From contig JANSYR010000016.1 in the NCBI GenBank assembly GCA_024742285.1, positions 1 through 64,000 of the forward strand: DNA of 64,000 bases, in the 5' to 3' direction. The notes under the pieces were generated by a model that worked only from the letters and a program-made list of their open reading frames with translations, searched no databases and had not been told where the DNA came from. The translations under genes and the position numbers were made by a program. Numbering within the stretch: the first letter of the stretch is position 1; the number at the start of each line of letters is the position of its first letter. This document shows, in pieces, positions 1 to 64,000 of the stretch. The DNA comes from a bacterium. Its GTDB lineage: Bacteria > Myxococcota_A > UBA9160 > UBA4427.

Positions 1-140
1 AAGTCCATCTTCTCGGCCAGACCCTTGTGCGCCTGGCGGGAAGTGATCGCAGCCGTCAGCGTCGTCTTCCCGTGGTCGACGTGACCGATCGTGCCCACGT
101 TCACGTGGGGCTTCGTCCGCTCGAACTTTTCCTTGGACAT
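1..140 (-). CDS. tuf: Elongation factor Tu, N-terminal fragment (runs off the window)
   Basis: Only the first 46 or so codons are inside the window. They read [20 protein letters not shown] and continue through the P-loop GHVDHGKTT, the GTP-binding motif of EF-Tu, the GTPase that delivers aminoacyl-tRNA to the ribosome. The ATG is at 138-140. The gene is the last member seen of a leftward tRNA-Thr/Tyr/Gly/Thr-tuf cluster, a classic arrangement also found at E. coli tufB, so tuf is probably co-transcribed with the tRNAs from the promoter near 1630-1659. No strong Shine-Dalgarno sequence precedes it. The rest of the protein lies to the left of base 1. Confidence 0.97.
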
Positions 141-374
141 GGTGCTTGCCTGCTCACTCTCTTGCTTGATTGCTGTGTTCAGCTGGCTGGCGATCCGGCT
201 CGTCCGGTCGCCGTGTTGAGTCGCCTTCGACGGGCCGCGCCGGATCTCGTTCCGTCGCTTCCCCCACGACGCCCCCCGGAGCCGCAGTCTCGAAGTCGAG
301 TTGTTGAAAAGTCTCCCGACGCCATCGCGCCGTCTCGTCTCGCGGCCGACCGGAATCGGATCGCATCGTTCTGG

Positions 375-447
375 AGCTCACGAGCGGGCTTGAACCGCTG
401 ACCTCGTCCTTACCAAGGACGTGCTCTACCACCTGAGCTACGTGAGC
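375..447 (-). tRNA. tRNA-Thr (anticodon GGT)
   Basis: The minus strand folds as a 73-nt cloverleaf. The 7-bp acceptor stem is GCTCACG/CGTGAGC, the D-arm contains TAGCTCAGGTGGTAGAGCA, and the anticodon stem-loop CGTCC-TTGGTAA-GGACG gives anticodon GGT. The T-arm contains GGTTCAAGC. CCA is not encoded. It is the last tRNA before tuf. Confidence 0.96.
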
Positions 448-535
448 AAAATTGCTTTGGGTCTCTTCCTGTCGGCCTCTCGCGACCTCGACGCCTCGTC
501 CTGCCCTCGCGGCCTTGCGCCTCGAAAACAATTGG

Positions 536-609
536 AGCGGGAAACGGGATTCGAACCCGCGACCCCCAGCTTGGAAGGCTGGTGCTCTAGCCAGCTGAGC
601 TATTCCCGC
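536..609 (-). tRNA. tRNA-Gly (anticodon TCC)
   Basis: A 74-nt cloverleaf with acceptor stem GCGGGAA/TTCCCGC. The anticodon stem-loop CCAGC-CTTCCAA-GCTGG gives anticodon TCC, and the T-loop is GGTTCGAATCC. It lies 88 nt upstream of tRNA-Thr(GGT) and 16 nt downstream of tRNA-Tyr in the same transcript direction. Confidence 0.96.
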
Positions 610-625
610 AGAAAGTCCGGGATGG

Positions 626-709
626 TGGAGGGAGGAGGATTCGAACCTCCGTAGGCCAAAGGCCAGCAGATTTACAGTCTGCCCCGTTTAACCGCTTCGG
701 TATCCCTCC
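626..709 (-). tRNA. tRNA-Tyr (anticodon GTA)
   Basis: An 84-nt class II tRNA with acceptor stem GGAGGGA/TCCCTCC. The anticodon stem-loop GCAGA-CTGTAAA-TCTGC gives anticodon GTA, and a long variable arm and T-loop GGTTCGAATCC follow. Bacterial tRNA-Tyr is class II, so the size fits. The 5' end is at 709. Confidence 0.96.
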
Positions 710-1394
710 GTAGATCCCGTTCGTTTCGTCTTCCGGGTCGATCCGATCGACTCTCTCCCTCGCTCCCTCATTCGACCCCGGCCTCCGAGAGCCTCCCGCG
801 AGATTCCGGTGGCGCACCCCTGTCCGGCGGGCTTCGCCGGACGCGACGTCGGTGCGTCGCGGGTCGTTCTCCAGGGAATCCGGGAGCGGAAGTCGTTCGG
901 ACTCGTGTCGAACACATCGTGAAGCGGTGGCGGCTTGGCGTCGGACCGAGTGGCTCTCGGCGTGTCCGGCGGATCGACTCGTCCTACACACGCACGTGTC
1001 ACGCGACTCCATGAACTGGGCATCGCGGACGGTCTCGGGGTCGTGCATGCGGACCAGAGTCGGGGCCGGAGCTTCGGCACCTTGGCCTCTCGCTCTGTGC
1101 CTCTCGCTCTGTGCCTTTTGCCCTGTGCCTCTCGCTCCTCGGTCTATCCAGCCAAGGCCATGCGCACCAGGCGCTTCAGGTGTGGGTCTGGGATCGATCG
1201 GTTCGTCCCGTCTACTCGTTCCTCTCGTCGTTCCGATCCTTCCGCGTTGCGACTACGCCGCTTTGCATCGGACCGGCTAACGACCCTGACAACACGCCAG
1301 GATCGTTGATGTTTCCTTCTTCGTTCGTTCGCCCCTAACAGGGACGACGCGGCGATCGTTTTCGTCTGACTCGCACAGGCTGCGCAAGGGGTGG
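710..1394. other. 685-base spacer inside the tRNA cluster, no gene recognised
   Basis: This stretch separates tRNA-Thr(TGT) from tRNA-Tyr, which are normally only tens of bases apart in this cluster. The reading frames through it have no recognisable protein features, and their arginine- and serine-rich translations look like chance GC-rich frames. It contains an imperfect 14-bp tandem repeat (1086-1141). I see no clear second promoter for tRNA-Tyr. Confidence 0.6.
1086..1141. repeat. 14-bp imperfect tandem repeat, four units
   Basis: The units are CCTCTCGCTCTGTG at 1086-1099 and again at 1100-1113, CCTTTTGCCCTGTG at 1114-1127, and CCTCTCGCTCCTCG at 1128-1141. They sit inside the spacer between tRNA-Thr(TGT) and tRNA-Tyr. 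No function is evident. A slippage-generated simple repeat is the plain reading. Confidence 0.75.
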
Positions 1395-1467
1395 AGCTGG
1401 CGAGGGGACTCGAACCCTTAACCTTCGGATTACAAATCCGGTGCTCTACCAGTTGAGCTACGCCAGC
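1395..1467 (-). tRNA. tRNA-Thr (anticodon TGT)
   Basis: A 73-nt cloverleaf with acceptor stem GCTGGCG/CGCCAGC. The anticodon stem-loop CCGGA-TTTGTAA-TCCGA gives anticodon TGT, and the T-loop is GGTTCGAGTCC. It is the first gene of the leftward tRNA-tuf transcript, about 155 nt downstream of the candidate promoter at 1630-1659. Confidence 0.96.
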
Positions 1468-1629
1468 CCGGATCCTGCCACCCGGCCCGCGTCGTGTCCG
1501 AAGACATCAAGCCTTCGAACCAGCACGCCACGCGTTCGTCCGCGTAGGCGTGCCCCGACCGGGTCGAGTACGAAACCGATGTGACCGAGCGCGAATTGAA
1601 TCTTTTTGTTTGGGTCCCCGAGGCGGCAG

Positions 1630-1659
1630 ACTATAGACCGGCCCGGTCCCCGCTGGCAA
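1630..1659 (-). promoter_or_regulatory. Sigma-70-type promoter of the tRNA-tuf operon
   Basis: On the minus strand there is a TTGCCA -35 box (1654-1659), an 18-nt spacer and a TATAGT -10 box (1630-1635), each one base from consensus. The bases after the -10 box (CTGCCGCCTCGGG) are GC-rich. A GC-rich discriminator is the known signature of stable-RNA promoters under stringent (ppGpp) control, which fits tRNA and tuf genes. This is a sequence-based prediction only. Confidence 0.7.
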
Positions 1660-1727
1660 GCGCCTAGAGGACCACCCCAGGCCCCGCCGGGGAAGAACTC
1701 TCCGGTTCTCCCCACGACCCGCGGGGA

Positions 1728-2588
1728 TCAGCGCTCGGGCTGACCGCGACGGCGGACCAGATCGAAGAGGATCGCAGCTCCCGCCGTCGAGACGTTGAGG
1801 GAGGCCACCTCCCCGCGCATCGGGACCCAGACCCGGTGATCCGCCGCGGACGCCACACTCGGTCGAACCCCCCGGCCCTCGGCCCCGAGCACGACGACGA
1901 GGGGGGCATCGAGCAGGCGGTCTTCCATCTCGTAGAGCGAGCGACCGTCCTCCGGAGCCGCCGCGACCACCCAGTAGCCCCGCTCCTGCAGTCCCCCGAG
2001 GGCCCTGTTCAAGTTCGGCACGCGGGCTACAGGCAGCCACTCGATCGCGCCCGCCGAGGCGCGCGCGACCGCCGGAGTCAGGGCGGGAGCACGGCGCTCG
2101 GTCAGCACCAGTCCTGCGACCCCGGCCGCTTCGGCCACCCGGGCGATCGCGCCCACGTTCTGCGGATCCTCGACGCCGTCGAGGGCGAGCAGGACCGGCG
2201 GGAGCGGCGCGGCGTAATCGGCTGCGCGTTCGACCAGGGCCCGCAGAGAGAGCTCGGGCAAGGGCTCCGCTTCGGCAGCGATGCCCTGGGACTGGGCGTC
2301 GGGCGCGACGCGCTCGTCCAGGACGCTCCGCGGGACCCGTTCCACGACGACGCCCGCTGCACCCGCCGCGTCGGCCACCTCGGCGAGCTCCGCGCGATCT
2401 GTGCCCTCTCGGATCCAGACGCGGTGGATCTCTCGTCGGCCCGCCCGAAGCGCCTCGCGCACCGGATGGAGGCCGTAGAGCCACTCGGTTCCGCCGCCAC
2501 GTTCGCCTCGACGCCGATCCGTGCCGCGCCGCTTGCCGCGTCCTTCCGCGACTCCGACTCCGCGCCGCTTGCCGCGTCCTTCCGCCAC
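1728..2588 (-). CDS. rlmB: 23S rRNA (guanosine-2'-O-)-methyltransferase RlmB (TrmH/SpoU family)
   Basis: A SPOUT-class methyltransferase of about 286 aa. RlmB methylates the 2'-OH of a guanosine in 23S rRNA domain V using SAM. The N-terminal substrate-binding part begins with WLYGLHPVREALRAG. The catalytic domain shows NVGAIARVAEAAGV, VVVLGAEGRGV and SLNVSTAGAAILFDLVRRR, the three motifs that build the SPOUT trefoil knot. The start is uncertain. The listed GTG at 2588 places a basic 12-residue repeat (AEGRGKRRG twice, from a 36-bp DNA repeat) before the conserved domain. The gene lies upstream of the tRNA-tuf operon promoter, on the same strand. Confidence 0.9.
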   Translation of the reverse strand: MAEGRGKRRGVGVAEGRGKRRGTDRRRGERGGGTEWLYGLHPVREALRAGRREIHRVWIREGTDRAELAEVADAAGAAGVVVERVPRSVLDERVAPDAQSQGIAAEAEPLPELSLRALVERAADYAAPLPPVLLALDGVEDPQNVGAIARVAEAAGVAGLVLTERRAPALTPAVARASAGAIEWLPVARVPNLNRALGGLQERGYWVVAAAPEDGRSLYEMEDRLLDAPLVVVLGAEGRGVRPSVASAADHRVWVPMRGEVASLNVSTAGAAILFDLVRRRGQPER

Positions 2589-2596
2589 TCCGACTC
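2525..2596. repeat. 36-bp direct repeat, two copies, in the rlmB 5' region
   Basis: Units at 2525-2560 and 2561-2596 begin CGCGCCGCTT and differ by about one base. In the rlmB frame they encode a repeated basic 12-residue stretch (AEGRGKRRG plus three residues). A partial third unit follows. The period is a multiple of three, so copy-number change would keep the frame. Confidence 0.8.
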
Positions 2597-2660
2597 CGCC
2601 CCGCTTCGTCGTGCGCCGTCCGGTGCCGGACGTCGCCTCTGCGCGGGCCCGCGCCTCGCG

Positions 2661-3998
2661 TCAGCGGATCAGCATAGCCCGAAGCGGATCGACGGCTTCG
2701 AGGAATGGCGCGCAGTCCTCGATCTGCGGGTGGTTCTTCAGCTCGAACTCGAGATAGGCGACGACCTCGCCGAGCGCCTCGTCCACCTCGCGTACGCGAT
2801 CGCCGGTCAGACGCAGCGCTCGATGGCTCAGCACCGCGGGATCGAGCGTCCCCTGCTCTCCCACCTGGACGCCTTCGAGCAGCTTGCGCCCGTTCTCGGC
2901 ACTCTCCTCGAGGATGCGGTCGAGGCGTCCCGCGACCTCGCTCGCGCCGTCGAGGGCGATCAAGGGCGCGGCGAGCTCGAAGATGAGCTTCGCGTGGAGC
3001 TCGACGGCTTCGCGAACCACGTCGTCGTCCGCCGTCGTCCACGGTCCGTGCTCCTCGGACGTTCCTACCTCGATCGCGACGTGGCCCGTCAGCTGTAGGA
3101 ACTGGATCGTTCGCGCGGCGGTTCGCGGATCGAATCCCGAGTGGTGGCAGATGCCGGCGAATCGATCCTCGTCGGCGAGCGCATCGAGGATCGCGCGCTC
3201 GTTGTCCGAGGCCGGGGGCCGGGACGCGTCTCCAAGCAGGATGGCGGTGCGCGGATCTTCGAGGCGCGCGAGGAACCGCAGCAGGTCGTCGCGCCGCGCG
3301 AGCCCCTCACCGATCAGGCGACGGGTCGGAAGGCTCAATCGAACGACGTTGTCGGGCTCGATCTCGCCTTCCCAGAAGTGGATCCAGCCCGCGGTGTAGG
3401 AGAAGAGCGAACGAACGATGTCCTCGACCTGGGTCTTCACGCCGTTCCAGAGCTCTCGCGGCGTGAGGATCCCGAGCTCGACCACGACCTTGCCGAAGCG
3501 CGTGCTCGGGTGGTACCGCTGCTCCGCGAGATCGAGCTGGCCCTGCTCGATGAGCCCGGCGCGAAGCAGGCAGGCCCCGAGTCGGTCGGGCACGAGGTTC
3601 GATGCTGCGAAGACGACCTCTCCCCGACTCAGCCAGACCGCCTTCTCTTCCCCTTCGTACTGAAAGAGCAGGTACCCCGACTTGCCCGCGTCGTGGACGA
3701 GCGCAAGGAGATCGGCGAGGGCGAACGCGCGCACGTCGCAAGACAGAACGAGATCGCGATCGGCGGGCACTTCCGTCCCGGCGTCGTCACCACGTTCAAG
3801 CAGGATCGCGCGTCCCGATCGCGCAAGGACGCGAAGCCCCTCTTTCGGGTCGAGCCCGAGGACTCTCTTCGATTCGGTGGAGAAGGACCGACCGAACGCG
3901 AAATCGCTCTCGTCGTGGGACACGGCTGCCTCGTCGCACCGGTGGGGAACCGACGCGTCCCGTCTCTTGTCGGGAGAGATCGTCCGGCGCTTGAGCAT
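2661..3998 (-). CDS. DUF4388 (PATAN-type) domain protein
   Basis: A protein of about 445 aa with a DUF4388 core in the first third. It shows LSCDVRAFALADLLALVHDA, then a hydrophobic sheet region (SGYLLFQYEGEEKAVWLSRG), then EVVFAASNLVPDRLGACLLR. DUF4388 proteins in delta-type bacteria are linked to two-component and gliding/c-di-GMP signalling; their biochemistry is not established. The C-terminal half is helical, with no domain I can name. I chose the ATG at 3998 (MLKRRTIS). An in-frame GTG at 3923 (VSHDESDFAF) is the alternative. The open frame continues upstream to 4796, but that part is antisense to the PilZ gene and has no protein-like character. Confidence 0.75.
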   Translation of the reverse strand: MLKRRTISPDKRRDASVPHRCDEAAVSHDESDFAFGRSFSTESKRVLGLDPKEGLRVLARSGRAILLERGDDAGTEVPADRDLVLSCDVRAFALADLLALVHDAGKSGYLLFQYEGEEKAVWLSRGEVVFAASNLVPDRLGACLLRAGLIEQGQLDLAEQRYHPSTRFGKVVVELGILTPRELWNGVKTQVEDIVRSLFSYTAGWIHFWEGEIEPDNVVRLSLPTRRLIGEGLARRDDLLRFLARLEDPRTAILLGDASRPPASDNERAILDALADEDRFAGICHHSGFDPRTAARTIQFLQLTGHVAIEVGTSEEHGPWTTADDDVVREAVELHAKLIFELAAPLIALDGASEVAGRLDRILEESAENGRKLLEGVQVGEQGTLDPAVLSHRALRLTGDRVREVDEALGEVVAYLEFELKNHPQIEDCAPFLEAVDPLRAMLIR

Positions 3999-4128
3999 TC
4001 CCCCGAGAGCCGCACGAGGCATTTCCCTACACGGGACGGGCACCTCCCTCGGGAGGCGCACGCCGATTGCGCTCAAGCCCTTCGATGGCCACCGCCGATA
4101 CGAAGAGTAGACCGACGAGGAGTCGAAC

Positions 4129-4569
4129 ATGGGCAGAGCGCTTCGAAGGCATCGCACCGACACGCGAACGACCCCGCGCCTCCCCCTCTGCGCCCCGGTC
4201 TTCGTCACCACCGATGAAGGAAAGCCCGTGGCCCCGTTGGCGCGGACGGCCGAGATCGGCCTGGGCGGGCTGCGCCTGACCGCGGCCGAGGGCGTGGCGC
4301 CCGGCGCGCGTGTGCACGTCGCCGTGCGCCTGCCTTCGGGCCGGATCTTCGAGATCGACGGCCGAGTCGCCTGGTCGAGACAGACCCTCCACCCCGCTCT
4401 CTTCGGCACGCCCACGGGGCGGGACGACGACGCCGACCTCGGCATCGCCTTCGACCCCACCTGTGAAGAGGCGCTGCTGCCGATCGCCCGCCTCTTCGTT
4501 GCGCGAGACCAGGAGCGGATGCGGGCGAACCGGATCCGACGGATCCACGGGCTTCCGCTCCATGCTTGA
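4129..4569 (+). CDS. PilZ-domain protein
   Basis: A 146-aa protein that is essentially one PilZ domain. The N-terminal RxxxR-type segment (RRHRTDTRTTPRLPL) is followed by TAEIGLGGLRL, equivalent to the c-di-GMP-binding (D/N)xSxxG motif but degenerate (EIGLGG), then beta-barrel strands such as RVHVAVRLPSGRIFEIDGRV. PilZ proteins act as c-di-GMP effectors; whether this one still binds the ligand is open, given the altered motif. The start at 4129 has a GAGGA ribosome-binding site 8 nt upstream. It is divergent from the DUF4388 gene at 2661-3998, and a PilZ-DUF4388 fusion occurs at 51771-52997, suggesting a shared pathway. Confidence 0.82.
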   Translation: MGRALRRHRTDTRTTPRLPLCAPVFVTTDEGKPVAPLARTAEIGLGGLRLTAAEGVAPGARVHVAVRLPSGRIFEIDGRVAWSRQTLHPALFGTPTGRDDDADLGIAFDPTCEEALLPIARLFVARDQERMRANRIRRIHGLPLHA

Positions 4570-4605
4570 TCCGCGCGAACCCGACTGGGTATGCTTGCTC
4601 TTCCG

Positions 4606-4932
4606 ATGAGACCCCCCGGCACGTTCAAGCTTCTCGGCCGCGCCCGACGCAGGGAACGCGGCGAAACCGACGCCCTCGACCCGATGGCGCTTTGTGCCGG
4701 GCGTGGGGATCGCATCGTCGATTCCCTGCGCATGCAGATCCTCGACGGGGCCGAAGACCAGTCGCTCCGCATCCGCCAGATCTTCCACGATCCCAAGGAG
4801 ATCTTCCGCGTCGAGATCGACTGCCCCGACCAGAACTACCAGCGCACGACCCTGCTCGACCGCGATGCCCTGGAAGACCTCCTGGCAACGGACGACGTCC
4901 GCGAGAGGGTCCTGGATCAGTTACCCGACTGA
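4606..4932 (+). CDS. Small conserved-looking protein, function unknown
   Basis: I do not recognise this protein of about 108 aa. It is hydrophilic, with a basic start (MRPPGTFKLLGRARRRERGE) and a middle that looks like a real fold (VDSLRMQILDGAEDQSLRIRQIF, then FRVEIDCPDQNYQRTTLLDRD). No signal peptide or membrane segment is evident. An in-frame ATG at 4591 would add five residues. It begins 36 nt after the PilZ gene and may be co-transcribed with it. GC-rich hairpin repeats follow directly after its stop codon. Confidence 0.6.
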   Translation: MRPPGTFKLLGRARRRERGETDALDPMALCAGRGDRIVDSLRMQILDGAEDQSLRIRQIFHDPKEIFRVEIDCPDQNYQRTTLLDRDALEDLLATDDVRERVLDQLPD

Positions 4933-4934
4933 TT

Positions 4935-5206
4935 TTGGTCGGCGCTGCGCGCCTCGCGACGCGCGCTTCGCGGCGCGCGTCTTGCGCTGAGGGCTCCGTC
5001 TATCCGACTGACGTCGGTCGGCGCTGCGCGCCTCGCGACGCGCGCTTTGCGGCGCGCGTCTTGCGCTGAGGGCTCCGTCTACCCGACTGACGTCGGTCGG
5101 CGCGCCGTCGAAGCCGCGCTTCCCGCGCGCGGTGCCCGAACGCGCCCCGCGCCGCGAGCGCAAGAGACGCGCGCCAAAGCGCGTCTCGCGAGGCGCCTTG
5201 CGCCGA
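4935..5206. repeat. 79-bp tandem repeat of a GC-rich hairpin module, plus an inverted copy
   Basis: Two full units begin at 4937 and 5016, and a third is cut short at 5095 (period 79 bp). Each carries GACGCGCGC-TTYGCG-GCGCGCGTC, a 9-bp stem with a 6-nt loop, followed by TTGCGCT. A diverged copy lies in the opposite orientation at about 5157-5206 (GAGACGCG-CGCCAAAG-CGCGTCTC). The array fills the space between a rightward gene and leftward tRNA-Leu. A further copy lies at 20355-20410. This behaves like a REP-type palindromic repeat and probably works as a terminator for both sides. Confidence 0.85.
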
Positions 5207-5216
5207 TCAGAAACGG

Positions 5217-5298
5217 TGCCCGGGGCAGGACTCGAACCTGCACGGCCAGAGGCCAGATGATTTTAAGTCACCCGCGTTTACCATTTCGCCACCCGGGC
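5217..5298 (-). tRNA. tRNA-Leu (anticodon TAA)
   Basis: An 82-nt class II tRNA with acceptor stem GCCCGGG/CCCGGGC. The anticodon stem-loop GGTGA-CTTAAAA-TCATC gives anticodon TAA, and a variable arm and T-loop GGTTCGAGTCC follow. A TAGAAT -10-like box lies just upstream (5307-5312). Downstream on its own strand is the 8-bp hairpin at about 5165-5190, a possible terminator. Confidence 0.95.
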
Positions 5299-5385
5299 CC
5301 GGCTCCATTCTATCCCGTCGGCTCTCCGGACGCCGAACCGGAGACGATCCTCCGAGTCCGCTCGGCGCGACGGTCGAACCGACAC

Positions 5386-5414
5386 TTGACGGCGTCGACG
5401 ACGACGCGAATAAT
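5386..5414 (+). promoter_or_regulatory. Strong sigma-70-type promoter of the asd leader
   Basis: TTGACG (5386-5391), a 17-nt spacer and AATAAT (5409-5414) give 5/6 matches to both boxes at ideal spacing. This stands out in such a GC-rich sequence. The predicted start is near 5421-5422, which coincides with the ATG at 5422, so the leader ORF would be read from a leaderless or nearly leaderless transcript. Confidence 0.8.
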
Positions 5415-5421
5415 GCCGCCG

Positions 5422-5505
5422 ATGCAGACCGCTTCCCTACGCCACACGGGTGCCGAGCCTGAGATCGCCGTCACGACGACGACGACGACGGACACGTCCG
5501 CCTAG
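5422..5505 (+). CDS. Candidate threonine leader peptide of asd
   Basis: A 27-codon ORF whose tail reads IAVTTTTTTDTSA-stop. Six ACG threonine codons run from 5473 to 5490, and a seventh lies at 5494-5496. Runs of codons for a regulated end product are the hallmark of leader peptides such as E. coli thrL. It sits between a strong promoter and a perfect terminator hairpin (5534-5567) directly ahead of asd, which makes the semialdehyde precursor of threonine, lysine and methionine. I chose ATG 5422 because the in-frame ATG at 5413 lies inside the -10 box. No Shine-Dalgarno is visible, which fits leaderless initiation. No protein function is expected. Confidence 0.65.
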   Translation: MQTASLRHTGAEPEIAVTTTTTTDTSA

Positions 5506-5570
5506 CGAACCGGAAGCGCAGCCCCGATCACCTGCAACGCCCTCCCGGTCCGCCGGGAGGGCGTTGCTCG
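5505..5570 (+). terminator. Attenuator: terminator hairpin with a competing antiterminator pairing
   Basis: Bases 5534-5548 (GCAACGCCCTCCCGG) pair perfectly with 5553-5567 around a TCCG loop, giving a 15-bp GC-rich stem followed by TCGTTT. The sequence GCGAACCGG (5505-5513), starting at the last base of the leader stop codon, can pair with CCGGTCCGC (5545-5553) over 8 of 9 bases, which would disrupt the terminator. A ribosome stalled on the Thr codons would leave 5505-5513 free; a ribosome at the stop codon would cover it. The weak T-tract is a caveat. Confidence 0.65.
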
Positions 5571-5618
5571 TTTCGGGGCCCTGTCGGGCGCCGAAACGCC
5601 CCACGACAGGAGTCCACC

Positions 5619-6677
5619 ATGACCGCATCCTTCCGCGATCTGCGCGATCGCCCCCTCACCGTCTGTGTCGTCGGCGCCACCGGCGCCGTCGGCGAAGTCC
5701 TCCTCTCCGTCCTCGAGGAGCGTCGCTTCCCGGTCGGGGCGCTCCGCCCCCTGGCGAGCGCCCGATCCGTCGGCGCCACGGTGCGCTTCGCGGGGCGCGA
5801 CCATCCCGTGCGCGAAGCGCGGCCCGAAGCGTTCGAGGGAGCCGACCTGGTCTTCTTCGCGGCGACCGGCGAACTCTCGAAGAGCCTCGCTCCCGAGGCG
5901 GCCGAACGCGGTGCGATCGCGATCGACAAGTCCAACACCTGGCGCATGCACGAGCACGTGCCGCTCGTCGTTCCGGAGATCAACGCCGATGCCGCGCTCG
6001 GCCATCGAGGCATCATCGCCTGTCCGAACTGCACGACCATCGGCCTCGTGATGGCCCTCGAGCCGATCCGGCGTGCCGCGGGGCTCGAAGAGATCGTCGT
6101 GACGACCCTCCAGGCCGCTTCCGGTGCCGGCCGGGACGGACTCGACGAGCTCGAGGCCCAGCAGGCGGCGCTCGCCAGTGGTGCCTCGCCCGAAGCCGAG
6201 GTCTTCCCGGCCCCCCTCGCGAACAACCCCCTGCCCCTCTGCGAACGATTCCTCGAGAACGGCTACTCGACCGAGGAGCAGAAGCTCCGCCAGGAGACGC
6301 GCAAGATCTTCGACCTGCCGTCGCTTCCGATCGCGATGACCTGCGTGCGGGTCCCCGTCCCGGTTGGACATGCCGCGACGGCGCTCGTGCGGACGACCCA
6401 CCCGCTCGACGCCGAAGAGGCACAGCGGGCAATCGCAGGCTTCGAGGGCGTCGAGCTCGTCGACGATCCGGCCGAGAACCTCTTTCCCACCACGCGCGAC
6501 GTCGTCGGCCGAGACGAAGTCCTCGTCGGGCGCGTCCGACGGGACCTCGATTCCGAGCGCCTCTGGCTCTGGGAGGTCTCCGACAACCTCCGAAAGGGCG
6601 CGGCCACGAACGCGGTCCAGATCGCCGAGACCCTGCTGGCCGCGCCCCCGTCGTCGCAGGCGCCCGGTCCGTTCTGA
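5619..6677 (+). CDS. asd: Aspartate-semialdehyde dehydrogenase
   Basis: A 352-aa enzyme that reduces aspartyl-4-phosphate to aspartate-semialdehyde with NADPH, the branch point to lysine/diaminopimelate, threonine and methionine. The Rossmann motif VCVVGATGAVGEVLLSVLEE lies near residues 15-34. The catalytic cysteine is C138 in ACPNCTT, and the substrate-binding part contains LQAASGAGRDGLDEL. The length is normal. The ATG at 5619 has AGGAG about 8 nt upstream. The leader peptide and terminator hairpin upstream suggest threonine-responsive attenuation. A bidirectional hairpin (6744-6777) ends the gene. Confidence 0.96.
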   Translation: MTASFRDLRDRPLTVCVVGATGAVGEVLLSVLEERRFPVGALRPLASARSVGATVRFAGRDHPVREARPEAFEGADLVFFAATGELSKSLAPEAAERGAIAIDKSNTWRMHEHVPLVVPEINADAALGHRGIIACPNCTTIGLVMALEPIRRAAGLEEIVVTTLQAASGAGRDGLDELEAQQAALASGASPEAEVFPAPLANNPLPLCERFLENGYSTEEQKLRQETRKIFDLPSLPIAMTCVRVPVPVGHAATALVRTTHPLDAEEAQRAIAGFEGVELVDDPAENLFPTTRDVVGRDEVLVGRVRRDLDSERLWLWEVSDNLRKGAATNAVQIAETLLAAPPSSQAPGPF

Positions 6678-6743
6678 CGCCCGTGGCTCCGGTCCGCGGC
6701 CGCGATCGCGACCCATGCCGCCGTCCCCGATCGCGCACGAACG

Positions 6744-6777
6744 ACGCCCCCGTCGGGCGCATACCCGACGGGGGCGT
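6744..6777. terminator. Bidirectional terminator between asd and the cupin gene
   Basis: ACGCCCCCGTCGGG (6744-6757) pairs perfectly with CCCGACGGGGGCGT (6764-6777) around a 6-nt loop. It lies between two convergent genes, so it can serve both. The T-tracts are weak, as is common in very GC-rich genomes. Confidence 0.8.
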
Positions 6778-6783
6778 TCATCG

Positions 6784-7170
6784 TCACGTGCCCTTGAGCT
6801 CGACGAGGACCTCGCGGTAGGGCCGGGTGCCGATGTTCACGGCCCATTCCAACCCGCCCTTCGGCACGGCCACGGTATTGCCCTCGGCGGGCAGCTCGAC
6901 CACGACCGGGTCGCCGGCGCCCTCCGGAAACACCCCGGCGATCAGGTCTCCGGAGAAGATCGCCAGGTAGTAGTCGTGCTCGTGGCGATGGAGGGCGCTC
7001 GACTCTCCCGGCTCGAGCCGCATCTCCCAGATCCGCACCCGATCGTCTTCGAAGAGGATCCGATCGGCGATGGTCCCGATCTCGTCTGCGGCGTGCGCCT
7101 CGCGGAACGCCTCGAGCCGGGCGAGCTGCGCGGCGGTCGGCGTCACGTATCGGGGCGAAGTATGAATCAT
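6784..7170 (-). CDS. Small cupin-domain protein
   Basis: A 128-aa single-domain cupin. The first cupin motif is visible as EPGESSALHRHEHDYYLAIFSGDL, with His residues placed to bind a metal, and the second lies around EGNTVAVPKGGLEWAVNIGTRPYREVLVEL. The substrate is not predictable. The ATG at 7170 (MIHTSPRYV) is followed by a soluble sequence with no signal peptide. Its neighbours are a decayed NTF2-like/SDR pair upstream on the same strand and asd converging from the other side. Confidence 0.8.
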   Translation of the reverse strand: MIHTSPRYVTPTAAQLARLEAFREAHAADEIGTIADRILFEDDRVRIWEMRLEPGESSALHRHEHDYYLAIFSGDLIAGVFPEGAGDPVVVELPAEGNTVAVPKGGLEWAVNIGTRPYREVLVELKGT

Positions 7171-7265
7171 CGAGCACCTCCCTCGTACGCATCGTACCGG
7201 GTCGGGCCGCGCGTCGGCAGGCACCTCGCCTTCGCTCCCGGTTCCTGTCGGAACAGGCGCCCTCT

Positions 7266-7601
7266 TCAGAGCGGGTCGACGCGAAGACGCTCCAGACGGG
7301 TCTCTGCGATGTACCCCCTTCCGTCTCGGCGAACGTACTTCTCGTGGTCGTGACCGAAGCCCTGGAGACCGACGCGCTTTCCGTCCTCGGCCGGAGGCCA
7401 CTCGACGTTCGAACATGGCCCAGATTCCGTTCGCCACGTCGGAGCCGTGGCACGCTCTTCGTCCATCCAATCGACTGCCGCCATCATCCAGCCGTACCGC
7501 TCGAGGTCGTCGTAGCAGATCCCGCCGTGCGTGACGGTGCAGGACTCGTCGGCTTCGAGGTCGACGAGGAGATTCCGGATCGCCCGTTCCGGGGAGACCA
7601 C
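7266..7601 (-). CDS. NTF2/SnoaL-like protein, probably an incomplete remnant
   Basis: A 111-aa ORF. Its start (MVSPERAIRNLLVDLEADES) and end (HDHEKYVRRDGRGYIAETRLERLRVD) resemble the first and last elements of SnoaL/NTF2-like proteins, but the middle is short and unlike the family. It overlaps the 3' part of the decayed SDR frame upstream. SDR plus SnoaL-like pairs are common in steroid and xenobiotic pathways, so both may be remains of one small operon. The family assignment is by pattern only. Confidence 0.45.
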   Translation of the reverse strand: MVSPERAIRNLLVDLEADESCTVTHGGICYDDLERYGWMMAAVDWMDEERATAPTWRTESGPCSNVEWPPAEDGKRVGLQGFGHDHEKYVRRDGRGYIAETRLERLRVDPL

Positions 7602-7619
7602 GTGGTCCGGCTCGGCGGG

Positions 7620-8185
7620 TCGATGCGCGTGCTAGCAGCCACGTCGCCCTCGCGGGCACCCGTCGCCCGCAGCCCCGGAGGCCGTGCCTCGGCGCTGCGC
7701 TCAAGGTGCCCGGTCAGCATGTCGCCGGGGAAGAGCAGGCTCCCTCCGATTCCTGCGTCCACGAGCGCGTGGCGAAGCGTCCCGCCGAAGCTCATGACCG
7801 CGAGCCTACAGGTCTGGTCGGCCATCATCCTCACCGCGGGCGCGAGGACGCTCAGCGAAGCGGTGAGCAGAACGCGTCGGTAGCCGTCCCGCGCCCGGAT
7901 AGAGGGCAGAAACGCGAGCACGATTCGGTTCGAGCCACGCCCGTTCACGTCGAGCACGAACAGCCAGTCATCGTTCGTCAGCCGGTCGATCGCACCGAAC
8001 TGCTGGACGCCAACGTTGGCGCAGAGGATGTCACAGCCTCCGAGCGCCGATTCGACATCCGAGGCGCTTCGCACGTCGACCCGGCCGGCCGCGTTCGACA
8101 CCCCGTGTCGGTCGGCGATCTCGGACGCCGTGGCGATGGCGTCCGGTTCGAAGCGGATCCGAGTGTGGGTTTCCCGACGCGCCAC
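7620..8185 (-). pseudogene. Decayed short-chain dehydrogenase/reductase (5'-truncated)
   Basis: The frame aligns with the body of an SDR: SNAAGRVDVRSASDVESALG, then DILCANVGVQQFGAIDRLTN, then VLDVNGRGSNRIVLAFLPSI and GIGGSLLFPGDMLTGH. The N-terminal TGxxxGxG nucleotide-binding motif is missing, because the frame opens only at about the third strand. At the catalytic site the usual YxxxK reads DQTCR, so both Tyr and Lys are lost. The true 5' part is absent from the 100 bases before 8288. I therefore call it a pseudogene with approximate limits. Confidence 0.6.
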
Positions 8186-8287
8186 CCCTGCGCTCCCGAA
8201 GGAACGATGAAAGCAGGCTGAAGTCCTTGGCCTAGAGTTGTCGGTCCCGCAGCGTTCAAGACGAAGGCGCGGGCGGTTGGGGGATCC

Positions 8288-9427
8288 ATGCGCGCGTTGC
8301 TTCTTCCGCTTGTCGGTATCGGGCTCCTCCTCCCGTACACGAGCAGTGCCGCATCCTTGACGTGGGTCTCTGACCTGATCGCCGAAGAAACCGACTACGC
8401 TGCAACGCTGCGCGGTGTCACCTCGGGGGGCGACGTCCTCCTGGGCTATTTGACCACGCCGAACGGCTTGGAGGCCTTCCGATGGACAGCGACCGACGGA
8501 CTTAGAACGCTCGGCGATCTCCCCGGCGGCGAGCGAAACAGCATCGCCTGGGCCAGCTCAGCCGACGGCTCAGTCGTCGTGGGAAGCTCCATTTCCGGCT
8601 CAGGAAGAGAGGCTTTCGTCTGGGACGAGGACCAGGGAATTCGCGGACTTGGCGACCTGCCAGGCGGCGGCTTCAACAGTCGCGCGATCGCCGTATCCGA
8701 TAGCGGCCATCTGATCGCAGGGGGCGCACGATCCGACCTCGGCGCAGAGGGGTTCTTCGCCGTGCCGGATGGGAGTGCTCCCGTGGGCATCGGCACGCTT
8801 CCTGGCGCATCCAATAGCCTGGTCTACGCCATCTCGGGCGATGGCACCGCAATCCTGGGCCGCTCGAGGATCGCTGCCGGCCCGGAAGCCTTCGTTTGGA
8901 CCGAAGCGAATGGCATGCTGGGGCTGGGTGATCTGCCGGGGGGCATCTACGAGAGCGAGGCTTTCGCCGCCTCCTTTGACGGCAGCGTCGTGATCGGCTC
9001 CGCGAATCCGGAGGCAGGTGTCGAAGGCTTCGTCTGGACTGCGGCCGACGGCATGCGCGGCCTCGGATTCTTGCAGGAAACCCGCCTCAGCGAGAGCAAT
9101 GCGTTCGGAGTTTCTCGCGACGGTCGCTTCATCGTGGGCGAATCCTCATCGGATGGAGGCGAGACATGGAGCGCAGTCATCTGGGACGAGAATCGCAACG
9201 TGCAGTCGCTTGAGCTCCTTCTCGCTCTGGCGGGCCTTGAAGCCGGCGAATGGCAACTCGACGCCGCCCACTCGATCTCGGACGACGGACTACAGATATT
9301 CGGCTACGGAACGAATTCCGCCGGAGAGCGCGATGCCTTCATCGCGGTCATTCCAGAACCGTCTTCAGGGATCCTGATCGCGTTTGGCCTTTGTCTGCTG
9401 AACCGAGGCACCGGATCCCGGCGTTGA
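8288..9427 (+). CDS. HAF-repeat protein with PEP-CTERM sorting tail
   Basis: A 379-aa exported protein. A signal peptide (MRALLLPLVGIGLLLPYTSSAAS) is followed by about five to six repeats of the HAF type, each with a core like EAFVWT-GMRGLGDLPGG and then SxDGSVVVG. The repeats are thought to build a beta-propeller. The tail VIPEPSSGILIAFGLCLLNRGTGSRR is a PEP-CTERM signal: the Pro-Glu-Pro motif, one membrane segment and a basic end. In known systems this tail is processed by exosortase EpsH/XrtA in bacteria that make exopolysaccharide. No exosortase is in this window. The ATG at 8288 directly precedes the signal peptide. Confidence 0.88.
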   Translation: MRALLLPLVGIGLLLPYTSSAASLTWVSDLIAEETDYAATLRGVTSGGDVLLGYLTTPNGLEAFRWTATDGLRTLGDLPGGERNSIAWASSADGSVVVGSSISGSGREAFVWDEDQGIRGLGDLPGGGFNSRAIAVSDSGHLIAGGARSDLGAEGFFAVPDGSAPVGIGTLPGASNSLVYAISGDGTAILGRSRIAAGPEAFVWTEANGMLGLGDLPGGIYESEAFAASFDGSVVIGSANPEAGVEGFVWTAADGMRGLGFLQETRLSESNAFGVSRDGRFIVGESSSDGGETWSAVIWDENRNVQSLELLLALAGLEAGEWQLDAAHSISDDGLQIFGYGTNSAGERDAFIAVIPEPSSGILIAFGLCLLNRGTGSRR

Positions 9428-9454
9428 TCTTGCCCGCGGCGTCTCGGTTGCAGG

Positions 9455-10039
9455 GTGAGTACGGAAGTGCTTGACGGGGTCATGCGCTTGGTGGCTCGAA
9501 ACTCGAAAGCGACAAGCGACCGATCGGTGAACCTCGCCAGCGAGACGCTGCGGGGGGGTGATCGAGCGAGCGACCAGACGGCCGCGTGGCTCCGGTTCTG
9601 CCTCACGATTTTCGCGATCGGGTTCGCGGCATGGAGGACGATCGAGTCTGCGAAGGAGTCGAGCCGCGCGGCCGAGTCGCGCGAGATCGCGCAGCAAAGC
9701 CGGAAGAAGCTCGAGGAGCCGGCGACGCTCTGCCTCGAGAAGCTGGAGCGCGCGCAGTCGCTCCATGACCGATTCCCGGCGTCGCGCGAGGAACTCGCGA
9801 AGATTCCTCCTTCCGCAGCATGGGTCGAGCTCGGGGTGGACCGCCTCCGGCACGACTACGCCCGCGTTCGCGCTCGAGCGACACTCTGGTTCGACGATTC
9901 GAATTCGAATACTTGCCGATCCAGATCTGGGCAAAAGGGGGCCTACGGGAGCGATCCCTCGAGTCGACGCCGCACGCGTTCACCAGGACGAGCGCCGAAC
10001 TTGCCGAGGAAGGATCGAGCACTTGCGGCGGGTCGATGA
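9455..10039 (+). CDS. Hypothetical membrane-anchored coiled-coil protein (doubtful)
   Basis: I do not recognise this ORF. It opens with GTG at 9455 (an ATG lies at 9482) and has one likely membrane segment (WLRFCLTIFAIGFAAW) and then a charged helix (AKESSRAAESREIAQQSRKKLEEPATLCLEKLERA). After about residue 150 the sequence turns into arginine/serine-rich text typical of non-coding GC-rich frames, so the gene may be 3'-damaged or not real. It begins 28 nt after the HAF/PEP-CTERM gene. Confidence 0.3.
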   Translation: MSTEVLDGVMRLVARNSKATSDRSVNLASETLRGGDRASDQTAAWLRFCLTIFAIGFAAWRTIESAKESSRAAESREIAQQSRKKLEEPATLCLEKLERAQSLHDRFPASREELAKIPPSAAWVELGVDRLRHDYARVRARATLWFDDSNSNTCRSRSGQKGAYGSDPSSRRRTRSPGRAPNLPRKDRALAAGR

Positions 10040-10344
10040 CATCCGCAGATCGACGGGTGCCGAGCAGAGAATCTTCGACGTGTCTGCGGACCTCGCAGAC
10101 TTCGACGATGGCCGCGTTCTTGCCACGACCGAGTCCGGCGTTCCGGACGACGAGCGTGCCATGGCGGAGTGCCTGGCCGTTCCCGCGAACACCGCGACGG
10201 GGCAGACGGCGCCCCGGGCGCGCGCACGCGGTCCGAAGCCCGCGTCAGAACACGACCTCGCGATCACTCGTATCCTCCCGAAGCCCCTCGAAGATCTCCC
10301 CCTCGACATCGAGACTCTCGGCGTTCAACGCAGCGGCACAGAGC
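10040..10344. other. 305-base stretch with no supported gene
   Basis: This lies between the doubtful ORF ending at 10039 and the stop of the LamG/PEP-CTERM gene at 10345. Frames run through it on both strands, but none has a recognisable domain or a protein-like composition. I see no clear terminator hairpin. Confidence 0.5.
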
Positions 10345-13014
10345 TCAGGTCGATCGGCGACGCGAACAAGCGAGGAGCGCCGAACCGATCCCGAGCACGA
10401 GCCCGAAGCCGGGCTCGGGGACGCGCGTGATGCGGAAGGAGACGCCACCGCGGTTGTCGAGGATTCGATCCTCTTCCTCGACGCCGAAGTGGACGCGCTG
10501 ATCCCCGGTCAGGGTGAATGGAATCGTCGTCGGGCTCGTGTTCGCGAAGGCCGTCGCCGCGTCCGCATGGGCCGTCACGTCTCCGAAGCCGAAGTCGGGA
10601 TCGATCTCCGGCTTCGCCTCGACCCGCGTGTTCCACGTTGCGCCGACGTCCGGGGCCCAGCCCGTGAAGCGCGCCTCGGGATCCGTGGCCTCCGAGAGCA
10701 GCTCGACCTCGTACTCGCCCGCCGTGAGGTAGACGCAGAGACGTGTCTCGTCGCGCGCCGCCTCGCGCCCGCCGTGGCGGTCGGCATCGATGTTGACGAC
10801 GCGGGGGAGCAGCGGCAGGCCGCAGCCGGCGATCTCGGCGATCTCTTCCGGGGAGAGCCCGCGATTGTAGAACTTCACGTCGTCGATCAGTCCCTCCCAG
10901 TGCCGACTCGTCGTGTCGAGCTGGTTGTCGCGGTGACCGCCGATCGACACGGGGTCCGGAAACTGCTGTACGGGCACGTTCATCGGTCCGCCATCCCAGG
11001 AATTCTGGATCGTCGTCTCGGCCGCGTGGGCGCCATCGACGAAGATCCGCACGTCGCCGCCGCTTCGCTGCAGGGCGACGTGATGCGGCAGACCATCGGC
11101 CAGGTCGACGTCGCCCGTGGCCGCGGTTCCGCTGGGGAAGAACACGAAGACGTTCCCCTTCAGGAAGCCATTCGGTGTGAGCTCCAGACTCCATCCATTC
11201 AGCTGGTTGGCTTCGCCCGGATTGGCCGGGTCCCCGCCCGGCTCGAAGAGCTCGACGATCGTGTGACCGCTTCCGCCCGGGTCCACGTTGTCGGTCTGGA
11301 TCCACGCGTCGACCGTGAAGTCTCCTTGCGGATAGAACTTCGGCGAGCGCGCGAGCTCGATCCACTCCTGGTTGATGCGCTCGAATTCGAAGGCCTGGCC
11401 ATTGAACCCGGAAACGCCCGCCGCACCGTTGTGGAACGTGCCGTCGTTCCCGCCCAGGTCGTCGAAGACGCCGAACTCGCTGCCCTGGAAACGGCCCGCG
11501 ATGCCGGGGCGATGTTCGGTCGGATCGGCCTTGGGAGCGCACCAGATCGTCACTTCGAGCTGCCAGGGAGACGCCGGCGGCCCCGTCGGATCGAAGCTGT
11601 TGGCGCGTGCGGCCCACAGGACGGGTTGATCGGTGAAGAGCGTCAACGGGGTGCTCTCCGTGACGCCGAGGTGTGTCAGTCCCGCACCGAAATCGTTCAC
11701 GCGAGCGTCCCCGCCGATCAGGTAGGTCGCGACCGGACACAAGGCGTTGATCTCGTGCTCCTCGTCCGTCGTGAGGTCCGACACGAAGTTTCGCTGGATC
11801 CAGCCGAGCGATTCGGCGCACGTGATGTAGTCGATCTCCGTCGTCTCGTAGTCGCGCCCACCGATCTGGGAGAGGCCGGGGGCACATTCGAGCGGCGGAC
11901 TCGGGGTCGGGGGGGACGGCTCGACGCGGTGCTCCAGTCCCGGCACTTCGCCGCAGACCGCGAACACCTCGATGTCGAACGGGTTCGCGCTGAGGAACCG
12001 CTCGAAGTCGGCTTCCCAGTCCTCGGCGGCCGTGCCGATGTCGCTCGGAATGCTCTCGAGAAGGAGAATGTCGCGTTCCGCACCGGAGGGAGACAGAATG
12101 GACGCCCCGCCGGAGATCACCTGCGTCCCCGCTGGGCAGTCTACATCACCATTGGCGGTGTTGGAGAAGTCGGGTGCGGTCAGGAACGACGAGAAAGTGG
12201 CGCTCACGAGCGTCAAGTCCCGCGCGTAGGGCTCGGACGGGTCGGTTCGCGAAAAGCGGAAGGACTCGATCTCCGCGCTCCCGCGCTCCTCGGGGAAGAC
12301 GTCGCCGATCCCCAGCAGGTTGTCGACACCGCCGATCGCCATGCTGCCGAGCGGGAGCGTCGCGACGAGCTCGCCCTCGATCGAGAGGCTCGCGCCGTTC
12401 GCGTCGACGCGAAGGACGTAGTCCCGGAAACCCAGAGTCGTGTCGTAGGGGACGACCGCAGAGACCTGGCTGTTCGTCGACCCCAGGAAGACCTCGGACT
12501 CGCCGAACGAGATGAATACGTTTCGCGGGAGTGAATCCTTCAGGTAGACGGTGAAGCCCGATTTCGGTTGGCCGAATCCCGGAAGGGTGACCGTGCTGGA
12601 AACGATGCGCAGTCTGATCTCGACTTGGAGGACGTCCTCCGTGAAGAGGTAGTCGTAGGCCGGCGGCCGGTAGTACTGCACGTTCGCGTCGTCGTTACTC
12701 GGCCCGCCGGTCGGTCCCTGCGTGAGCGCGCCCCCCGCGACGGAGTAGTTGGTCTCGTCGAGGCCGTCGACGGGCGCGGGATCGACCACGACGTGCGTCC
12801 AGCCCTGGGCGCTCGGGAGCGTGCCGAGCGATGCGTCGTAGGAGATTTCGTAGTCCTGCGCCTGGGCGGGCGCCGATAGGCCGGTCGCCACGACGACAGA
12901 CGTCATGAGCATCAAGACGGTCGCGAACCGGGAGGCGGTCGTGATTCCCTTGCACGAGACGACCGGGCGCGTTCGAGACTGGGCAGGGTTTCGTCGATGG
13001 GCGTGTCGGCTCAT
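10345..13014 (-). CDS. Large exported LamG-domain protein with PEP-CTERM tail
   Basis: A protein of about 889 aa. After a long basic leader, a signal segment (FATVLMLMTSVVVATGLSAPAQA) is visible. The N-terminal half has beta-rich regions and Cys pairs (CPAGTQVISGG, CAPGLSQIGGRDYETTEIDYITC). The C-terminal half carries a LamG/concanavalin-like domain, from GRFQGSEFGVFDDLGGNDGT to GLIDDVKFYNRGLSPEEI, typical of carbohydrate-binding surface proteins. The end VPEPGFGLVLGIGSALLACSRRR is a PEP-CTERM sorting signal. The start at 13014 (MSRHAHRR) has AGGAAA just upstream. It is the second PEP-CTERM protein within 5 kb, and the two genes are convergent. Confidence 0.85.
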   Translation of the reverse strand: MSRHAHRRNPAQSRTRPVVSCKGITTASRFATVLMLMTSVVVATGLSAPAQAQDYEISYDASLGTLPSAQGWTHVVVDPAPVDGLDETNYSVAGGALTQGPTGGPSNDDANVQYYRPPAYDYLFTEDVLQVEIRLRIVSSTVTLPGFGQPKSGFTVYLKDSLPRNVFISFGESEVFLGSTNSQVSAVVPYDTTLGFRDYVLRVDANGASLSIEGELVATLPLGSMAIGGVDNLLGIGDVFPEERGSAEIESFRFSRTDPSEPYARDLTLVSATFSSFLTAPDFSNTANGDVDCPAGTQVISGGASILSPSGAERDILLLESIPSDIGTAAEDWEADFERFLSANPFDIEVFAVCGEVPGLEHRVEPSPPTPSPPLECAPGLSQIGGRDYETTEIDYITCAESLGWIQRNFVSDLTTDEEHEINALCPVATYLIGGDARVNDFGAGLTHLGVTESTPLTLFTDQPVLWAARANSFDPTGPPASPWQLEVTIWCAPKADPTEHRPGIAGRFQGSEFGVFDDLGGNDGTFHNGAAGVSGFNGQAFEFERINQEWIELARSPKFYPQGDFTVDAWIQTDNVDPGGSGHTIVELFEPGGDPANPGEANQLNGWSLELTPNGFLKGNVFVFFPSGTAATGDVDLADGLPHHVALQRSGGDVRIFVDGAHAAETTIQNSWDGGPMNVPVQQFPDPVSIGGHRDNQLDTTSRHWEGLIDDVKFYNRGLSPEEIAEIAGCGLPLLPRVVNIDADRHGGREAARDETRLCVYLTAGEYEVELLSEATDPEARFTGWAPDVGATWNTRVEAKPEIDPDFGFGDVTAHADAATAFANTSPTTIPFTLTGDQRVHFGVEEEDRILDNRGGVSFRITRVPEPGFGLVLGIGSALLACSRRRST

Positions 13015-13928
13015 GATCTTCGTTTCCTGGGCAGCGTCGTCACGGAGTGCACTTCGAGACGGAAGCGGGGCGCGAGGCATGGGCCACGAGAAATCGTGGT
13101 ACGCCTCGATGTTCGGGACTCCGGCGGCCGGGAACCGTGAAGCGCTTCACGCAACTGGACACTTCCGATTACCGAAGGACCACACCCCGCCGTCCGCACG
13201 AGCCACGGCGGCGAACGCACGCTGCGCCGGACCGCTGTCGCGGACCGTCGCCCGCAAGATCCGGATGGATGAGCGAGGAGAGGGAAGAGTACCACCGGGC
13301 GCATGCCCGTGACCGGGGGAGGTCGAGGGATCGCCGCGTCGATGCCGGCGCGACGCACGGCCGCTGCCGATGGGAGAGGACGTTTGAGATGTCTTTCCCG
13401 CACCGCCGACTACGCTGAGAACGGGCAGGTAGTCCCCTCGGTGGCGCATCAGACCCTTCCTGGGTCCGCCAGGAGCTCCGCACGATGGACGGGGACAGGC
13501 GCCTCTTTCGCAGTTGCATGCGCGCCGTCTGGCACCCTCGCCGCGGTCGCGCCCGCCTCTGCGCAGTCCTGCCCACCGCCCCAGACGGCTCGGGTCGGAA
13601 GCCCGACTGAGCTCGCACGCGCGTCCGGCCTCGTGGCTTCCATCGCCGTCGGCCAAGGAGCTGCTTCAGCGGCCCTCGCCCGCAACCGATCCCGTCCACC
13701 GAACGACGAGACCGCGAGGCACTCACCGGATTTCGCACACACGGCATTCGATCGCGCAGCCGATCGGCCTCGCAGAGCGGGCAAGACGCCCGGTCCGATC
13801 GTGCCCTGCGTCGCAGGGCGGGCAAGGCTCGACGAATCCGCCGTCACGCCCCAACGGCCAACCCGAGTCGCAGCGCGGGCAAGGCGCCACAAAATCGCCC
13901 AAATGCCCCTACGGCCACGAGTAAGTGG
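13015..13928. other. 0.9-kb gene-poor stretch upstream of the LamG gene
   Basis: No gene is convincingly supported here. Long frames exist on both strands but are rich in Arg, Ser and Pro and share no family features. Noted contents are a perfect 14-bp palindrome (13137-13150), three copies of TCGCAGNGCGGGCAAG (13770, 13811, 13868), and a small Cys-rich frame at 13723-13890 (minus, GTG start) containing CPRCDSGW and CPPCDAG. This last frame could be a tiny zinc-ribbon protein or a remnant. Confidence 0.5.
13137..13150. promoter_or_regulatory. Perfect 14-bp palindrome, possible operator
   Basis: GTGAAGCGCTTCAC is a perfect inverted repeat about 125 bases upstream of the LamG/PEP-CTERM start. 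A dimeric repressor site is possible. There is no direct evidence, and no regulator is encoded next to it. Confidence 0.35.
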
Positions 13929-13999
13929 AGGCGGCGCCCGGATTTGAACCGGGGATCAGGGCTTTGCAGGCCCGTGCCTTACCACTTGGCTACGCCGCC
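13929..13999 (-). tRNA. tRNA-Cys (anticodon GCA)
   Basis: A 71-nt cloverleaf, a usual size for tRNA-Cys, with acceptor stem GGCGGCG/CGCCGCC. The anticodon stem-loop CGGGC-CTGCAAA-GCCCT gives anticodon GCA, and the T-loop is GGTTCAAATCC. It stands alone, downstream of the DUF1285 gene on the same strand. Confidence 0.95.
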
Positions 14000-14124
14000 T
14001 CGGGGACGCGAACGCGTCCGCCGCGCCCGGATGGGCGCGCGAGGACCCCAGGATGTACCAGCGACGCCCCGCGACGTCAAACCGAACGGACGCGTAAGGC
14101 CCCGATTCTGCTCGGATCTCGGGC

Positions 14125-14622
14125 TCAGATCTCAGGAAAGGCGACCCGGTCGCCGCCGAGCTCGAGGGAGAAGCCGTCTCCTTCCGCCTCGACGGCACCG
14201 AGGAGCTCCGACTGCGCCGCGTGGTTGAAGCGAGCGAGGAGCCCATCGGGGACCAGATCGCGCTTCACGCGACAGAGGAGCGCCTCGTCGATCTTCGAGA
14301 TCTCGAGGCTCGCGAGATCGAGGGCCTCCCGACTCCCGTCGGAGAGCACGACCTCGCCCGTCGCGAAGTCGACTTCGCGAACGAAGAAGCCGGCCTCCTC
14401 GACGACGACCTCTCCGCGGAAGTGATGGAGGCGAACGATGAACTTCTGCTCGTCCGCCAGGTACTCGACGTTCCGCTCGAAATGCTCCCGAAGCTTTCGA
14501 TTGCGGATGGGCTCGCCCTCGTGAAGGAACCGGCCATCGTGACGGAGCACGAGTCCGAAAGGCTTGAGCGGCGGCGGCCCGCCGGTGGGGCCGTCCGGGC
14601 CGGGAGAAGCAGGAGCAGTCAT
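14125..14622 (-). CDS. DUF1285-family protein
   Basis: A 165-aa protein. It matches the DUF1285 pattern: LVLRHDGRFLHEGEPIRNRKL, then EHFERNVEYLADEQKFIVRL and then VVEEAGFFVREVDF. The family is a small beta-rich fold of unknown role, widespread in proteobacteria. The ATG at 14622 overlaps the stop codon of the nuoD-like gene (ATGA), so it is the last gene of a translationally coupled operon. An ATG three codons earlier (14631) is possible. Confidence 0.82.
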   Translation of the reverse strand: MTAPASPGPDGPTGGPPPLKPFGLVLRHDGRFLHEGEPIRNRKLREHFERNVEYLADEQKFIVRLHHFRGEVVVEEAGFFVREVDFATGEVVLSDGSREALDLASLEISKIDEALLCRVKRDLVPDGLLARFNHAAQSELLGAVEAEGDGFSLELGGDRVAFPEI

Positions 14623-15785
14623 CGATCGCATTCCGGGCCGACGATGTGGAGGAGCGCGACGGTCGGCAGCACGTCATCGAGTCGGCTCCCGATGAGCATC
14701 GCGGGCAGCGCCTGTGCATTGTAGAAGCTCGGGGCTCGACATCGCACGCGTCGCGGCAGCCCGACCCCATCGCTCGCCAGCAGGAATCCCAGCTCCCCGG
14801 TCGACGTCTCGACGCTCGCCACACCCTCGCCGCTCGCCACGTGGAGGTCGTCGCTGCCCGGCGTACAGAGCTCACCCGGGCCGAGACTCGTCAGCAGCTT
14901 GTGGCATTGATCCACCATGCCCAGGCTCTGGCGGATCTCCTCGATCACGACCAGCAAACGATCCAGTCCGTCGCCGCGTTCCCCGACCGGCACGTCGAAG
15001 TCGAGGGCACCGTACGCGAGGTAGGGCCGGTCGCGCCGCAGATCGAGGGGCGCTCCCGCCGCGCGAAGCGCGGGCCCGGTCACGCCCCAGGCGATCGCGT
15101 CGTCCGCCGAGATCGGCGCGACGTCCCGAAGTCGGCGGATCACCGTCGGGTTCTTCACCGCGACGCGATCGAGCTTCGCGAGCTCCGCGTCGATCGCCGT
15201 GCGGCGCTCCGTCCAATCCTCGGCGAGGTCGCCCTCGAGGCCCGCTCGCACGCCGCCGATCCGCACGAAGCCATCGAGGGGCGCCCCTCCGGTGGCCGCG
15301 CCGAGCGCCTGCATCGCGAACGTCTCGAGGCGGTGCGCGACCAGCGCTCCTTCCCCGATCGCGATCGCGTTCAAGACCGCACCGAGCCGAGCGGCATGGT
15401 CGGTGATCCGGGCGAGCTCGCCGACGAGCATGCGCCCCCAGATCGCGCGGTCGGGGACCGGAAGACCCGCCAGGGATTCGACGGCGAGGCAATACGCGGT
15501 CTCGGCCAGCACGCCGGTGGCGAGACCGAGTCGGGACACGTGGGGCAGCGCGTCGGCCCAGGTGCCCTGCTCGCAGGTGAACTCGAAGCCCCGGTGGCCG
15601 AAGCCGATGTCGACCTCGAGGTCGGTGATCCGGTCGTCGTCGAGGTGGACGAGGAAGCTCGCGCTCCCGCCGGCGGCCGTCGTCACGTGGCGCACGCCGG
15701 GGTGGCTGAAGCCGACCTCGACGGCGGTCTCCGGGAAACCGAGACGCGCGGACAGGGACCCTTCGGGCCCGACCTCGGTGCTCAT
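14619..15785 (-). CDS. NADH-quinone oxidoreductase subunit D-like protein (49-kDa type)
   Basis: A 388-aa NuoD homologue. Family landmarks are GFSHPGVRHVTTAAGG near the start (position of the GPxHPxxHG loop, but diverged), IGFGHRGFEFTCEQGTW, AETAYCLAVESLAGLPVP, GELARITDHAARLGAVLNAI and VRIGGVRAGL. It lacks the RxCGxC and DPCxxC motifs that bind nickel in related hydrogenases, and the usual C-terminal DPVxGEVDR is reduced to VGPECDR. It is coupled by ATGA overlaps to nuoC upstream and the DUF1285 gene downstream. No membrane subunits (NuoA, H, J-N) are in the window, so the complex and its electron acceptor are unknown. Confidence 0.82.
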   Translation of the reverse strand: MSTEVGPEGSLSARLGFPETAVEVGFSHPGVRHVTTAAGGSASFLVHLDDDRITDLEVDIGFGHRGFEFTCEQGTWADALPHVSRLGLATGVLAETAYCLAVESLAGLPVPDRAIWGRMLVGELARITDHAARLGAVLNAIAIGEGALVAHRLETFAMQALGAATGGAPLDGFVRIGGVRAGLEGDLAEDWTERRTAIDAELAKLDRVAVKNPTVIRRLRDVAPISADDAIAWGVTGPALRAAGAPLDLRRDRPYLAYGALDFDVPVGERGDGLDRLLVVIEEIRQSLGMVDQCHKLLTSLGPGELCTPGSDDLHVASGEGVASVETSTGELGFLLASDGVGLPRRVRCRAPSFYNAQALPAMLIGSRLDDVLPTVALLHIVGPECDR

Positions 15786-16297
15786 CGGAGCGTCCCCTCC
15801 GCGGCCGGCCCGCCTTCGGTAGACGGCGCACGCGCCGGAGGCGACTCCCCCTTTCGGAGCGGTGCGCCCTCGAAGGCCGGATCGAGGAGCAGGCGCCGCA
15901 GCTCCGGATGTCCCTTGAAGTGGAGGCCGAAGAGATCGAAGGCCTCGCGCTCGGGCCAGGCGGCGCCGGGCCAGAGCGAGAGGACCGACTCGATCGAGGG
16001 ATCCGCCTCGGCGACGACGGCATGCACGCGGACCGCGGCGTGGCGGCTCGCGGAGTGGAGCCGGTAGACCACCTCGAACCGGTGCTCTCCTTGGCCGGCC
16101 CCGCGATCGATCACGGTCAGGTCGACCAGGCGATTCGCGGCGGTCTCGTCCTCGTCGACGAGGCGAGCGAGGAGCGTCTTCGCGTGCGCACCCGGCACGG
16201 TGATCCGCAGCTCGCCTCCGGGATCCGGCGATTCGATCACCTCGACCGCGAGGTCGCGGTGACGCGCGCGCATCGAATTCGGATCGATCCGGCTCAC
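15782..16297 (-). CDS. NADH-quinone oxidoreductase subunit C-like protein (30-kDa type)
   Basis: A protein of about 171 aa. The 30-kDa-subunit signature is visible as VLSLWPGAAWPEREAFDLFGLHFKGHPELRRLLLDPAFEGAPLRKG, the most conserved part of NuoC. Earlier strands (RFEVVYRLHSASRHAAVRVH) also fit. NuoC packs on NuoD in the peripheral arm and carries no cofactor. I chose GTG at 16297 because it overlaps the stop of the ferredoxin-like gene (GTGA), mirroring the ATGA overlap with nuoD. The ATG at 16273 is the alternative. Confidence 0.82.
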   Translation of the reverse strand: MSRIDPNSMRARHRDLAVEVIESPDPGGELRITVPGAHAKTLLARLVDEDETAANRLVDLTVIDRGAGQGEHRFEVVYRLHSASRHAAVRVHAVVAEADPSIESVLSLWPGAAWPEREAFDLFGLHFKGHPELRRLLLDPAFEGAPLRKGESPPARAPSTEGGPAAEGTLR

Positions 16298-16722
16298 GCG
16301 CGCGCTTCCCGCAGGAGATCGATCTCGGGCAGCCGCCCGTCGAGGGTCGCCAACACGGACGGGGCCGGCTTCGCGATGAAGAGGCCCTGCCCCCACTGAT
16401 CGACGGAGTGCCCGGACGTCGTACAGCGCCCCGGGTCGAGGAGGAGGGCCACGAGGCGATCCCCGTCCGCCCGGACGCGCAGGCAATCGTCCGGGCAGGC
16501 CTCCACGCAGGCGCGCAGCGCGGCCACCGAAGGTCCCTCTCCCTCGAACGGCGCGAGCGCAGGAAAGAGCGGGCCGCGTCCCGGGACCGCGGGCGGCGGG
16601 CGCGACGGCCCGCTCGTTCTCCGAAATCCGGAAGCGACCGAGCGCAGCCACGCAAGCGCGGCCCAGAGCAGCGCGAACGAGCGACGGCGAGCGCGTTTGA
16701 CGACGACAACCCCTGCAGGCAT
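16294..16722 (-). CDS. Degenerate NuoI/HycF-like ferredoxin subunit
   Basis: A 142-aa protein with a basic, partly hydrophobic N-terminus (KRARRRSFALLWAALAWLRS). The ferredoxin-like core keeps the frame of a two-cluster NuoI/HycF protein (VEACPDDCLRVRADG, then LDPGRCTTSGHSVDQWGQ). Only four Cys remain (72, 76, 80, 100) instead of the eight in two Cx2Cx2Cx3CP motifs. The place where LGRCIFCG usually stands reads DPGRCTTSG. It probably cannot hold two [4Fe-4S] clusters; whether it holds one is open. Its position between lipB and nuoC, with a GTGA overlap to nuoC, supports its identity. The start at 16722 has no clear ribosome-binding site. Confidence 0.6.
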   Translation of the reverse strand: MPAGVVVVKRARRRSFALLWAALAWLRSVASGFRRTSGPSRPPPAVPGRGPLFPALAPFEGEGPSVAALRACVEACPDDCLRVRADGDRLVALLLDPGRCTTSGHSVDQWGQGLFIAKPAPSVLATLDGRLPEIDLLREARA

Positions 16723-16808
16723 CGCGCCGAGGATAGAGGAGCGCCGTCCCGGGATCGAGGAACCCGCCGCACCCGACCGAACTGCACCGCACCGCGCCGG
16801 ATCGCGGC

Positions 16809-17513
16809 TCACTCGGCCGTGGGCGCCTCCGGGCCGAGCCATCGAGCCAGCGACGCCGCGACCGCGTCGCGAACGATCTCGTCGGACAGGGCCGGGCGCC
16901 CTTCCCGCTCGAGCTCCCGCGCCACGCTGGTCATCTCCACGTCCTGCAGACCACAGGGCACGATCGCGTCGAAGCCCGCGAGGTCGATCGAGACGTTCAG
17001 CGCGAATCCGTGGAACGTCACCCACTTGCGCACACCGACGCCGATCGAGGCGATCTTCCGATCGGGGCCGTCGGGCTCGGCACTGCGCGCGCGATCGACG
17101 AAGACGCCGGTCCGCCCTTCGACGCGACGGCACGGAATCCCGTACGACTCGGCCGCCTCCATCAGCGCGGCTTCGATCCGTCGCAGATGGACGTGCACGT
17201 CCTTTCGACCCTGGGCATCGAGATCGAGGATCGGATAGCCCACGAGCTGCCCCGGCGCGTGGTAGGTCACGTCGCCTCCGCGCCCGACCTCGAAGACGTC
17301 GATCCCCTTCTCGCGCAGCTCGTCCGGAGAGAGACGAAGGTTGTCGGGGTCGGTGCTTCGACCGAGCGTCACGACGGCCGGGTGCTCGAGCAGCAGCACC
17401 CGGTCCGCGGCCGTCCCGGCGATCCGGTCCGCCACGGCGCGCTCCTGGAGCGCGAGCCCGTCGCCGTAGCGCAGGGCGCCGAGCCATTCGATCTGGATCA
17501 CTTGCGAGGACAC
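16809..17513 (-). CDS. lipB: Octanoyl-[acyl-carrier-protein]:protein octanoyltransferase
   Basis: A protein of about 234 aa. LipB moves octanoate from acyl carrier protein to the lipoyl-domain lysine of E2 and GcvH proteins; LipA (36115-37050) then inserts sulfur. Motifs are LLLEHPAVVTLGRS, GRGGDVTYHAPGQLVGYPI, KIASIGVGVRKWVTFHGFALNV (catalytic Lys) and PCGLQDVEMTS (catalytic Cys). The GTG start at 17513 (VSSQVIQIEWLG) has GGGAGG a few bases upstream. It follows an E2 gene by 40 nt, so enzyme and substrate are produced together. Confidence 0.94.
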   Translation of the reverse strand: MSSQVIQIEWLGALRYGDGLALQERAVADRIAGTAADRVLLLEHPAVVTLGRSTDPDNLRLSPDELREKGIDVFEVGRGGDVTYHAPGQLVGYPILDLDAQGRKDVHVHLRRIEAALMEAAESYGIPCRRVEGRTGVFVDRARSAEPDGPDRKIASIGVGVRKWVTFHGFALNVSIDLAGFDAIVPCGLQDVEMTSVARELEREGRPALSDEIVRDAVAASLARWLGPEAPTAE

Positions 17514-17553
17514 CGGCCCTCCCGAAGCAGGCGCCCGCGGCCGGGAGACCGAC

Positions 17554-18846
17554 CTAGAGATCGAAGTCCCCGGCCTCGAGGAGCTCGCGGATGCGGTACA
17601 GGAAGCCGTTCGCGGGTGCGCCATCGACGGCGCGATGGTCGTAGGAGAGTGCGAGGAACATCATCGTCCGGATCACGATCGCATCCTCGCCGTCGAGGGA
17701 CCGCACGACGGCGCGCTTGGCGATCTCGCCCATCCGCAGGATCCCGACCTGTGGCTGGTTGATGATCGCGAAGCCGTAGAGGTTGCCCTGGCGCCCGGGG
17801 TTCGAGACGGTGAACGTTCCGCCCTTGAGGTCGTCGGCGGAGAGCTTCCGGTTTCGTGCGCGCGTGGCGAGATCGTCGATCGCCATTGCCGTCCCGGCCA
17901 AGGAGAGCCGGTCCGCGTGGCGCACCACCGGCACGACGAGACCCTTCTCGGTCTCCGTGGCGACACCGACGTGGATGTCCTGCTTCTCGATGATCGCGTC
18001 CTCCACGACCGACGCGTTCAGCGCCGGGTACTCGCGGAGCGCGCGCACGGTCGCGTTCACGATGAAGGGCAGGAACGTGAGCGGCTTGCCGTAGCTCTCC
18101 TGGAACGAGCGCTTGTGCTGGTTCCGGAGCTTCACGACCGCGGACAGGTCGACCTCGGCGACGGTGCCGACGTGGGGGCTCGTCCGCTTCGAGTAGACCA
18201 TGTGGTCCGAGATGATCTTGCGCATCGGCGACATCGGGATGACCCGGTCGCCCTCCTGCAGCTCGTAGCCGAATGCATTCGGGGCGGGCGCACGCCGAGC
18301 GGGCGCGGCGGCGGCCGGCGGCGCCGGGGACGCGGGCACGACCGGCGCCTGCTGGGCCGGCGCGGCCGCTGCGGGAGCGGCCGACTGATGTCGGAGCACG
18401 TCGTCCTTGGTGACGCGCCCGGCACTCCCCGTCCCCTCGACGTCGCGCAGGTCGATCGACGCATCCTCGGCGACCCGGCGCGCGACCGGCGTCGCCGGCG
18501 GCGCGGCCTCCGCGACGGGCGGCGGGGCCGAGGTGACCGACGCAGGCGGGGCCACCGGCGGCGGCACCGCAGCGGGCTCGGCGGCGGCCGGCGCCGCGGT
18601 CGGCTTGCCGTCGGGATCGATCCGCGCGAGCACGGCGCCGACCTCGATCACGTCCCCCTCGGCGACGGTGATCGCCTCGACCACGCCGGCATGGGGCGCG
18701 GGGATCTCGGCGTCGACCTTGTCGGTCGTGACTTCGACCAGCGGCTGGTCGACCTCGACCCACTCGCCCTCGCTGACCAGCCAGCGGGACACGGTCCCTT
18801 CGAAAACGCTCTCTCCGAGCGACGGAAGTTCCACCTCGATCGACAT
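17554..18846 (-). CDS. Dihydrolipoamide acyltransferase (E2) of a 2-oxoacid dehydrogenase complex, first of three
   Basis: A 430-aa protein. The lipoyl domain (residues 1-80) has K43 in VTTDKVDAEIPAP. A long Ala/Pro linker and the E3-binding domain (TPVARRVAEDASIDLRDVEGTGSAGRVTKDDV) follow, then a second Ala/Pro linker. The catalytic domain ends in LSYDHRAVDGAPANGF, with the HxxxDG active site. The sequence style (PSLGESVFEGTVSRWL; TDKVDAE) is nearest to 2-oxoglutarate or branched-chain E2 proteins; the substrate cannot be fixed. The ATG at 18846 overlaps the nuoB-like stop by one base (TGATG). No E1 gene is adjacent. Confidence 0.9.
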   Translation of the reverse strand: MSIEVELPSLGESVFEGTVSRWLVSEGEWVEVDQPLVEVTTDKVDAEIPAPHAGVVEAITVAEGDVIEVGAVLARIDPDGKPTAAPAAAEPAAVPPPVAPPASVTSAPPPVAEAAPPATPVARRVAEDASIDLRDVEGTGSAGRVTKDDVLRHQSAAPAAAAPAQQAPVVPASPAPPAAAAPARRAPAPNAFGYELQEGDRVIPMSPMRKIISDHMVYSKRTSPHVGTVAEVDLSAVVKLRNQHKRSFQESYGKPLTFLPFIVNATVRALREYPALNASVVEDAIIEKQDIHVGVATETEKGLVVPVVRHADRLSLAGTAMAIDDLATRARNRKLSADDLKGGTFTVSNPGRQGNLYGFAIINQPQVGILRMGEIAKRAVVRSLDGEDAIVIRTMMFLALSYDHRAVDGAPANGFLYRIRELLEAGDFDL

Positions 18847-19406
18847 CAACCATTCCCCTCTTGGGTCGTCGCGATCCCGCCATGAACGGGTCCGTCGTCC
18901 CTCAAGATCGGCCAGTCCGCCGGATCTCTTGACGATCGCGCCCCCTCGGCGCGGCGCCTGGCCCGGCCCGTTCTGAGCCATTCGAGTGCATCACGAATCG
19001 CCGTCGGCTCGGGCGGGCAGCCCGGCACGACGAGATCCACCGGCAGCAGGGTCTCGAGCCCCGGCACCGTCGCATAGTTCCGATACGCGCCCCCGGAAAT
19101 CGCACAGGCACCCCATGCGATCACCCAGCGCGGCTCGAGCATCCGCTCATAGATGGCTTCGAGAAGGGGAGCCTGCCGTCGCGTGATCGTTCCGGCCACG
19201 ATGAGCAGATCGGCGGCGCGCGCCGAGACCGCAGGCGGCCCTGCACCGAGCGTCTCGAAGGGATCGCCGCCTGCCACCATCGCCATCCCACAGCACGAGC
19301 TGGCGATTCGCAGGGGAGACGGAGCGAGGCCCTGCGCCCAGTCGAGGGCGGCCTCGAGGCGGGTCGGACGCACCCGGAGCTCCGCACGCGATTCGGCTGC
19401 GCTCAT
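18846..19406 (-). CDS. NADH-quinone oxidoreductase subunit B-like protein
   Basis: A 186-aa NuoB homologue. All four ligands of the N2 [4Fe-4S] cluster are present: C38 and C39 (SSCCGMAM), C101 (WGACAISGG) and C130 (VPGCPPEP). Other family text is PPAVSARAADLLIVAGTITRRQAPLL. It is the first gene of the leftward operon nuoB-E2-lipB-ferredoxin-nuoC-nuoD-DUF1285 and overlaps the E2 start by one base. Unlike the ferredoxin-like subunit it appears cofactor-competent. The ATG at 19406 fits the family length. Confidence 0.88.
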   Translation of the reverse strand: MSAAESRAELRVRPTRLEAALDWAQGLAPSPLRIASSCCGMAMVAGGDPFETLGAGPPAVSARAADLLIVAGTITRRQAPLLEAIYERMLEPRWVIAWGACAISGGAYRNYATVPGLETLLPVDLVVPGCPPEPTAIRDALEWLRTGRARRRAEGARSSRDPADWPILRDDGPVHGGIATTQEGNG

Positions 19407-19500
19407 CGTCTGATCCGTCCCTCCTGCCCCTGTCCGCGCGTCTTCGCGCGACTCCCGCCACGAACCTCACGGCTCGAATCCGGAGCATAGCCACTCTGAT

Positions 19501-20313
19501 ATGCTCCGAGGTCGCGTGAGCCCGAACGAGCCCTCGAACAATCCCGAAATCACGGCGCCCGGCAGGTCGGGCGCCCCGCCGATGGCCGTTCGGAAGGCCA
19601 CGGGTGCGCCGGAGAGTGCACGAGGCCGCTTCGTCGCCTGGCTCGTTCACGGTCTCACCGCCAGCGGCGCCGTCTTCGGCACCTTCGCGCTCTTCGCCGT
19701 CGCGTCGAATCGCTTCGACATCGCCTGCCTGCTCATGCTCACCACGCTCTTCGTCGACGGCATCGATGGAACCCTCGCGCGGGCGGCCCAGGTCGCCGTC
19801 CACACGCCCCAGATCAACGGCCGCCGTCTCGACGACATCGTCGACTACCTGAACTTCGTGGTGGTCCCGGTCTTCTTTCTCTGGGGCGCCGGACTCGTGG
19901 CGCATCCCGCCTGGCTCGCGGCCCCGCTCCTGGCCAGCGCCTACGGCTTCTCGCGAGAGGACGCGAAGACCGCCGACGACTTCTTCCTGGGCTTCCCCTC
20001 GTACTGGAACATCCTGGCGATGTACCTCTGGCTGCTCGACGTCGGGCCCGTCGGCGGCACCGTCTGGGTCGCCCTCCTCTCGGTCGCGGTCTTCATTCCG
20101 ATGAAATACCTCTACCCGAGCAAGGTCGAGCCGATGCGGCTCCGCGTCTGGCTCGGCGTCGGCGCGATCGTCTGGACCGCCGCCCTCGCCGCCTGCGTCG
20201 TCGTCCCCGATGCCACCGCCCCCTACCTGCTGGTCGAGATCACCCTGCTGTACCCCGCCTGGTACATGGCCCTCTCGATCACCCGAGGCGGCTTCGACCG
20301 AACCAACGGCTAG
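19501..20313 (+). CDS. pcs: Phosphatidylcholine synthase (CDP-alcohol phosphatidyltransferase)
   Basis: An integral membrane enzyme of up to 270 aa that condenses CDP-diacylglycerol with choline. The CDP-alcohol transferase motif is VDGIDGTLARAAQV followed by NGRRLDDIVDYLNF, with the wider AR-to-G spacing typical of Pcs rather than PgsA or PssA. About eight hydrophobic segments follow, including FVVVPVFFLWGAGLV and VWVALLSVAVFIPM. A start at GTG 19516, preceded by CGAGG, may be better than the ATG at 19501. The nuoB-like operon diverges from it. Bacterial phosphatidylcholine is typical of host- or surface-associated and marine groups. Confidence 0.9.
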   Translation: MLRGRVSPNEPSNNPEITAPGRSGAPPMAVRKATGAPESARGRFVAWLVHGLTASGAVFGTFALFAVASNRFDIACLLMLTTLFVDGIDGTLARAAQVAVHTPQINGRRLDDIVDYLNFVVVPVFFLWGAGLVAHPAWLAAPLLASAYGFSREDAKTADDFFLGFPSYWNILAMYLWLLDVGPVGGTVWVALLSVAVFIPMKYLYPSKVEPMRLRVWLGVGAIVWTAALAACVVVPDATAPYLLVEITLLYPAWYMALSITRGGFDRTNG

Positions 20314-20354
20314 CGAACCGCGCCGGCGCCGCCGGCGCCCACCATGGCGCCGCC

Positions 20355-20410
20355 AGCGCAAGACGCGCGCCGCGAAGCGCGCGTCGAGAGGCGCGCAGCG
20401 CCGACTGACG
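20355..20410. repeat. Dispersed copy of the GC-rich hairpin repeat
   Basis: On the minus strand the sequence CGTCAGTCGGCGCTGCGCGC and following bases match the 4935-5100 units almost base for base, including the GACGCGCGC-TTCGCG-GCGCGCGTC hairpin and the trailing TTGCGCT. It again sits between convergent genes (pcs and the response regulator) and directly precedes the latter's stop codon. Confidence 0.85.
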
Positions 20411-20413
20411 AGA

Positions 20414-21496
20414 TCAACGGCCGCCCTCGATCGCGTCCATCAGGTCGTTGATGCGCCAGGGCTTTCGCAACACCGAGGCCACGCCCTGGGAGAGGAGGTC
20501 TGCCTCGGCGCCGACGCCGCCGGTTCCGATGATCGAGGCGTCCGGGCGCACGGCCCGGATCTGCGAGACCCACGAGGCCATGTCCGCACCCGCGAGAGCG
20601 AAGTCGACGAGCACCGTCCGCGCGCGGGGCTCCGCCGCGAGCAGACGGAGCGCGCTCGGCAGATCGTCACTCGGGTAGCAGATGGCACCGACCCGCTCGA
20701 TCTGACTCACGAGGAGCCGGCGCACCACGCCGTCCCGCTCGACGACGACCACCGGCCCGTGGTCTTCGAGGGTGCGGTTCGTGATCCCGGATCGCACGTC
20801 GAGCAGGATCCGCACGCGCGGATCGCTGCGACGCTGCTCCTCTTCGAGCGGACAGAAGACCGCGAGCCAGCCGACCTGTCCGGGACGCCGGCGGGCTCGC
20901 ATGAGCCAGACGTCTTCGTTCGCGTTGCGCGTCCGCGCTTCGACCCACTCGTCTTCCGAGCGCGCCAGCAGGGACGCGACGTCTCCCTCGATCAGCTCGG
21001 CGAGGGTCGCCACCTCGTGCGAGAGGCCGTGCTGCCGGATCAGCTCGACCGCCCGGCTCGAAGCGAACTCGAGTCGACCGTCCGCCGCGACGGCGATCGC
21101 CGCGATCGGCGGTCCGAGATCCTCCCGGGTCGAGGCATCGGTCAGCGCGACGTCGACGGCGTCCTGCAGGTCCTTCAGGTCGAAGGGCTTCTCGAGCAGT
21201 CGGGACACGCCGCAGCGGTCCGACTCCTCGAGCAGGTCGCGCGAGGGAAATCCCGTGATCAGGATCGTGTTCAGGCCCGGGTGGAGTGCGCGGAAGACCT
21301 CGGAGACGTGCAGGCCGTGGATGTGGTTCTTCAGCATCCAGTCCGCGATCAGCACGTCGGGCTCGGCGTCGAATCCGGCCTCGAGCGCCTCGTATCCGGA
21401 CGCGGCCGCGATCACCTCGTGGCCCTCGTGAACGAGGTAGCGACTCAGCGTCTCCCGCAGCGAATCCTCGTCCTCGACGATCAGGACCGTCGCCAT
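20414..21496 (-). CDS. Response regulator with two receiver-like domains
   Basis: A 360-aa protein. The N-terminal receiver (MATVLIVEDEDSLRETLSRY) has acidic residues E8-D9-E10, phospho-acceptor D52 (VLIADWML) and the conserved Lys in LEKPFD. The middle (about 130-230) looks PAS-like (IAAIAVAADGRLEFASSRAVEL). The C-terminus is a second receiver-like fold (GPVVVVERDGVVRRLLVSQI, then TVLVDFALAGAD, then SVLRKPW), which keeps a central Asp but not the full acidic pocket. There is no DNA-binding or enzymatic output domain, and no histidine kinase lies nearby. The start at 21496 is set by the receiver fold. Confidence 0.85.
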   Translation of the reverse strand: MATVLIVEDEDSLRETLSRYLVHEGHEVIAAASGYEALEAGFDAEPDVLIADWMLKNHIHGLHVSEVFRALHPGLNTILITGFPSRDLLEESDRCGVSRLLEKPFDLKDLQDAVDVALTDASTREDLGPPIAAIAVAADGRLEFASSRAVELIRQHGLSHEVATLAELIEGDVASLLARSEDEWVEARTRNANEDVWLMRARRRPGQVGWLAVFCPLEEEQRRSDPRVRILLDVRSGITNRTLEDHGPVVVVERDGVVRRLLVSQIERVGAICYPSDDLPSALRLLAAEPRARTVLVDFALAGADMASWVSQIRAVRPDASIIGTGGVGAEADLLSQGVASVLRKPWRINDLMDAIEGGR

Positions 21497-21754
21497 GTTC
21501 CCCCATCCCCCGACCGGTCCGAGCTGGCGCGAGTGGGGGGGCGCGTCCCCCCTGTCCGCAAGAAGCTCGTTCGTCCGAGTCAGCACCGATTCGGAATAGT
21601 ATATTTCCGTTCCTCACTGAACGCAGTGAGGATTGTACCGATCGGACGGATGGTCACATTCGAGTTCGGGTCGGATTTTCACCCTGGAGCGAACCCCCTC
21701 GCCCCTTCCCCGCCAGGACGGCGCCGGAACGGGCGCGAATCGAGTCTGTCCGCC
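21497..21754. promoter_or_regulatory. Divergent promoter region with a perfect 9-bp hairpin
   Basis: This 258-base region lies between the leftward response regulator and rightward hemH. It contains an AT-rich patch (AATAGTATATTT, 21595-21606), giving TATACT as a candidate -10 on the minus strand. It also contains TCCTCACTG-AACG-CAGTGAGGA (21612-21633), a perfect inverted repeat that could be an operator or a 5' hairpin of the hemH transcript. Confidence 0.45.
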
Positions 21755-22807
21755 ATGTCCTCGCCCGCGCAGTCCCGCCCCCTGACGGGCGTCCTGCTCG
21801 TGAACCTCGGAACGCCGGATGCGCCGGAGACCGCGCCCGTCCGCCGATATCTGCGTCAATTCCTGGGCGATCGCCGTGTCCTGACGCTGCCGGCGCCTCT
21901 GCGCTGGCTGCTGCTGAACCTCGTCATCCTCCCAACCCGCCCGGCGAAGTCCGCCGCCGCGTATCGCGAGGTCTGGACCGACCAGGGATCCCCACTGCTC
22001 GTCCACTCCCGAGCCCTCACGGCCCGCGTGGCCGAGGCGCTCGGCGGCGACTATCAGGTCGAGCTCGCCATGCGCTACGGCAACCCGTCGATCGAGGGCG
22101 GATTGGCGGCCCTCGAGGCGGCCGGCGCCGACCGGATCGTCGTCCTCCCGCTCTTTCCGCAGTACGCCTCGAGCGTGACCGCCTCGGTCTCCGCCGAAGT
22201 GATGCGCGTTCTCGACGCGGGCGGCGACTTCCCGCCGATCGAGATCCTCGGCGCCTTCCACGACGCCCCGGGCTTCATCGAGCCCTGGGCGACCTTCGCC
22301 GGCCCGGACCTCGCGGCCTTCGGCGCCGATCACGTCCTCTTCAGCTTCCACGGCCTGCCCGAGGACCAGATCCGGGCCAGCGACCCGACGAAGCGCCACT
22401 GCCTCTCGAGCGAAGGATGCTGCGACGCCCCCGGCCCGAGCCTCCGGCGCTGCTACCGGGCCCAGTGCTACGGAACGGCGAGAGCGCTCGGCGCTGCGCT
22501 CGGCCTCGAGCCGGACCAGTACAGCGTGTCCTTCCAGTCCCGCCTCGGCCCCCGCCCGTGGATCCGCCCCTTCACGGACGAGGTCCTCCCGACCCTTTCC
22601 GAACGGGGCGTGAAGCGATTGGCGGTGTTCTGTCCGTCCTTCGTCGCCGACTGCCTCGAAACCCTCGAAGAGATCGGCATCCGGCTGCGCGAGCAGTGGA
22701 CCGAAGACGGCGGCGACGCCCTCTGGCTCTCCCCGTGCCCGAACGGCGATCGCGGATTCGCGGAGGGCGTAGCCGGCTGGATCCGAGCCTCGAGCGAAGG
22801 ACGGTAG
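21755..22807 (+). CDS. hemH: Ferrochelatase with internal cysteine cluster
   Basis: A 350-aa enzyme that inserts ferrous iron into protoporphyrin IX. Family landmarks are GVLLVNLGTPDAPETAPVRR, AMRYGNPSIEGGL, VVLPLFPQYASSVTAS and the active-site His in LFSFHGLPEDQI. Near CPSFVADCLETLEEI are the conserved acidic residues. Five Cys lie at 216, 222, 223, 233 and 238 (CLSSEGCCDAP, then CYRAQC). An internal Cys set like this is known to bind [2Fe-2S] in some bacterial ferrochelatases. The ATG at 21755 starts just before the first strand. It converges on hemE, with a 530-base repeat region between them. Confidence 0.93.
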   Translation: MSSPAQSRPLTGVLLVNLGTPDAPETAPVRRYLRQFLGDRRVLTLPAPLRWLLLNLVILPTRPAKSAAAYREVWTDQGSPLLVHSRALTARVAEALGGDYQVELAMRYGNPSIEGGLAALEAAGADRIVVLPLFPQYASSVTASVSAEVMRVLDAGGDFPPIEILGAFHDAPGFIEPWATFAGPDLAAFGADHVLFSFHGLPEDQIRASDPTKRHCLSSEGCCDAPGPSLRRCYRAQCYGTARALGAALGLEPDQYSVSFQSRLGPRPWIRPFTDEVLPTLSERGVKRLAVFCPSFVADCLETLEEIGIRLREQWTEDGGDALWLSPCPNGDRGFAEGVAGWIRASSEGR

Positions 22808-22814
22808 TCGACGT

Positions 22815-23335
22815 GCGCATCCGTCGGCCGATGGATGCCGAGCCGCGGTCGCGAGACGGTGCGCCCCGCGGCGAATGGCTCGGCCTTCGTAGTCGGGGCG
22901 TCTTCGATCCCGTGAAGCTAGCTGGTCGTCCGACCCGCTAGCGGGAATGGAGTGCGGGCCTGCGCTTTATTTCGCCGCGAGACACCCCGCCTCGCTCCCT
23001 CGGATGGGGTTGCTCGCAGGGGATACGCGCTTGCTCGGTTTTCTCGATCGAACGCGGAGCTGGGACGTGTCGTCTTGCTTTGGCGGGAGTGAGTGGCTCG
23101 GGGGCGGCCGCCGTGGAATCAAGCGCAGCCCAGCCGCCAGGGTATTCGGTGGGTCGGATGGTCAGCACGTGGCGCGGGATGCGGACACGCCCCGCCTATG
23201 GGGCGAGCCATCCACTGCGGACGTCCACGGGCCGCGAACGGCGGACAAGCGACAGCGGCGCGTTCATTGGCGAAGCGAGCCATCCACTGCGGACGTCCAT
23301 GGCCGCGAACGGCGGTCAAGCAACGACGGCCGCGA
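22815..23335 (+). repeat. Long intergenic repeat element, copy 1 (inverted-repeat-bounded core)
   Basis: The 337-base core (22875-23211) is bounded by inverted repeats of about 30 bp: ATGGCTCGGCC...CGGGGCGT at 22875-22906 and its imperfect complement at 23182-23211. A near-identical core lies inverted at 49937-50273. Outside the core are one copy of a ~70-bp module on the left (22815-22874) and two copies of another on the right (23202-23335). Inside is the hairpin GCTAGCTGGTCG-TC-CGACCCGCTAGC (22917-22942, one mismatch). The element fills the gap between hemH and hemE and abuts the hemE stop codon. Frames inside are conserved only as far as the DNA is. Confidence 0.88.
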
Positions 23336-24364
23336 TCAGCGAGAGAGCGCTCGGGCCGCGTCGGTGAACGCCTTGACCCCTTCGACCGGCGTATCCGGCA
23401 GGCAGCCGTGGCCCAGGTTCAGGATGTGGCCACGCGCCGGGGCGGCGGCTTCGGCCATTTCGCGGACCATCTCGAAGATCCGCTCGCGCGGGGCGTGGAG
23501 CCAGCACGGATCGAGGTTGCCCTGGAGGCTGACCGCGTGGCCGTGGGCCTTCGCCACGTCACCGAGGCGCACGCGCCAGTCCAGCGAGATCACGTCGGCG
23601 CCGGCCTCCGCGATCCGGTCGACCACGTGGGAGCCGTTCTGGACGTAGAGGATCATCGGCGCCGGCTCGTCCCGGAGCGCGGCCGCGATCCGCTCGTGAT
23701 AGGGCTGCACCCAACGTTCGTAGGCCGCCGGATCAAGGAGCCCCGCCCAGGTGTCGAAGAGCTGGACGGCTTCCGCCCCCGCCTCGATCTGGGCCTTCAG
23801 GTAGTCGATCGTGAGGGCGGTCAGCTTCTCGAGCAGCGCTTCGACCTCGTCCGGCCGCGTCTGCAGCATCGCCTTGAGGATCGAGAAGTCCTTCGAGCCG
23901 CTGCCCTGGATCAGGTAGGCGGCCAACGTGAAGGGCGCGCCGCCGAAACCGAGGAGCGGGACGTCCCGGGAAGCAAGGGCTTCGCGCAGACGACCGATGA
24001 TCTCGAAGACGAAGGGCACGGTCTCACGGGGATCCGGCACCCGGAGCTTCTCGATCTGCTCCGCCTCCCGGATCGGGTCGGCGATCACGGGTCCCGGGGC
24101 GAAATCGAGATCCACGCCCATCGGCGGAATCGGGGTGAAGATGTCCTGGAAGAGGATCACCGCCTCCGCCCCGACGAGATCGATCGGCTGGAGCGATACG
24201 GTGACCGCCCGCTCCACGTCGGCGCACATCTCGAGGAACGTCACGCCCTTCCGGACGGCGCGGTACTCGGGCAGGTAGCGCCCCGCCTGGCGCATCAGCC
24301 AGACCGGCGGTCGATCGACTTCCTCACCCCGACAAGTGCGGAGAAAACGGTCGCGGGGGTTCAA
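23336..24364 (-). CDS. hemE: Uroporphyrinogen decarboxylase
   Basis: A 342-aa enzyme that decarboxylates uroporphyrinogen III to coproporphyrinogen III. Signatures are RPPVWLMRQAGRYLPEYRAVR, AVILFQDIFTPIPPMGVDLDF (catalytic Asp), FGGAPFTLAAYLIQGSGSKDF, LFDTWAGLL and the C-terminal NLGHGCLPDTPVEGV. The start is most likely TTG at 24364, which overlaps the stop of the acyl-CoA dehydrogenase (TTGA) and places NPRDRFLRTCRGE at the family's normal N-terminus. An in-frame ATG (WLMRQAG) would delete conserved residues. It converges with hemH across the repeat element. Confidence 0.93.
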   Translation of the reverse strand: MNPRDRFLRTCRGEEVDRPPVWLMRQAGRYLPEYRAVRKGVTFLEMCADVERAVTVSLQPIDLVGAEAVILFQDIFTPIPPMGVDLDFAPGPVIADPIREAEQIEKLRVPDPRETVPFVFEIIGRLREALASRDVPLLGFGGAPFTLAAYLIQGSGSKDFSILKAMLQTRPDEVEALLEKLTALTIDYLKAQIEAGAEAVQLFDTWAGLLDPAAYERWVQPYHERIAAALRDEPAPMILYVQNGSHVVDRIAEAGADVISLDWRVRLGDVAKAHGHAVSLQGNLDPCWLHAPRERIFEMVREMAEAAAPARGHILNLGHGCLPDTPVEGVKAFTDAARALSR

Positions 24365-25503
24365 TACGCCCCCAGCTCCGCCCAGCGGTTCCGGTGGAAC
24401 GCGGAATCGCCGAAGGTGAGCTCCGCCGCGCGAGCCCGCTTCAGGTAGAAGCCGATGTCGTACTCGTCGGTCATGCCGACGCCCGCGAAGATCTGTACGC
24501 CTTCGTTCGCGGCGAGCAGGTAGGCGTCCGAGCACTTCGCCTTCGCGAGGCTGACCAGCTTCGTCGCGTCGGGGGCGCCCGCATCGAGCGCCCGAGCCGC
24601 GGCCATCACGCAGGAGCGAGCGAGTTCGATCTCGCAGAAGACCTCGGCCGCGCGGTGCTGGAGTCCCTGGAAGGACCCGATCTTCACGCCGAACTGTTCG
24701 CGGGTCTTGAGGTACTCGACGGTCAGATCGAAGGCCTCGCTCATTCCGCCCAGCATCTCCGCGGTCAGCACGCAGATCGCGCGGTCGAGGACGGCGTCGA
24801 TCAGGTCGGCGCCCTGCCCTTCGATTCCGAGGACCGACGCGCCCGTCACCTCGACGCCGTCGAGGCTCACGATCGCCGCGTTGCGGTGGTCGACGCGGGT
24901 CTGTCGCGTGACCGACAGGCCCGAGGCGCCGGACTCGACGAGGAAGAGCGTGATGCCGTCGCGGTCGCCGCTCTCTCCGGCGACGCGCGCGGGCACGATC
25001 ACGGCGTCGGCGCCCACCGCGTCGAGGACCTGCACCTTCTCGCCGGTCAGGCGGTAGCCCCCTTCGGTCGCTTCGGCGCGGGTCGCGATCGCGTACGCGT
25101 CGTAGCGCGAGTTCTTCTCCTGGTGCGCGAACGCGACGACCTTGGAGCCGTCGACGACCTTCGGCAGCCAGGCCGAAACGAGCGCCTCGTTGCCGCCGAG
25201 GGCCAGCGCGGAGCCGCCCATCGTGACGCCCCCCAGGAAGGGCTCGGGGGCGAGCTTGCGACCGAGCGCCTCGACGATCAGCACGAGCTCGGCAAAGCCC
25301 ATGCCCGCCCCGCCGACCTTCTCGTCGAAGGGAATGCCCGTCCATCCGAGGCCGGCCATCTCCCTGTAGAGGTCGGCCGAGTAGCCGAGCTCCGCGCCGC
25401 TGTCGCGCAGCTCGCGGAAGCGCGCGACCGGGGAGTGCTCGTCCACGAAGTCGAGCGCCGTCTGCGCGATCATCTGCTGGTCTTCGTCCAGGATCAATTG
25501 CAT
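24361..25503 (-). CDS. Acyl-CoA dehydrogenase, second subunit of a pair
   Basis: A 380-aa FAD flavoprotein of the acyl-CoA dehydrogenase family. It has an all-helical N-terminus (MQLILDEDQQMIAQTALDFV), a middle beta domain (GDRDGITLFLVESGASGLSV) and a C-terminal helical domain (EYLKTREQFGVKIGSFQGLQHRAAEV, then IFAGVGMTDEYDIGFYLKRA). It follows a second dehydrogenase by about 50 nt. Such adjacent pairs often form alpha2-beta2 heterotetramers in steroid side-chain or aromatic-acid catabolism; the substrate here is unknown. Its stop codon overlaps the hemE start. Confidence 0.88.
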   Translation of the reverse strand: MQLILDEDQQMIAQTALDFVDEHSPVARFRELRDSGAELGYSADLYREMAGLGWTGIPFDEKVGGAGMGFAELVLIVEALGRKLAPEPFLGGVTMGGSALALGGNEALVSAWLPKVVDGSKVVAFAHQEKNSRYDAYAIATRAEATEGGYRLTGEKVQVLDAVGADAVIVPARVAGESGDRDGITLFLVESGASGLSVTRQTRVDHRNAAIVSLDGVEVTGASVLGIEGQGADLIDAVLDRAICVLTAEMLGGMSEAFDLTVEYLKTREQFGVKIGSFQGLQHRAAEVFCEIELARSCVMAAARALDAGAPDATKLVSLAKAKCSDAYLLAANEGVQIFAGVGMTDEYDIGFYLKRARAAELTFGDSAFHRNRWAELGAY

Positions 25504-25555
25504 GGGAGGATTCCTCGCGTCCGAGCCGGCAGGCTCGGGTCGCGTGATGGGAGGC

Positions 25556-26764
25556 TCAAGCCGGCAGGCCGAGCACGCGCTTCGCGATGACGTTCAGCTG
25601 GACCTCGGAGGTCCCGCCCTCGATGGAGTTGCCGCGGCTTCGGAGCCAGTCACGCGTCGTGTCGAGCGCGAACTCGTCGAAGCCGTCGCCTTCCCAACCG
25701 AGCGCGTCGGGGCCGAGGATCCGGACCATCAGCTCCATGCGCGTCTTGTTGAGCTCGGTTCCGTAGAGCTTGAACATCGAGCTCTCCGGCCCCGGCTGAT
25801 GGCCGGCCTTCGCCGCGTCCGCCGTGCGCTGGGTCGTGAGCCCGAACGCCTTCGTCTCCATCTCCATTCGCGCCACGTCGTCGCGGATCACCGGGTCGGA
25901 GATCTTCCCGTCGCGCTCGCCGACGCGTTCGACGGCGAGGGTCGAGAGGAAGCTGCGCTCACCGGGCTTGCGCGTCCCACCGGACGAGGAGCCGAAGGTG
26001 TCCGCGATCATCGTGCGCTCGTGCCCGAGCAGCGCCTTCGCGACCGTCCAGCCCGCGCCGATCTCGTGGATCACGTTCTCGACCGGAACGCGCACGTCGG
26101 TGAAGTGGGTCTCGCAGAACGGCGACTTGCCCGAGATCAGCAGGATCGGGCTCACCTTCACGCCCGGATCGTCCATGTCGATCAGGATGAAGGTGATGCC
26201 TTCCTGCTTGATGCCCGAGTTGTCGTTCCGGACGAGCGCGAAGATCCAGTCCGCCTGATCGGCGTAGCTCGTCCAGACCTTCGTCCCGTTGATGATGAAC
26301 TCGTCGCCGTCGCGCTCCGCCTTCGTCTGGAGCGAGGCCAGGTCCGAACCGGCCCCCGGCTCGGAATAGCCCTGGCACCAGCGGATCTCCCCGCGAATGA
26401 TCTTCGGCAGGTGCTGCTGCTTCTGGTCTTCGTTTCCGAAGCGAAGGAGCGTCGGACCGATCATCGTCAGACCGAAGCCGATCAGCGCCGGCGGGAGGTC
26501 GAGGGCCTTCATCTCCTGGGAGAGCACCTTCGCCTCTTCCTTCGAGAGACCGCCGCCTCCGTACTCCGCGGGCCAGGTCGGGGCCGTCCAGCCCTTGGCG
26601 CCCATCCGTTCGAGCCAGACCTTCTGGTCCGGATGCTCGAACTCGCAGCGCTTGCCGCCCCAGACGCCGTTCAGCTCGTCGGCCTTCATGCCCCGGACGC
26701 CGTCCGGTGCGTTTTCATCCAACCACGCGCGTGCCTCCGCGCGAAACGCTTCGAGGTCCGACAT
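25556..26764 (-). CDS. Acyl-CoA dehydrogenase, first subunit of a pair
   Basis: A 402-aa FAD-dependent acyl-CoA dehydrogenase. Motifs are WPAEYGGGGLSKEEAKVLSQ, then RWCQGYSEPGAGSDLASLQT (flavin/substrate loop), INGTKVWTSYADQADWIFAL, and near the end NSIEGGTSEVQLNVIAKRVL. This is the C-terminal pattern of the long-chain/steroid-type FadE proteins that pair with a second subunit. It is the promoter-proximal member. The ATG at 26764 is preceded by GGCAGGAGGCATG-type sequence, a good ribosome-binding site. No thiolase, hydratase or CoA ligase is adjacent. Confidence 0.9.
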   Translation of the reverse strand: MSDLEAFRAEARAWLDENAPDGVRGMKADELNGVWGGKRCEFEHPDQKVWLERMGAKGWTAPTWPAEYGGGGLSKEEAKVLSQEMKALDLPPALIGFGLTMIGPTLLRFGNEDQKQQHLPKIIRGEIRWCQGYSEPGAGSDLASLQTKAERDGDEFIINGTKVWTSYADQADWIFALVRNDNSGIKQEGITFILIDMDDPGVKVSPILLISGKSPFCETHFTDVRVPVENVIHEIGAGWTVAKALLGHERTMIADTFGSSSGGTRKPGERSFLSTLAVERVGERDGKISDPVIRDDVARMEMETKAFGLTTQRTADAAKAGHQPGPESSMFKLYGTELNKTRMELMVRILGPDALGWEGDGFDEFALDTTRDWLRSRGNSIEGGTSEVQLNVIAKRVLGLPA

Positions 26765-26881
26765 GTCGACATGCCTCCTGCCAATTCTCGGGAGCGCCGA
26801 GTGTAACGATCCGCGCTGGAATTTCTGCCCCGTGGAAGCGACGCCGCGTACTCGTCGGCAGGGCCGCTAGACTCCCGCGCG

Positions 26882-27814
26882 ATGCGCATTCTCCTCGCCA
26901 GTCCCCGCGGCTTCTGCGCCGGCGTCGACCGAGCGATCGACATCGTCGAGCTCGCCCTCGCCCAGGAAGACCGCCCCGTCTACGTGCGGCACGAGATCGT
27001 GCACAATCGCCACGTCGTCGACGGCCTCCGCGACAAGGGCGCGACCTTCATCGAAGACCCGGAAGACGCGCCCGAGGGGGCGGTCCTCATCTACTCCGCC
27101 CACGGCGTCTCCCCCGAGATCCGGGACCGCGCGGAGACCCAGCGCCTCCACCCCATCGACGCGACCTGCCCGCTCGTGACCAAGGTCCACAACGAGGTCC
27201 GTCGGATGGTCGACGACGGCTTCGAGATCGTGATGATCGGTCATGCAGGGCACGTCGAGGTCGAGGGCACGATGGGCCAGGCTCCGGACTCGATGCACCT
27301 CGTCGAGACCGTCGAAGACGTCGAGTGCCTCGAGGTCCGGAACCCGGCGCGCCTCGGCTGCGTGACGCAGACGACCCTCTCCGTCGACGACACCCGCGAC
27401 GTGATGGACGCCCTCGCCGGCAAGTTCCCGCAGATCGTGCTGCCGAAGCGAGACGACATCTGTTATGCGACCCAGAACCGCCAGGACGCGGTCAAGGAGC
27501 TCGCCGAGCACGCCGACCTCGTCCTCGTCGTCGGCGCGCCCGCGTCCTCGAACAGCAACCGGCTCGTCGAGGTCGCCTCCCGGCGCGGAGTGCCCGCCTA
27601 TCTGATCCAGTCCGCGGACGAAGTCGACGACCGCTGGCTCGACGGCATCGAGTGCGTCGGCATCACGGCGGGCGCGTCGACGCCCGACGTCCTCGTCCAG
27701 GGCGTGATCCAGCATCTGCGCGACTTCTCCGGCGGCGAGGCGGTCCTCGACTCCCTCCCGGAGGTCGACGAAGGCGTCCGCTTCAAGCTGCCCCGCGAGC
27801 TGCGGCCCGCATGA
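26882..27814 (+). CDS. ispH: 4-hydroxy-3-methylbut-2-enyl diphosphate reductase
   Basis: A 310-aa enzyme that makes IPP and DMAPP in the last step of the MEP isoprenoid pathway, using a [4Fe-4S] cluster. The three cluster Cys are C12 ([10 protein letters not shown]), C96 ([11 protein letters not shown]) and C194 ([11 protein letters not shown]). The Glu of the proton relay is in [10 protein letters not shown], and [11 protein letters not shown] is present. The length is normal. The stop codon overlaps the MATE transporter start (ATGA), so the two genes are coupled. Confidence 0.96.
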
Positions 27815-29307
27815 GCGAAGGCCAACCGGTCGCCGAGCGCTCCGGCGACCCCCTCGATCCCGAAGGCGGACCGGCGGTTCCCGCGTCCTCCCTCGCCGCC
27901 GCCGCCCCACCCGCGCAGCCGAGTCCACCGGCGTCCGGAAGCGATTCGTATCGCGAGCTGCTCCGCCTCGCGTGGCCGGTCATGGCGAGCCAGGTCCTGC
28001 TCAACCTGACCGGCGTCGTCGATCGGATGATGATCGGTCGGCTCGCCGACGAGGGCGGCGCGGCCGTGCCGCTCGCGGCGGTCGGATACGCGACGCAGCT
28101 CTTCCACCTGATCCACTCGACGCTCTTCGCGGTCGGCCTCGCCTGCGTGGCGCTGATGGCGCGCTCGATCGGCGCGCGGGACCCCGAGCGTGCGCGGCAC
28201 GCCTTCGCGGGATCGATCCAGGTCTCGTTCGCCGTAACGCTCTTCTACGCGGCCTTCCTCTTCTTCGGGAGCGAACAGGCCCTCGGTCTGCTCGGCGCCC
28301 AACCCGACGTGGTTCGCGTCGCTGCGCCCTACCTCGAGCTGACCGTCGCCGCCTCGCTCATGCTCTCCTTCACGATGATCGGTGAGAGCGCGCTCCGCGC
28401 GAACCGTGACACGCGCACGCCCATGGTGATCGCGATGGTCGTCGCGGCGGCCAAGCTGGGCCTGAACGGCCTGCTCATCTTCGGCTGGCTCGGTGCCCCG
28501 CGTCTGGAGCTCCTGGGCGCCGGACTGGCGACGGCGATCAGCCAGGCGGTGGGCCTCGTCCTCTTCCTCCTCGTCCTGCTGCGCATGCCGAAGGACGCAC
28601 CGACGGCCCTCCGTTTCCGCGACCTCGTTCGCGGGAATCCGATCGCACGCGAAGTCGTGCGGATCTCGGTCCCCGGCGTCGCCGAACGGATCGTCCTGAA
28701 CTTCGGCCTGCTCTCCTACTTCTGGGTGCTCTCCAACTACTACGGGACCCTCGCCGTCGCGGCCTACACCGTCGGCGTTTCGATCCTTTCCTTCTCCTGG
28801 ATCCCCGGAACCGGCTACGCACAGGCGTGCTCGACGATCGTCGGCCAGGCCCTCGGCGCACGGTCGAGCGAGAGCGCCCTTCGTGCCGCGAAGCGATCGC
28901 TCGTGCTGGCGATCGCGACGGCGATCCCGCTGGGCCTGCTCTGCGCCTGGCAGCGCGTCGCCCTCGCCGAGCTCTTCACCGACGACCAGGCGGTCGTCGT
29001 CGCCCTCTCCCCGTTCATGCTCTGCCTGGCCCTCGCACAACCCTTCCTGCAGATGCACTTCACGCTCGGCGGCGCACACAAGGGCGCCGGCGACACGGTC
29101 ACGCCGCTGATCGGCGCGGCGATCGGCAACTGGGGGATCCGCGTCCCGGTCGCCGTCCTGCTCGGCGGCGTGCTCGAGGTGGACATCGTCTGGCTCTGGG
29201 CAACGCTGATCTTCGACCACATCGCCCGAACGATCTGGATGAGCGTGAGCTTCGTTCGGGGGAAGTGGCGGGAGCTGGAGCCAGCGACCCCTCGCCCGCC
29301 GGTGTAG
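27811..29307 (+). CDS. MATE-family efflux transporter
   Basis: A 498-aa inner-membrane protein. After a Pro/Ala-rich cytoplasmic tail of about 45 residues there are twelve hydrophobic segments in two similar halves. MATE landmarks are [29 protein letters not shown] near the first helix and [13 protein letters not shown] late in the protein. MATE proteins expel organic cations or drugs in exchange for H+ or Na+. The ATG at 27811 overlaps the ispH stop. The substrate is unknown. Confidence 0.92.
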
Positions 29308-29354
29308 CGTCGGAAGACCGGCCTCGACCGAGCCGACCTCACGCGAGGAGAACC

Positions 29355-30632
29355 ATGCGACGAACCTCCCCCCTGATCGGTGCGGCCTCGACCGTGTTCC
29401 TCGCGGCGCTCGGCTGCGCGACGCACGCGGAGCCCGAGTCCGCGAAGCTCGAAGCGGCGTTCGGGGATTTCGTCGCGGCGCTCGAGGAGACGGCACTCGC
29501 CGTGGAAGCCGACCCCGCCTTCGACAACGACCGCCACCGTGCGGCCGGCGCCCTCTACTGGGCGCAGATGCTGTTGCGCACCGTCGAAGACGACCTGCTC
29601 CAGGAGCCCGACCATCCGCTCTTCCGGGTGGTCGATCACCGCATCCGCGAAGGCGCGGACAATCCCGACCAGCGGTACCTCTTCGCTCCGGTCCGGGGTG
29701 GCGTCCCGTATCGCATCTGGGGACGGAAGCGCGGGGAGCGACGCATCGAGGTGCAGGTGTACGCGGGGCTGCCTTGGATGCCGGGCGGCGGACGGATCGT
29801 CGGTGTGCTTCCCGACGAGGCGATCCACACCGACGCCGAGGGCCACTTCGAAATCACGCTCGGCGGCGAGGCCCGGAGCGAGTCGGCGGAACCTTCGAAC
29901 TGGCTCCCCAACCCCGACGACGCGACGATGGTGATGGTGCGGCAGATCTACGGGGAGTGGACCGAAGACATCGGCCACGTCCACATCGACCGCACAGGTC
30001 ACGAAGGAGACCAGAAGCCCGGCCTGACGAGCGACGTCATGGCGGAGCGGCTCGAGCGTGCCGCGCGCAACCTACGGGCGGTGGTGCCCCTCTGGCCGCG
30101 CTTCGGCCGCGAGCGTTACACGCTGAAGGAGCCGAATACGCTCACGGCGCCCTGGGATCCGGGCGCCAGCGGAGGCGTCGTGGGCCGACTGATGTCGCTC
30201 GGCAACTTCGAACTCGGCCCCGACCAGGCGCTGATCCTCACGACGTGGCCCGCGGCGGGAAACTATCAGGGCGTCCAGCTCACGGACCTCTGGACCTCGT
30301 CCCTCGAGTACGCGAACCGGCAGACCAGCCTGACCGCCGACCAGGCCCACCAGAGCAGCGACGGTGCCTACCGCATGGTCATCGCCCACCGCGACCCCGG
30401 AGTGCAGAACTGGCTCGACACGACCGGCCTGGAACGAGGCTTCATTCTCCTGCGCTTCGATGGCGTGCAAGGCGTCGCGATCCCGGAACACGAGTGGCCG
30501 CGACTCGACCTCGTTCCCTTCGAGGCGCTGCGTGAGCACCTGCCCCCGGAGACACCCGTGTACTCCGCCGAAGACCGTCGGCGAGAGATCGAGCGACGTC
30601 GTCGCCACGTACAGAGGCGATTCGGGATCTAG
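29355..30632 (+). CDS. DUF1214-domain lipoprotein
   Basis: A 425-aa protein. A lipoprotein signal (STVFLAALGC, lipobox cysteine near residue 21) predicts envelope anchoring. The C-terminal part matches DUF1214: NYQGVQLTDLWTSSLEYANRQTSLTADQAH, then YRMVIAHRDPGVQNWLDTTGLERGFILLRFDG. The N-terminal half has VPYRIWGRKRGERRIEVQVY, as in related proteins. The family's role is unknown. The ATG at 29355 has GAGGAG 8 nt upstream. Its TAG stop shares the palindrome CTAG (30629-30632) with the stop codon of clpA on the other strand. Confidence 0.85.
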   Translation: MRRTSPLIGAASTVFLAALGCATHAEPESAKLEAAFGDFVAALEETALAVEADPAFDNDRHRAAGALYWAQMLLRTVEDDLLQEPDHPLFRVVDHRIREGADNPDQRYLFAPVRGGVPYRIWGRKRGERRIEVQVYAGLPWMPGGGRIVGVLPDEAIHTDAEGHFEITLGGEARSESAEPSNWLPNPDDATMVMVRQIYGEWTEDIGHVHIDRTGHEGDQKPGLTSDVMAERLERAARNLRAVVPLWPRFGRERYTLKEPNTLTAPWDPGASGGVVGRLMSLGNFELGPDQALILTTWPAAGNYQGVQLTDLWTSSLEYANRQTSLTADQAHQSSDGAYRMVIAHRDPGVQNWLDTTGLERGFILLRFDGVQGVAIPEHEWPRLDLVPFEALREHLPPETPVYSAEDRRREIERRRRHVQRRFGI

Positions 30633-32896
30633 CGGCCCGTCGCCTCGGGATAGACGAACGTGAACCCGCCCTCGTCGTCGACTTCGACGACGACCTTGCC
30701 ACCGCCCTTCAGCTTCCCGAAGAGCACCTCGTCGGTCAGCGGGTTCTTCAGCTCCTGCTGGATGATCCGTCCGAGCGGCCGCGCGCCCATGTCCGGGTCG
30801 TAGCCCTTCTCCGCGAGGCGTTCGCGCGCCGCGGGCGAGAGCTCGATCTGGATCTTGCGCTCCTTGAGCTGACCTTCGAGTTCGAGGACGAACTTGTCCA
30901 CGACCTTCGCCATGACCTCCGGCGGAAGCGGATCGAAGCGGACCACCTCGTCGAGGCGGTTGCGGAACTCGGGGCTGAAGAGCTTCTCGATCTCCTGCGA
31001 TCCGTCGCCGCGCTTCTTCTCGGTGAAGCCGATCGCGCGGGTCTGCATCTCCCGGGCGCCGGCGTTCGACGTCATGATCAGCGTCACGTGCCGGAAGTCC
31101 GCCTCGCGACCCTGGTTGTCGGTCAGGGTCGCGTGATCCATGACCTGGAGCAGCACGTCGAAGACGTCCGGGTGGGCCTTCTCGATCTCGTCGAGGAGGA
31201 GCACCGCGTACGGGTGCTTGCGGATCGACTCGATCAGCTGGCCGCCCTGGTCGTACCCGACGTAGCCGGGCGGCGCGCCGATCAGCCGCGAAACCGAGTG
31301 CTTCTCCATGTACTCCGACATGTCGAAGCGCAGGAAGGGCACGCCCATCGTCTCCGCGAGCTGCTTGGCGAGCTCGGTCTTGCCGACGCCCGTCGGTCCC
31401 GCGAAGAGGAAGGAGCCCGTCGGCTTGTCCGGGCCGGCCATGCCGGCGCGCGCCCGCTTGACCGCCGCCGCCACGGTCTCGACCGCGCGGTCCTGACCGA
31501 AGACGACCTCCTTGAGGTCCGCTTTGAGGCGTTCGAGGCGGGTGGCTTCCTCGGAGACGGTGGTCTCGAGGGGCACCCGGGCCATCTTCGCAACGGTCCG
31601 TTCGACGTCTTTCACGCCCACGGTGCGCCGCTTCTTGCCCGTCGGCCGGAGCCGAACCGCGGCGCCGCACTCGTCCATCACGTCGATGGCCTTGTCCGGC
31701 AGGAACCGGTCGTTGATGTGGCGAACGGCCAGGTCGACGCAGGCCTTGAGGGCCGGGGCGGTATACCGCACGCCGTGGTGGTCCTCGTAGCGCGGCGCGA
31801 GCCCCTTCAAGATCCGGACGCACTCTTCCGGCGTCGGCTCTTCGATGTCGACCTTCTGGAACCGGCGCGAGAGCGCGCGGTCGCGCTCGAAATGGCGGTA
31901 CTCCTGGTAGGTCGTCGAGCCCATGCAGCGGAGCGTGCCGTCCGCGAGTCCCGGCTTCAGCAGGTTCGACGCGTCGACGGTCGTACCCTGCGCGGAGCCG
32001 GCGCCGAGGATCGTGTGGATCTCGTCGATGAAGAGGATGAATCGTTCGCGTTCTTCGAGCGCTTTCAGCAAGGCCTTGAAGCGTTCCTCGAAGTCGCCGC
32101 GATAGCGCGTCCCCGCGAGCAGCGCGCCGAGATCGAGGGCATGGATCTCGGTCCCCTCGAGGTCCTCGGGCACCCGCCCTTCGTGGATGCGGAGCGCGAG
32201 CCCTTCCGCGAGGGCGGTCTTTCCGACGCCGGTCTCGCCGACGAAGATCGGGTTGTTCTTGCGACGGCGCGCCAGGATGTGGATCGCGCGGTCGAGCTCC
32301 GGCCCTCGGCCGATCAGCGGATCGAGCTTCCCGTCCGCCGCCTTCTGGGTGAGATCCGTGGCGAAGGCGGCGAGCGGATCCGCCGGGACCCCTTCGGCAT
32401 CGCCCCCGAGGATCGGCGAGCCGCCCGACGCGCCCTCCCCGAGCGAGCCGCCGTCGCCGAGCTTCGACTCGCCGTGGCTGATGTACCGGAGCAGGTCGAG
32501 CCGCGACACGCCCTGCCCCCGAAGCAGGGTCATCGAGTGCGCGTCCGGCTCGTTGAAGATCGCGACGATCAGGTCGCTGATCTCGACCTCGTCCTTGTCG
32601 GCATTCCGGGTGTGGTCGATCGCCGTCTGGACCACGCGGTGGAACGCGAGGGTCTGCATCAGGTCGATCTCGTCCTCACCGGGCACCGCCTCGAGGTCCT
32701 CGTCGAAGAAGCGCTCGAGCTCGATCCGGAGCCGGTCCACGTCCGCCCCCGAGTGGAGCAGGATCCGCGCCCCGTCCTCGCTGTGGATCAGCGCGTAGAG
32801 GAGATGCTCGACCGTGAGATAGGCGTGGCGGCGCATGATCGCCTCGCGCTGCGCCGCCTGCAGGGTGAGCTGGAGATCCCGCCCGAACGAACTCAT
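30629..32896 (-). CDS. clpA: ATP-dependent Clp protease ATP-binding subunit ClpA
   Basis: A 755-aa AAA+ unfoldase that feeds substrates to ClpP. The N-domain (MSSFGRDLQLTLQAAQREAI, first about 145 aa) binds ClpS. AAA module 1 has Walker A GETGVGKTALAEGL and Walker B LFIDEIHTILGAG. AAA module 2 has Walker A GPTGVGKTELAKQL, Walker B LLLDEIEKAHPDVF and the pore loop GAPPGYVGYDQGG. The IGL/F ClpP-docking loop follows as AIGFTEKKRGD. The length equals E. coli ClpA. The start overlaps the clpS stop (ATGA). Confidence 0.96.
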   Translation of the reverse strand: MSSFGRDLQLTLQAAQREAIMRRHAYLTVEHLLYALIHSEDGARILLHSGADVDRLRIELERFFDEDLEAVPGEDEIDLMQTLAFHRVVQTAIDHTRNADKDEVEISDLIVAIFNEPDAHSMTLLRGQGVSRLDLLRYISHGESKLGDGGSLGEGASGGSPILGGDAEGVPADPLAAFATDLTQKAADGKLDPLIGRGPELDRAIHILARRRKNNPIFVGETGVGKTALAEGLALRIHEGRVPEDLEGTEIHALDLGALLAGTRYRGDFEERFKALLKALEERERFILFIDEIHTILGAGSAQGTTVDASNLLKPGLADGTLRCMGSTTYQEYRHFERDRALSRRFQKVDIEEPTPEECVRILKGLAPRYEDHHGVRYTAPALKACVDLAVRHINDRFLPDKAIDVMDECGAAVRLRPTGKKRRTVGVKDVERTVAKMARVPLETTVSEEATRLERLKADLKEVVFGQDRAVETVAAAVKRARAGMAGPDKPTGSFLFAGPTGVGKTELAKQLAETMGVPFLRFDMSEYMEKHSVSRLIGAPPGYVGYDQGGQLIESIRKHPYAVLLLDEIEKAHPDVFDVLLQVMDHATLTDNQGREADFRHVTLIMTSNAGAREMQTRAIGFTEKKRGDGSQEIEKLFSPEFRNRLDEVVRFDPLPPEVMAKVVDKFVLELEGQLKERKIQIELSPAARERLAEKGYDPDMGARPLGRIIQQELKNPLTDEVLFGKLKGGGKVVVEVDDEGGFTFVYPEATGR

Positions 32897-33279
32897 TCCT
32901 TCTCTACTCCTGAGCGAAGGGGATAGCCCCGCTCCTCCGCCATTCGATGGACCGTCGCCGACTTCGTCTCGGCGACCTCGAGGACGTAGACACCGGCGAC
33001 GCCGAGTCCACCCCGGTGGATCTGGAGCATGATCTGGGTGGCCGCGGACGGGCTCTTCCCGAAGACCTTCTCGAGGACCTGCACGACGAACTCCATCGGC
33101 GTGTAGTCGTCGTTGTACAGGAGGACCTTGAAGCGCGGCGGTCGTTCGGACTTCGCGCGTTCCTTGACGCCCAGGCCGCGCTCGCGTTCGCGTTTCCGGG
33201 ACGGGTCGAAGGGCTTCGGCGGCTCGCCCCCGCCCGGGGGGTCCGCCATCTGGACGGTCGACATCATCGGCGGGAGCAT
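32893..33279 (-). CDS. clpS: ATP-dependent Clp protease adaptor ClpS
   Basis: Up to 128 aa. ClpS binds the ClpA N-domain and delivers N-end-rule substrates. The core reads FKVLLYNDDYTPMEFVVQVLEKVF, with the NDDYTPM substrate pocket, then IMLQIHRGGLGVAGVYVLEVAETK, with the conserved His. A charged, disordered stretch of about 45 residues precedes it. Starts at 33279, 33267 or 33264 are all possible. It is translationally coupled to clpA. Confidence 0.95.
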   Translation of the reverse strand: MLPPMMSTVQMADPPGGGEPPKPFDPSRKRERERGLGVKERAKSERPPRFKVLLYNDDYTPMEFVVQVLEKVFGKSPSAATQIMLQIHRGGLGVAGVYVLEVAETKSATVHRMAEERGYPLRSGVEKE

Positions 33280-33338
33280 AGCCTTCCGATGCGCCCGACA
33301 CCTCGCAGGCCGATCGGCGCGGCTACACTCGGCTTCGC

Positions 33339-34505
33339 ATGTCCGATGGCGCTCCCCAGCTCACGATCCAGCTCGAAGACGGCGTCTCGAGCCTCCCCCA
33401 GGCGGAGTGGGACGCGCTGGTCGGCGACGAATCGCCGTTCCTCGAATGGAATTTCCTCGCCGCACTCGAAGAAGCCGGCGCCGTCGGGGGCCACACCGGC
33501 TGGGACGCGCGCCCCCTCGTGGCTCGCGAGGGGGATCGGATCGTCGCCGCCTGCCCGCTCTACGTGAAGGGCAACAGCGAAGGCGAGTTCGTCTTCGACT
33601 GGAGCTGGGCCGACGCCGCCTACCGCGCCGGGATCGAGTACTACCCGAAGCTCCTCGTGGGCGTGCCCTTCTCCCCCGTGACCGGCGCGCGCTTCCTGGT
33701 CGCCGAGGGCGAGGAGCCCGGAACCTGGATTCGCCAGCTCGGGGCGGCTCTCCGACAAGTCTGTGGGGACAACGACCTGTCGAGTGTCCACGTGAACTTC
33801 TGTCATCCGGAGGAGGCGCAGGCCCTCGAAGACGTCGCATTCCATACCCGGGTCGGTCTCCAGTACCACTGGCACAACCACGACTACGGGACCTTCGAAG
33901 ACTATCTGGGTGCGTTTCGGAGCAAGCGACGCAACCAGGTCCGACGCGAACGGCGAGAGATGGAGAAGCAGGGGGTCACGATCCGCACGTATCGCGGGGA
34001 CGACATCACCGCCGAGCTGGTCGAGCCGATGTTCGACTTCTACCTGCAGACGATCCGCGAGCGCGCCTGGGGCCGGCAGTACCTCAACCACGAGGTCTTC
34101 GAGCTGCTGCTCGATCGCTGGAAGGATCGGCTCTGTCTGATCGTGGCCGAGCAGGCAGGCGAGAAGATCGCGGGGACGTTCAACGTCGAAAAAGGCGACG
34201 CGCTCTACGGCCGCTACTGGGGGGCGACCCGAATGGTCCGCCACCTCCACTTCAACGTCTGCTACTACGCCGCCGTCGAGCACTGCATCGACCACGGCCT
34301 CGCACGATTCGAGCCGGGCGCCGGGGGCGAGTACAAGCAGGTCCGGGGCTTCGACGCGAGCCCGACCTACAGCGCCCACTTCATGGCCGACGCGAGACTC
34401 GCCGCCGCGATCGAGCGATTCCTCGAGAGCGAGCGCCAGAACGCCGAGCACACGATCGACTGGTACCGCGAGAACTCGGCGCTGAAGACGACCGCCGCGG
34501 ACTGA
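33339..34505 (+). CDS. DUF482/FemAB-like GNAT acyltransferase
   Basis: A 388-aa soluble protein. It matches the peptidoglycan-type acetyltransferase family PF04339: SPFLEWNFLAALEEAGAVGG, YVKGNSEGEFVFDWSWADA, FRSKRRNQVRRERREME and GATRMVRHLHFNVCYYAAVEHCIDHGL. The family has two GNAT folds and an unproven substrate (an amino acid or acyl group is suspected). The ATG at 33339 begins the first strand. It diverges from clpS-clpA. Confidence 0.88.
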   Translation: MSDGAPQLTIQLEDGVSSLPQAEWDALVGDESPFLEWNFLAALEEAGAVGGHTGWDARPLVAREGDRIVAACPLYVKGNSEGEFVFDWSWADAAYRAGIEYYPKLLVGVPFSPVTGARFLVAEGEEPGTWIRQLGAALRQVCGDNDLSSVHVNFCHPEEAQALEDVAFHTRVGLQYHWHNHDYGTFEDYLGAFRSKRRNQVRRERREMEKQGVTIRTYRGDDITAELVEPMFDFYLQTIRERAWGRQYLNHEVFELLLDRWKDRLCLIVAEQAGEKIAGTFNVEKGDALYGRYWGATRMVRHLHFNVCYYAAVEHCIDHGLARFEPGAGGEYKQVRGFDASPTYSAHFMADARLAAAIERFLESERQNAEHTIDWYRENSALKTTAAD

Positions 34506-34518
34506 TCCGCGCGAACGA

Positions 34519-34995
34519 CTAGATCTCGATCCCGTCGTTCATCGCCTGCAGGACGAACATCTGCTCGCCGCGGGTGAGGGTCGGCTTCTTGACGAGGGAG
34601 AGCAATCGCGCGTGGCGCTCTTCGGGGGACATCGAGGATCGCGGCCCTTCGCCTTCCTCGTCCTCGCTGTCCATGCCGAGCCCCACGATCTGGACCGGCT
34701 GGTCGACCCAGCCGCCCCGCTCGATGAAGTCGCCCGCCTCGCCCACGTTCTGGACGTAGACCCGTCCGCCGTGGACGGAGAAGCCGTTGTCCTTCTCCTC
34801 GAGCACGCGCTCGTCGGCGATCGCGCGCCGGACGCTCGCCAGGTGCTGCGGGTGGGGGATCTCGAAGACGAGGACGGGCTCGTCTTCCTCGACGAGGCCC
34901 AGCTCCTGCGCCACGTTCTTCCCCTCGAGGGCCATGAAGGAGAAGATCACCAGGCCCGCGAAGGCCGCCCCGAGCTGAAAGAACGGATTCGTCAT
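34519..34995 (-). CDS. Single-pass membrane protein of unknown function
   Basis: A 158-aa protein I do not recognise. One membrane segment near the start (FFQLGAAFAGLVIFSFMALEG) is followed by a soluble, acidic domain (EDEPVLVFEIPHPQHLASVRRAI) and an unstructured tail. The start at 34995 (MTNPFFQLG) puts the segment right at the N-terminus; an ATG at 35049 would add a basic leader. It converges with the acyltransferase gene, 13 nt apart. Confidence 0.6.
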   Translation of the reverse strand: MTNPFFQLGAAFAGLVIFSFMALEGKNVAQELGLVEEDEPVLVFEIPHPQHLASVRRAIADERVLEEKDNGFSVHGGRVYVQNVGEAGDFIERGGWVDQPVQIVGLGMDSEDEEGEGPRSSMSPEERHARLLSLVKKPTLTRGEQMFVLQAMNDGIEI

Positions 34996-35189
34996 GACCG
35001 GCTTGTCGGCGGAACCGGCCGGTCTCCTGAGCGGGCTGCGCGGAGGCATTTCGACGCGCCGACTACGTGCTTTCCCCGATACCGGTGGGTCGTCCCCTCG
35101 CCGATCCTCGGGAAACCGGTCACGCGGGAACAGACTTGCCGTCCCGAAATGGGCCCACCGATCGTCGGCGCCCGATCGAGGAGCGAGGA

Positions 35190-36056
35190 ATGACGTCAGA
35201 TTCAGAGGGTTGGAGCCAACGCCCCCTCGTCGTCGAAGACGGCGCGGCGAGCGGCGCGGGGGTGAACCCGAACGGATTCGATCCGGCTGCGGCCTACCTC
35301 GAGCAGCTGGGCAAAGGCAGCCGCCGCACGATGCGGGAAGCGCTCACGAAGCTCGCGAAGTGGGCGTCGGAGGGTCGCTGCGGACCGCACGACCTGCCGT
35401 GGCACATGCTGCGCATCGAGCACACCGCCGCGCTCCGCACCCGGCTTCAATCGACGCTCGCGCCGGCCACCGCCAACAAGCATCTGGCCGCGCTTCGCGG
35501 CGTCCTCAAGCAGTGCTGGCGCCGCGGCATGATGTCGGCGGAGGCCTATCAACGCGCAATCGATCTGCCGCCGGTGCGCGGTGCGTCGCCGCGGAAGCAG
35601 CACCGGCTCGGCGCCGAAGAGCTTCGCAAGCTCGCGCTGGTCTGCTCCGGGGACTCGAGTCCGGCGGGCGCGCGCGACGAGGCGCTCCTGGCCCTGCTCT
35701 ACGGCGCGAACCTGAGGCGATCGGAAGCGGTCGCCCTCGAACTCGCCGACTACGATCTGTCGACCGGGGTGCTGCTCGTGCGGAGCGCAGCCAGCCGGTC
35801 CCCTCGCCGCTTCGCCGCCAACGACGATGCCCGTCGGGCGCTCGAGCGCTGGATCCTCATCCGTGGCCCCGAGGCCGGTCCGCTCTTCAATCCGGTCAAC
35901 AAGGGCGGTCGGATCGAGCGGCGGCGCCTCTCGGAGCAGGCGATCTACATCGCTTGCCAGAAGCGCGCCGCGGAGGCCGGGCTGCCGCCGACGAGTCCGG
36001 AGGACCTTCGCCGCGCCGACGCGTCGGCCCCGGTGTCTTCCACCGCGTCGGCCTAG
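35190..36056 (+). pseudogene. Tyrosine recombinase/integrase, C-terminally truncated remnant
   Basis: A 288-aa frame. The N-terminal DNA-binding domain (AYLEQLGKGSRRTMREALTKLAKWA, then ATANKHLAALRGVLKQCWRRGM) and the first part of the catalytic domain (EALLALLYGANLRRSEAVALELADYD, carrying Arg I, then GPLFNPVNKGGRIERRRLSEQAIY) match phage/ICE-type integrases. The HxxR box normally reads SPHDLRRTF; here it is SPEDLRRADAS, after which the frame stops. The final His/Trp and the nucleophilic Tyr are missing, so it cannot be an active recombinase. The start at 35190 has GAGG upstream. No att site or cargo is evident. Confidence 0.7.
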
Positions 36057-36114
36057 GCCGACGGCTCGCCCGGGCGGCCGCGAGCGCGGACGTTCCGGGC
36101 CGCAGCGGCTCCGT

Positions 36115-37050
36115 TCACGCGCTTCCGAGCCGTGCAGCGCGCGCGGACTGCAGCCGCCTGAAGTCCGCCTCCGCGTGGTACGACGAGCGGGTGAGCGGCG
36201 TGGCCGAGACGACGAGGAAGCCCCGCGCGTCGGCTTCCGCCGCGATCTCCTCGAACTCCTCCGGCGGGACGTAGCGCTCGACGGCGGCGTGGCGTGGGGT
36301 CGGCCGCAGATACTGCCCGACGGTCAGGAAGTCGACATCGGCTTCGCGCAGGTCGTCCATCACCCGACGAACCTCGTCGCGTTCCTCGCCGAGCCCGACC
36401 ATGATCCCGCTCTTGGTGAAGACCGTCGGGCGGTGCTGTTTCGCCTCCGCGAGCAGCGCGAGGGAATGGCGGTAGTCCGCACCGGGGCGCACCCGCTTGT
36501 AGAGGCGCGGCACCGTCTCCAGATTGTGGTTGTAGACGTCCGGGCCTGCCGCCAGCACCGCCGCGAGCGCGTCGGGCTTGCGCCGAAAATCCGGCGTCAG
36601 CACTTCGATGGTGGTCTCGGGCGCGCTCGCGCGGATGCGCGTGATCGACTCGGCGAACTGACCCGCGCCCCCGTCCGGCAGGTCGTCCCGATCCACGCTC
36701 GTGATCACGACGTGACGCAATCCGAGCTCTCCAACGGCCGTCGCAAGATGTTCCGGCTCGTGGGGATCGACCGCGTCGGGCATCCCCGTGTCGACGTTGC
36801 AGAACGCGCAGGCACGGGTGCAGACCGAGCCCAGGATCATGACCGTGGCGTGCCGCTCGCTCCAGCACTCGGAGAGGTTCGGACAGGCCGCCTCCTCGCA
36901 GACGGTATGGAGCTCGAGTCGGCGCATCAGCGCGCGCGTCTTCTCCACCTCGGGATCCGCGGACAGGCGCACGCGGATCCACGGCGGACGCGCCGGCGCC
37001 TCCGTGTCGCGCTTCTCGTGTCCTTCGATCTGGAGCAGGGGGTCGGCCAT
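36115..37050 (-). CDS. lipA: Lipoyl synthase (radical SAM)
   Basis: A 311-aa enzyme that inserts two sulfurs into the octanoyl group placed on E2/GcvH by LipB. The auxiliary cluster motif CxxxxCxxxxxC is C51, C56, C62 ([12 protein letters not shown]). The radical-SAM CxxxCxxC is C77, C81, C84 (CTRACAFC). The C-terminal RSSYHA supplies the conserved serine ligand. It ends the leftward group E2-lpdA-lipA, 91 nt after lpdA with 26-bp repeats in the gap. lipB lies about 19 kb away. Confidence 0.96.
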
Positions 37051-37085
37051 GGGATTCCTGGGAGGTCGCGTCCTCGCGACTCTAC

Positions 37086-37163
37086 CCGGTCAGACGTGGA
37101 TCGCCCGATACCGGGTCAGACGTGGATCGCCCGATACCGGGTCAGATGTGGATCGCCCGATCG
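37086..37163. repeat. 26-bp tandem repeat, three units, spanning the lpdA stop codon
   Basis: Units built on GGTCAGACGTGGATCGCCCG with period 26 (CAGACGTGG at 37091 and 37117, CAGATGTGG at 37143). The third unit contains the lpdA stop codon (37142-37144) and its last codons; the other two lie between lpdA and lipA. It looks like a duplication of the gene end into the intergenic space. Confidence 0.85.
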
Positions 37164-38545
37164 TACGCCGCCAGGGTCGATTCGTGCATCATCTCCGAGA
37201 GCGTCGGATGCGGGAAGACCGTGTGCATCAGCTCCGCCTCGGTGGTCTCCAGGTTCATGGCGACGACGAAGCCCTGGATCAGCTCCGTGACCTCGGCGCC
37301 GACCAGGTGGGCCCCGAGCAGCTCGCCGGTCTTCGCGTCGAAGACCGTCTTCACGAGCCCCTCCATCTCACCGAGCGCGATGGCCTTGCCGTTTCCCCGG
37401 AACGGGAAGCGCCCGACCCGGACCTCGCGGCCGGCCTCGATCGCCTTGGCCTCGCTGAGCCCGACGCTCGCGATCTGGGGGCGGCAGTACGTGCAGCCGG
37501 GGATGCGCTCGGGATTCATGGGGTGGAGTCCTTGAACGCCCGCGATCCGCTCGGCGCAGAGCACGCCCTCGTGGGTCGCCTTGTGGGCCAACCAGGGCGG
37601 GCCGGCGACGTCGCCGATCGCAAAGACGTTCGGCTCTCCGGTCTCGGTCCACTCGTTGGTGACGATGTGGCCCCGATCGACCACGACGCCGGTCCCTTCG
37701 ACGCCGATCCCCTCGACGTTGCCGACGATCCCGATCGCGAGGATGACGCGGTCGTAGGTCGCGACGATGGGGTCGCCGTCCTCGGGCGTGATCGTCGCGG
37801 TCACTTCGCCGTTGGCCTTCTCGAGCTGCGAAACCGTCGCGCTCGTATGGATCGTGATGCCCTGCTTCTCGAACTGCTTGTGGGCGAGTCCGGAGATCTC
37901 TTCGTCCTCGACGGGCAGGATCCGCGGCAGCGCTTCGACCACGGTGACGTCGGCGCCGAGATCGTTGTAGAAGCTCGCGAACTCGATGCCGATCGCGCCG
38001 GAGCCCACCACGAGCAGTCGCGCCGGCAGCGAGGCCGGGACCATCGCTTCCTTGTAGCTCCAGACGAGCTCGCCATCGGGCTCGAGTCCCGGCAGCGACC
38101 GTGCGCGGGCGCCGGTCGCGAGGATCACGCTTCCCGCAGCGAGCTCGAGGGTCGTACCGTCCGCAGCGTCGACGGCGACGCGCCCCGGCCCGGCGAGTCG
38201 TCCGACGCCGTCGAGCACGTCCACCTCGTTCTTCTTGAGCAGCCCTTTGACACCGGTGCTCAGTCGCTTCGAGACCTGGCGCGAGCGCTTCACGATCTTC
38301 TCGACGTCGAAGGACACGTCGCCCACCGAGAGACCGAACTCGTCGGCCCGCTCGATCAGGTGATGGACCTCGCTCGTCCGCAGGAGCGCCTTGGTCGGGA
38401 TGCAGCCCCAGTTCAGGCAGATCCCGCCGAGATGTTCGCGCTCGACGAGCGCGACCGAGAGCCCGAGCTGGCGTGCCCGGATCGCCGCCGGGTAGCCCCC
38501 GGGCCCGCCGCCGATCACCACCACGTCGTACTGCGCCTCGCTCAT
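37142..38545 (-). CDS. lpdA: Dihydrolipoyl dehydrogenase (E3)
   Basis: A 467-aa FAD flavoprotein that reoxidises dihydrolipoamide. It has the FAD-binding motif VVVIGGGPGGYPAAIRARQLG, the redox-active disulfide GGICLNWGCIPTKALLRT, the NAD-binding site LLVVGSGAIGIEFASFYNDLG, the FAD contact FAIGDVAGPPWLAHKA, and the C-terminal HPTLSEM with the active-site His. It lies 73 nt downstream of an E2 gene. It could serve all three E2 proteins of this window and the glycine cleavage system. The last codons are part of a 26-bp repeat. Confidence 0.95.
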   Translation of the reverse strand: MSEAQYDVVVIGGGPGGYPAAIRARQLGLSVALVEREHLGGICLNWGCIPTKALLRTSEVHHLIERADEFGLSVGDVSFDVEKIVKRSRQVSKRLSTGVKGLLKKNEVDVLDGVGRLAGPGRVAVDAADGTTLELAAGSVILATGARARSLPGLEPDGELVWSYKEAMVPASLPARLLVVGSGAIGIEFASFYNDLGADVTVVEALPRILPVEDEEISGLAHKQFEKQGITIHTSATVSQLEKANGEVTATITPEDGDPIVATYDRVILAIGIVGNVEGIGVEGTGVVVDRGHIVTNEWTETGEPNVFAIGDVAGPPWLAHKATHEGVLCAERIAGVQGLHPMNPERIPGCTYCRPQIASVGLSEAKAIEAGREVRVGRFPFRGNGKAIALGEMEGLVKTVFDAKTGELLGAHLVGAEVTELIQGFVVAMNLETTEAELMHTVFPHPTLSEMMHESTLAAYDRAIHI

Positions 38546-38618
38546 CCTCGTCCCACTCCGTTTCCCGGGCCGTTCTTCAGATTCAGTCGCCCGAAGTCCG
38601 TCGGGCTCGTACGCCCGG

Positions 38619-39935
38619 TCAAAGCATCATGCCCAGCGGATCCTCGAGCCTCGCCCGGATCGCCGCCAATAGCCGCGCGCCGACCGCACCGTCGACGGCG
38701 CGATGATCCGCCGCCAGGGTCGCGCAGGCGATCCGCCCGACGCCGATCTCGCCGTCGCGCACGACCGGCTGCTCGGCCGCCGCCCCGAAGCCCACGATGC
38801 AGGCCTGCGGCGGATTCAGGATCGGATAGACCGTGTCGATCCCGTACATGCCGAGATTCGAGACGGTCACCGTCCCGCCCTGGTACTGCTCGGGCGAGAG
38901 GCCCCCGGTTCGGGCGAGCTCTGCGAGCCCCGCGATCTCCTCGGCCAGGGCGACGAGCCCTTTCCGGTCCGCGTCGCGAACGATGGGGGTGACCAGCCCA
39001 CCCTCGGTCGCGACCGCGACGCTCACGTCCACCCGCTCGAAGACGCGCATGCCGTCCTCGGCGTACTGCACGTTCGCCTCGGGGACCTCGCGCATGGCCC
39101 CGGCGACGGCCCGCACGACGAAATCGTTGACCGAGATCTTGACCGACGCCCCGTCCGCGGCGAGGCCCTCGTTGAGCCGCGCCCGCACGGCGAGGACCTC
39201 GTCCATCGCGACGCCGACGTCGAGATAGAAATGCGGCACGCCCTGCTTGGCCTCGGTCATCCGCCGCGCGATCGTCTTGCGCATCGCGCTCAGCCGCTCG
39301 ACGCGCACGTCGGTCCCTTCCGCGGTCGATTCGACCACGGGCGGCGCCGGTGCCGACGTCGTGACCGGCGCGCCTGCTCCGGCCGCCGCCAGCACGTCCG
39401 CTTCGACGACCCGGCCGCCCGGCCCCGTCCCCTCGACCGCGCCCAGATCGACGTCGTTCGCTTCCGCCGCGCGGCGTGCGAGCGGCGTCGAGCGCGGCGC
39501 CGAGGCAGTGGGGCCGTGCGACGGCGCCTCGGGCGATGACGCCGGGGCGACGGGCGTCTCCGGAGCCGGCGCGGGCGGCGCAGGCGGCGCCGACTCCGTC
39601 ACCGGGGCCGGCGTAGGCGGTGCCTCGGCGGGCTGCTCTTCGACCGACGCCGCGGACTCGGACTCGATCGTGCCGAGCCGGGCGCCGGGACGAAGCCCTT
39701 CCGTTCCCTCGGCGATCGCGATCTCGGAGAGGCGTCCGGTGGCCGGGCTCTCGAGCTCGACCGTGGCCTTGTCCGTCTCGAGCTCGGCGATCACCTCGCC
39801 CTGCTCGACGTCGTCGCCGACCGCGACCAGCCAGCTGGCCAGGGTCGCGCCCTCGCCTTCCTGGTCGTCGCCGGACGAGAGCCTCGGCATCTCGATCGGA
39901 ATCAGCTTGTCCGTCGTGGTGTCCGCGTCGGACAT
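38619..39935 (-). CDS. Dihydrolipoamide acyltransferase (E2), second of three, pyruvate-dehydrogenase type
   Basis: A 438-aa protein. The lipoyl domain has K56 in LETDKATVELESP. An Ala/Pro/Glu linker, the E3-binding domain (TPLARRAAEANDVDLGAVEGTGPGGRVVEADV), a second linker and the catalytic domain (VERLSAMRKTIARRMTEAKQ) follow, ending in LAADHRAVDGAVGARLL (HxxxDG). The opening IPIEMPRLSSGDDQEGEGATLASWL resembles E2 of alpha-proteobacterial or mitochondrial pyruvate dehydrogenases, which normally pair with an alpha2-beta2 E1. No such E1 is in the window. The start at 39935 was chosen for the normal N-terminus. It is followed by lpdA and lipA. Confidence 0.9.
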   Translation of the reverse strand: MSDADTTTDKLIPIEMPRLSSGDDQEGEGATLASWLVAVGDDVEQGEVIAELETDKATVELESPATGRLSEIAIAEGTEGLRPGARLGTIESESAASVEEQPAEAPPTPAPVTESAPPAPPAPAPETPVAPASSPEAPSHGPTASAPRSTPLARRAAEANDVDLGAVEGTGPGGRVVEADVLAAAGAGAPVTTSAPAPPVVESTAEGTDVRVERLSAMRKTIARRMTEAKQGVPHFYLDVGVAMDEVLAVRARLNEGLAADGASVKISVNDFVVRAVAGAMREVPEANVQYAEDGMRVFERVDVSVAVATEGGLVTPIVRDADRKGLVALAEEIAGLAELARTGGLSPEQYQGGTVTVSNLGMYGIDTVYPILNPPQACIVGFGAAAEQPVVRDGEIGVGRIACATLAADHRAVDGAVGARLLAAIRARLEDPLGMML

Positions 39936-40078
39936 CCGGGCCCCCCGCCCCTGATGGTGCACCCATCGCCGCCTGATCCGCGTGCTTGGGGCGGATCCGG
40001 GCGCGACGGGAGCATAGCGCTCCGGTTGATTCGGAAGATCGACCACGACCGCTGAGCCCGAATCGCTACGTTCTTCAG

Positions 40079-41605
40079 ATGGAAACGGTCTGGAACGGCA
40101 TCTGGCGCGGACTCGACCTCCGGCTCGAACGGCGACGCCTCGCGGATGGCGGCGGCCCCTCGCTTCGCGTCCTCGCCGCCGACGCGGCCGGCGCGCTCCG
40201 CGAGTGGGTGCGCTTCGACGCGTTCGAGCGCCAGCCCCATTGGCACCTCGACCCGAACGGCACCGACGAAGTCCGACCGCTCGACGAACGGGTCGACCCG
40301 ATCGCCGAGAGCTTCGAACTCCTCTCGCGCGACCCCGCCACGCTCCTCGAGCGGGCGGGCGCGCCGGCCGGCGTCGTGCAGCCGAGCGCGGGCGCCAGCG
40401 AGACCGTCGTCCTGCGCGAGGCCGAGCGTGCCATGCGCCACCGGCCGGCGGTCCTCGACGAGCTCGACCCCGTGCTGCTCCGCAACCGCCGGAGCGAGAA
40501 GTGGCACACCTATCCCGCCGACGTGCTCCCGGCCTGGGTCGCCGAGATGGACTTCCCGATCGCCGCGCCGATCCACGACGAGCTCCGCCGCTTCGTCGAC
40601 AGCGGGGACGTCGGCTATCCGCTCGGCCTGCGCCAGACGGGGCTACCGGACGTGTTCTGCGAGCGGATGACGGAGCGCTTCGGGTGGGAGCCGGACGTCC
40701 GCCGTGTCGAAGTCCTCTCGGAAGTCGTCCAGGGCATGTACGTCGCCCTCGAAGCCTACAGCGAGCCCGGCGACGGCGTCGTCGTGCAGACCCCGATCTA
40801 TCCCCCCTTCCTCGGGTCCGTGCGCGACATGAAGCGGACGCTGGTCGAGAACCGCATGCGCCTCGAAGGCGATCGCCTCGAGTTCGACCTCGACGCGCTC
40901 GAGGCTTCGGTCACACCGGGATGCCGCCTGCTGCTCTTCTGCAACCCGCACAATCCTTCCGGCCGGGTCCACACGCGGGAAGAGCTCGAACGCGTCGCGG
41001 CCCTCGCCGTCGAACACGACCTCGTCGTGGTTTCCGACGAGATCCACGCCGACCTCCTCTACGACGGACGCGAGCACATCCCCTTCGCGACCCTGTCGCC
41101 GGAGGTCGCCGCTCGGACCGTCACCCTCACCTCGGCGAGCAAGGCCTTCAACATTCCGGGCCTGCGAACGGCGATCGCGCACTTCGGCGACCACGCACTC
41201 CAGCGTCGCTTCAATACCGTCCTCCACCGCCACATCCGGGGCGGGATCGGACTCTTCGGCCTCTACGCGACGATGGCGGCCTGGCGCTGGGCCCAGCCCT
41301 GGCTCGACGAGGTGGTCCCGTATCTGGCCGGCAATCGGGACTTCGTCGCCGAGCGGCTGGCGGAACGCCTTCCGGAGGTCACCTTTCTCCGCCCCGAAGC
41401 GACCTACCTCGCGTGGCTCGATTGCCGAGGTCTCGCGCTCGACGGCCCCCCGGCGGCGTATTTCATGCGCAACGGACAGGTCGCCCTCTCCGAAGGCTCG
41501 CTCTTCGGCCCCGGCTGGGAGGGCTTCGTGCGGCTGAACCTGGGGACCTCTCGACCGATTCTCGCCGAGGTGATCGATCGGATGGCCAAGGCGCTCGGGC
41601 GCTAG
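40079..41605 (+). CDS. PatB/MalY-type aminotransferase (C-S lyase) with an extra N-terminal domain
   Basis: A 508-aa protein. Residues from about 140 on are a class I/II PLP enzyme of the PatB/MalY group (cystathionine beta-lyase type): RSEKWHTYPADVLPAWVAEMDFP, NPHNPSGRVHTREEL, VVVSDEIHADLLYDG and the PLP lysine in LTSASKAFNIPGLRTAI. The first 110 or so residues (METVWNGIWRGLDLRLERRR, then EWVRFDAFERQPHWHLDPNG) are a separate domain I do not recognise. They are not part of normal PatB, which is about 390 aa. The start at 40079 is plausible but lacks a strong ribosome-binding site. An upstream in-frame ATG exists at 39986. Confidence 0.85.
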   Translation: METVWNGIWRGLDLRLERRRLADGGGPSLRVLAADAAGALREWVRFDAFERQPHWHLDPNGTDEVRPLDERVDPIAESFELLSRDPATLLERAGAPAGVVQPSAGASETVVLREAERAMRHRPAVLDELDPVLLRNRRSEKWHTYPADVLPAWVAEMDFPIAAPIHDELRRFVDSGDVGYPLGLRQTGLPDVFCERMTERFGWEPDVRRVEVLSEVVQGMYVALEAYSEPGDGVVVQTPIYPPFLGSVRDMKRTLVENRMRLEGDRLEFDLDALEASVTPGCRLLLFCNPHNPSGRVHTREELERVAALAVEHDLVVVSDEIHADLLYDGREHIPFATLSPEVAARTVTLTSASKAFNIPGLRTAIAHFGDHALQRRFNTVLHRHIRGGIGLFGLYATMAAWRWAQPWLDEVVPYLAGNRDFVAERLAERLPEVTFLRPEATYLAWLDCRGLALDGPPAAYFMRNGQVALSEGSLFGPGWEGFVRLNLGTSRPILAEVIDRMAKALGR

Positions 41606-41672
41606 GCCGACGGGGGCTACTCTCCGGGCGCGCGGTCGCACCCGCCCGATCCGGATCCGAGAGACGACGAAC

Positions 41673-42638
41673 ATGGCGCACGCACACTCGCAATCGTCCC
41701 ACGCAGGACACGATCATCGTCACGCGCACGGCGACGCGCGGACGATGAATCGCCGGCGCCTGCTGCTCACGCTCTTCCTCGCCCTCGGCTACGCCGTGAT
41801 CGAGCTGATCGGCGGCCTCCTGACCGGCTCGCTCGCGCTCCTCGCGGACTCGCTCCACATGGTCTCGGACGTGGCCGCCCTCGCGCTCTCGCTGCTGGCG
41901 GTGTGGATGGCGGCACGCCCGTCCTCCGGCCGGCGCACCTTCGGCAACAGCCGCGCCGAGATCCTGGCAGCGCTGGCCAACGGACTCGCGCTCGCCGTGG
42001 TGGCGGTCTTCATCACGATCCACGCGGTCGAGCGCTTTCTCTCGCCTCGGGACGTGGCAGGAGAAGGCGTGATGGTCGTCGCGACCGGCGGGCTGGTGAT
42101 CAACCTGATCGGTCTCTGGATCCTCGAAGGCGGGCGAAGCGAGTCGCTGAACGTGCGCGGGGCGTGGCTCCACGTCCTCTCCGATACGCTCGCGAGCGTC
42201 GGCGTGATCGTGGCGGGCGCGGGCATCTGGGCCTTCGGCTGGGTGTGGCTGGACCCGGCCGTGTCGTTGGTCGTGAGCGCTCTGGTCCTGCTCTCGGCCT
42301 GGCACCTGATCCGGGAAGCCCTCGACGTCCTGATGGAAACGGCCCCGGCGCACCTCGATCCGGAAGAGATCCGCGACGCGCTGGTCGACGTCGACGGCGT
42401 CGAGAGCGTGCACTGTCTACATGTCTGGACGATCGGGAGCGGCGAGGTGTCGCTGTCGAGCCACCTCGTGATCGACCCGGATCGCGAGGCCGAGGGCCTG
42501 CTCCAGAGCGTGCGTACCGCCCTGACCGACCTCTTCGGCATCGATCACACCACGATCCAGATCGAGCCCGCGTCCCGGGAGCCCGGGAGCGAAGCGGCCT
42601 GCGTCGACTCCTGCGAGCCGGGCACCGCGGTCGCCTGA
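41673..42638 (+). CDS. Cation diffusion facilitator (zinc/cobalt/cadmium exporter, CzcD type)
   Basis: A 321-aa inner-membrane metal/proton antiporter. It has a His-rich N-terminus (HAHSQSSHAGHDHRHAHGD), six membrane segments, the zinc site in LLADSLHMVSD (helix 2) and LHVLSDTLASVGV (helix 5), and a cytoplasmic C-terminal domain (VDGVESVHCLHVWTIGSGEVSLSSHLVI). The two Cys near the end (ACVDSCEPG) are unusual. It lies 68 nt after the PatB-like gene on the same strand. Confidence 0.93.
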   Translation: MAHAHSQSSHAGHDHRHAHGDARTMNRRRLLLTLFLALGYAVIELIGGLLTGSLALLADSLHMVSDVAALALSLLAVWMAARPSSGRRTFGNSRAEILAALANGLALAVVAVFITIHAVERFLSPRDVAGEGVMVVATGGLVINLIGLWILEGGRSESLNVRGAWLHVLSDTLASVGVIVAGAGIWAFGWVWLDPAVSLVVSALVLLSAWHLIREALDVLMETAPAHLDPEEIRDALVDVDGVESVHCLHVWTIGSGEVSLSSHLVIDPDREAEGLLQSVRTALTDLFGIDHTTIQIEPASREPGSEAACVDSCEPGTAVA

Positions 42639-42755
42639 GACACGAACCTGGTCCGCCCCTGGCCGCCCCCCTCCGCCCTCTGTCCTTGCCCCTGCCCCGG
42701 TCCCCGAGGGGCAATACCCCTGGTCACGCGGGTTCTGCTTTACCCCCGCGCTCGA

Positions 42756-42790
42756 CTGACGTTAATGTCATCCAATGACGTGGACGTCAG
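42756..42790. promoter_or_regulatory. Double palindromic operator upstream of the TetR gene
   Basis: Two near-palindromes, TGACGTTAATGTCA (42757-42770) and TGACGTGGACGTCA (42776-42789), have centres 19 bp apart, and the whole stretch is itself a larger inverted repeat. They lie just before the likely ATG (42798) of the TetR-family gene, the expected place for an autoregulatory TetR site. Prediction from sequence only. Confidence 0.65.
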
Positions 42791-42797
42791 TAGCGCG

Positions 42798-43403
42798 ATG
42801 AGTAGACCCCCGAACGAGAGTGCGAACCGCCGGGAAGTCCGGGCGCAGGCCACCCGGAGCCGCTTCCTGGAAGCCGGTCGCCGACTCTTCGCCGAGCACG
42901 GGCTGGCGGGCGTGACGTCCCACGCGATCGCCGAAGAGGCCGGCTACGCCGCCGGGACCTTCTACCTCCACTTCAAGGACAAGCAGGCCCTCTTCGACGA
43001 GCTCGCCGAGGAGGCGGCGCAGGACCTCGAGCGACGCCTCGTCGCCGTGATGGCCGAGAAGTCCGAGATCGCCGACATCGCCTATGCCCAGGCGGACGCC
43101 CTGGTCAGCTTCGCCGATGAGCAGCGCGAGCTCCTGCTGATCGCGTTCCACCGCGGTAGCGAGTCGGGCGACGTCGGCGCGCGAATTCTCCAGCGCCTGG
43201 CCGAGGGCGTGAGCTCCCGTCGTCGCGAGTTCGCCGCGTCGGGAGAGAGTGATCCGGCCTTCGACCCCGACGTCCTCGCCCAGGCAATCGTCGGGATGTG
43301 GGCGCAGGTCCTCCTCTGGTGGGCGGAGGATCCTTCCCGCGCCCGGCGTGAGGACGTGATCCGCACCATGACCCGTCTCCAGCTCTTCGGTTCGCGTCGC
43401 TAG
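42798..43403 (+). CDS. TetR-family transcriptional regulator
   Basis: A 201-aa repressor. The helix-turn-helix is TRSRFLEAGRRLFAEHGLAGVTSHAIAEEAGYAAGTFYLHFKDKQALF (residues about 20-67). The remaining helical domain would bind an unknown ligand. I chose ATG 42798 over 42765 because the latter would place the double palindromic operator inside the coding region. It probably controls itself and the diiron gene 86 nt downstream. Confidence 0.9.
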   Translation: MSRPPNESANRREVRAQATRSRFLEAGRRLFAEHGLAGVTSHAIAEEAGYAAGTFYLHFKDKQALFDELAEEAAQDLERRLVAVMAEKSEIADIAYAQADALVSFADEQRELLLIAFHRGSESGDVGARILQRLAEGVSSRRREFAASGESDPAFDPDVLAQAIVGMWAQVLLWWAEDPSRARREDVIRTMTRLQLFGSRR

Positions 43404-43489
43404 ACGACCGACCGCGGCGGCCGGAAGGCCGCGACCGTTCACGGCACTGACCCACAACCCAACAAGACGCCCGATGGAGACGCCTCCCC

Positions 43490-44629
43490 ATGAGCTCTAG
43501 GCAGTCCATGACCGAACGACACATCACCTACGACCCGATCTACAACACCGTCGACCGCGACAACTTCGATGCGCTGATCGAAGTCGATCGCTATGCGGAC
43601 CGGACCGATGCGTTCAACGACATCATCGCGTCGACCGTCGATCATTTCTGGGATCCGACGGACGTCCGCTACGTCGACTTCGACTCGAGCCCGATGAACC
43701 TCGACGAAGAGATGATCATGCCGCGCGACTTCTGCATCGAGCTGCAGACCGCGGTCGCGGACAAGCTCGACGAGCGCCAGCAGGTCCGTCTCGCGAACCA
43801 GAACACCCGCTTCGTCCTCTCGAGCATCCTGCACGGCGAGCAGGGCGCGCTCAGCCTCTCCGCGAGCCTGACGCAGATCCTTCGGGATCCGGGCGCGATG
43901 GAGTACGCGGCGAACCAGACCCGCGAGGAAGCGCGCCACGTCACGGGCTTCTCGAACTACATCGGGACGCGCTGGGGGACGCCCCTCAAGGCCGGCACGA
44001 CGATCCAGGGCCTGATGAACGAGATCGTCAAGACGGGCGCCGTCTACAAGAAGCTCGTCGGCATGCAGATGCTGATCGAAGGTCTCGCCATGGGCGCCTT
44101 CGCGACGATCCAGCGCGAGACGAACGATCCGCTGCTCCGGCGCTTGATCCACTTCACCATGTCGGACGAGGCCTTCCACCACAAGTTCGGGAAGATCTGG
44201 GCGGACCGGACGATTCCGAAGCTGAACGAGGAAGAGCACGAACACGTCGAGCTCTGGGCGGCGGACGCCTTCCAGGTCCTGCTCTTCAACCTGGTGAACG
44301 CGGAGCAGAAGCAGGAGATCTACAAGGAGTTCGGGCTCGACTGGCAGTGGGTCCGGGACGCGATCCTCGAGAACTTCTCGGACGAGGACCGTCGCTCCCA
44401 GATGACGCAGAACACGAACATCTTCCGCGTCCTGATCAAGACCCTCCTCAAGGCCGGCATCATCACCGAGCGCACACGACACGTGTACCAGGCCTGGGTC
44501 GACATGGACGAGCTCAACGCCGAGGACGACGAGGTCGCCGGTGCGGACGTCGCGGCCGCGGCGATGGAAGAGCTCAAGGGCATCAACGCCGGGCGCCAGA
44601 AGATGGGCGCGCGCTTCCGCATGAACTGA
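43490..44629 (+). CDS. Ferritin-like diiron protein
   Basis: A 379-aa, mostly helical protein. A complete carboxylate-bridged diiron ligand set can be read: E117 (LHGEQGA), E147-x-x-H150 (TREEARHVTGF), E197 (MLIEGLAMG) and E227-x-x-H230 (SDEAFHHKFG). This is the ferritin/ribonucleotide-reductase-R2 fold. The sequence is not RNR R2 itself, and the substrate is unknown; oxygenase or oxidase activity is the likely class. The start is 43490, or the ATG at 43508 (MTERHITYD). The TetR gene upstream suggests inducible expression. A hairpin at 44647-44667 follows. Confidence 0.8.
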   Translation: MSSRQSMTERHITYDPIYNTVDRDNFDALIEVDRYADRTDAFNDIIASTVDHFWDPTDVRYVDFDSSPMNLDEEMIMPRDFCIELQTAVADKLDERQQVRLANQNTRFVLSSILHGEQGALSLSASLTQILRDPGAMEYAANQTREEARHVTGFSNYIGTRWGTPLKAGTTIQGLMNEIVKTGAVYKKLVGMQMLIEGLAMGAFATIQRETNDPLLRRLIHFTMSDEAFHHKFGKIWADRTIPKLNEEEHEHVELWAADAFQVLLFNLVNAEQKQEIYKEFGLDWQWVRDAILENFSDEDRRSQMTQNTNIFRVLIKTLLKAGIITERTRHVYQAWVDMDELNAEDDEVAGADVAAAAMEELKGINAGRQKMGARFRMN

Positions 44630-44646
44630 GCGGAGCGAACCGCGCA

Positions 44647-44667
44647 ACGGGACGCGCCGCGTCCCGT
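44647..44667 (+). terminator. Hairpin after the diiron gene
   Basis: ACGGGACGCG (44647-44656) is complementary to CGCGTCCCGT (44658-44667), with one base between them. The real loop would open the inner pairs, leaving about 8 bp. A second GC-rich inverted repeat follows near 44670-44698 (GACCCG...CGGGTCTTT). Together they probably end the TetR-diiron transcript. Confidence 0.5.
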
Positions 44668-44822
44668 CGACGGACCCGCCTGAGCGGGCTTCGGGTCTTT
44701 CCCGGAGCCCGCTTCGTCGTTTGGGCCCAGAAGAACCGCTTCACGGGTGAGCACGAGCGGAGCAGCTGCCTCTCCAAACCCGCGCCCTCTCAAGGAATCC
44801 CGGAATCTTCCGATGACGACGG

Positions 44823-47072
44823 ATGAGTCATCGCGAACGAGGGCCCGGCGTGCCGCATCCGATCATCCACCGTCCCGAGAACGAGTCCGATTCCGCCTCC
44901 GAAGCGGAACCGAACGATCTCGCTGCGACGCCGTCGGACGCCAACCTCGCCGGCTTCGCCCTGCTCGCGGATCCGAGCACCATCGCGGGGGGCGGCGACG
45001 CGCCCGGCACCGACTCCCATGAGGAGGTCGAACGTCTACGCGCCGCGCTGCACCTGCGATCGCAGGAGATCGAGGCACTCCAGAGCAAGTGGGCCGGTCC
45101 CGCAGAGGAGGCCCCCGAGGCCTCGCGAGCGCCCGAAACGAAGCCCGACGGCCCCGCGCGCGCCGCCCTCCTCGACGCCGCCTCCGCCCGCCGCCTCGCC
45201 GCCGATGCGCGCAAGCGGGAACGCGAGAGCCGCATCGCCCTCGAAGAAGCACAGAAGGCCCTCGGAACGGACGTCCCGCCCGTCTCGCCGACCGAGCCCG
45301 CCGCCGGCTGGCAGCAGCGTGCCCTGGTCGCCCGCGGTGGCCCCACCGAGGCGAGGACGCAGCCCGCGCCGGAGGTCGCCGCACCGAGCGAGGCCCGCGA
45401 ACAGACGCCCGCCGAGCCGTCGGCGCCTCCGACCCTCGATCCCGAGGAAACCCTTCGCGCGCTCGGACGGGAGCTCCGCCTGGTCCGCGCGGAGAACCGC
45501 GAACGCGAATCGACCCTCGCCCTCGCACGGGAGAAGACCCGGCGTCAACACGAGGAGATCGAACGACTCCGAACGGCCCTCGCCGAGGGCGACCGCGCCG
45601 ATGGATCCGGACCTTCCGCCAACGAGACGACGGCGTCCGCAGCGCTCGCGCCGGCCGGCGAAGACACCACCGTGCGTGCACTCGACGGCGACGACTCCCG
45701 GGCGCTCGCCGCACGGGTCACGGCGCTCGAAGCCGAGCTCGCAGAACGCGACGCGGAGACGGCCCGACTCGACGCGGCACTCGCGCAGGCGCGGGCCCTG
45801 GACACCCAGCGGCGTGAGCGGATCGATGCGCTGCAGGATCGCCTCGAAGCCCAGGATCGCGCCCTCGACGCCGCGCGCCGTGAGTACGAGCTGGAGCGCC
45901 AGCGCCATACTCGCAGCCGAGGCCTGATCACGCGGCTGCGCACGACGCTGTCGGCGGCCGTCCCGGACGAGTCGTTCGCCGAGGACGACGACCCGATCGC
46001 GCTCGACGCGACGGCCGTCTCCGATTCTCGATCGATGGGCACACGCGACCTCGCCCCGGAGCCCACGAACGCCCCGCCCGCTCTCCGGTCGGACGACGAA
46101 CCGACGAGCGACATCGACACAGCGGTGATCGATCGCGCCGACCTGTCCGCCCGGGACACAGCGGTGATCGATCGCGCCGGCGTAATCGCCCGGGACACCG
46201 AGCAGCGACGAGCGGACGTCCGTCTCTTCGACGACTGGCTCGACGATCAGGTCCGACGACACTTCGGCCCCATGGGCATCGACCAGCTGAGCGATCTGAT
46301 GATCGCCCCACTCGCTCGCCGCGGCGCCGAGGCGGACGGGGGCGCGACGATCCTGCTCCTCGGACGGAACGGCTGGCTCCGCGCGGCCGGCCTCGCCGAA
46401 GCCCTCGTCGTGGGCAGCGCCGAGCCCATCACGATCCACGTGGCCGATCCGGTGGGCAGCCCCGACGACCTCGCGATCGACTCGGATTCACCGCTGCGCG
46501 ACCTGCTGGTTCCGACGCCGGCGCCCGCCGACCCGGAGGCCCTCGCGTCGCTCCTGGACGCGCTTCGACCCGCACTCGTCGTGTCCCACTCGCACCTCTC
46601 GAACGAAGCCTCGCCCGATGCCTGGCTCGCCGTCCTCGAGGACGCGGTCGCGCGGCAGACGGCGCTGCTCTTCGTCGAATCCACCGGCGTCGGCGACGTT
46701 CCGGCACCGGAGGAGGTGCGGGCCGTCGGTGACCGGATCTGGTCCCTGCTCCCCGAGCGCTACGCGCTCCGCCCCGGAGACGACGTGCCCTTGCCGACCT
46801 GGTCGGCGGCATTCGAGCAGGCCTCCAAGGACCTCGCCAACGGACTCTTCGAGGCCCTGCGCAGTCGCTTCCGGCCCGAGCTCTCGGCCCGCTTCGGATT
46901 CCTCGTCGCGCCCTTCCTCCACGCCGGACTCGCCGCGAACTTCGACGTCGCGGCCGAACGCGATCGACGTTTCCTCGAGCAGGTCGCCGATCTCGACGAG
47001 CGGCGGATCGAGGCCGGCGAAGCCCCGGCGCTGCACGCCATCGCCCTCGTCGACCCGTTGGCCGAGGCCTGA
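44823..47072 (+). CDS. Large coiled-coil protein with a C-terminal globular domain, function unknown
   Basis: A 749-aa protein without a signal peptide. Residues about 65-100 and 190-385 are long charged heptad helices (REKTRRQHEEIERLRTALAE, then RALAARVTALEAELAERDAE) broken by Ala/Pro/Glu linkers. At about residues 432-457 there is a 13-residue tandem repeat (DTAVIDRADLSAR, DTAVIDRAGVIAR), encoded by a 39-bp DNA repeat. The last 280 residues form a globular domain (HFGPMGIDQLSDLMIAPLAR, then GATILLLGRNGWLRAAGLAEAL, then PALVVSHSHLSNEASPDAWL) with the look of a Rossmann or methyltransferase-like fold. I cannot name it. The start at 44823 is uncertain. Confidence 0.6.
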   Translation: MSHRERGPGVPHPIIHRPENESDSASEAEPNDLAATPSDANLAGFALLADPSTIAGGGDAPGTDSHEEVERLRAALHLRSQEIEALQSKWAGPAEEAPEASRAPETKPDGPARAALLDAASARRLAADARKRERESRIALEEAQKALGTDVPPVSPTEPAAGWQQRALVARGGPTEARTQPAPEVAAPSEAREQTPAEPSAPPTLDPEETLRALGRELRLVRAENRERESTLALAREKTRRQHEEIERLRTALAEGDRADGSGPSANETTASAALAPAGEDTTVRALDGDDSRALAARVTALEAELAERDAETARLDAALAQARALDTQRRERIDALQDRLEAQDRALDAARREYELERQRHTRSRGLITRLRTTLSAAVPDESFAEDDDPIALDATAVSDSRSMGTRDLAPEPTNAPPALRSDDEPTSDIDTAVIDRADLSARDTAVIDRAGVIARDTEQRRADVRLFDDWLDDQVRRHFGPMGIDQLSDLMIAPLARRGAEADGGATILLLGRNGWLRAAGLAEALVVGSAEPITIHVADPVGSPDDLAIDSDSPLRDLLVPTPAPADPEALASLLDALRPALVVSHSHLSNEASPDAWLAVLEDAVARQTALLFVESTGVGDVPAPEEVRAVGDRIWSLLPERYALRPGDDVPLPTWSAAFEQASKDLANGLFEALRSRFRPELSARFGFLVAPFLHAGLAANFDVAAERDRRFLEQVADLDERRIEAGEAPALHAIALVDPLAEA

Positions 47073-47130
47073 GCGCTCCGTCGATTCCGAAGGGGTGTGC
47101 GCGCCCCGTCGCGACGGCTACACACTCCCC

Positions 47131-48111
47131 ATGCCCGAGCACGACCCGAGCCAACGTGGCCCGCACCCCGTCGGCGTGATCCAGACCCGGATCGCCTCGA
47201 CCGACGATCCGATCGATCCTCGGCGCGTGCTCCCGACCGAGATCTGGTATCCCGCACGGGCCGGCGTGCGTGAACGCGACGACGGCGTGCATCCGCTCGG
47301 ACTGCCCCACCGCGCAACGACGGACCTCACCCCGCTCGCCGACGCGGCGCTCCCCCTCGTGGTCTTCTCCCACGGCAACTCCGGTCTCCGGCAGCAGTCG
47401 ACGTTCCTGATGACCCACCTCGCGAGCCACGGCTTCGTCGTCGCCGCTCCGGATCACGTGGGCAACACCTTCGACGAGATGCTCGCGCTCGAGACCGAAG
47501 AGCAGCGCAAGGAGGTCCACCTCCGCGCGCGCAGCCAGCGTCCGAGCGACATCGCCCGCGTGATCGCAGCCCTCGTCGACGACCGGATCGAGGCCGACCG
47601 ACGGCCCGCGATCGATCCGGACCGGATCGGTGTCGCCGGCCACTCCTACGGTGGGTGGACGGCCCTCAAGGTCCCCGCCCGAGACCCACGTGTACGCAGC
47701 GTGTGCTGTCTCGCGCCGGTGGCCGAGCCCTTCGTGGGCCGACGCGCCTTCGACGAGGGCGAGCTGCCGCTCCCGACCGACGTCGCGACGCTCGTGCTCG
47801 CCGCTGAGGACGACGTCCTGGTCGATCGTCGCGAGACGATCGAGCCTCTCTTTGCGCGCCTCGGAGACCATGCCCGGATCGACTGGCTCGACCGGGCGGA
47901 CCACTTCCATTTCTGCGACGGCGTCGAGTTCCTCCACAAGGTCCACGAGAACACGCCGCGCCCCAACCTGCCGCGGCCACCGCGCCCGGTCGCGGAGCTT
48001 CGCCGCGAGGCGGAGACCCACGCGTGGCTGAACGAGCGGGTCGCGCGCTTCTTCTACGGGTCGCTCGCGGGCGACCGCGCCGCGACGAAGTCGGGAGACG
48101 CAGCAGCATGA
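47131..48111 (+). CDS. Alpha/beta hydrolase (PAF-acetylhydrolase/dienelactone-hydrolase-like)
   Basis: A 326-aa cytoplasmic hydrolase. Strand and oxyanion region LPLVVFSHGNSGLRQQSTFLM; nucleophile elbow GVAGHSYGGWTAL (Ser); acid near VLAAEDDVLVDRRE; and His near RADHFHFCDGV. The pattern resembles platelet-activating-factor acetylhydrolase-like esterases; the substrate is unknown. The ATG at 47131 was chosen because upstream text is not protein-like. The stop overlaps the SDR start (ATGA). Confidence 0.88.
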   Translation: MPEHDPSQRGPHPVGVIQTRIASTDDPIDPRRVLPTEIWYPARAGVRERDDGVHPLGLPHRATTDLTPLADAALPLVVFSHGNSGLRQQSTFLMTHLASHGFVVAAPDHVGNTFDEMLALETEEQRKEVHLRARSQRPSDIARVIAALVDDRIEADRRPAIDPDRIGVAGHSYGGWTALKVPARDPRVRSVCCLAPVAEPFVGRRAFDEGELPLPTDVATLVLAAEDDVLVDRRETIEPLFARLGDHARIDWLDRADHFHFCDGVEFLHKVHENTPRPNLPRPPRPVAELRREAETHAWLNERVARFFYGSLAGDRAATKSGDAAA

Positions 48112-48965
48112 ACGGCAAGACCTGCATCGTGACCGGCGGCACCTCCGGAATCGGCGAAGCCTCCGCCCTCGCCCTGGCCGAGCAGGGGGCGGACCTCGCG
48201 ATCGTGTGTCGATCCGAGGAGCGCGGACGCGCCACCCGGGACCGGATCGAGGCGGCGACCGGCCGGGACTGCGTTCGGCTCTTCTACGCGGACCTCCAGC
48301 GCCTCGACGACGTGCGCCGCGTCGCCGCGGAGCTCGACTCTGCCCTCGGCCGGATCGACGTCCTGCTGAACAACGCGGCGGTCACGATGCTCCGGCGCGA
48401 GGAGACGGCGGACGGACACGAGATGACCTTCGGCGTCAACCATCTCGCGCCCTTCCTGCTGACCCACGACCTGCTCCCGCGGATCGTCGAGACGCCGGGC
48501 GCCCGGATCGTGAACGTCGCCTCCGGCGCACACAAGTTCGCGGCCTTCGACCTCGAGGATCTGCAGAGCGAGCGGAGCTACTCGGCGATGCGCGTCTACG
48601 GCGCCTCGAAGCTCTGCAACATGCTCTTCACGACCGAGCTGGCCCGGCGCCTCGACGGACGCGACGTGGGCGTCTGGTCGCTCCACCCCGGCGCGGTCTC
48701 GACGCGCCTCGGGGCGAACAACGGCGGGATCGCCAAGCTCCTGCTCCCCTTCCTCTCGCTCTTCTTCAAGACGCCTGCTCAGGGGGCCCGCACGTCGGTT
48801 TTCCTCTGTTCGGAGCCCGAGGTCGGCGCGCCGAACGGCAGCTATTTCATCGACGAACGTCCCGCGAAGACCTCCGCACTCGCACGAGACGAAGATACGG
48901 CCCGACGTCTCTGGGCCGAGAGCGAACGCCTCGTCGGTCTCGACGTCGGCGCCCCCTGGTACTGA
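48108..48965 (+). CDS. Short-chain dehydrogenase/reductase (retinol-dehydrogenase-like)
   Basis: A 285-aa NAD(P)-dependent oxidoreductase. The cofactor motif TGGTSGIG lies at residues 9-16, followed by IDVLLNNAAV, then the catalytic Ser in VNVASGAH and the YGASK box (Tyr and Lys). The insertion before YGASK (FAAFDLEDLQSERSYSAMRV) is typical of the retinol-dehydrogenase/WWOX-like branch, whose substrates are lipid alcohols or aldehydes. It is translationally coupled to the preceding hydrolase. Confidence 0.9.
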   Translation: MNGKTCIVTGGTSGIGEASALALAEQGADLAIVCRSEERGRATRDRIEAATGRDCVRLFYADLQRLDDVRRVAAELDSALGRIDVLLNNAAVTMLRREETADGHEMTFGVNHLAPFLLTHDLLPRIVETPGARIVNVASGAHKFAAFDLEDLQSERSYSAMRVYGASKLCNMLFTTELARRLDGRDVGVWSLHPGAVSTRLGANNGGIAKLLLPFLSLFFKTPAQGARTSVFLCSEPEVGAPNGSYFIDERPAKTSALARDEDTARRLWAESERLVGLDVGAPWY

Positions 48966-49011
48966 CTGACGCGCCGCGCGGAGCACGCGCCCCCGACGAC
49001 TGGAGACCCCG

Positions 49012-49884
49012 ATGGCCATGAGAGAGCTCGACGTACCGGTCGAGCGATGCACGTATCCCGGTAGCGAGGGGCTCACCCTCGTCGGCGACGCGTTCGGCGA
49101 CGCCGCGAACCCGCCGGCCCTGCTCTTCCACGGCGGCGGACAGACACGCCATTCCTGGGCCGGCACGGCCGTGCGACTCGCCCAGGCGGGCTGGTACGCC
49201 GTCTCTGTCGACCTCCGCGGACACGGCGAGAGCGGGTGGGACCCCGAAGGCGCCTACCGCTCGACGGGATTTCGCGACGACGTGATCGAGGTGGCCCGAA
49301 GCTTCGATCAGCCCGCGCTGATCGGCGCCTCCCTCGGTGGGATCTCCTCGCTCCTCGCGGTCCACGAGGCCGGCAACGCGCTGGCGCGTGCGTTGGTGCT
49401 CGTCGACATCGCGACCCGCATGGAGCAGAGCGGTGCCGACCGCATCATGAACTTCATGAAGGACGGCCTCGAAGGCTTCGACACCCTGGAAGACGTCGCC
49501 GATGCGGTCGCCGCCTACAACCCGCACCGCCCGCGCCCCAAGGACGTCTCCGGCCTCGAGAAGAACCTTCGCAAGGGCGACGACGGTCGTTGGCACTGGC
49601 ACTGGGACCCGGCCTTCATGAGTCCGAGCAGCGACGGCGACGGCAAGCTCGTCAGCCAGCAGTTCCTCGACGCAGCCGCAGCGAGTCTGACCCTCCCGAC
49701 CCTGCTCGTCCGCGGAAAGATGTCCGACCTCCTCTCCGAAGAAGGCGCGAAGACCTTCCTCGAACAGGTCCCCCACGCCGAGTTCGCCGACGTCTCGGGC
49801 GCCGGCCACATGGTCGCCGGCGACAAGAACGACGCCTTCAGCGACGCCGTCCTGGCCTTCCTCGCAAGGACGCTCCGCCAATGA
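49012..49884 (+). CDS. Alpha/beta hydrolase (peroxidase/epoxide-hydrolase-like)
   Basis: A 290-aa protein. It has the oxyanion region ALLFHGGGQTRHSW, VSVDLRGHGESGW, the nucleophile elbow LIGASLGGISSLL (Ser), and the His in DVSGAGHMVAGD. The motif order fits haloperoxidase-like alpha/beta hydrolases; the true substrate is unknown. It lies 46 nt after the SDR gene, so the three genes 47131-49884 probably form one operon. Its stop codon (49882-49884) directly touches repeat element copy 2. Confidence 0.88.
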   Translation: MAMRELDVPVERCTYPGSEGLTLVGDAFGDAANPPALLFHGGGQTRHSWAGTAVRLAQAGWYAVSVDLRGHGESGWDPEGAYRSTGFRDDVIEVARSFDQPALIGASLGGISSLLAVHEAGNALARALVLVDIATRMEQSGADRIMNFMKDGLEGFDTLEDVADAVAAYNPHRPRPKDVSGLEKNLRKGDDGRWHWHWDPAFMSPSSDGDGKLVSQQFLDAAAASLTLPTLLVRGKMSDLLSEEGAKTFLEQVPHAEFADVSGAGHMVAGDKNDAFSDAVLAFLARTLRQ

Positions 49885-50415
49885 ACGCGCCGCTGTCGCT
49901 CGTCCGCCGTTCGCGGCCCGTGGACGTCCGCAGTGGATGGCTCGCCCCGTAGGCGGGGCGTGTCCGCATCCCGCGCCAAGTGCTGACCATACGACCCACT
50001 GAATACCCTGGCGGCTGGGCTGCGCTTGATTCCACTGCGGCCGCCCCCGAGCCACTCACTCCCGCCGAAGCAAGACGACACGCCCCAGCTCCGCGTTCGA
50101 TCGAGAAAACCGAGCACGCGCGTATCCCCTGCGAGCAACCCCATCCGAGGGAGCGAGGCGGGGTGTCTCGCGGCGAAATAAAGCGCAGGCCCGCACTCCA
50201 TTCCCGCTAGCGGGTCGGACGACCAGCTAGTGAGACGAGATCGAAGACGCCCCGCCTACGAAGGCCGAGCCATTCGCCGCGGGGCGCACCGTCTCGCGAC
50301 CGCGGCTGGGCCTCCATCGGCCGACGGATGCGCGCGTCGAAACCCCGCCATTCGCCGCGGGGCGCACCGTCTCGCGACCGTGGCACCGCGCTCAACGGCC
50401 GACGGATGCGCGCGG
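49885..50415 (-). repeat. Long intergenic repeat element, copy 2 (inverted relative to copy 1)
   Basis: The core (49937-50273) is 337 bases, exactly the length of the copy 1 core, and is nearly identical to it in reverse complement. Its bounding inverted repeats are at 49937-49966 and 50242-50273. Here the end module toward the EAL gene is doubled (about 50274-50410), while the module toward the hydrolase is single (49885-49936), the reverse of copy 1. It fills the gap between two convergent genes, touching the hydrolase stop and reaching within a few bases of the EAL-gene stop. Confidence 0.88.
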
Positions 50416-51702
50416 CTAGTCCGCCGCGCGGAGCGGCGTCGGATGTCCGAAGAGCCAGCCCTGACCGAAACGGATCCCGAGGCGCCCGAGCATCTCGAGC
50501 TCTTCCAGCGTGTCGAGGCCCTCGCCGATCACCTGGGCGCCCATCTTGTCCGCGAGCTGGAGGACGGCGGAGAGCACGTCCTGACGCGCCGGGTCCTGGT
50601 CGACACCGGAGACCATCGCGCGATCGATCTTGATGTAGTCGGGCTCCACCTCGAGGAGCTCCTCGAGTCCCGCGTAGCCGGCGCCCGTATCGTCGAGGGC
50701 GAACTGGAAGCCGAGGCTGCGGTAGTAGTCGCGCATCTCCTTGAACGCCGCGAAGCTGCGGATCGATTCCTGCTCGGAGATCTCGAAAACGACGTCGGTC
50801 GGGGCGAGCTGTCGCTTCTGGAGCGTCTCGATCAACCGATCCTCACGGAAGTTCGGATCGTGGATCGTGGTCGGGCGGATGTTCAGGAAGAGCTTGGTGC
50901 CCGCCGGGAAGTCGACGGCACCGCGCAACCCGCTCTCGCGACAGACGCAGTCGAGCTCGAAGACGAGGCCGTGCTCCTCCGCCGCGCCGAAGAGCGCCAC
51001 GGGCGAGTGGAACCGAGAGCCCTCGGCGCCGCGCGCGAGAGCCTCGTAGCCGTAGACCGTCCGCGACTCGACCTCGACGATCGGTTCGTAGACGGAGTAG
51101 ATGCGGTGGTCGAGGATCGTCTCGAGAAGATCGTGACGCACCTCGCGACGCTGGGCTTCGACGGCGAACGCGCAGTCACGTCGGGCCTCGTCGATCAGCC
51201 GACGCAGCTGGGTCGCGAGGCCGAACTGGGGATTCCGCAGCTCGACCGCGATGCCGGTCGGCAAGCGCACGCCGCCCCGCTGGTACGGATAGAAGACCTG
51301 CTGGCCGTCGGACTGCAGTGCGCGCTCGAGCTCCTGACGGAATCCGGGCATTTCGGTCCGGAAGAAGCCGGCGCTGCCCTCCCTGCGAAAGAGCAGGACC
51401 ATGATCTCGTCGTAGCCGGGCTCGGCGAGACAGACCGCGAAGTCGGTCCGCAGGCGTTCTTCGGCGACCTCCTGGACGCGCGCGTGGAGTGCATCGAGGC
51501 AGCGCACCCGCGCCTCCTCCCCGTGGCGACGCTCGACCTCCGCGATCATCGGTGCGCCGACGACGACGAGGCCGACGGCCCCCGCAGCCTCGAATCGCTC
51601 GCCGAACTCGGCGAAGCGGAGGCTCACGTCGAGGGCGTCACCGGAGGGGGTCGTGCCGCTCGGTCGCTGTGTCGGTCGGTCGGAGTCCAGAGTCGAAGCC
51701 AT
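50416..51702 (-). CDS. EAL-domain c-di-GMP phosphodiesterase
   Basis: A 428-aa protein. The first 170 or so residues are a degenerate GGDEF-like or sensory domain without a GGDEF motif. The EAL domain keeps the catalytic residues: YEALARG (EALxR), the Asn in FLNIRP, the Glu in VFEISEQES, the metal pair in LDDTGAGYAGL (DDxGxG), the Lys in YIKIDRAMV, the Glu in GEGLDTLEEL and the Gln in FGQGWLFGHP. It should hydrolyse c-di-GMP. The start is ATG 51702. It lies 68 nt downstream of the PilZ-DUF4388 gene, so producer or reader and eraser of the same signal are neighbours. Confidence 0.9.
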   Translation of the reverse strand: MASTLDSDRPTQRPSGTTPSGDALDVSLRFAEFGERFEAAGAVGLVVVGAPMIAEVERRHGEEARVRCLDALHARVQEVAEERLRTDFAVCLAEPGYDEIMVLLFRREGSAGFFRTEMPGFRQELERALQSDGQQVFYPYQRGGVRLPTGIAVELRNPQFGLATQLRRLIDEARRDCAFAVEAQRREVRHDLLETILDHRIYSVYEPIVEVESRTVYGYEALARGAEGSRFHSPVALFGAAEEHGLVFELDCVCRESGLRGAVDFPAGTKLFLNIRPTTIHDPNFREDRLIETLQKRQLAPTDVVFEISEQESIRSFAAFKEMRDYYRSLGFQFALDDTGAGYAGLEELLEVEPDYIKIDRAMVSGVDQDPARQDVLSAVLQLADKMGAQVIGEGLDTLEELEMLGRLGIRFGQGWLFGHPTPLRAAD

Positions 51703-51770
51703 GGTTCCGGATCGGCCATCTGCGCCGCGGTGTTGAGCGTTCCTTGCGGTCGGGACGCCGGGACGCGGCC

Positions 51771-52997
51771 TCAGGCGGCGGCCTCGAGGCGGACGGCGCC
51801 CCGCTCGATCAGATCGACGATCGCCGTCTCGATCAGGGCGTCGGGCTCCTGAATCGTGTCCAGCAAGCGTGAGACCTTCATCCCGACGCCGGCGCGGTCG
51901 AGGATCTGGCGCTCGATCTTGGACAGGAGCGGGTCCTCCAGGTCGACCTTGTGATGCTCCACGCGGAGCCCCGCGTTCCCGGGCACCTCGGGGCCGGAGG
52001 CGGAGCGCGTCTCGTCGATGAAGCGCGCGGTCTCGAGCAGCGCCGCTTCGATCGGCAGACCCAGAGCGGGCGCGTCCTCTTCCGGCTCCAGATTCGCGTG
52101 GAACTCGAAGTTTCCGTTCTTCCATGCGGCCATCCGGACCAGCGCCTTCAAGCCGATCGCGGCGCCCATCTGAGCGGACGTGATCACGCCGCTCGCCACG
52201 TGGACGACGCCGACCTCCCCACGGTTCAGCAGGGTGAAGCGACCGCAGGGAACGCACTGCCCGAAGCTGAGGATGAGGTCGTTGAGACCGAGCGTGTCGA
52301 TCGAGCCCGTGATGCCACCGAGTCGGCGCGCGTGCTCGCTGGCCTTGACCTGGTTCAGGTACGCGATGGTCTCGTCCTCCTCCTCTGCAGGGACGGCGAA
52401 CTGGATGCCGAGTCCGCGCACCCGACCGTCGTCGGCGACGTCGTGCCGCGCGATGAGGCCCGGGACGCTGCGTGATTCCCCCGACGTGGGATGCACGATC
52501 GCGACCACGACTTCCTGACCCACGGGCGGCGGGTCGGACTCGATCGCGACGAGGACGCCCGCGAGACTCAGGTTGCGCGTTCGCCCTTCGATCTCGGCGA
52601 CACCCGGCACCCGGACGCGGGCGCGCACGTGGGCCACGGAGCGAGCGGCATGGCGCTGCCCCTGCCCCGCGGCGACTTCATCGACGAGTGGCTGATCGAG
52701 GGCCTGCTCGATCACGCGGCGGATCTCGAGCGGAGGGTCGCTCATCTCGAGCGCCACGCCGGCGCGGCCGCCGTTGCGTTCGAACTCGATCGGAATCGTC
52801 TGGACCACCCGCCCCTCGAGCTCGAGGGTTCGATCGACGAAGGGGAGCTCGACGAAGACGAGCACCGGCTCGCCGTAGAGCAGCTCGAGAGGCCCCGGGA
52901 TGAAGAGGCCCCCGTTCACGAGATTGGCTTCGTACTCGCGCTCGAGCGCCTCACGGCTCTCGAACGCGACGCGCAGCACCCGGAACGCCTGGCTCAC
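51771..52997 (-). CDS. PilZ-PilZ-DUF4388 signalling protein
   Basis: A protein of about 408 aa with three parts. A PilZ-like domain (YEANLVNGGLFIPGP, then VLVFVELPFVDRTLELEGRV) is followed by a second one (RVRVPGVAEIEGRTRNLSLAGVLVAI) and then a DUF4388 domain (GSIDTLGLNDLILSFGQCVP, then GEVGVVHVASGVITSAQMG, then NGNFEFHANLEPEEDAP). Both PilZ domains have NGG- or SLAG-type motifs. The start is uncertain: GTG at 52997 (VSQAFRVLRV) has GGGGAG 6 nt upstream and is preferred over GTG 53030. The adjacent EAL gene supports a c-di-GMP role. Confidence 0.8.
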   Translation of the reverse strand: MSQAFRVLRVAFESREALEREYEANLVNGGLFIPGPLELLYGEPVLVFVELPFVDRTLELEGRVVQTIPIEFERNGGRAGVALEMSDPPLEIRRVIEQALDQPLVDEVAAGQGQRHAARSVAHVRARVRVPGVAEIEGRTRNLSLAGVLVAIESDPPPVGQEVVVAIVHPTSGESRSVPGLIARHDVADDGRVRGLGIQFAVPAEEEDETIAYLNQVKASEHARRLGGITGSIDTLGLNDLILSFGQCVPCGRFTLLNRGEVGVVHVASGVITSAQMGAAIGLKALVRMAAWKNGNFEFHANLEPEEDAPALGLPIEAALLETARFIDETRSASGPEVPGNAGLRVEHHKVDLEDPLLSKIERQILDRAGVGMKVSRLLDTIQEPDALIETAIVDLIERGAVRLEAAA

Positions 52998-53143
52998 ATC
53001 CACTCCCCGCCCGAAGGCGACCGGCGGCACAGCCGGCCCACTCCGGATCGGCCGAACGGCCCCGCAGCAATACCCGAGAGGGCGTCCGGGAGAACCCCGA
53101 GCAACGAGCCCTTCCCGCGTGGGCCGCCCGGGCGAACCGGCCG

Positions 53144-54571
53144 CTAGAGGAGCAGCGAGATCGGATCGGCCAGGACCCGCGCGAGCCGTGAGGTGAAACG
53201 GACGGCGTCCGCGCCATCGATGACCCGGTGGTCGTAGGAGAGCGAGAAGGGGAGTGTGATCCGAGGCACGAACCGGCCGGCGCCCTCGCCCATCGGCGAC
53301 GCTCCGTCGTCCATCGGGTCGAGCGGCGAAGGTCCTTCCCAGACCGGCGTGATCCGGGTCTTGGACAAGCCGAGGATCGCCACCTCCGGCGCGTTCACGA
53401 TCGGCGAGAAATGGCCCCCGCCGATCCCACCGAGACTCGAGATCGTGAAGCAGGCTCCCGACAGGTCGTCCGGTGTGAGCTTGCGCGCCCGCGCCCGCTC
53501 GGCGGCGTCGGCGACTTCTTCCGCGAGATCGAACACGCCCTTGCGATCCACGTCGCGGATCACCGGGACGACGAGTCCCTGATCCGTATCGACGGCGACC
53601 CCGAGGTGGTAGTAGTCCTTCACGATCAGCTGATCGCCCTCGGGCGAGAGCGACGATCGGAACTTCGGGAAGTCGCGGAGCACGACGACCACGGCCTTCA
53701 TCACGAGCACGAGTGGCGAGAGACGCAGCCCTCGCTCCGCGGCCTGCTCCTTGCGTTCGGCACGGAATCGTTCGAGCTCGGTGATGTCGGCCTCGTCGTT
53801 CTGGGTCACGTGCGGCACGTTCAGCCAGCTGCGATGAAGCCCGGGCCCCGCGACCTTCTGGACGCGTGTGAGCGGCGTCTCGTGCGTCGGTCCGAAGCGC
53901 GAGAAGTCCACGGAAGGGACGGGCGGGATGCCCGCGCCGGCGGGGGGCGTCTGCGCCTCACCGTCCTTCGCGAAGCGCTCGCGCACCCGCTCCCGGAGAT
54001 CGTCGACGAGGATCCTTCCGGCGGGCCCGGAGCCCGCCGTCGACTCGATCGGCACCCCCAGCTCTCGCGCGTAGCGCCGCACGAGCGGACTCGCGTGCGG
54101 CACGCCGGCCCGGTCCGGAACGGGACGGGACGCGGCCGCGGACATCTCGCGCCGGCCCGGCGCAGCGCTGGCTGAGGCCGCCCCGGTCTCCGGCTGAGGC
54201 GGCTCCGCGGAGGCTTCCACCGACTCGGGCGCCGCGGCGGCTTCGGCCGAAGATCCGGGCTCGGGCTCCGCCGGAGGCGATTCGGGCTCCTCGGCGTCCG
54301 ACGCCTCCCCGCTGGCCTCGGTCGCCGCGGCGACGCCCTCGAGGACGACCAGCACACTGCCCTCGGAGACGCGATCGCCTTCGGCCACGCGGATCTCGGC
54401 GACGACGCCGCCGGCCGTGGACGGGATCTCCATCGTCGCCTTGTCGCTCTCGATGCTGACGAGCGGGTCATCGAACTCGACGGCATCCCCCTTGGCGACC
54501 AGGATCTCGACGACCTCGACGTCCTCGAAGTCCCCGATGTCGGGCACGCAGATTTCGATGCGCTCGGCCAC
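53144..54571 (-). CDS. aceF: Pyruvate dehydrogenase E2, AceF type (third E2)
   Basis: A 475-aa protein. A single lipoyl domain (VPDIGDFEDVEVVEILVAKG; K44 in IESDKATMEIPS), an acidic Ala/Pro/Glu linker, the E3-binding domain (ASPLVRRYARELGVPIESTAGSGPAGRILVDD) and the catalytic domain, with VPHVTQNDEADITELE and LSYDHRVIDGADAVRF (HxxxDG). The layout is that of gamma-proteobacterial AceF, which partners homodimeric E1 (AceE). AceE is encoded 73 nt upstream, so this is the pyruvate dehydrogenase core. Acetyl-CoA is the product. Confidence 0.94.
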   Translation of the reverse strand: MAERIEICVPDIGDFEDVEVVEILVAKGDAVEFDDPLVSIESDKATMEIPSTAGGVVAEIRVAEGDRVSEGSVLVVLEGVAAATEASGEASDAEEPESPPAEPEPGSSAEAAAAPESVEASAEPPQPETGAASASAAPGRREMSAAASRPVPDRAGVPHASPLVRRYARELGVPIESTAGSGPAGRILVDDLRERVRERFAKDGEAQTPPAGAGIPPVPSVDFSRFGPTHETPLTRVQKVAGPGLHRSWLNVPHVTQNDEADITELERFRAERKEQAAERGLRLSPLVLVMKAVVVVLRDFPKFRSSLSPEGDQLIVKDYYHLGVAVDTDQGLVVPVIRDVDRKGVFDLAEEVADAAERARARKLTPDDLSGACFTISSLGGIGGGHFSPIVNAPEVAILGLSKTRITPVWEGPSPLDPMDDGASPMGEGAGRFVPRITLPFSLSYDHRVIDGADAVRFTSRLARVLADPISLLL

Positions 54572-54644
54572 GTGGATGTACTCCCCGCCCTCTGGCGGAT
54601 GGGTTTGGCGGATGGGATGGGCGACAGGGTCGAATCGGTCGCGC

Positions 54645-57332
54645 CTAGCGGTGGCGCGGCGCGCTCGCCTCCGTCTCCAGTCCGTACTTGCGGATCGCGC
54701 GACTCACGTGGTCGCGATCGACGACGCCCTCGTCCGCCAGCGATGCCAGGGCGGCCACGCAGACGTCGTTCCGATATACCTCGAAGAATTGCCGGAGCTT
54801 CTCTCGGCCATCGCTGCGTCCCCAGCCGTCGGTCCCGAGCGTCCTGTAGCTGCGACCGTGGGGGAGGAACGCACGAATCTGCTCGGAGTAGAGCCGCTGG
54901 TAGTCCGTCGCCGCGACGATGGGGCCGCTCGAGTTCGTGAGCTGTCGCTCGACGAAGCTCATCTTCGGCTCGTCGCCCGGATGCAGGGTGTTCCAGCGTT
55001 CGACGTCCTGCCCGTCCCGGGCGAGCTCGTTGAAGCTCGTGACGCTCCAGACGTCGGCGCTCACGCCGTGGTCCTTCTCGAGCATCTCCGCCGCCGCGAG
55101 GACCTCGCGCAGGATCGTCCCCGAGCCGAGCAGCTGGACCCTCGGTCCGCCGCCCTGCCCCTCACGAAAGCGGTACATCCCCTTGAGGATCCCGCTCTCG
55201 ACCCCCTCCGGCATCTCCGGCTGCGGGTACTTCTCGTTCATCACGGTCAAGTAGTAGTAGATGGCCTCGCCGTCCTGAACCATCCGACGGAGGCCGTCCT
55301 GCACGATCACCGCCAGCTCGTAGGCGAAGGTCGGGTCGTAGGAGAGACAGCTCGGAACGGTATTCGCGAGCAGGTGACTGTGGCCGTCCTGGTGCTGCAG
55401 TCCTTCCCCGGCCAGCGTCGTCCGTCCGGCGGTCCCCCCGAGCAGGAAGCCCCGGCACTGCATGTCGCCGGCGGCCCACGCGAGATCGCCGATCCGCTGG
55501 AAGCCGAACATCGAGTAGAAGATGTAGAACGGGATCATCTGCACGCCGTGGTTGGCGTAGCTGCTGCCCGCCGCGATGAACGAAGCCATCGCGCCGGCCT
55601 CGTTGATCCCCTCCTGGAGGATCTGGCCGTCCGTCTCTTCGCGGTAGTAGGCGACCTGGTCCGAGTCGACCGGATCGTAGAGCTGGCCGACCGAGGAGTA
55701 GATCCCGAGCCGACGGAACATGCCCTCCATCCCGAACGTTCGGCTCTCGTCCGGCACGATCGGGACGACGTGCTTGCCCATCGCCTTGTCCCGGGTCAGG
55801 ACCTGCAGAATACGCACCGCCGCCATCGTCGACGACATCTCGCGGTCCCCGGTCCCCTTGAGGAGCGCGTCGAACGCATCGAGACCGGGCACCTCGAGCT
55901 TCGGCGCGTCGGTGCTCCGCGTCGGTAGATAGCCACCGAGCGCGCGCCGGCGCTCGTGCATGTACCGCATCTCCGGGCTGTCGGGATCGGGCGTGTAGAA
56001 CGGCGCCTTCCCGATCTCGTCGTCGGAAATCGGGATGTTGAACCGATCTCGGAAGGCGCGGAGCGACGACTCGGCCATGTCGTGCATCTGGTGCGTGACG
56101 TTCTGGCCTTCGCCGGCCTCCCCCGTCCCGTAGCCCTTCACCGTCTTCGCCAGGATGACGGTCGGCTGCCCCTCGTGCGAAACGGCTTCGGCGTAGGCGG
56201 CGTAGACCTTGTGCGGGTCGTGGCCGCCCCGATTGAGGCGCCAGATGTCGTCGTCGGACATCGTCGCGACCATGTCCGCCAGCTCCGGATACTTGCCGAA
56301 GAAGTGTTCGCGGGTGTAGGCCCCGCCGCGCACCTGATAGGCCTGGTACTCCCCGTCGACGGCCTCTTCCATCCGCTTCCGGAGGATGCCGGAGGAGTCC
56401 TTGGCGATCAGGGGATCCCAACGACTGCCCCAGATCACCTTGATCACGTTCCAGCCGTTGCCACGAAAATTCGCTTCGAGCTCCTGGATGATCTTGCCGT
56501 TGCCCCGGACCGGGCCGTCGAGACGCTGGAGATTGCAGTTCACGACGAAGACGAGGTTGTCGAGCTTCTCCCGCCCGGCGAGCGAGATCGCCCCCAGGCT
56601 CTCGGGCTCGTCGGTCTCGCCGTCTCCGAGAAACGCCCAGACCTTCCGCCCGGACGTGTCGACGATCCCCCGGTCGTGCAGGTAGCGCATGAAGCGGGCC
56701 TGGTAGATCGCCATCAGCGGCCCGAGGCCCATCGAGACCGTGGGGAACTGCCAGAAGTCGGGCATCAGCCGCGGATGCGGGTACGACGAGAGGCCACCGG
56801 GCTCCACCTCCTGACGGAAGTTGTGGAGCTGCTCCTCGGTCAGCCGGCCTTCGAGGAAGGCGCGAGCGTAGATCCCGGGCGCGGAGTGGCCCTGGATGTA
56901 GAGCAGGTCGCCGCCGTGCTCTTCGTTCGGCGCGTGGAAGAAGTGATTGAAGCCGACGTCGTAGAGCGTCGCGGCGGAGGCGAACGAGGAGATGTGGCCT
57001 CCGAGCGCGGGATCGACCCGGTTCGCCTGGACGACCATCGCCATCGCGTTCCAGCGAATGAAGGACCGGATCCGTTCCTCGAGCCTGGAATCACCGGGAC
57101 TCGTCTTCTGGAGCGCGTCGGAGATCGTGTTGATGTACGCCGTCGTCGCGCGATACGGAAGGTGCGCGCCCTTTCGACGCGCCCGTCGAACGAGGCGCCC
57201 GATCAGGAAGTGCGCGCGCTCGATTCCCTCGCGCTCGAAGACGCCGTCGAGGGCTTCGAGCCACTCGAGCGTCTCCTGCGGATCGGCATCTCCCAGGGCG
57301 ATGTCCTTGGGATTGGACTCGGGATCCGACAT
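54645..57332 (-). CDS. aceE: Pyruvate dehydrogenase E1, homodimeric type
   Basis: An 895-aa, thiamine-diphosphate-dependent enzyme that decarboxylates pyruvate and acetylates the E2 lipoyl group. The TPP motif runs from GDGETDEPES (236) to VVNCNLQRLDGP. The conserved His loop HISSFASAATLYDVGFNHFF, the GHSAPGIYARAF segment and LAGEGLQHQDGHSHL are typical of AceE. The length matches E. coli (887). The ATG at 57332 is preceded by GGAGG. It forms an operon with aceF; the E3 is presumably lpdA at 37142-38545. Confidence 0.96.
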   Translation of the reverse strand: MSDPESNPKDIALGDADPQETLEWLEALDGVFEREGIERAHFLIGRLVRRARRKGAHLPYRATTAYINTISDALQKTSPGDSRLEERIRSFIRWNAMAMVVQANRVDPALGGHISSFASAATLYDVGFNHFFHAPNEEHGGDLLYIQGHSAPGIYARAFLEGRLTEEQLHNFRQEVEPGGLSSYPHPRLMPDFWQFPTVSMGLGPLMAIYQARFMRYLHDRGIVDTSGRKVWAFLGDGETDEPESLGAISLAGREKLDNLVFVVNCNLQRLDGPVRGNGKIIQELEANFRGNGWNVIKVIWGSRWDPLIAKDSSGILRKRMEEAVDGEYQAYQVRGGAYTREHFFGKYPELADMVATMSDDDIWRLNRGGHDPHKVYAAYAEAVSHEGQPTVILAKTVKGYGTGEAGEGQNVTHQMHDMAESSLRAFRDRFNIPISDDEIGKAPFYTPDPDSPEMRYMHERRRALGGYLPTRSTDAPKLEVPGLDAFDALLKGTGDREMSSTMAAVRILQVLTRDKAMGKHVVPIVPDESRTFGMEGMFRRLGIYSSVGQLYDPVDSDQVAYYREETDGQILQEGINEAGAMASFIAAGSSYANHGVQMIPFYIFYSMFGFQRIGDLAWAAGDMQCRGFLLGGTAGRTTLAGEGLQHQDGHSHLLANTVPSCLSYDPTFAYELAVIVQDGLRRMVQDGEAIYYYLTVMNEKYPQPEMPEGVESGILKGMYRFREGQGGGPRVQLLGSGTILREVLAAAEMLEKDHGVSADVWSVTSFNELARDGQDVERWNTLHPGDEPKMSFVERQLTNSSGPIVAATDYQRLYSEQIRAFLPHGRSYRTLGTDGWGRSDGREKLRQFFEVYRNDVCVAALASLADEGVVDRDHVSRAIRKYGLETEASAPRHR

Positions 57333-57674
57333 GCGAGGGCCTCCGGGGTGCTGGGCGCGACCGTGGCGACCGAGACGCGTCGGATCCTGCTCGATCCGAA
57401 TCGCCCGCCACCAGCCAGAGGGGTCGTTGGATGGTCGGCCACCCCCGGCCCCTTGGCAACCGATCGCCTGCCCTGCGGACTGTATCGGCGCGCACGGCCC
57501 CGGCAAAGATAGGGAAAACCGTGCACGGCGAGACGCACCACGATCGGGCCGATCGGGAAGCGATACGAACCCGATTCACTTCGGGGCGATTGCTCCCCGA
57601 GCGACCCCTCGCGCGCCGGGACGGGCCGATTCGACACCCGACGCACGCAAGGCAGTTCGCCCCGCGCGGCGCCG
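57333..57674. other. 342-base intergenic region upstream of aceE
   Basis: It holds the ribosome-binding site and presumably the promoter of aceE. No strong consensus -10/-35 pair is obvious; CTATCTT on the minus strand near 57510 is the best -10 candidate. Frames here are Arg-rich and unconvincing. The stop of the BAX-inhibitor-1 gene lies at its far end. Confidence 0.45.
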
Positions 57675-58385
57675 CTAGTCGTCCGACGCGAGGAAGAGCC
57701 GCAGCACGTACCAGAAGAGGACGGCCACCGACGCGAAGAGCGAGAGCGACGCCGCCACGTAGCGGTCTTCCGGATAGTGGTGGAGCACGTTCGACGTGTC
57801 GTAGAGGATCGCCGCTCCGGCGAGTCCGATCATCGCGACGGAGAACCACGTCCCCAGGTGGAAGCCGAAGAGCAGCGCCGCGATGATCGCGACGATCGCC
57901 AGGATGAAGCCGAAGCGAACGAAGCTCGCCAGGAAGCTGAAGTCCTTGCGGGTCGTGAAGACGACGGCGGTCAGCCCGGCGAACCCGAGCAGCGTGACGA
58001 TCGCGGCGCTCGAGATCACGCCCGGCGCGACGGCGTTCGCCAGGTAGAGCAACGGCACGAAGATGAAGGCTTCTGCGACGACATAGGCCGTGAGGGCCAT
58101 GTACTGCGACGAGAGGGATTCACTTCGCATCGCCACGTTCTGCGCGAGCCAACCCACCAGCATGAAGCCGCCGAGGACCGTCAGCCAGCCGCCGGGCAGT
58201 CCCATCATCGTCTCGGCGATCGTGCCGGCGAGCCCGGAGCCGAAGAGCAGCAGCTCGACGCCGACGAACGCGACGATCGCGCCCATCAGGTGGTTGTAGG
58301 TCTTCGTGATGAAGTCGGCGCGCGCGTCGACGCCCATCTGCCCGATCGGGGCGCTCGTCTGGCCGAAGTCCTGCGGTGCACTCAT
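57675..58385 (-). CDS. BAX inhibitor-1 (YccA/TMBIM) family membrane protein
   Basis: A 236-aa protein. After a short cytoplasmic start (MSAPQDFGQTSAPIGQ) there are seven hydrophobic segments (HLMGAIVAFVGVELLLFGSG, then GFMLVGWLAQNVA, then VISSAAIVTLLGFAGLTAVVF, and so on). The signature ILYDTSNVLHHYPEDRYVAAS near the C-terminus contains the Asp of the family's calcium/proton-leak site. In bacteria YccA modulates FtsH. The ATG at 58385 has a GAGGAGTGACGAGTC-type upstream sequence with a usable ribosome-binding site. Confidence 0.92.
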   Translation of the reverse strand: MSAPQDFGQTSAPIGQMGVDARADFITKTYNHLMGAIVAFVGVELLLFGSGLAGTIAETMMGLPGGWLTVLGGFMLVGWLAQNVAMRSESLSSQYMALTAYVVAEAFIFVPLLYLANAVAPGVISSAAIVTLLGFAGLTAVVFTTRKDFSFLASFVRFGFILAIVAIIAALLFGFHLGTWFSVAMIGLAGAAILYDTSNVLHHYPEDRYVAASLSLFASVAVLFWYVLRLFLASDD

Positions 58386-58654
58386 GACTCGTCACTCCTC
58401 GATGCGACCCGGCCACGCGCAGGCGCGGGATCCGGGACTCGCGGATCGGAAACCTCGACACCCGCGATCGCGCCTCGCGGCGGGTGCCGCGGGCGAATCG
58501 GGGCCTCGCATTCAGCTCGGCGGGAGGAGCCGGGCGCTTGAGGACGGGACCGGGGACGACCTCGCGGTTGCTCGTTCGCTGCGATTTCGTTCTACGCCGG
58601 CCGAAACCGCCCCGCAGGCGAGCCGCCCTCGCCCGCTCCTACTCGCCTACTCAC

Positions 58655-59011
58655 CTATTCCCCTACGGCCACGTCTTCTTCTTCGCTCTCCACCGGCATC
58701 GGACGCGCAGCGCCGCGGTGGTCGCGACGCTTGGCCCGCATCGAGCGGACCTCGCGTTCGAAGACGTCCACGGCCCGGGAAAGGGCCAGCTCGGGCTCGT
58801 CGTCCCGTTCGTGGGCGATCAGCTCGCGCCCCTTCGCCTGGCAGCGGATCTTCGCTTCCGCCGCGCCGTGCTGATGGTGATTGCTGCCCTCTACGTGGAC
58901 GACCACGTGGATCAGGTCCTTCTGGCCTTCACCCAGCTTCCGGATCCGGGCTTCGGCGGCCTCTCGTCTTCGGGCATCGAGATCGGTCACGACGTGCCAT
59001 TGGATATCCAT
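58655..59011 (-). CDS. Ribosome hibernation promoting factor / RaiA family
   Basis: A 118-aa protein. It has the beta-alpha-beta-beta-beta-alpha fold of HPF/RaiA: WHVVTDLDARRREAAEARIRKL, then DLIHVVVHVEGSNHHQHGAAEAKIRCQAKGRELIA, then ALSRAVDVFEREVRSMRAKRRDHRG. HPF sits in the decoding centre of idle 70S ribosomes. It is a short-form protein without the C-terminal dimerisation domain. Its ATG at 59011 lies one base after the upstream acetyltransferase stop codon, so the two are coupled. Confidence 0.82.
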   Translation of the reverse strand: MDIQWHVVTDLDARRREAAEARIRKLGEGQKDLIHVVVHVEGSNHHQHGAAEAKIRCQAKGRELIAHERDDEPELALSRAVDVFEREVRSMRAKRRDHRGAARPMPVESEEEDVAVGE

Positions 59012-59012
59012 G

Positions 59013-60167
59013 TCAGGGGGCTCCTTCCTTCGTTGCGATCGCCTCCGAATGGAGGTCGATCTCGTAGTTCCGGTAGGTCTTCTCGATCACCGCCCCCATC
59101 TTCTCGAGCGCACCGCGCATGCGGTGGTTGTTCTCGAGGATGAGTGAGGCTTCGCCGTGGCGATAGCCCTTGGCGAGGGCGACCTCGAAGGTCTTTGCGT
59201 AGAGCGCCGCTCCGAGCGGCAGCGACTGGAACTCCTGGGCGACGCCGAGCATGAAGATGCGGACGCGATTCATCAGCTTCTTCTTGCGCAGCACGTGGAT
59301 CCAGCCAAAGGGGAGCACGCGCCCGTTCATCTTCTTCACCACCTGGTTGAAGTCCGGCAGGGTGACCGAGATCGCGGCGACCCGGTCGCCGATCTCGGCG
59401 ATGAAGCAGAGATCCGGGTCGATGAGCTGCTTGAGCCCCCCGGCGATGAAATCGAACTCGCGATCCGAGACGCGCACGTGGGCCCAGTTCTGCTCCCAGG
59501 CGTCGCGATAGATCCCGCGCACCTTCTCGACGTCCTCGTCCCAGCGCGAGAAGTCGAGGGATCGAATCCGGATCTCGGGATTACGTGAGAGCACGCGCTT
59601 CGAGACCTTCATCATCTTCTGCATGCCGGGCATGTCCGCCTCGCAGCGGTAGGCATACCAGTCCATCGCCTTGCGGAGACCGATCGCTTCGTAGATCCGG
59701 GGGTACCACTCGGCGTTCCAGGGATTCGCGACCATCGGCGAGTGTTCGAAGCCGTCCACGACCAGCCCGAACTCGTGGTTCGTATTGAAGTTGAAGGGCC
59801 CGATCAGCCGCTCCATCCCCTGGTCGATCAGCCACTCGCGCGCAGCGCCGAGGAGGGCTCGAGCGACCTCTTCGTCGTCGACGAACTCGAAGAAGCCGAA
59901 GAAGGCGGTGCCCTTCTCGTGCTCCTGATAGCCCCCGTCGATGCACGGCGCGATCGTGCCGACGTCCCGCCCGTCCTTGCGAGCGATGAAGTAGGCGGCG
60001 CGGGCGTTCTCGAAGTAGGGGTTGTGCGCAGGGTCGAAGAAGCGCTTCCGCTCGAAGTAGAGCGGCGGAACCCAGCAGGGTTCGTTCTCGTAGATGGTGA
60101 ACCAGGTCCGGACGAAGCGTTCGGTCTCTCGCGGGAGCGAGACCTCCACCACTTCGACTGAACCCAT
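59013..60167 (-). CDS. GNAT-fold acyltransferase-like protein
   Basis: A 384-aa soluble protein. The first half (WVPPLYFERKRFFDPAHNPYF, then FFGFFEFVDDEEVARALLGAA, then GPFNFNTNHEFGLVVDGF) and the second (LPLGAALYAKTFEVALAKGYRHGEASLILENNHRMRGALEKMGAVIEKTYRNYEID) together form the pattern of a large family of uncharacterised N-acetyltransferase-like proteins. The substrate is unknown. It is coupled to the HPF gene, which hints at stationary-phase expression. Confidence 0.78.
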   Translation of the reverse strand: MGSVEVVEVSLPRETERFVRTWFTIYENEPCWVPPLYFERKRFFDPAHNPYFENARAAYFIARKDGRDVGTIAPCIDGGYQEHEKGTAFFGFFEFVDDEEVARALLGAAREWLIDQGMERLIGPFNFNTNHEFGLVVDGFEHSPMVANPWNAEWYPRIYEAIGLRKAMDWYAYRCEADMPGMQKMMKVSKRVLSRNPEIRIRSLDFSRWDEDVEKVRGIYRDAWEQNWAHVRVSDREFDFIAGGLKQLIDPDLCFIAEIGDRVAAISVTLPDFNQVVKKMNGRVLPFGWIHVLRKKKLMNRVRIFMLGVAQEFQSLPLGAALYAKTFEVALAKGYRHGEASLILENNHRMRGALEKMGAVIEKTYRNYEIDLHSEAIATKEGAP

Positions 60168-60286
60168 TCACACCTCCGAGGCGCGGATCGCGGCGCGACC
60201 CCTCTCGAAGACTGTAGAGCAGGCGGCTTCGGCACGCCGCGCGACGCGGAAACCGGACTGTGTCGCGGCGCATCAGGCGCTTCGGG

Positions 60287-61045
60287 TCAACCGAAGCGTC
60301 CGGTGATATAGTCTTGCGTCCGCTGCTCGGCCGGATTCGTGAAGATCTTCTCGGTGTCGCCCTCTTCGATCAGCACGCCGAGGTGGAAGAACGCCGTTCG
60401 CTGGGACACGCGCGCGGCCTGCTGCATCGAGTGGGTGACGATCACGATCGTGAACTGCTCGCGCAGCTCGTCGATCAGCTCCTCGACGCGCGCGGTCGCG
60501 ATCGGGTCGAGGGCCGAACACGGCTCGTCCATCAGGATCACTTCCGGGCTGACGGCGATCGCACGGGCGATGCAGAGTCGCTGCTGCTGACCCCCGGAGA
60601 GACTCGTCCCCGGCTCCTCGAGGCGGTTCTCGACTTCTTCGAGGAGTCCCGCCTTCGAGAGACTCTGGCGGACGAGATCGTCGAGCTCGGTCTTGGTCTG
60701 TGCGACGCCGTGGATGCGCGGCCCGTAGGCCACGTTCTCGTAGATCGATTTCGGAAACGGATTCGGCTTCTGGAACACCATGCCGACCCGCGCCCGGAGC
60801 TTCACCACGTCGAGGTCCGGGTCGTAGATGTCCTCGCCGTCGAGGGTCACCGCCCCGTCGACGCGGCATCCCGGTACCACGTCGTTCATCCGGTTCAGAC
60901 AGCGGAGATAGGTCGACTTCCCACAGCCGGACGGACCGATCAAGGCCGTCACCTCGTTCGCGCCGATCTCGAGGCTCACGCTCTGGAGCGCCTGCTTGTC
61001 CCCGTAGAAGACGTCGAGGTCCCGCGTCTCCATCTTCGTCTTCAC
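60287..61045 (-). CDS. pstB: Phosphate ABC transporter ATP-binding protein
   Basis: A 252-aa ABC ATPase that powers high-affinity phosphate uptake. Walker A is GPSGCGKST (37-45), the Q-loop region is [24 protein letters not shown] (a PstB hallmark), the signature is [15 protein letters not shown] and Walker B is [13 protein letters not shown], with the switch His in [12 protein letters not shown]. It is the last gene of pstC-pstA-pstB; the usual downstream phoU is not here. Confidence 0.96.
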
Positions 61046-61047
61046 GC

Positions 61048-62343
61048 TCAGTACCTCGTCTCGAATCGGCTGCGAACCCAGACTGCTGCGGCGTTCATGG
61101 TGACCAGGAAGCCCAGCAGCACCACGATACCGAGGGAGGTGCGGGCGACGAAAGCCCGCTCGGGCGCGTCGTTCCAGAGGAAGATCTGGACGGGCAGGAC
61201 GGTCGACGGGTCGGAGGGCCCGCTCGGCAGGTCGGCGATGAAGGCGACCATCCCGATCATCAGGAGCGGCGCCGTCTCTCCGAGAGCGCGGGCCATGCCG
61301 ATGATGGTCCCGGTCAGGATGCCCGGGAGGGCCTGGGGCAGCACGTGGTGGAGAACGGCCTGGGTCGGGCTGGCCCCGACGCCGAGGGCGGCCTCTCTAA
61401 TCGAAGGGGGAACGGCGAGGAGCGCGGCGCGGCCCGCGATGATGATCGTCGGGAGGGTCATCAGCGCGAGGACGATTCCGCCCACGATCGGCGCACCTCG
61501 CGGCATGCCGAACACGTTCAGGAAGACGGCGAGTCCGAGGAGACCGAAGATGATCGAGGGCACCGCGGCGAGGTTGTTGATGTTGACCTCGACGACGTCG
61601 GTGAAGCGATTGCGGGGCGCGAACTCTTCCAGGTAGACGGCCGCCGCGACGCCCACCGGGAAGCTCAGCAGCAGCGTCACGAGGAGCGTGAGGAGCGATC
61701 CTCGGATCGCACCCTGCATGCCCGCGAGTTCGGGCTCGCGGCTGTCACCCGACGTCAGGAAGCCCGTATTCCATTCGTGGCTCACGCGACCGTCGGCCAC
61801 CAGGGCATCGACCCACTCGATCTGGCGATCGCTCAGCTTGCGATCGGATTCCGGGACGTCCCGCCGGATATCACCCTTCAGGAAGAGGTCGACGTCGTCG
61901 GACATCGGCAGCACGAACGAAGCCGTCTTCCCGACGAGCCCCGGATCCGCGGCCACCGCGTCCCGCAGCTGGTACTCCGCCCCGTCGCTCATCAGGGCGT
62001 TCAGCTGCCGCCGCGTCTTCCGTCCGGAGACGTCCGGGAATCGCGCTCGCAGCGCGTTGCGCAGGGGCCGACTGTAGCTGCCGGCCGCGAGGCTCTCGGG
62101 CGAGCCGTCCCCACGCGGATCGACGGTCGATGCGTCGAGCTCCACATCGAGGCGGACGTAGGTCTGCGTGAGCGCGTTCGAGGACTGGTAGGTGATCGAG
62201 ACGAGCAGAGCCAGGAGCGCGATCAGGGCGAAGCCGATCGCCCCGACGCCGCAGGCCTGGAAGATCCGTTCCGACCGGTAGCGCCGCCGGATCCGGGCCT
62301 GGACGGCCCGCGCGCGTTCGTCGTTGGGTGCCGGGCTACTCAT
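61048..62343 (-). CDS. pstA: Phosphate ABC transporter permease
   Basis: A 431-aa inner-membrane permease. One N-terminal membrane segment ([20 protein letters not shown]) is followed by a long periplasmic insertion of about 150 residues, which makes the protein longer than E. coli PstA (296 aa). The usual permease core then follows ([71 protein letters not shown], the EAA loop). Its start overlaps the end of pstC by 8 nt. Confidence 0.93.
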
Positions 62344-63727
62344 ATTCCTCCCGGAACTGACGAACGACGCGGAGCGCGACGAGGTTCAGCGCGAGCGTCA
62401 CGAAGAAGAGTGTGAGGCCCAGGGCGAACGCGGCGAGGGTCTTCGCCGAGTCGAACTCCTGGTCCCCGGTCAGGAGCGTGACGATCTGCACCGTCACCGT
62501 GGTCACCGCCGCGAAGGGATTCGCGGTCATGTTCGCCGCGAGACCCGCGGCCATCACCACGATCATCGTCTCGCCGATCGCGCGGGATACCGCCAGGAGG
62601 AACGCCCCCACGATCCCGGGCAGCGCCGCCGGGACCATCACCCTGCGAATCGTCTCGGACTCCGTCGCCCCCATCGCGAGGGAGCCTTCGCGCAGCGACC
62701 GCGGGACGGCGTTCAGTGCGTCGTCCGAGAGCGAGGACACGAAGGGAATGATCATCACGCCCATCGTGACGCCAGCCGCGAGGGCGCTCTCCGACGCGAC
62801 CTCGAGCCCCAGCGCATCACCGAGGGCGCGCACCTGCGGGCCGAGGGTCAGGGCCGCGAAGCTCCCCCAGACGACGGTGGGAATCCCCGCGATCACCTCG
62901 AGCAGGGGCTTGATCCACGCACGCGCGGACTCGGTCGCGTAGAAGGCGAGATGGATCGCTGCCATCAGGCCGATCGGACCGGCGATCGCCATGGCGATCG
63001 CGGTGATCAGGAGCGTGCCGGCGAAGACCGGCACCGCGCCGAAGGCGCCGGAGGACCCGACCTGGTCCGCGCGAAGCGCGGTCTGCGGGCTCCACTCGGT
63101 GCTGAAGAAGAACTCGAGGGGACTCACGAGCTGGAAGAAGCGGAGCGCCTCGAAGAAGAGGGAGACGACGATGCCGACGGTGGTGAGGATCGCGACGATC
63201 GAGCAGAGCAGGAGGAAGAAGTGGAGCGCCCGCTCGACGTGGTTCCGGGCTCGGAGCGCGACGGTGATCCGCTGCCGCGCGAAGAGGAGACCGCCGGCCG
63301 CCGCGACGGCGAATGCGCCGAACAGCGCCAGGTCGAGGGTCCCCTCGATCCGGGCGAGGGCCTGGGCCCCATGGACGTGGACCGGGCTCGCGTCGTCCCC
63401 TTCCAGGGTCGCCAGGCCCGATCGCAGCTCGACCAGGACCTGGTCCGCCGTCCGGGCGCCCTCGAGGAGTCCGCTCGCCTCGACCTGCGCGCCGACATAA
63501 CCGTCGACGAGCACCCCCCCGCACAGAGCCCACAGGAGCAGGACGGCGAATGGCGGCAGGGCGGCCCAGAGCAGGACGAACTGGCCGTAGTGACCGGGAA
63601 GCGAATGAAGCTCGATCCGGCCGCCCCCTTCGGACGCCCCACCCGCGAGCGCGAGCGCGCGGGACCGCCCGAGACTCCAGCCGACCAGGGCGAGAACGGG
63701 CAGCACGAGCCAGAGCAGACCGGTCAC
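62336..63727 (-). CDS. pstC: Phosphate ABC transporter permease
   Basis: A protein of about 463 aa. Hydrophobic segments begin at the N-terminus (VTGLLWLVLPVLALVGWSLG), followed by an extra loop before the family core. The core includes TVGIVVSLFFEALRFFQLVS, LEVIAGIPTVVWGSFAALTLGP and the EAA loop REGSLAMGATESETIRRVMVPAALPGIVGAFLLAVSRAIGETMIV. I chose GTG 63727, at the first membrane segment. An ATG at 63898 would add a basic leader without family features. A Pho box lies upstream (63968-63995). pstS is not in the window and may lie to the right. Confidence 0.92.
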   Translation of the reverse strand: MTGLLWLVLPVLALVGWSLGRSRALALAGGASEGGGRIELHSLPGHYGQFVLLWAALPPFAVLLLWALCGGVLVDGYVGAQVEASGLLEGARTADQVLVELRSGLATLEGDDASPVHVHGAQALARIEGTLDLALFGAFAVAAAGGLLFARQRITVALRARNHVERALHFFLLLCSIVAILTTVGIVVSLFFEALRFFQLVSPLEFFFSTEWSPQTALRADQVGSSGAFGAVPVFAGTLLITAIAMAIAGPIGLMAAIHLAFYATESARAWIKPLLEVIAGIPTVVWGSFAALTLGPQVRALGDALGLEVASESALAAGVTMGVMIIPFVSSLSDDALNAVPRSLREGSLAMGATESETIRRVMVPAALPGIVGAFLLAVSRAIGETMIVVMAAGLAANMTANPFAAVTTVTVQIVTLLTGDQEFDSAKTLAAFALGLTLFFVTLALNLVALRVVRQFREEYE

Positions 63728-63967
63728 GCCGCTGCCCCCTGCGCTCCCGTTTCGAGCCCGATCTGCGCGAATCCGACGCGGCGCGAAACAGCTTTCCGGT
63801 CGGCTCGGTCGCTTGCCACCGGTCCCCCTGTACGTCCCCGCATGCGGTCTTCGGCCGCGCTCTCCTCGTCGTGAGGCGTGCAACCCGGATGGGCGCATCT
63901 CGCGCCCTGACTGGGGGATTGGTCGGGCGGATTTTGCCGGATGGTGCGCGGACCGCCTTACCCGAAG

Positions 63968-63995
63968 TGTGACAGGAATGTGACGTTTCGGTTAC
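63968..63995 (-). promoter_or_regulatory. Pho box upstream of pstCAB
   Basis: On the minus strand there are 11-bp direct repeats: GTCACATTCCT then GTCACACTTCG, preceded by a weaker GTAACCGAAAC. This is the known layout of PhoB-binding sites (repeats of a GTCA-containing 11-mer). A GGTAAG -10-like box follows at a suitable distance. It implies activation of pstCAB under phosphate starvation. Confidence 0.75.
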
Positions 63996-64000
63996 GGCGG

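Follow-up and report, generated by a model that had tools for sequence, protein, structure and literature searches.

What purpose is served by the interval between a promoter and asd, the gene for aspartate-semialdehyde dehydrogenase, when that interval holds a short open reading frame (ORF) with six threonine codons in a row and a perfect hairpin behind it? A preliminary description of the 64,000-nucleotide stretch analyzed here (the window) proposed that asd may be under threonine attenuation in this lineage, with a leader ORF whose message begins at its own start codon. The analysis below examines this proposal in the window, in related genomes, and against other explanations of the same features.

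Layout of the asd leader and its conservation

The features on which the argument turns, in the order of transcription, are as follows.

5386 to 5414, forward strand: promoter, TTGACG (5386–5391), a 17-nt spacer and AATAAT (5409–5414); from sequence, 10 of 12 consensus positions
5422 to 5505, forward strand: putative leaderless leader ORF, ATG to TAG, 27 codons, encoding MQTASLRHTGAEPEIAVTTTTTTDTSA and a stop; from sequence
5430 to 5436, forward strand: possible segment 1, CGCTTCC, perfectly complementary to GGAAGCG at 5512–5518; tentative
5473 to 5496, forward strand: predicted regulatory threonine codons, ACG six times (5473–5490), GAC, ACG (5494–5496); from sequence and threonine enrichment in relatives
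5509 to 5519, forward strand: segment 2, 5' strand of the antiterminator, ACCGGAAGCGC, with the core CCGGAAG at 5510–5516, 4 nt past the stop codon; YCGGA(A)G in relatives
5534 to 5548, forward strand: segment 3, 5' arm of the terminator, GCAACGCCCTCCCGG, with segment 2 as alternative partner; from folding and a duplex test
5553 to 5567, forward strand: segment 4, 3' arm of the terminator, CCGGGAGGGCGTTGC; from folding and covariation
5568 to 5575, forward strand: poor U-tract behind the terminator hairpin, TCGTTTCG; from sequence
5608 to 5612, forward strand: AGGAG, likely ribosome-binding site of asd; from sequence
5619 to 6677, forward strand: asd, asd_B type, 352 amino acids; TIGR01296 at 352.8 bits (cut-off 324.2), PRK14874 at 392.8 bits
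6744 to 6777, forward strand: hairpin ACGCCCCCGTCGGG...CCCGACGGGGGCGT, where the asd transcript probably ends; from sequence

The near-consensus promoter of the preliminary description was confirmed base by base; the 27-codon ORF with six consecutive ACG codons and a seventh further on, and the perfect 15-bp hairpin followed by asd, were likewise found as described, with TIGR01296 identifying the gene. The promoter is the sole sigma70-like site within positions 4800–7000 (2.2 kb; 0.1 expected). A tRNA gene (5217–5298, reverse strand, 62.7 bits) diverges from asd and has its end about 90 nt from this promoter. Directly upstream of the tRNA gene, positions 4925–5095 hold two head-to-tail copies of a GC-rich unit of about 82 bp (CCCGACTGA..GTCGGTCGGCGCTGCGCGCC...GCTGAGGGCTCCGTCTA).

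The window stems from a Myxococcota-like lineage of the UBA9160 type. Its full layout recurs upstream of asd in 11 further genomes with asd proteins 61–72% identical to that of the window (loci L002, L004, L006, L007, L009, L031, L033, L034, L044, L046, and L050; the named relatives are metagenome-assembled genomes, or MAGs, labelled Deltaproteobacteria UBA9160, Myxococcales or Myxococcota). The order in these relatives is a TTGACA-type −35 element, a −10 element, ATG, a threonine-rich ORF of 23–64 codons, the stop, YCGGA(A)G, a spacer, the hairpin CCCTTCCG-loop-CGGGAGGGCG, and a T tract; L044 is an exception, with YCGGAAG lying within the final leader codons. Conservation of the threonine run and the hairpins in relatives had been set beforehand as a check. 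That check left threonine attenuation of asd in this lineage unrefuted; the threonine-rich leader, the position of the stop, the antiterminator strand, and the terminator recur in the 11 genomes, with compensating base changes, and support the proposal.

In all 11 relatives a TTGAC-type −35 element with a spacer of 16–17 nt occupies the matching position ahead of asd. The distance from the −10 element to the leader ATG is 6–10 nt in 12 of 12 genomes (7 nt in the window), against a chance of 4.4% per site of finding an ATG in this slot at a random point of these loci, although the count is not unbiased, promoters having been selected by score and ORFs partly by threonine content. Such spacing is in line with an RNA whose first nucleotides are the start codon. 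The leader ORF is thus predicted to be leaderless, starting at the RNA 5' end or 1 nt past it, which supports the corresponding suggestion of the preliminary description. An in-frame ATG at 5413 overlaps the −10 element and could not be on a transcript begun at 5421/5422.

The window-type asd and its close orthologues (61–72% identical) occur in 25 of the 80 genomes of the order and also in the sister order; the eight remaining genomes in the genus of the window lack the gene. Ahead of orthologous asd genes in two families (f4 and f10) and in the sister order, the leader is missing. On the asd tree the leader is clustered, its presence needing 3 changes compared with 10.8 for shuffled labels. 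An exact pattern (CGGAAG..CCTTCCG..GGAGGGC) gave five matches over the order, four of them asd leaders, and a control pattern gave three; the exact pattern was too strict, and a covariance model built on the 3' portion of the scaffold was used instead. The strongest matches to this model among the 80 genomes are the asd leaders, and within the window only the asd leader site, together with its own complement, matches at low E. A detector of threonine leaders with hairpins, which recovers 9 of the 11 known asd leaders, found none ahead of 30 hom–thrC, 25 asd_gamma, and 8 asd_EA loci (0 of 63), and the phylum's more remote asd genes showed no threonine leader with a hairpin. Two further loci, L016 (genome G008, same genus) and L304 (G345:C1:45896-45962, sister order), carry a threonine-rich leader on the same scaffold before a different asd type, 46–47% identical to the window asd and 66% identical between the two.

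The genome of the window also encodes a second catalytic asd, of the gamma type (G000:C15:58750-59859, 544.8 bits), so that loss of the window asd need not be fatal, and the attenuated gene may be a threonine-dedicated isozyme in this genome. In six leader-bearing genomes (G014, G015, G016, G028, G059, and G060; MAGs, incomplete) the leader-bearing asd was the sole catalytic type found. Another candidate, G000:C2:118751-119755, was rejected as an asd: it lacks the catalytic Cys motif, falls below all asd cut-offs, and is 30% identical. This paralogue sits between leuB and truA, an arrangement that recurs in the family's other genomes.

Threonine codons and competing RNA structures

Threonine accounts for 9 of the 27 codons of the window leader and lysine for none. 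The (ACG)6 run at 5473–5490 is unique within the 64 kb, and among 721 short ORFs the leader is the only locus with at least five threonines per eight codons. Over the 12 genomes, threonine makes up 82 of the 240 final 20 leader residues (34%), compared to 5.6% in the asd proteins (P ~8e-42 assuming independent residues, a figure weakened by the kinship of the genomes). Lysine is also enriched in these positions (8.3% vs 2.4% in asd proteins; 3.5-fold, P ~1.5e-6), and isoleucine and methionine enrichment is absent from the final 20 residues of the 12 leaders. Lysine codons are enriched amid the threonine codons of L004, L007, L031, L050, and others, and by their codon content some relatives' leaders may sense lysine besides threonine. 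All four threonine codons are used in the 12 leaders (ACG 65, ACC 23, ACT 7, ACA 5), which indicates selection on the amino acid rather than on a DNA repeat. The asd genes proper favor ACC (128) over ACG (79); the leaders instead prefer ACG.

The fold of the 198-nt leader surpasses those of its shuffles by 5.5 standard deviations. The terminator hairpin (5534–5548 with 5553–5567) comprises 15 perfect pairs at −33.3 kcal/mol; a terminator scan did not report it. Most relatives have 4–9 consecutive T directly behind the stem, and the L016 leader is without a T tract. Where the U-tract is poor, as in the window, or absent, as in L016, termination may be inefficient or achieved otherwise.

One 5' arm has two rival partners, the terminator 3' arm and the YCGGAAGG strand. 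The preliminary description had drawn the competing structure between GCGAACCGG (5505–5513) and CCGGTCCGC (5545–5553). These segments do pair in 8 of 9 positions, but the pairing that relatives keep joins CCGGAAG(G), past the stop, to C(C)TTCCGG of the 5' arm; the CCGG core is common to both versions. When the 30 nt after the stop were tested against the terminator 5' arm, the duplex energies of the 12 genomes summed to −170.5 kcal/mol, compared with −110.8 (sd 7.5) in dinucleotide shuffles, none of 2000 of which reached the observed sum. Five genomes (L002, L007, L033, L034, and L050) are not significant singly, and the case for the antiterminator therefore rests on the whole set. When the three segments were aligned without gaps, the terminator came out 96% paired, and 3 of its pairs vary in both partners (covariation reached by 0 of 500 shuffles); the antiterminator came out 83% paired, with 2 pairs that vary in both partners (score reached by 11 of 500). 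In the window the antiterminator (about −12 kcal/mol) is nowhere near as stable as the terminator and could thus win only kinetically.

The position of the ribosome would decide which of these structures is available. Under the assumption that its leading edge reaches 13 nt past the first nucleotide of the codon in the A-site, a ribosome with its A-site on any threonine codon of the run leaves 5510–5516 free, and the exposed RNA folds as the antiterminator; with the A-site on the stop codon, the ribosome covers 5510–5516 and the antiterminator does not form. Segment 1 might add a further layer. Tentatively, its pairing would mask segment 2 when the leader is untranslated; across the 12 leaders, the sum observed for pairing of the CGCTTCC/GGAAGCG type was reached by 7 of 1000 shuffle sets, a weak excess over chance, with few leaders significant singly.

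The observed anatomy and its conservation, the threonine enrichment specific to asd leaders, the competing pairings, and the fitting geometry point to one reading, drawn from sequence comparison: the asd leader is, with high likelihood, a ribosome-mediated transcription attenuator that responds to threonine by way of charged tRNA-Thr. RNA polymerase would start at about 5421–5422, and the leader message would open with the AUG of the leader ORF. With ample charged tRNA-Thr, the ribosome would reach the stop codon and cover CCGGAAG (5510–5516), 5534–5548 would fold with 5553–5567, and transcription would end before asd. With charged tRNA-Thr scarce, the ribosome would stall on the ACG run, and the exposed CCGGAAG would pair with the emerging 5' arm and block the terminator, so that asd would be transcribed.

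A second set of genes and the rival explanations

A model search over the order and the phylum uncovered this scaffold at nine loci in several families, each time upstream of a DrrA-like ABC-2 exporter ATPase (L172, L173, L174, L294, L295, L296, L299, L301, and L300, the last truncated by the end of its contig ahead of the ORF). There the scaffold consists of a putative leaderless ORF, CCGGAAG, and a terminator with CCTTCCGG. Exporter orthologues that are at least 60% identical carry it in 9 of 9 cases; three orthologues at 53% identity are absent from the covariance-model matches. The exporter leaders tend to be hydrophobic near their end, with no single dominant amino acid, and serve as a natural control: they contain 5.6% threonine compared to 34% before asd (Fisher p 6e-13). 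The bmrB leader of the BmrCD multidrug exporter in Bacillus subtilis acts by ribosome-mediated transcription attenuation with ribosome-targeting antibiotics as the signal (PMC4191407). It parallels the exporter regulon here, although it is unrelated in sequence and comes from another phylum. By this analogy the exporter leaders may sense ribosome-targeting drugs and are possibly drug- or arrest-sensing.

A broader model would suggest that this phylum reuses one compact scaffold (TTGACA promoter, ORF beginning at the 5' end, stop, CCGGAAGG, CCCTTCCGG hairpin) as a module with interchangeable sensor ORFs, threonine-rich before at least two asd types and hydrophobic and non-threonine, perhaps antibiotic- or arrest-sensing, before the DrrA-like exporter; the sole sensor would be the ribosome that translates the leaderless message. 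We regard this model as evenly balanced between being right and wrong.

The exporter loci also bear on what the asd leader senses. It might respond to translation generally, or to threonine and lysine jointly, with read-through whenever the ribosome slows, for whatever reason, close to the 3' end of the ORF, comparable to drug-exporter leaders. Use of the same scaffold by exporter leaders that show no bias to a single amino acid, and the lysine enrichment of the asd leaders, speak for such a response; threonine is nevertheless the dominant enrichment and is specific to the asd leaders, the window leader is without any lysine, and a threonine signal is sensible for a gene whose enzyme makes a threonine precursor. 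On this evidence a general response is unlikely. It is less probable still that the hairpin affects translation or RNA stability, for instance through a hidden initiation site or a processing site, rather than the end of transcription. The weak U-tract of the window and its absence in L016 would be explained in that way, but the hairpin ends about 40 nt short of the asd ribosome-binding site, which belongs to neither structure, and runs of T4–T9 stand directly behind the stem in most relatives.

The threonine run could, in principle, be an (ACG)n trinucleotide repeat that drifts in GC-rich DNA and regulates nothing, with an ordinary terminator behind it. In the window the repeat is perfect, and a GAC/CGA-rich stretch lies a short way upstream, within the promoter spacer. 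Relatives, however, have threonine clusters of mixed codons with other residues in between, read in frame with an ATG 6–10 nt past the −10 element and with the stop beside YCGGA(A)G, and (ACG)6 occurs once in the 64 kb. The codon diversity of the relatives led to rejection of this microsatellite explanation, which the comparative data contradict and which has hardly any probability left. Threonine-responsive attenuation remains the preferred reading.

Relation to known systems and implications

In the enteric thr attenuator (thrL), a leader ORF rich in threonine codons and its stop are followed by competing antiterminator and intrinsic-terminator hairpins, with charged tRNA-Thr as the signal. 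The myxobacterial leader resembles it in its threonine-rich ORF, stop, and competing hairpins. It differs in that asd would be regulated rather than thrABC, in having no enrichment of isoleucine codons, in placing its ATG at the predicted transcript start, and in its compact scaffold with the antiterminator strand directly past the stop; the hom–thrC operons checked in this order are without such a leader. The Rfam Thr leader had no match up to E=10 in positions 4000–8000 of the window, and searches of three relatives gave no relevant leader or riboswitch match at gathering cut-offs. In other bacteria, asd is controlled by the lysine riboswitch (L box), which senses lysine directly and has no leader ORF. 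The element described here likewise lies ahead of asd but contains a leader ORF, and the Rfam search of positions 4000–8000 found no riboswitch.

Leader messages that begin with the start codon have precedents. The trpL leader RNA (rnTrpL) of Sinorhizobium meliloti starts with the AUG of its leader ORF (PMC7298713), and leuL, trpL, ilvL, and thrL of Streptomyces lividans encode leaderless leader peptides (PMC8079986); the Streptomyces thrL has two threonine codons, lies ahead of thrS, and shows no clear terminator (PMC8079986). The AUG-first RNA predicted here is of the same kind, with other genes and in another phylum. The main text of a 2010 attenuator survey of 302 species names neither asd nor Deltaproteobacteria nor Myxococcus (PMC2965389). 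No description of threonine attenuation of asd was found in the literature searched, which excludes most subscription journals; a mention in the 2004 survey by Vitreschak et al. of attenuators in proteobacteria is possible. The kind of mechanism is therefore known, being thrL-like and with leaderless leaders documented; the target gene, the lineage, and the shared scaffold look new.

Judged from its leader, the bacterium very probably makes asd mainly under threonine shortage. This would be an odd arrangement, with control of a branch point by threonine alone, as asd feeds threonine, methionine, and lysine as well as cell-wall diaminopimelate. If the reading is true, amino-acid attenuation reaches an uncultured myxobacterial lineage and asd, it operates on a leaderless message, and one scaffold serves two regulons.
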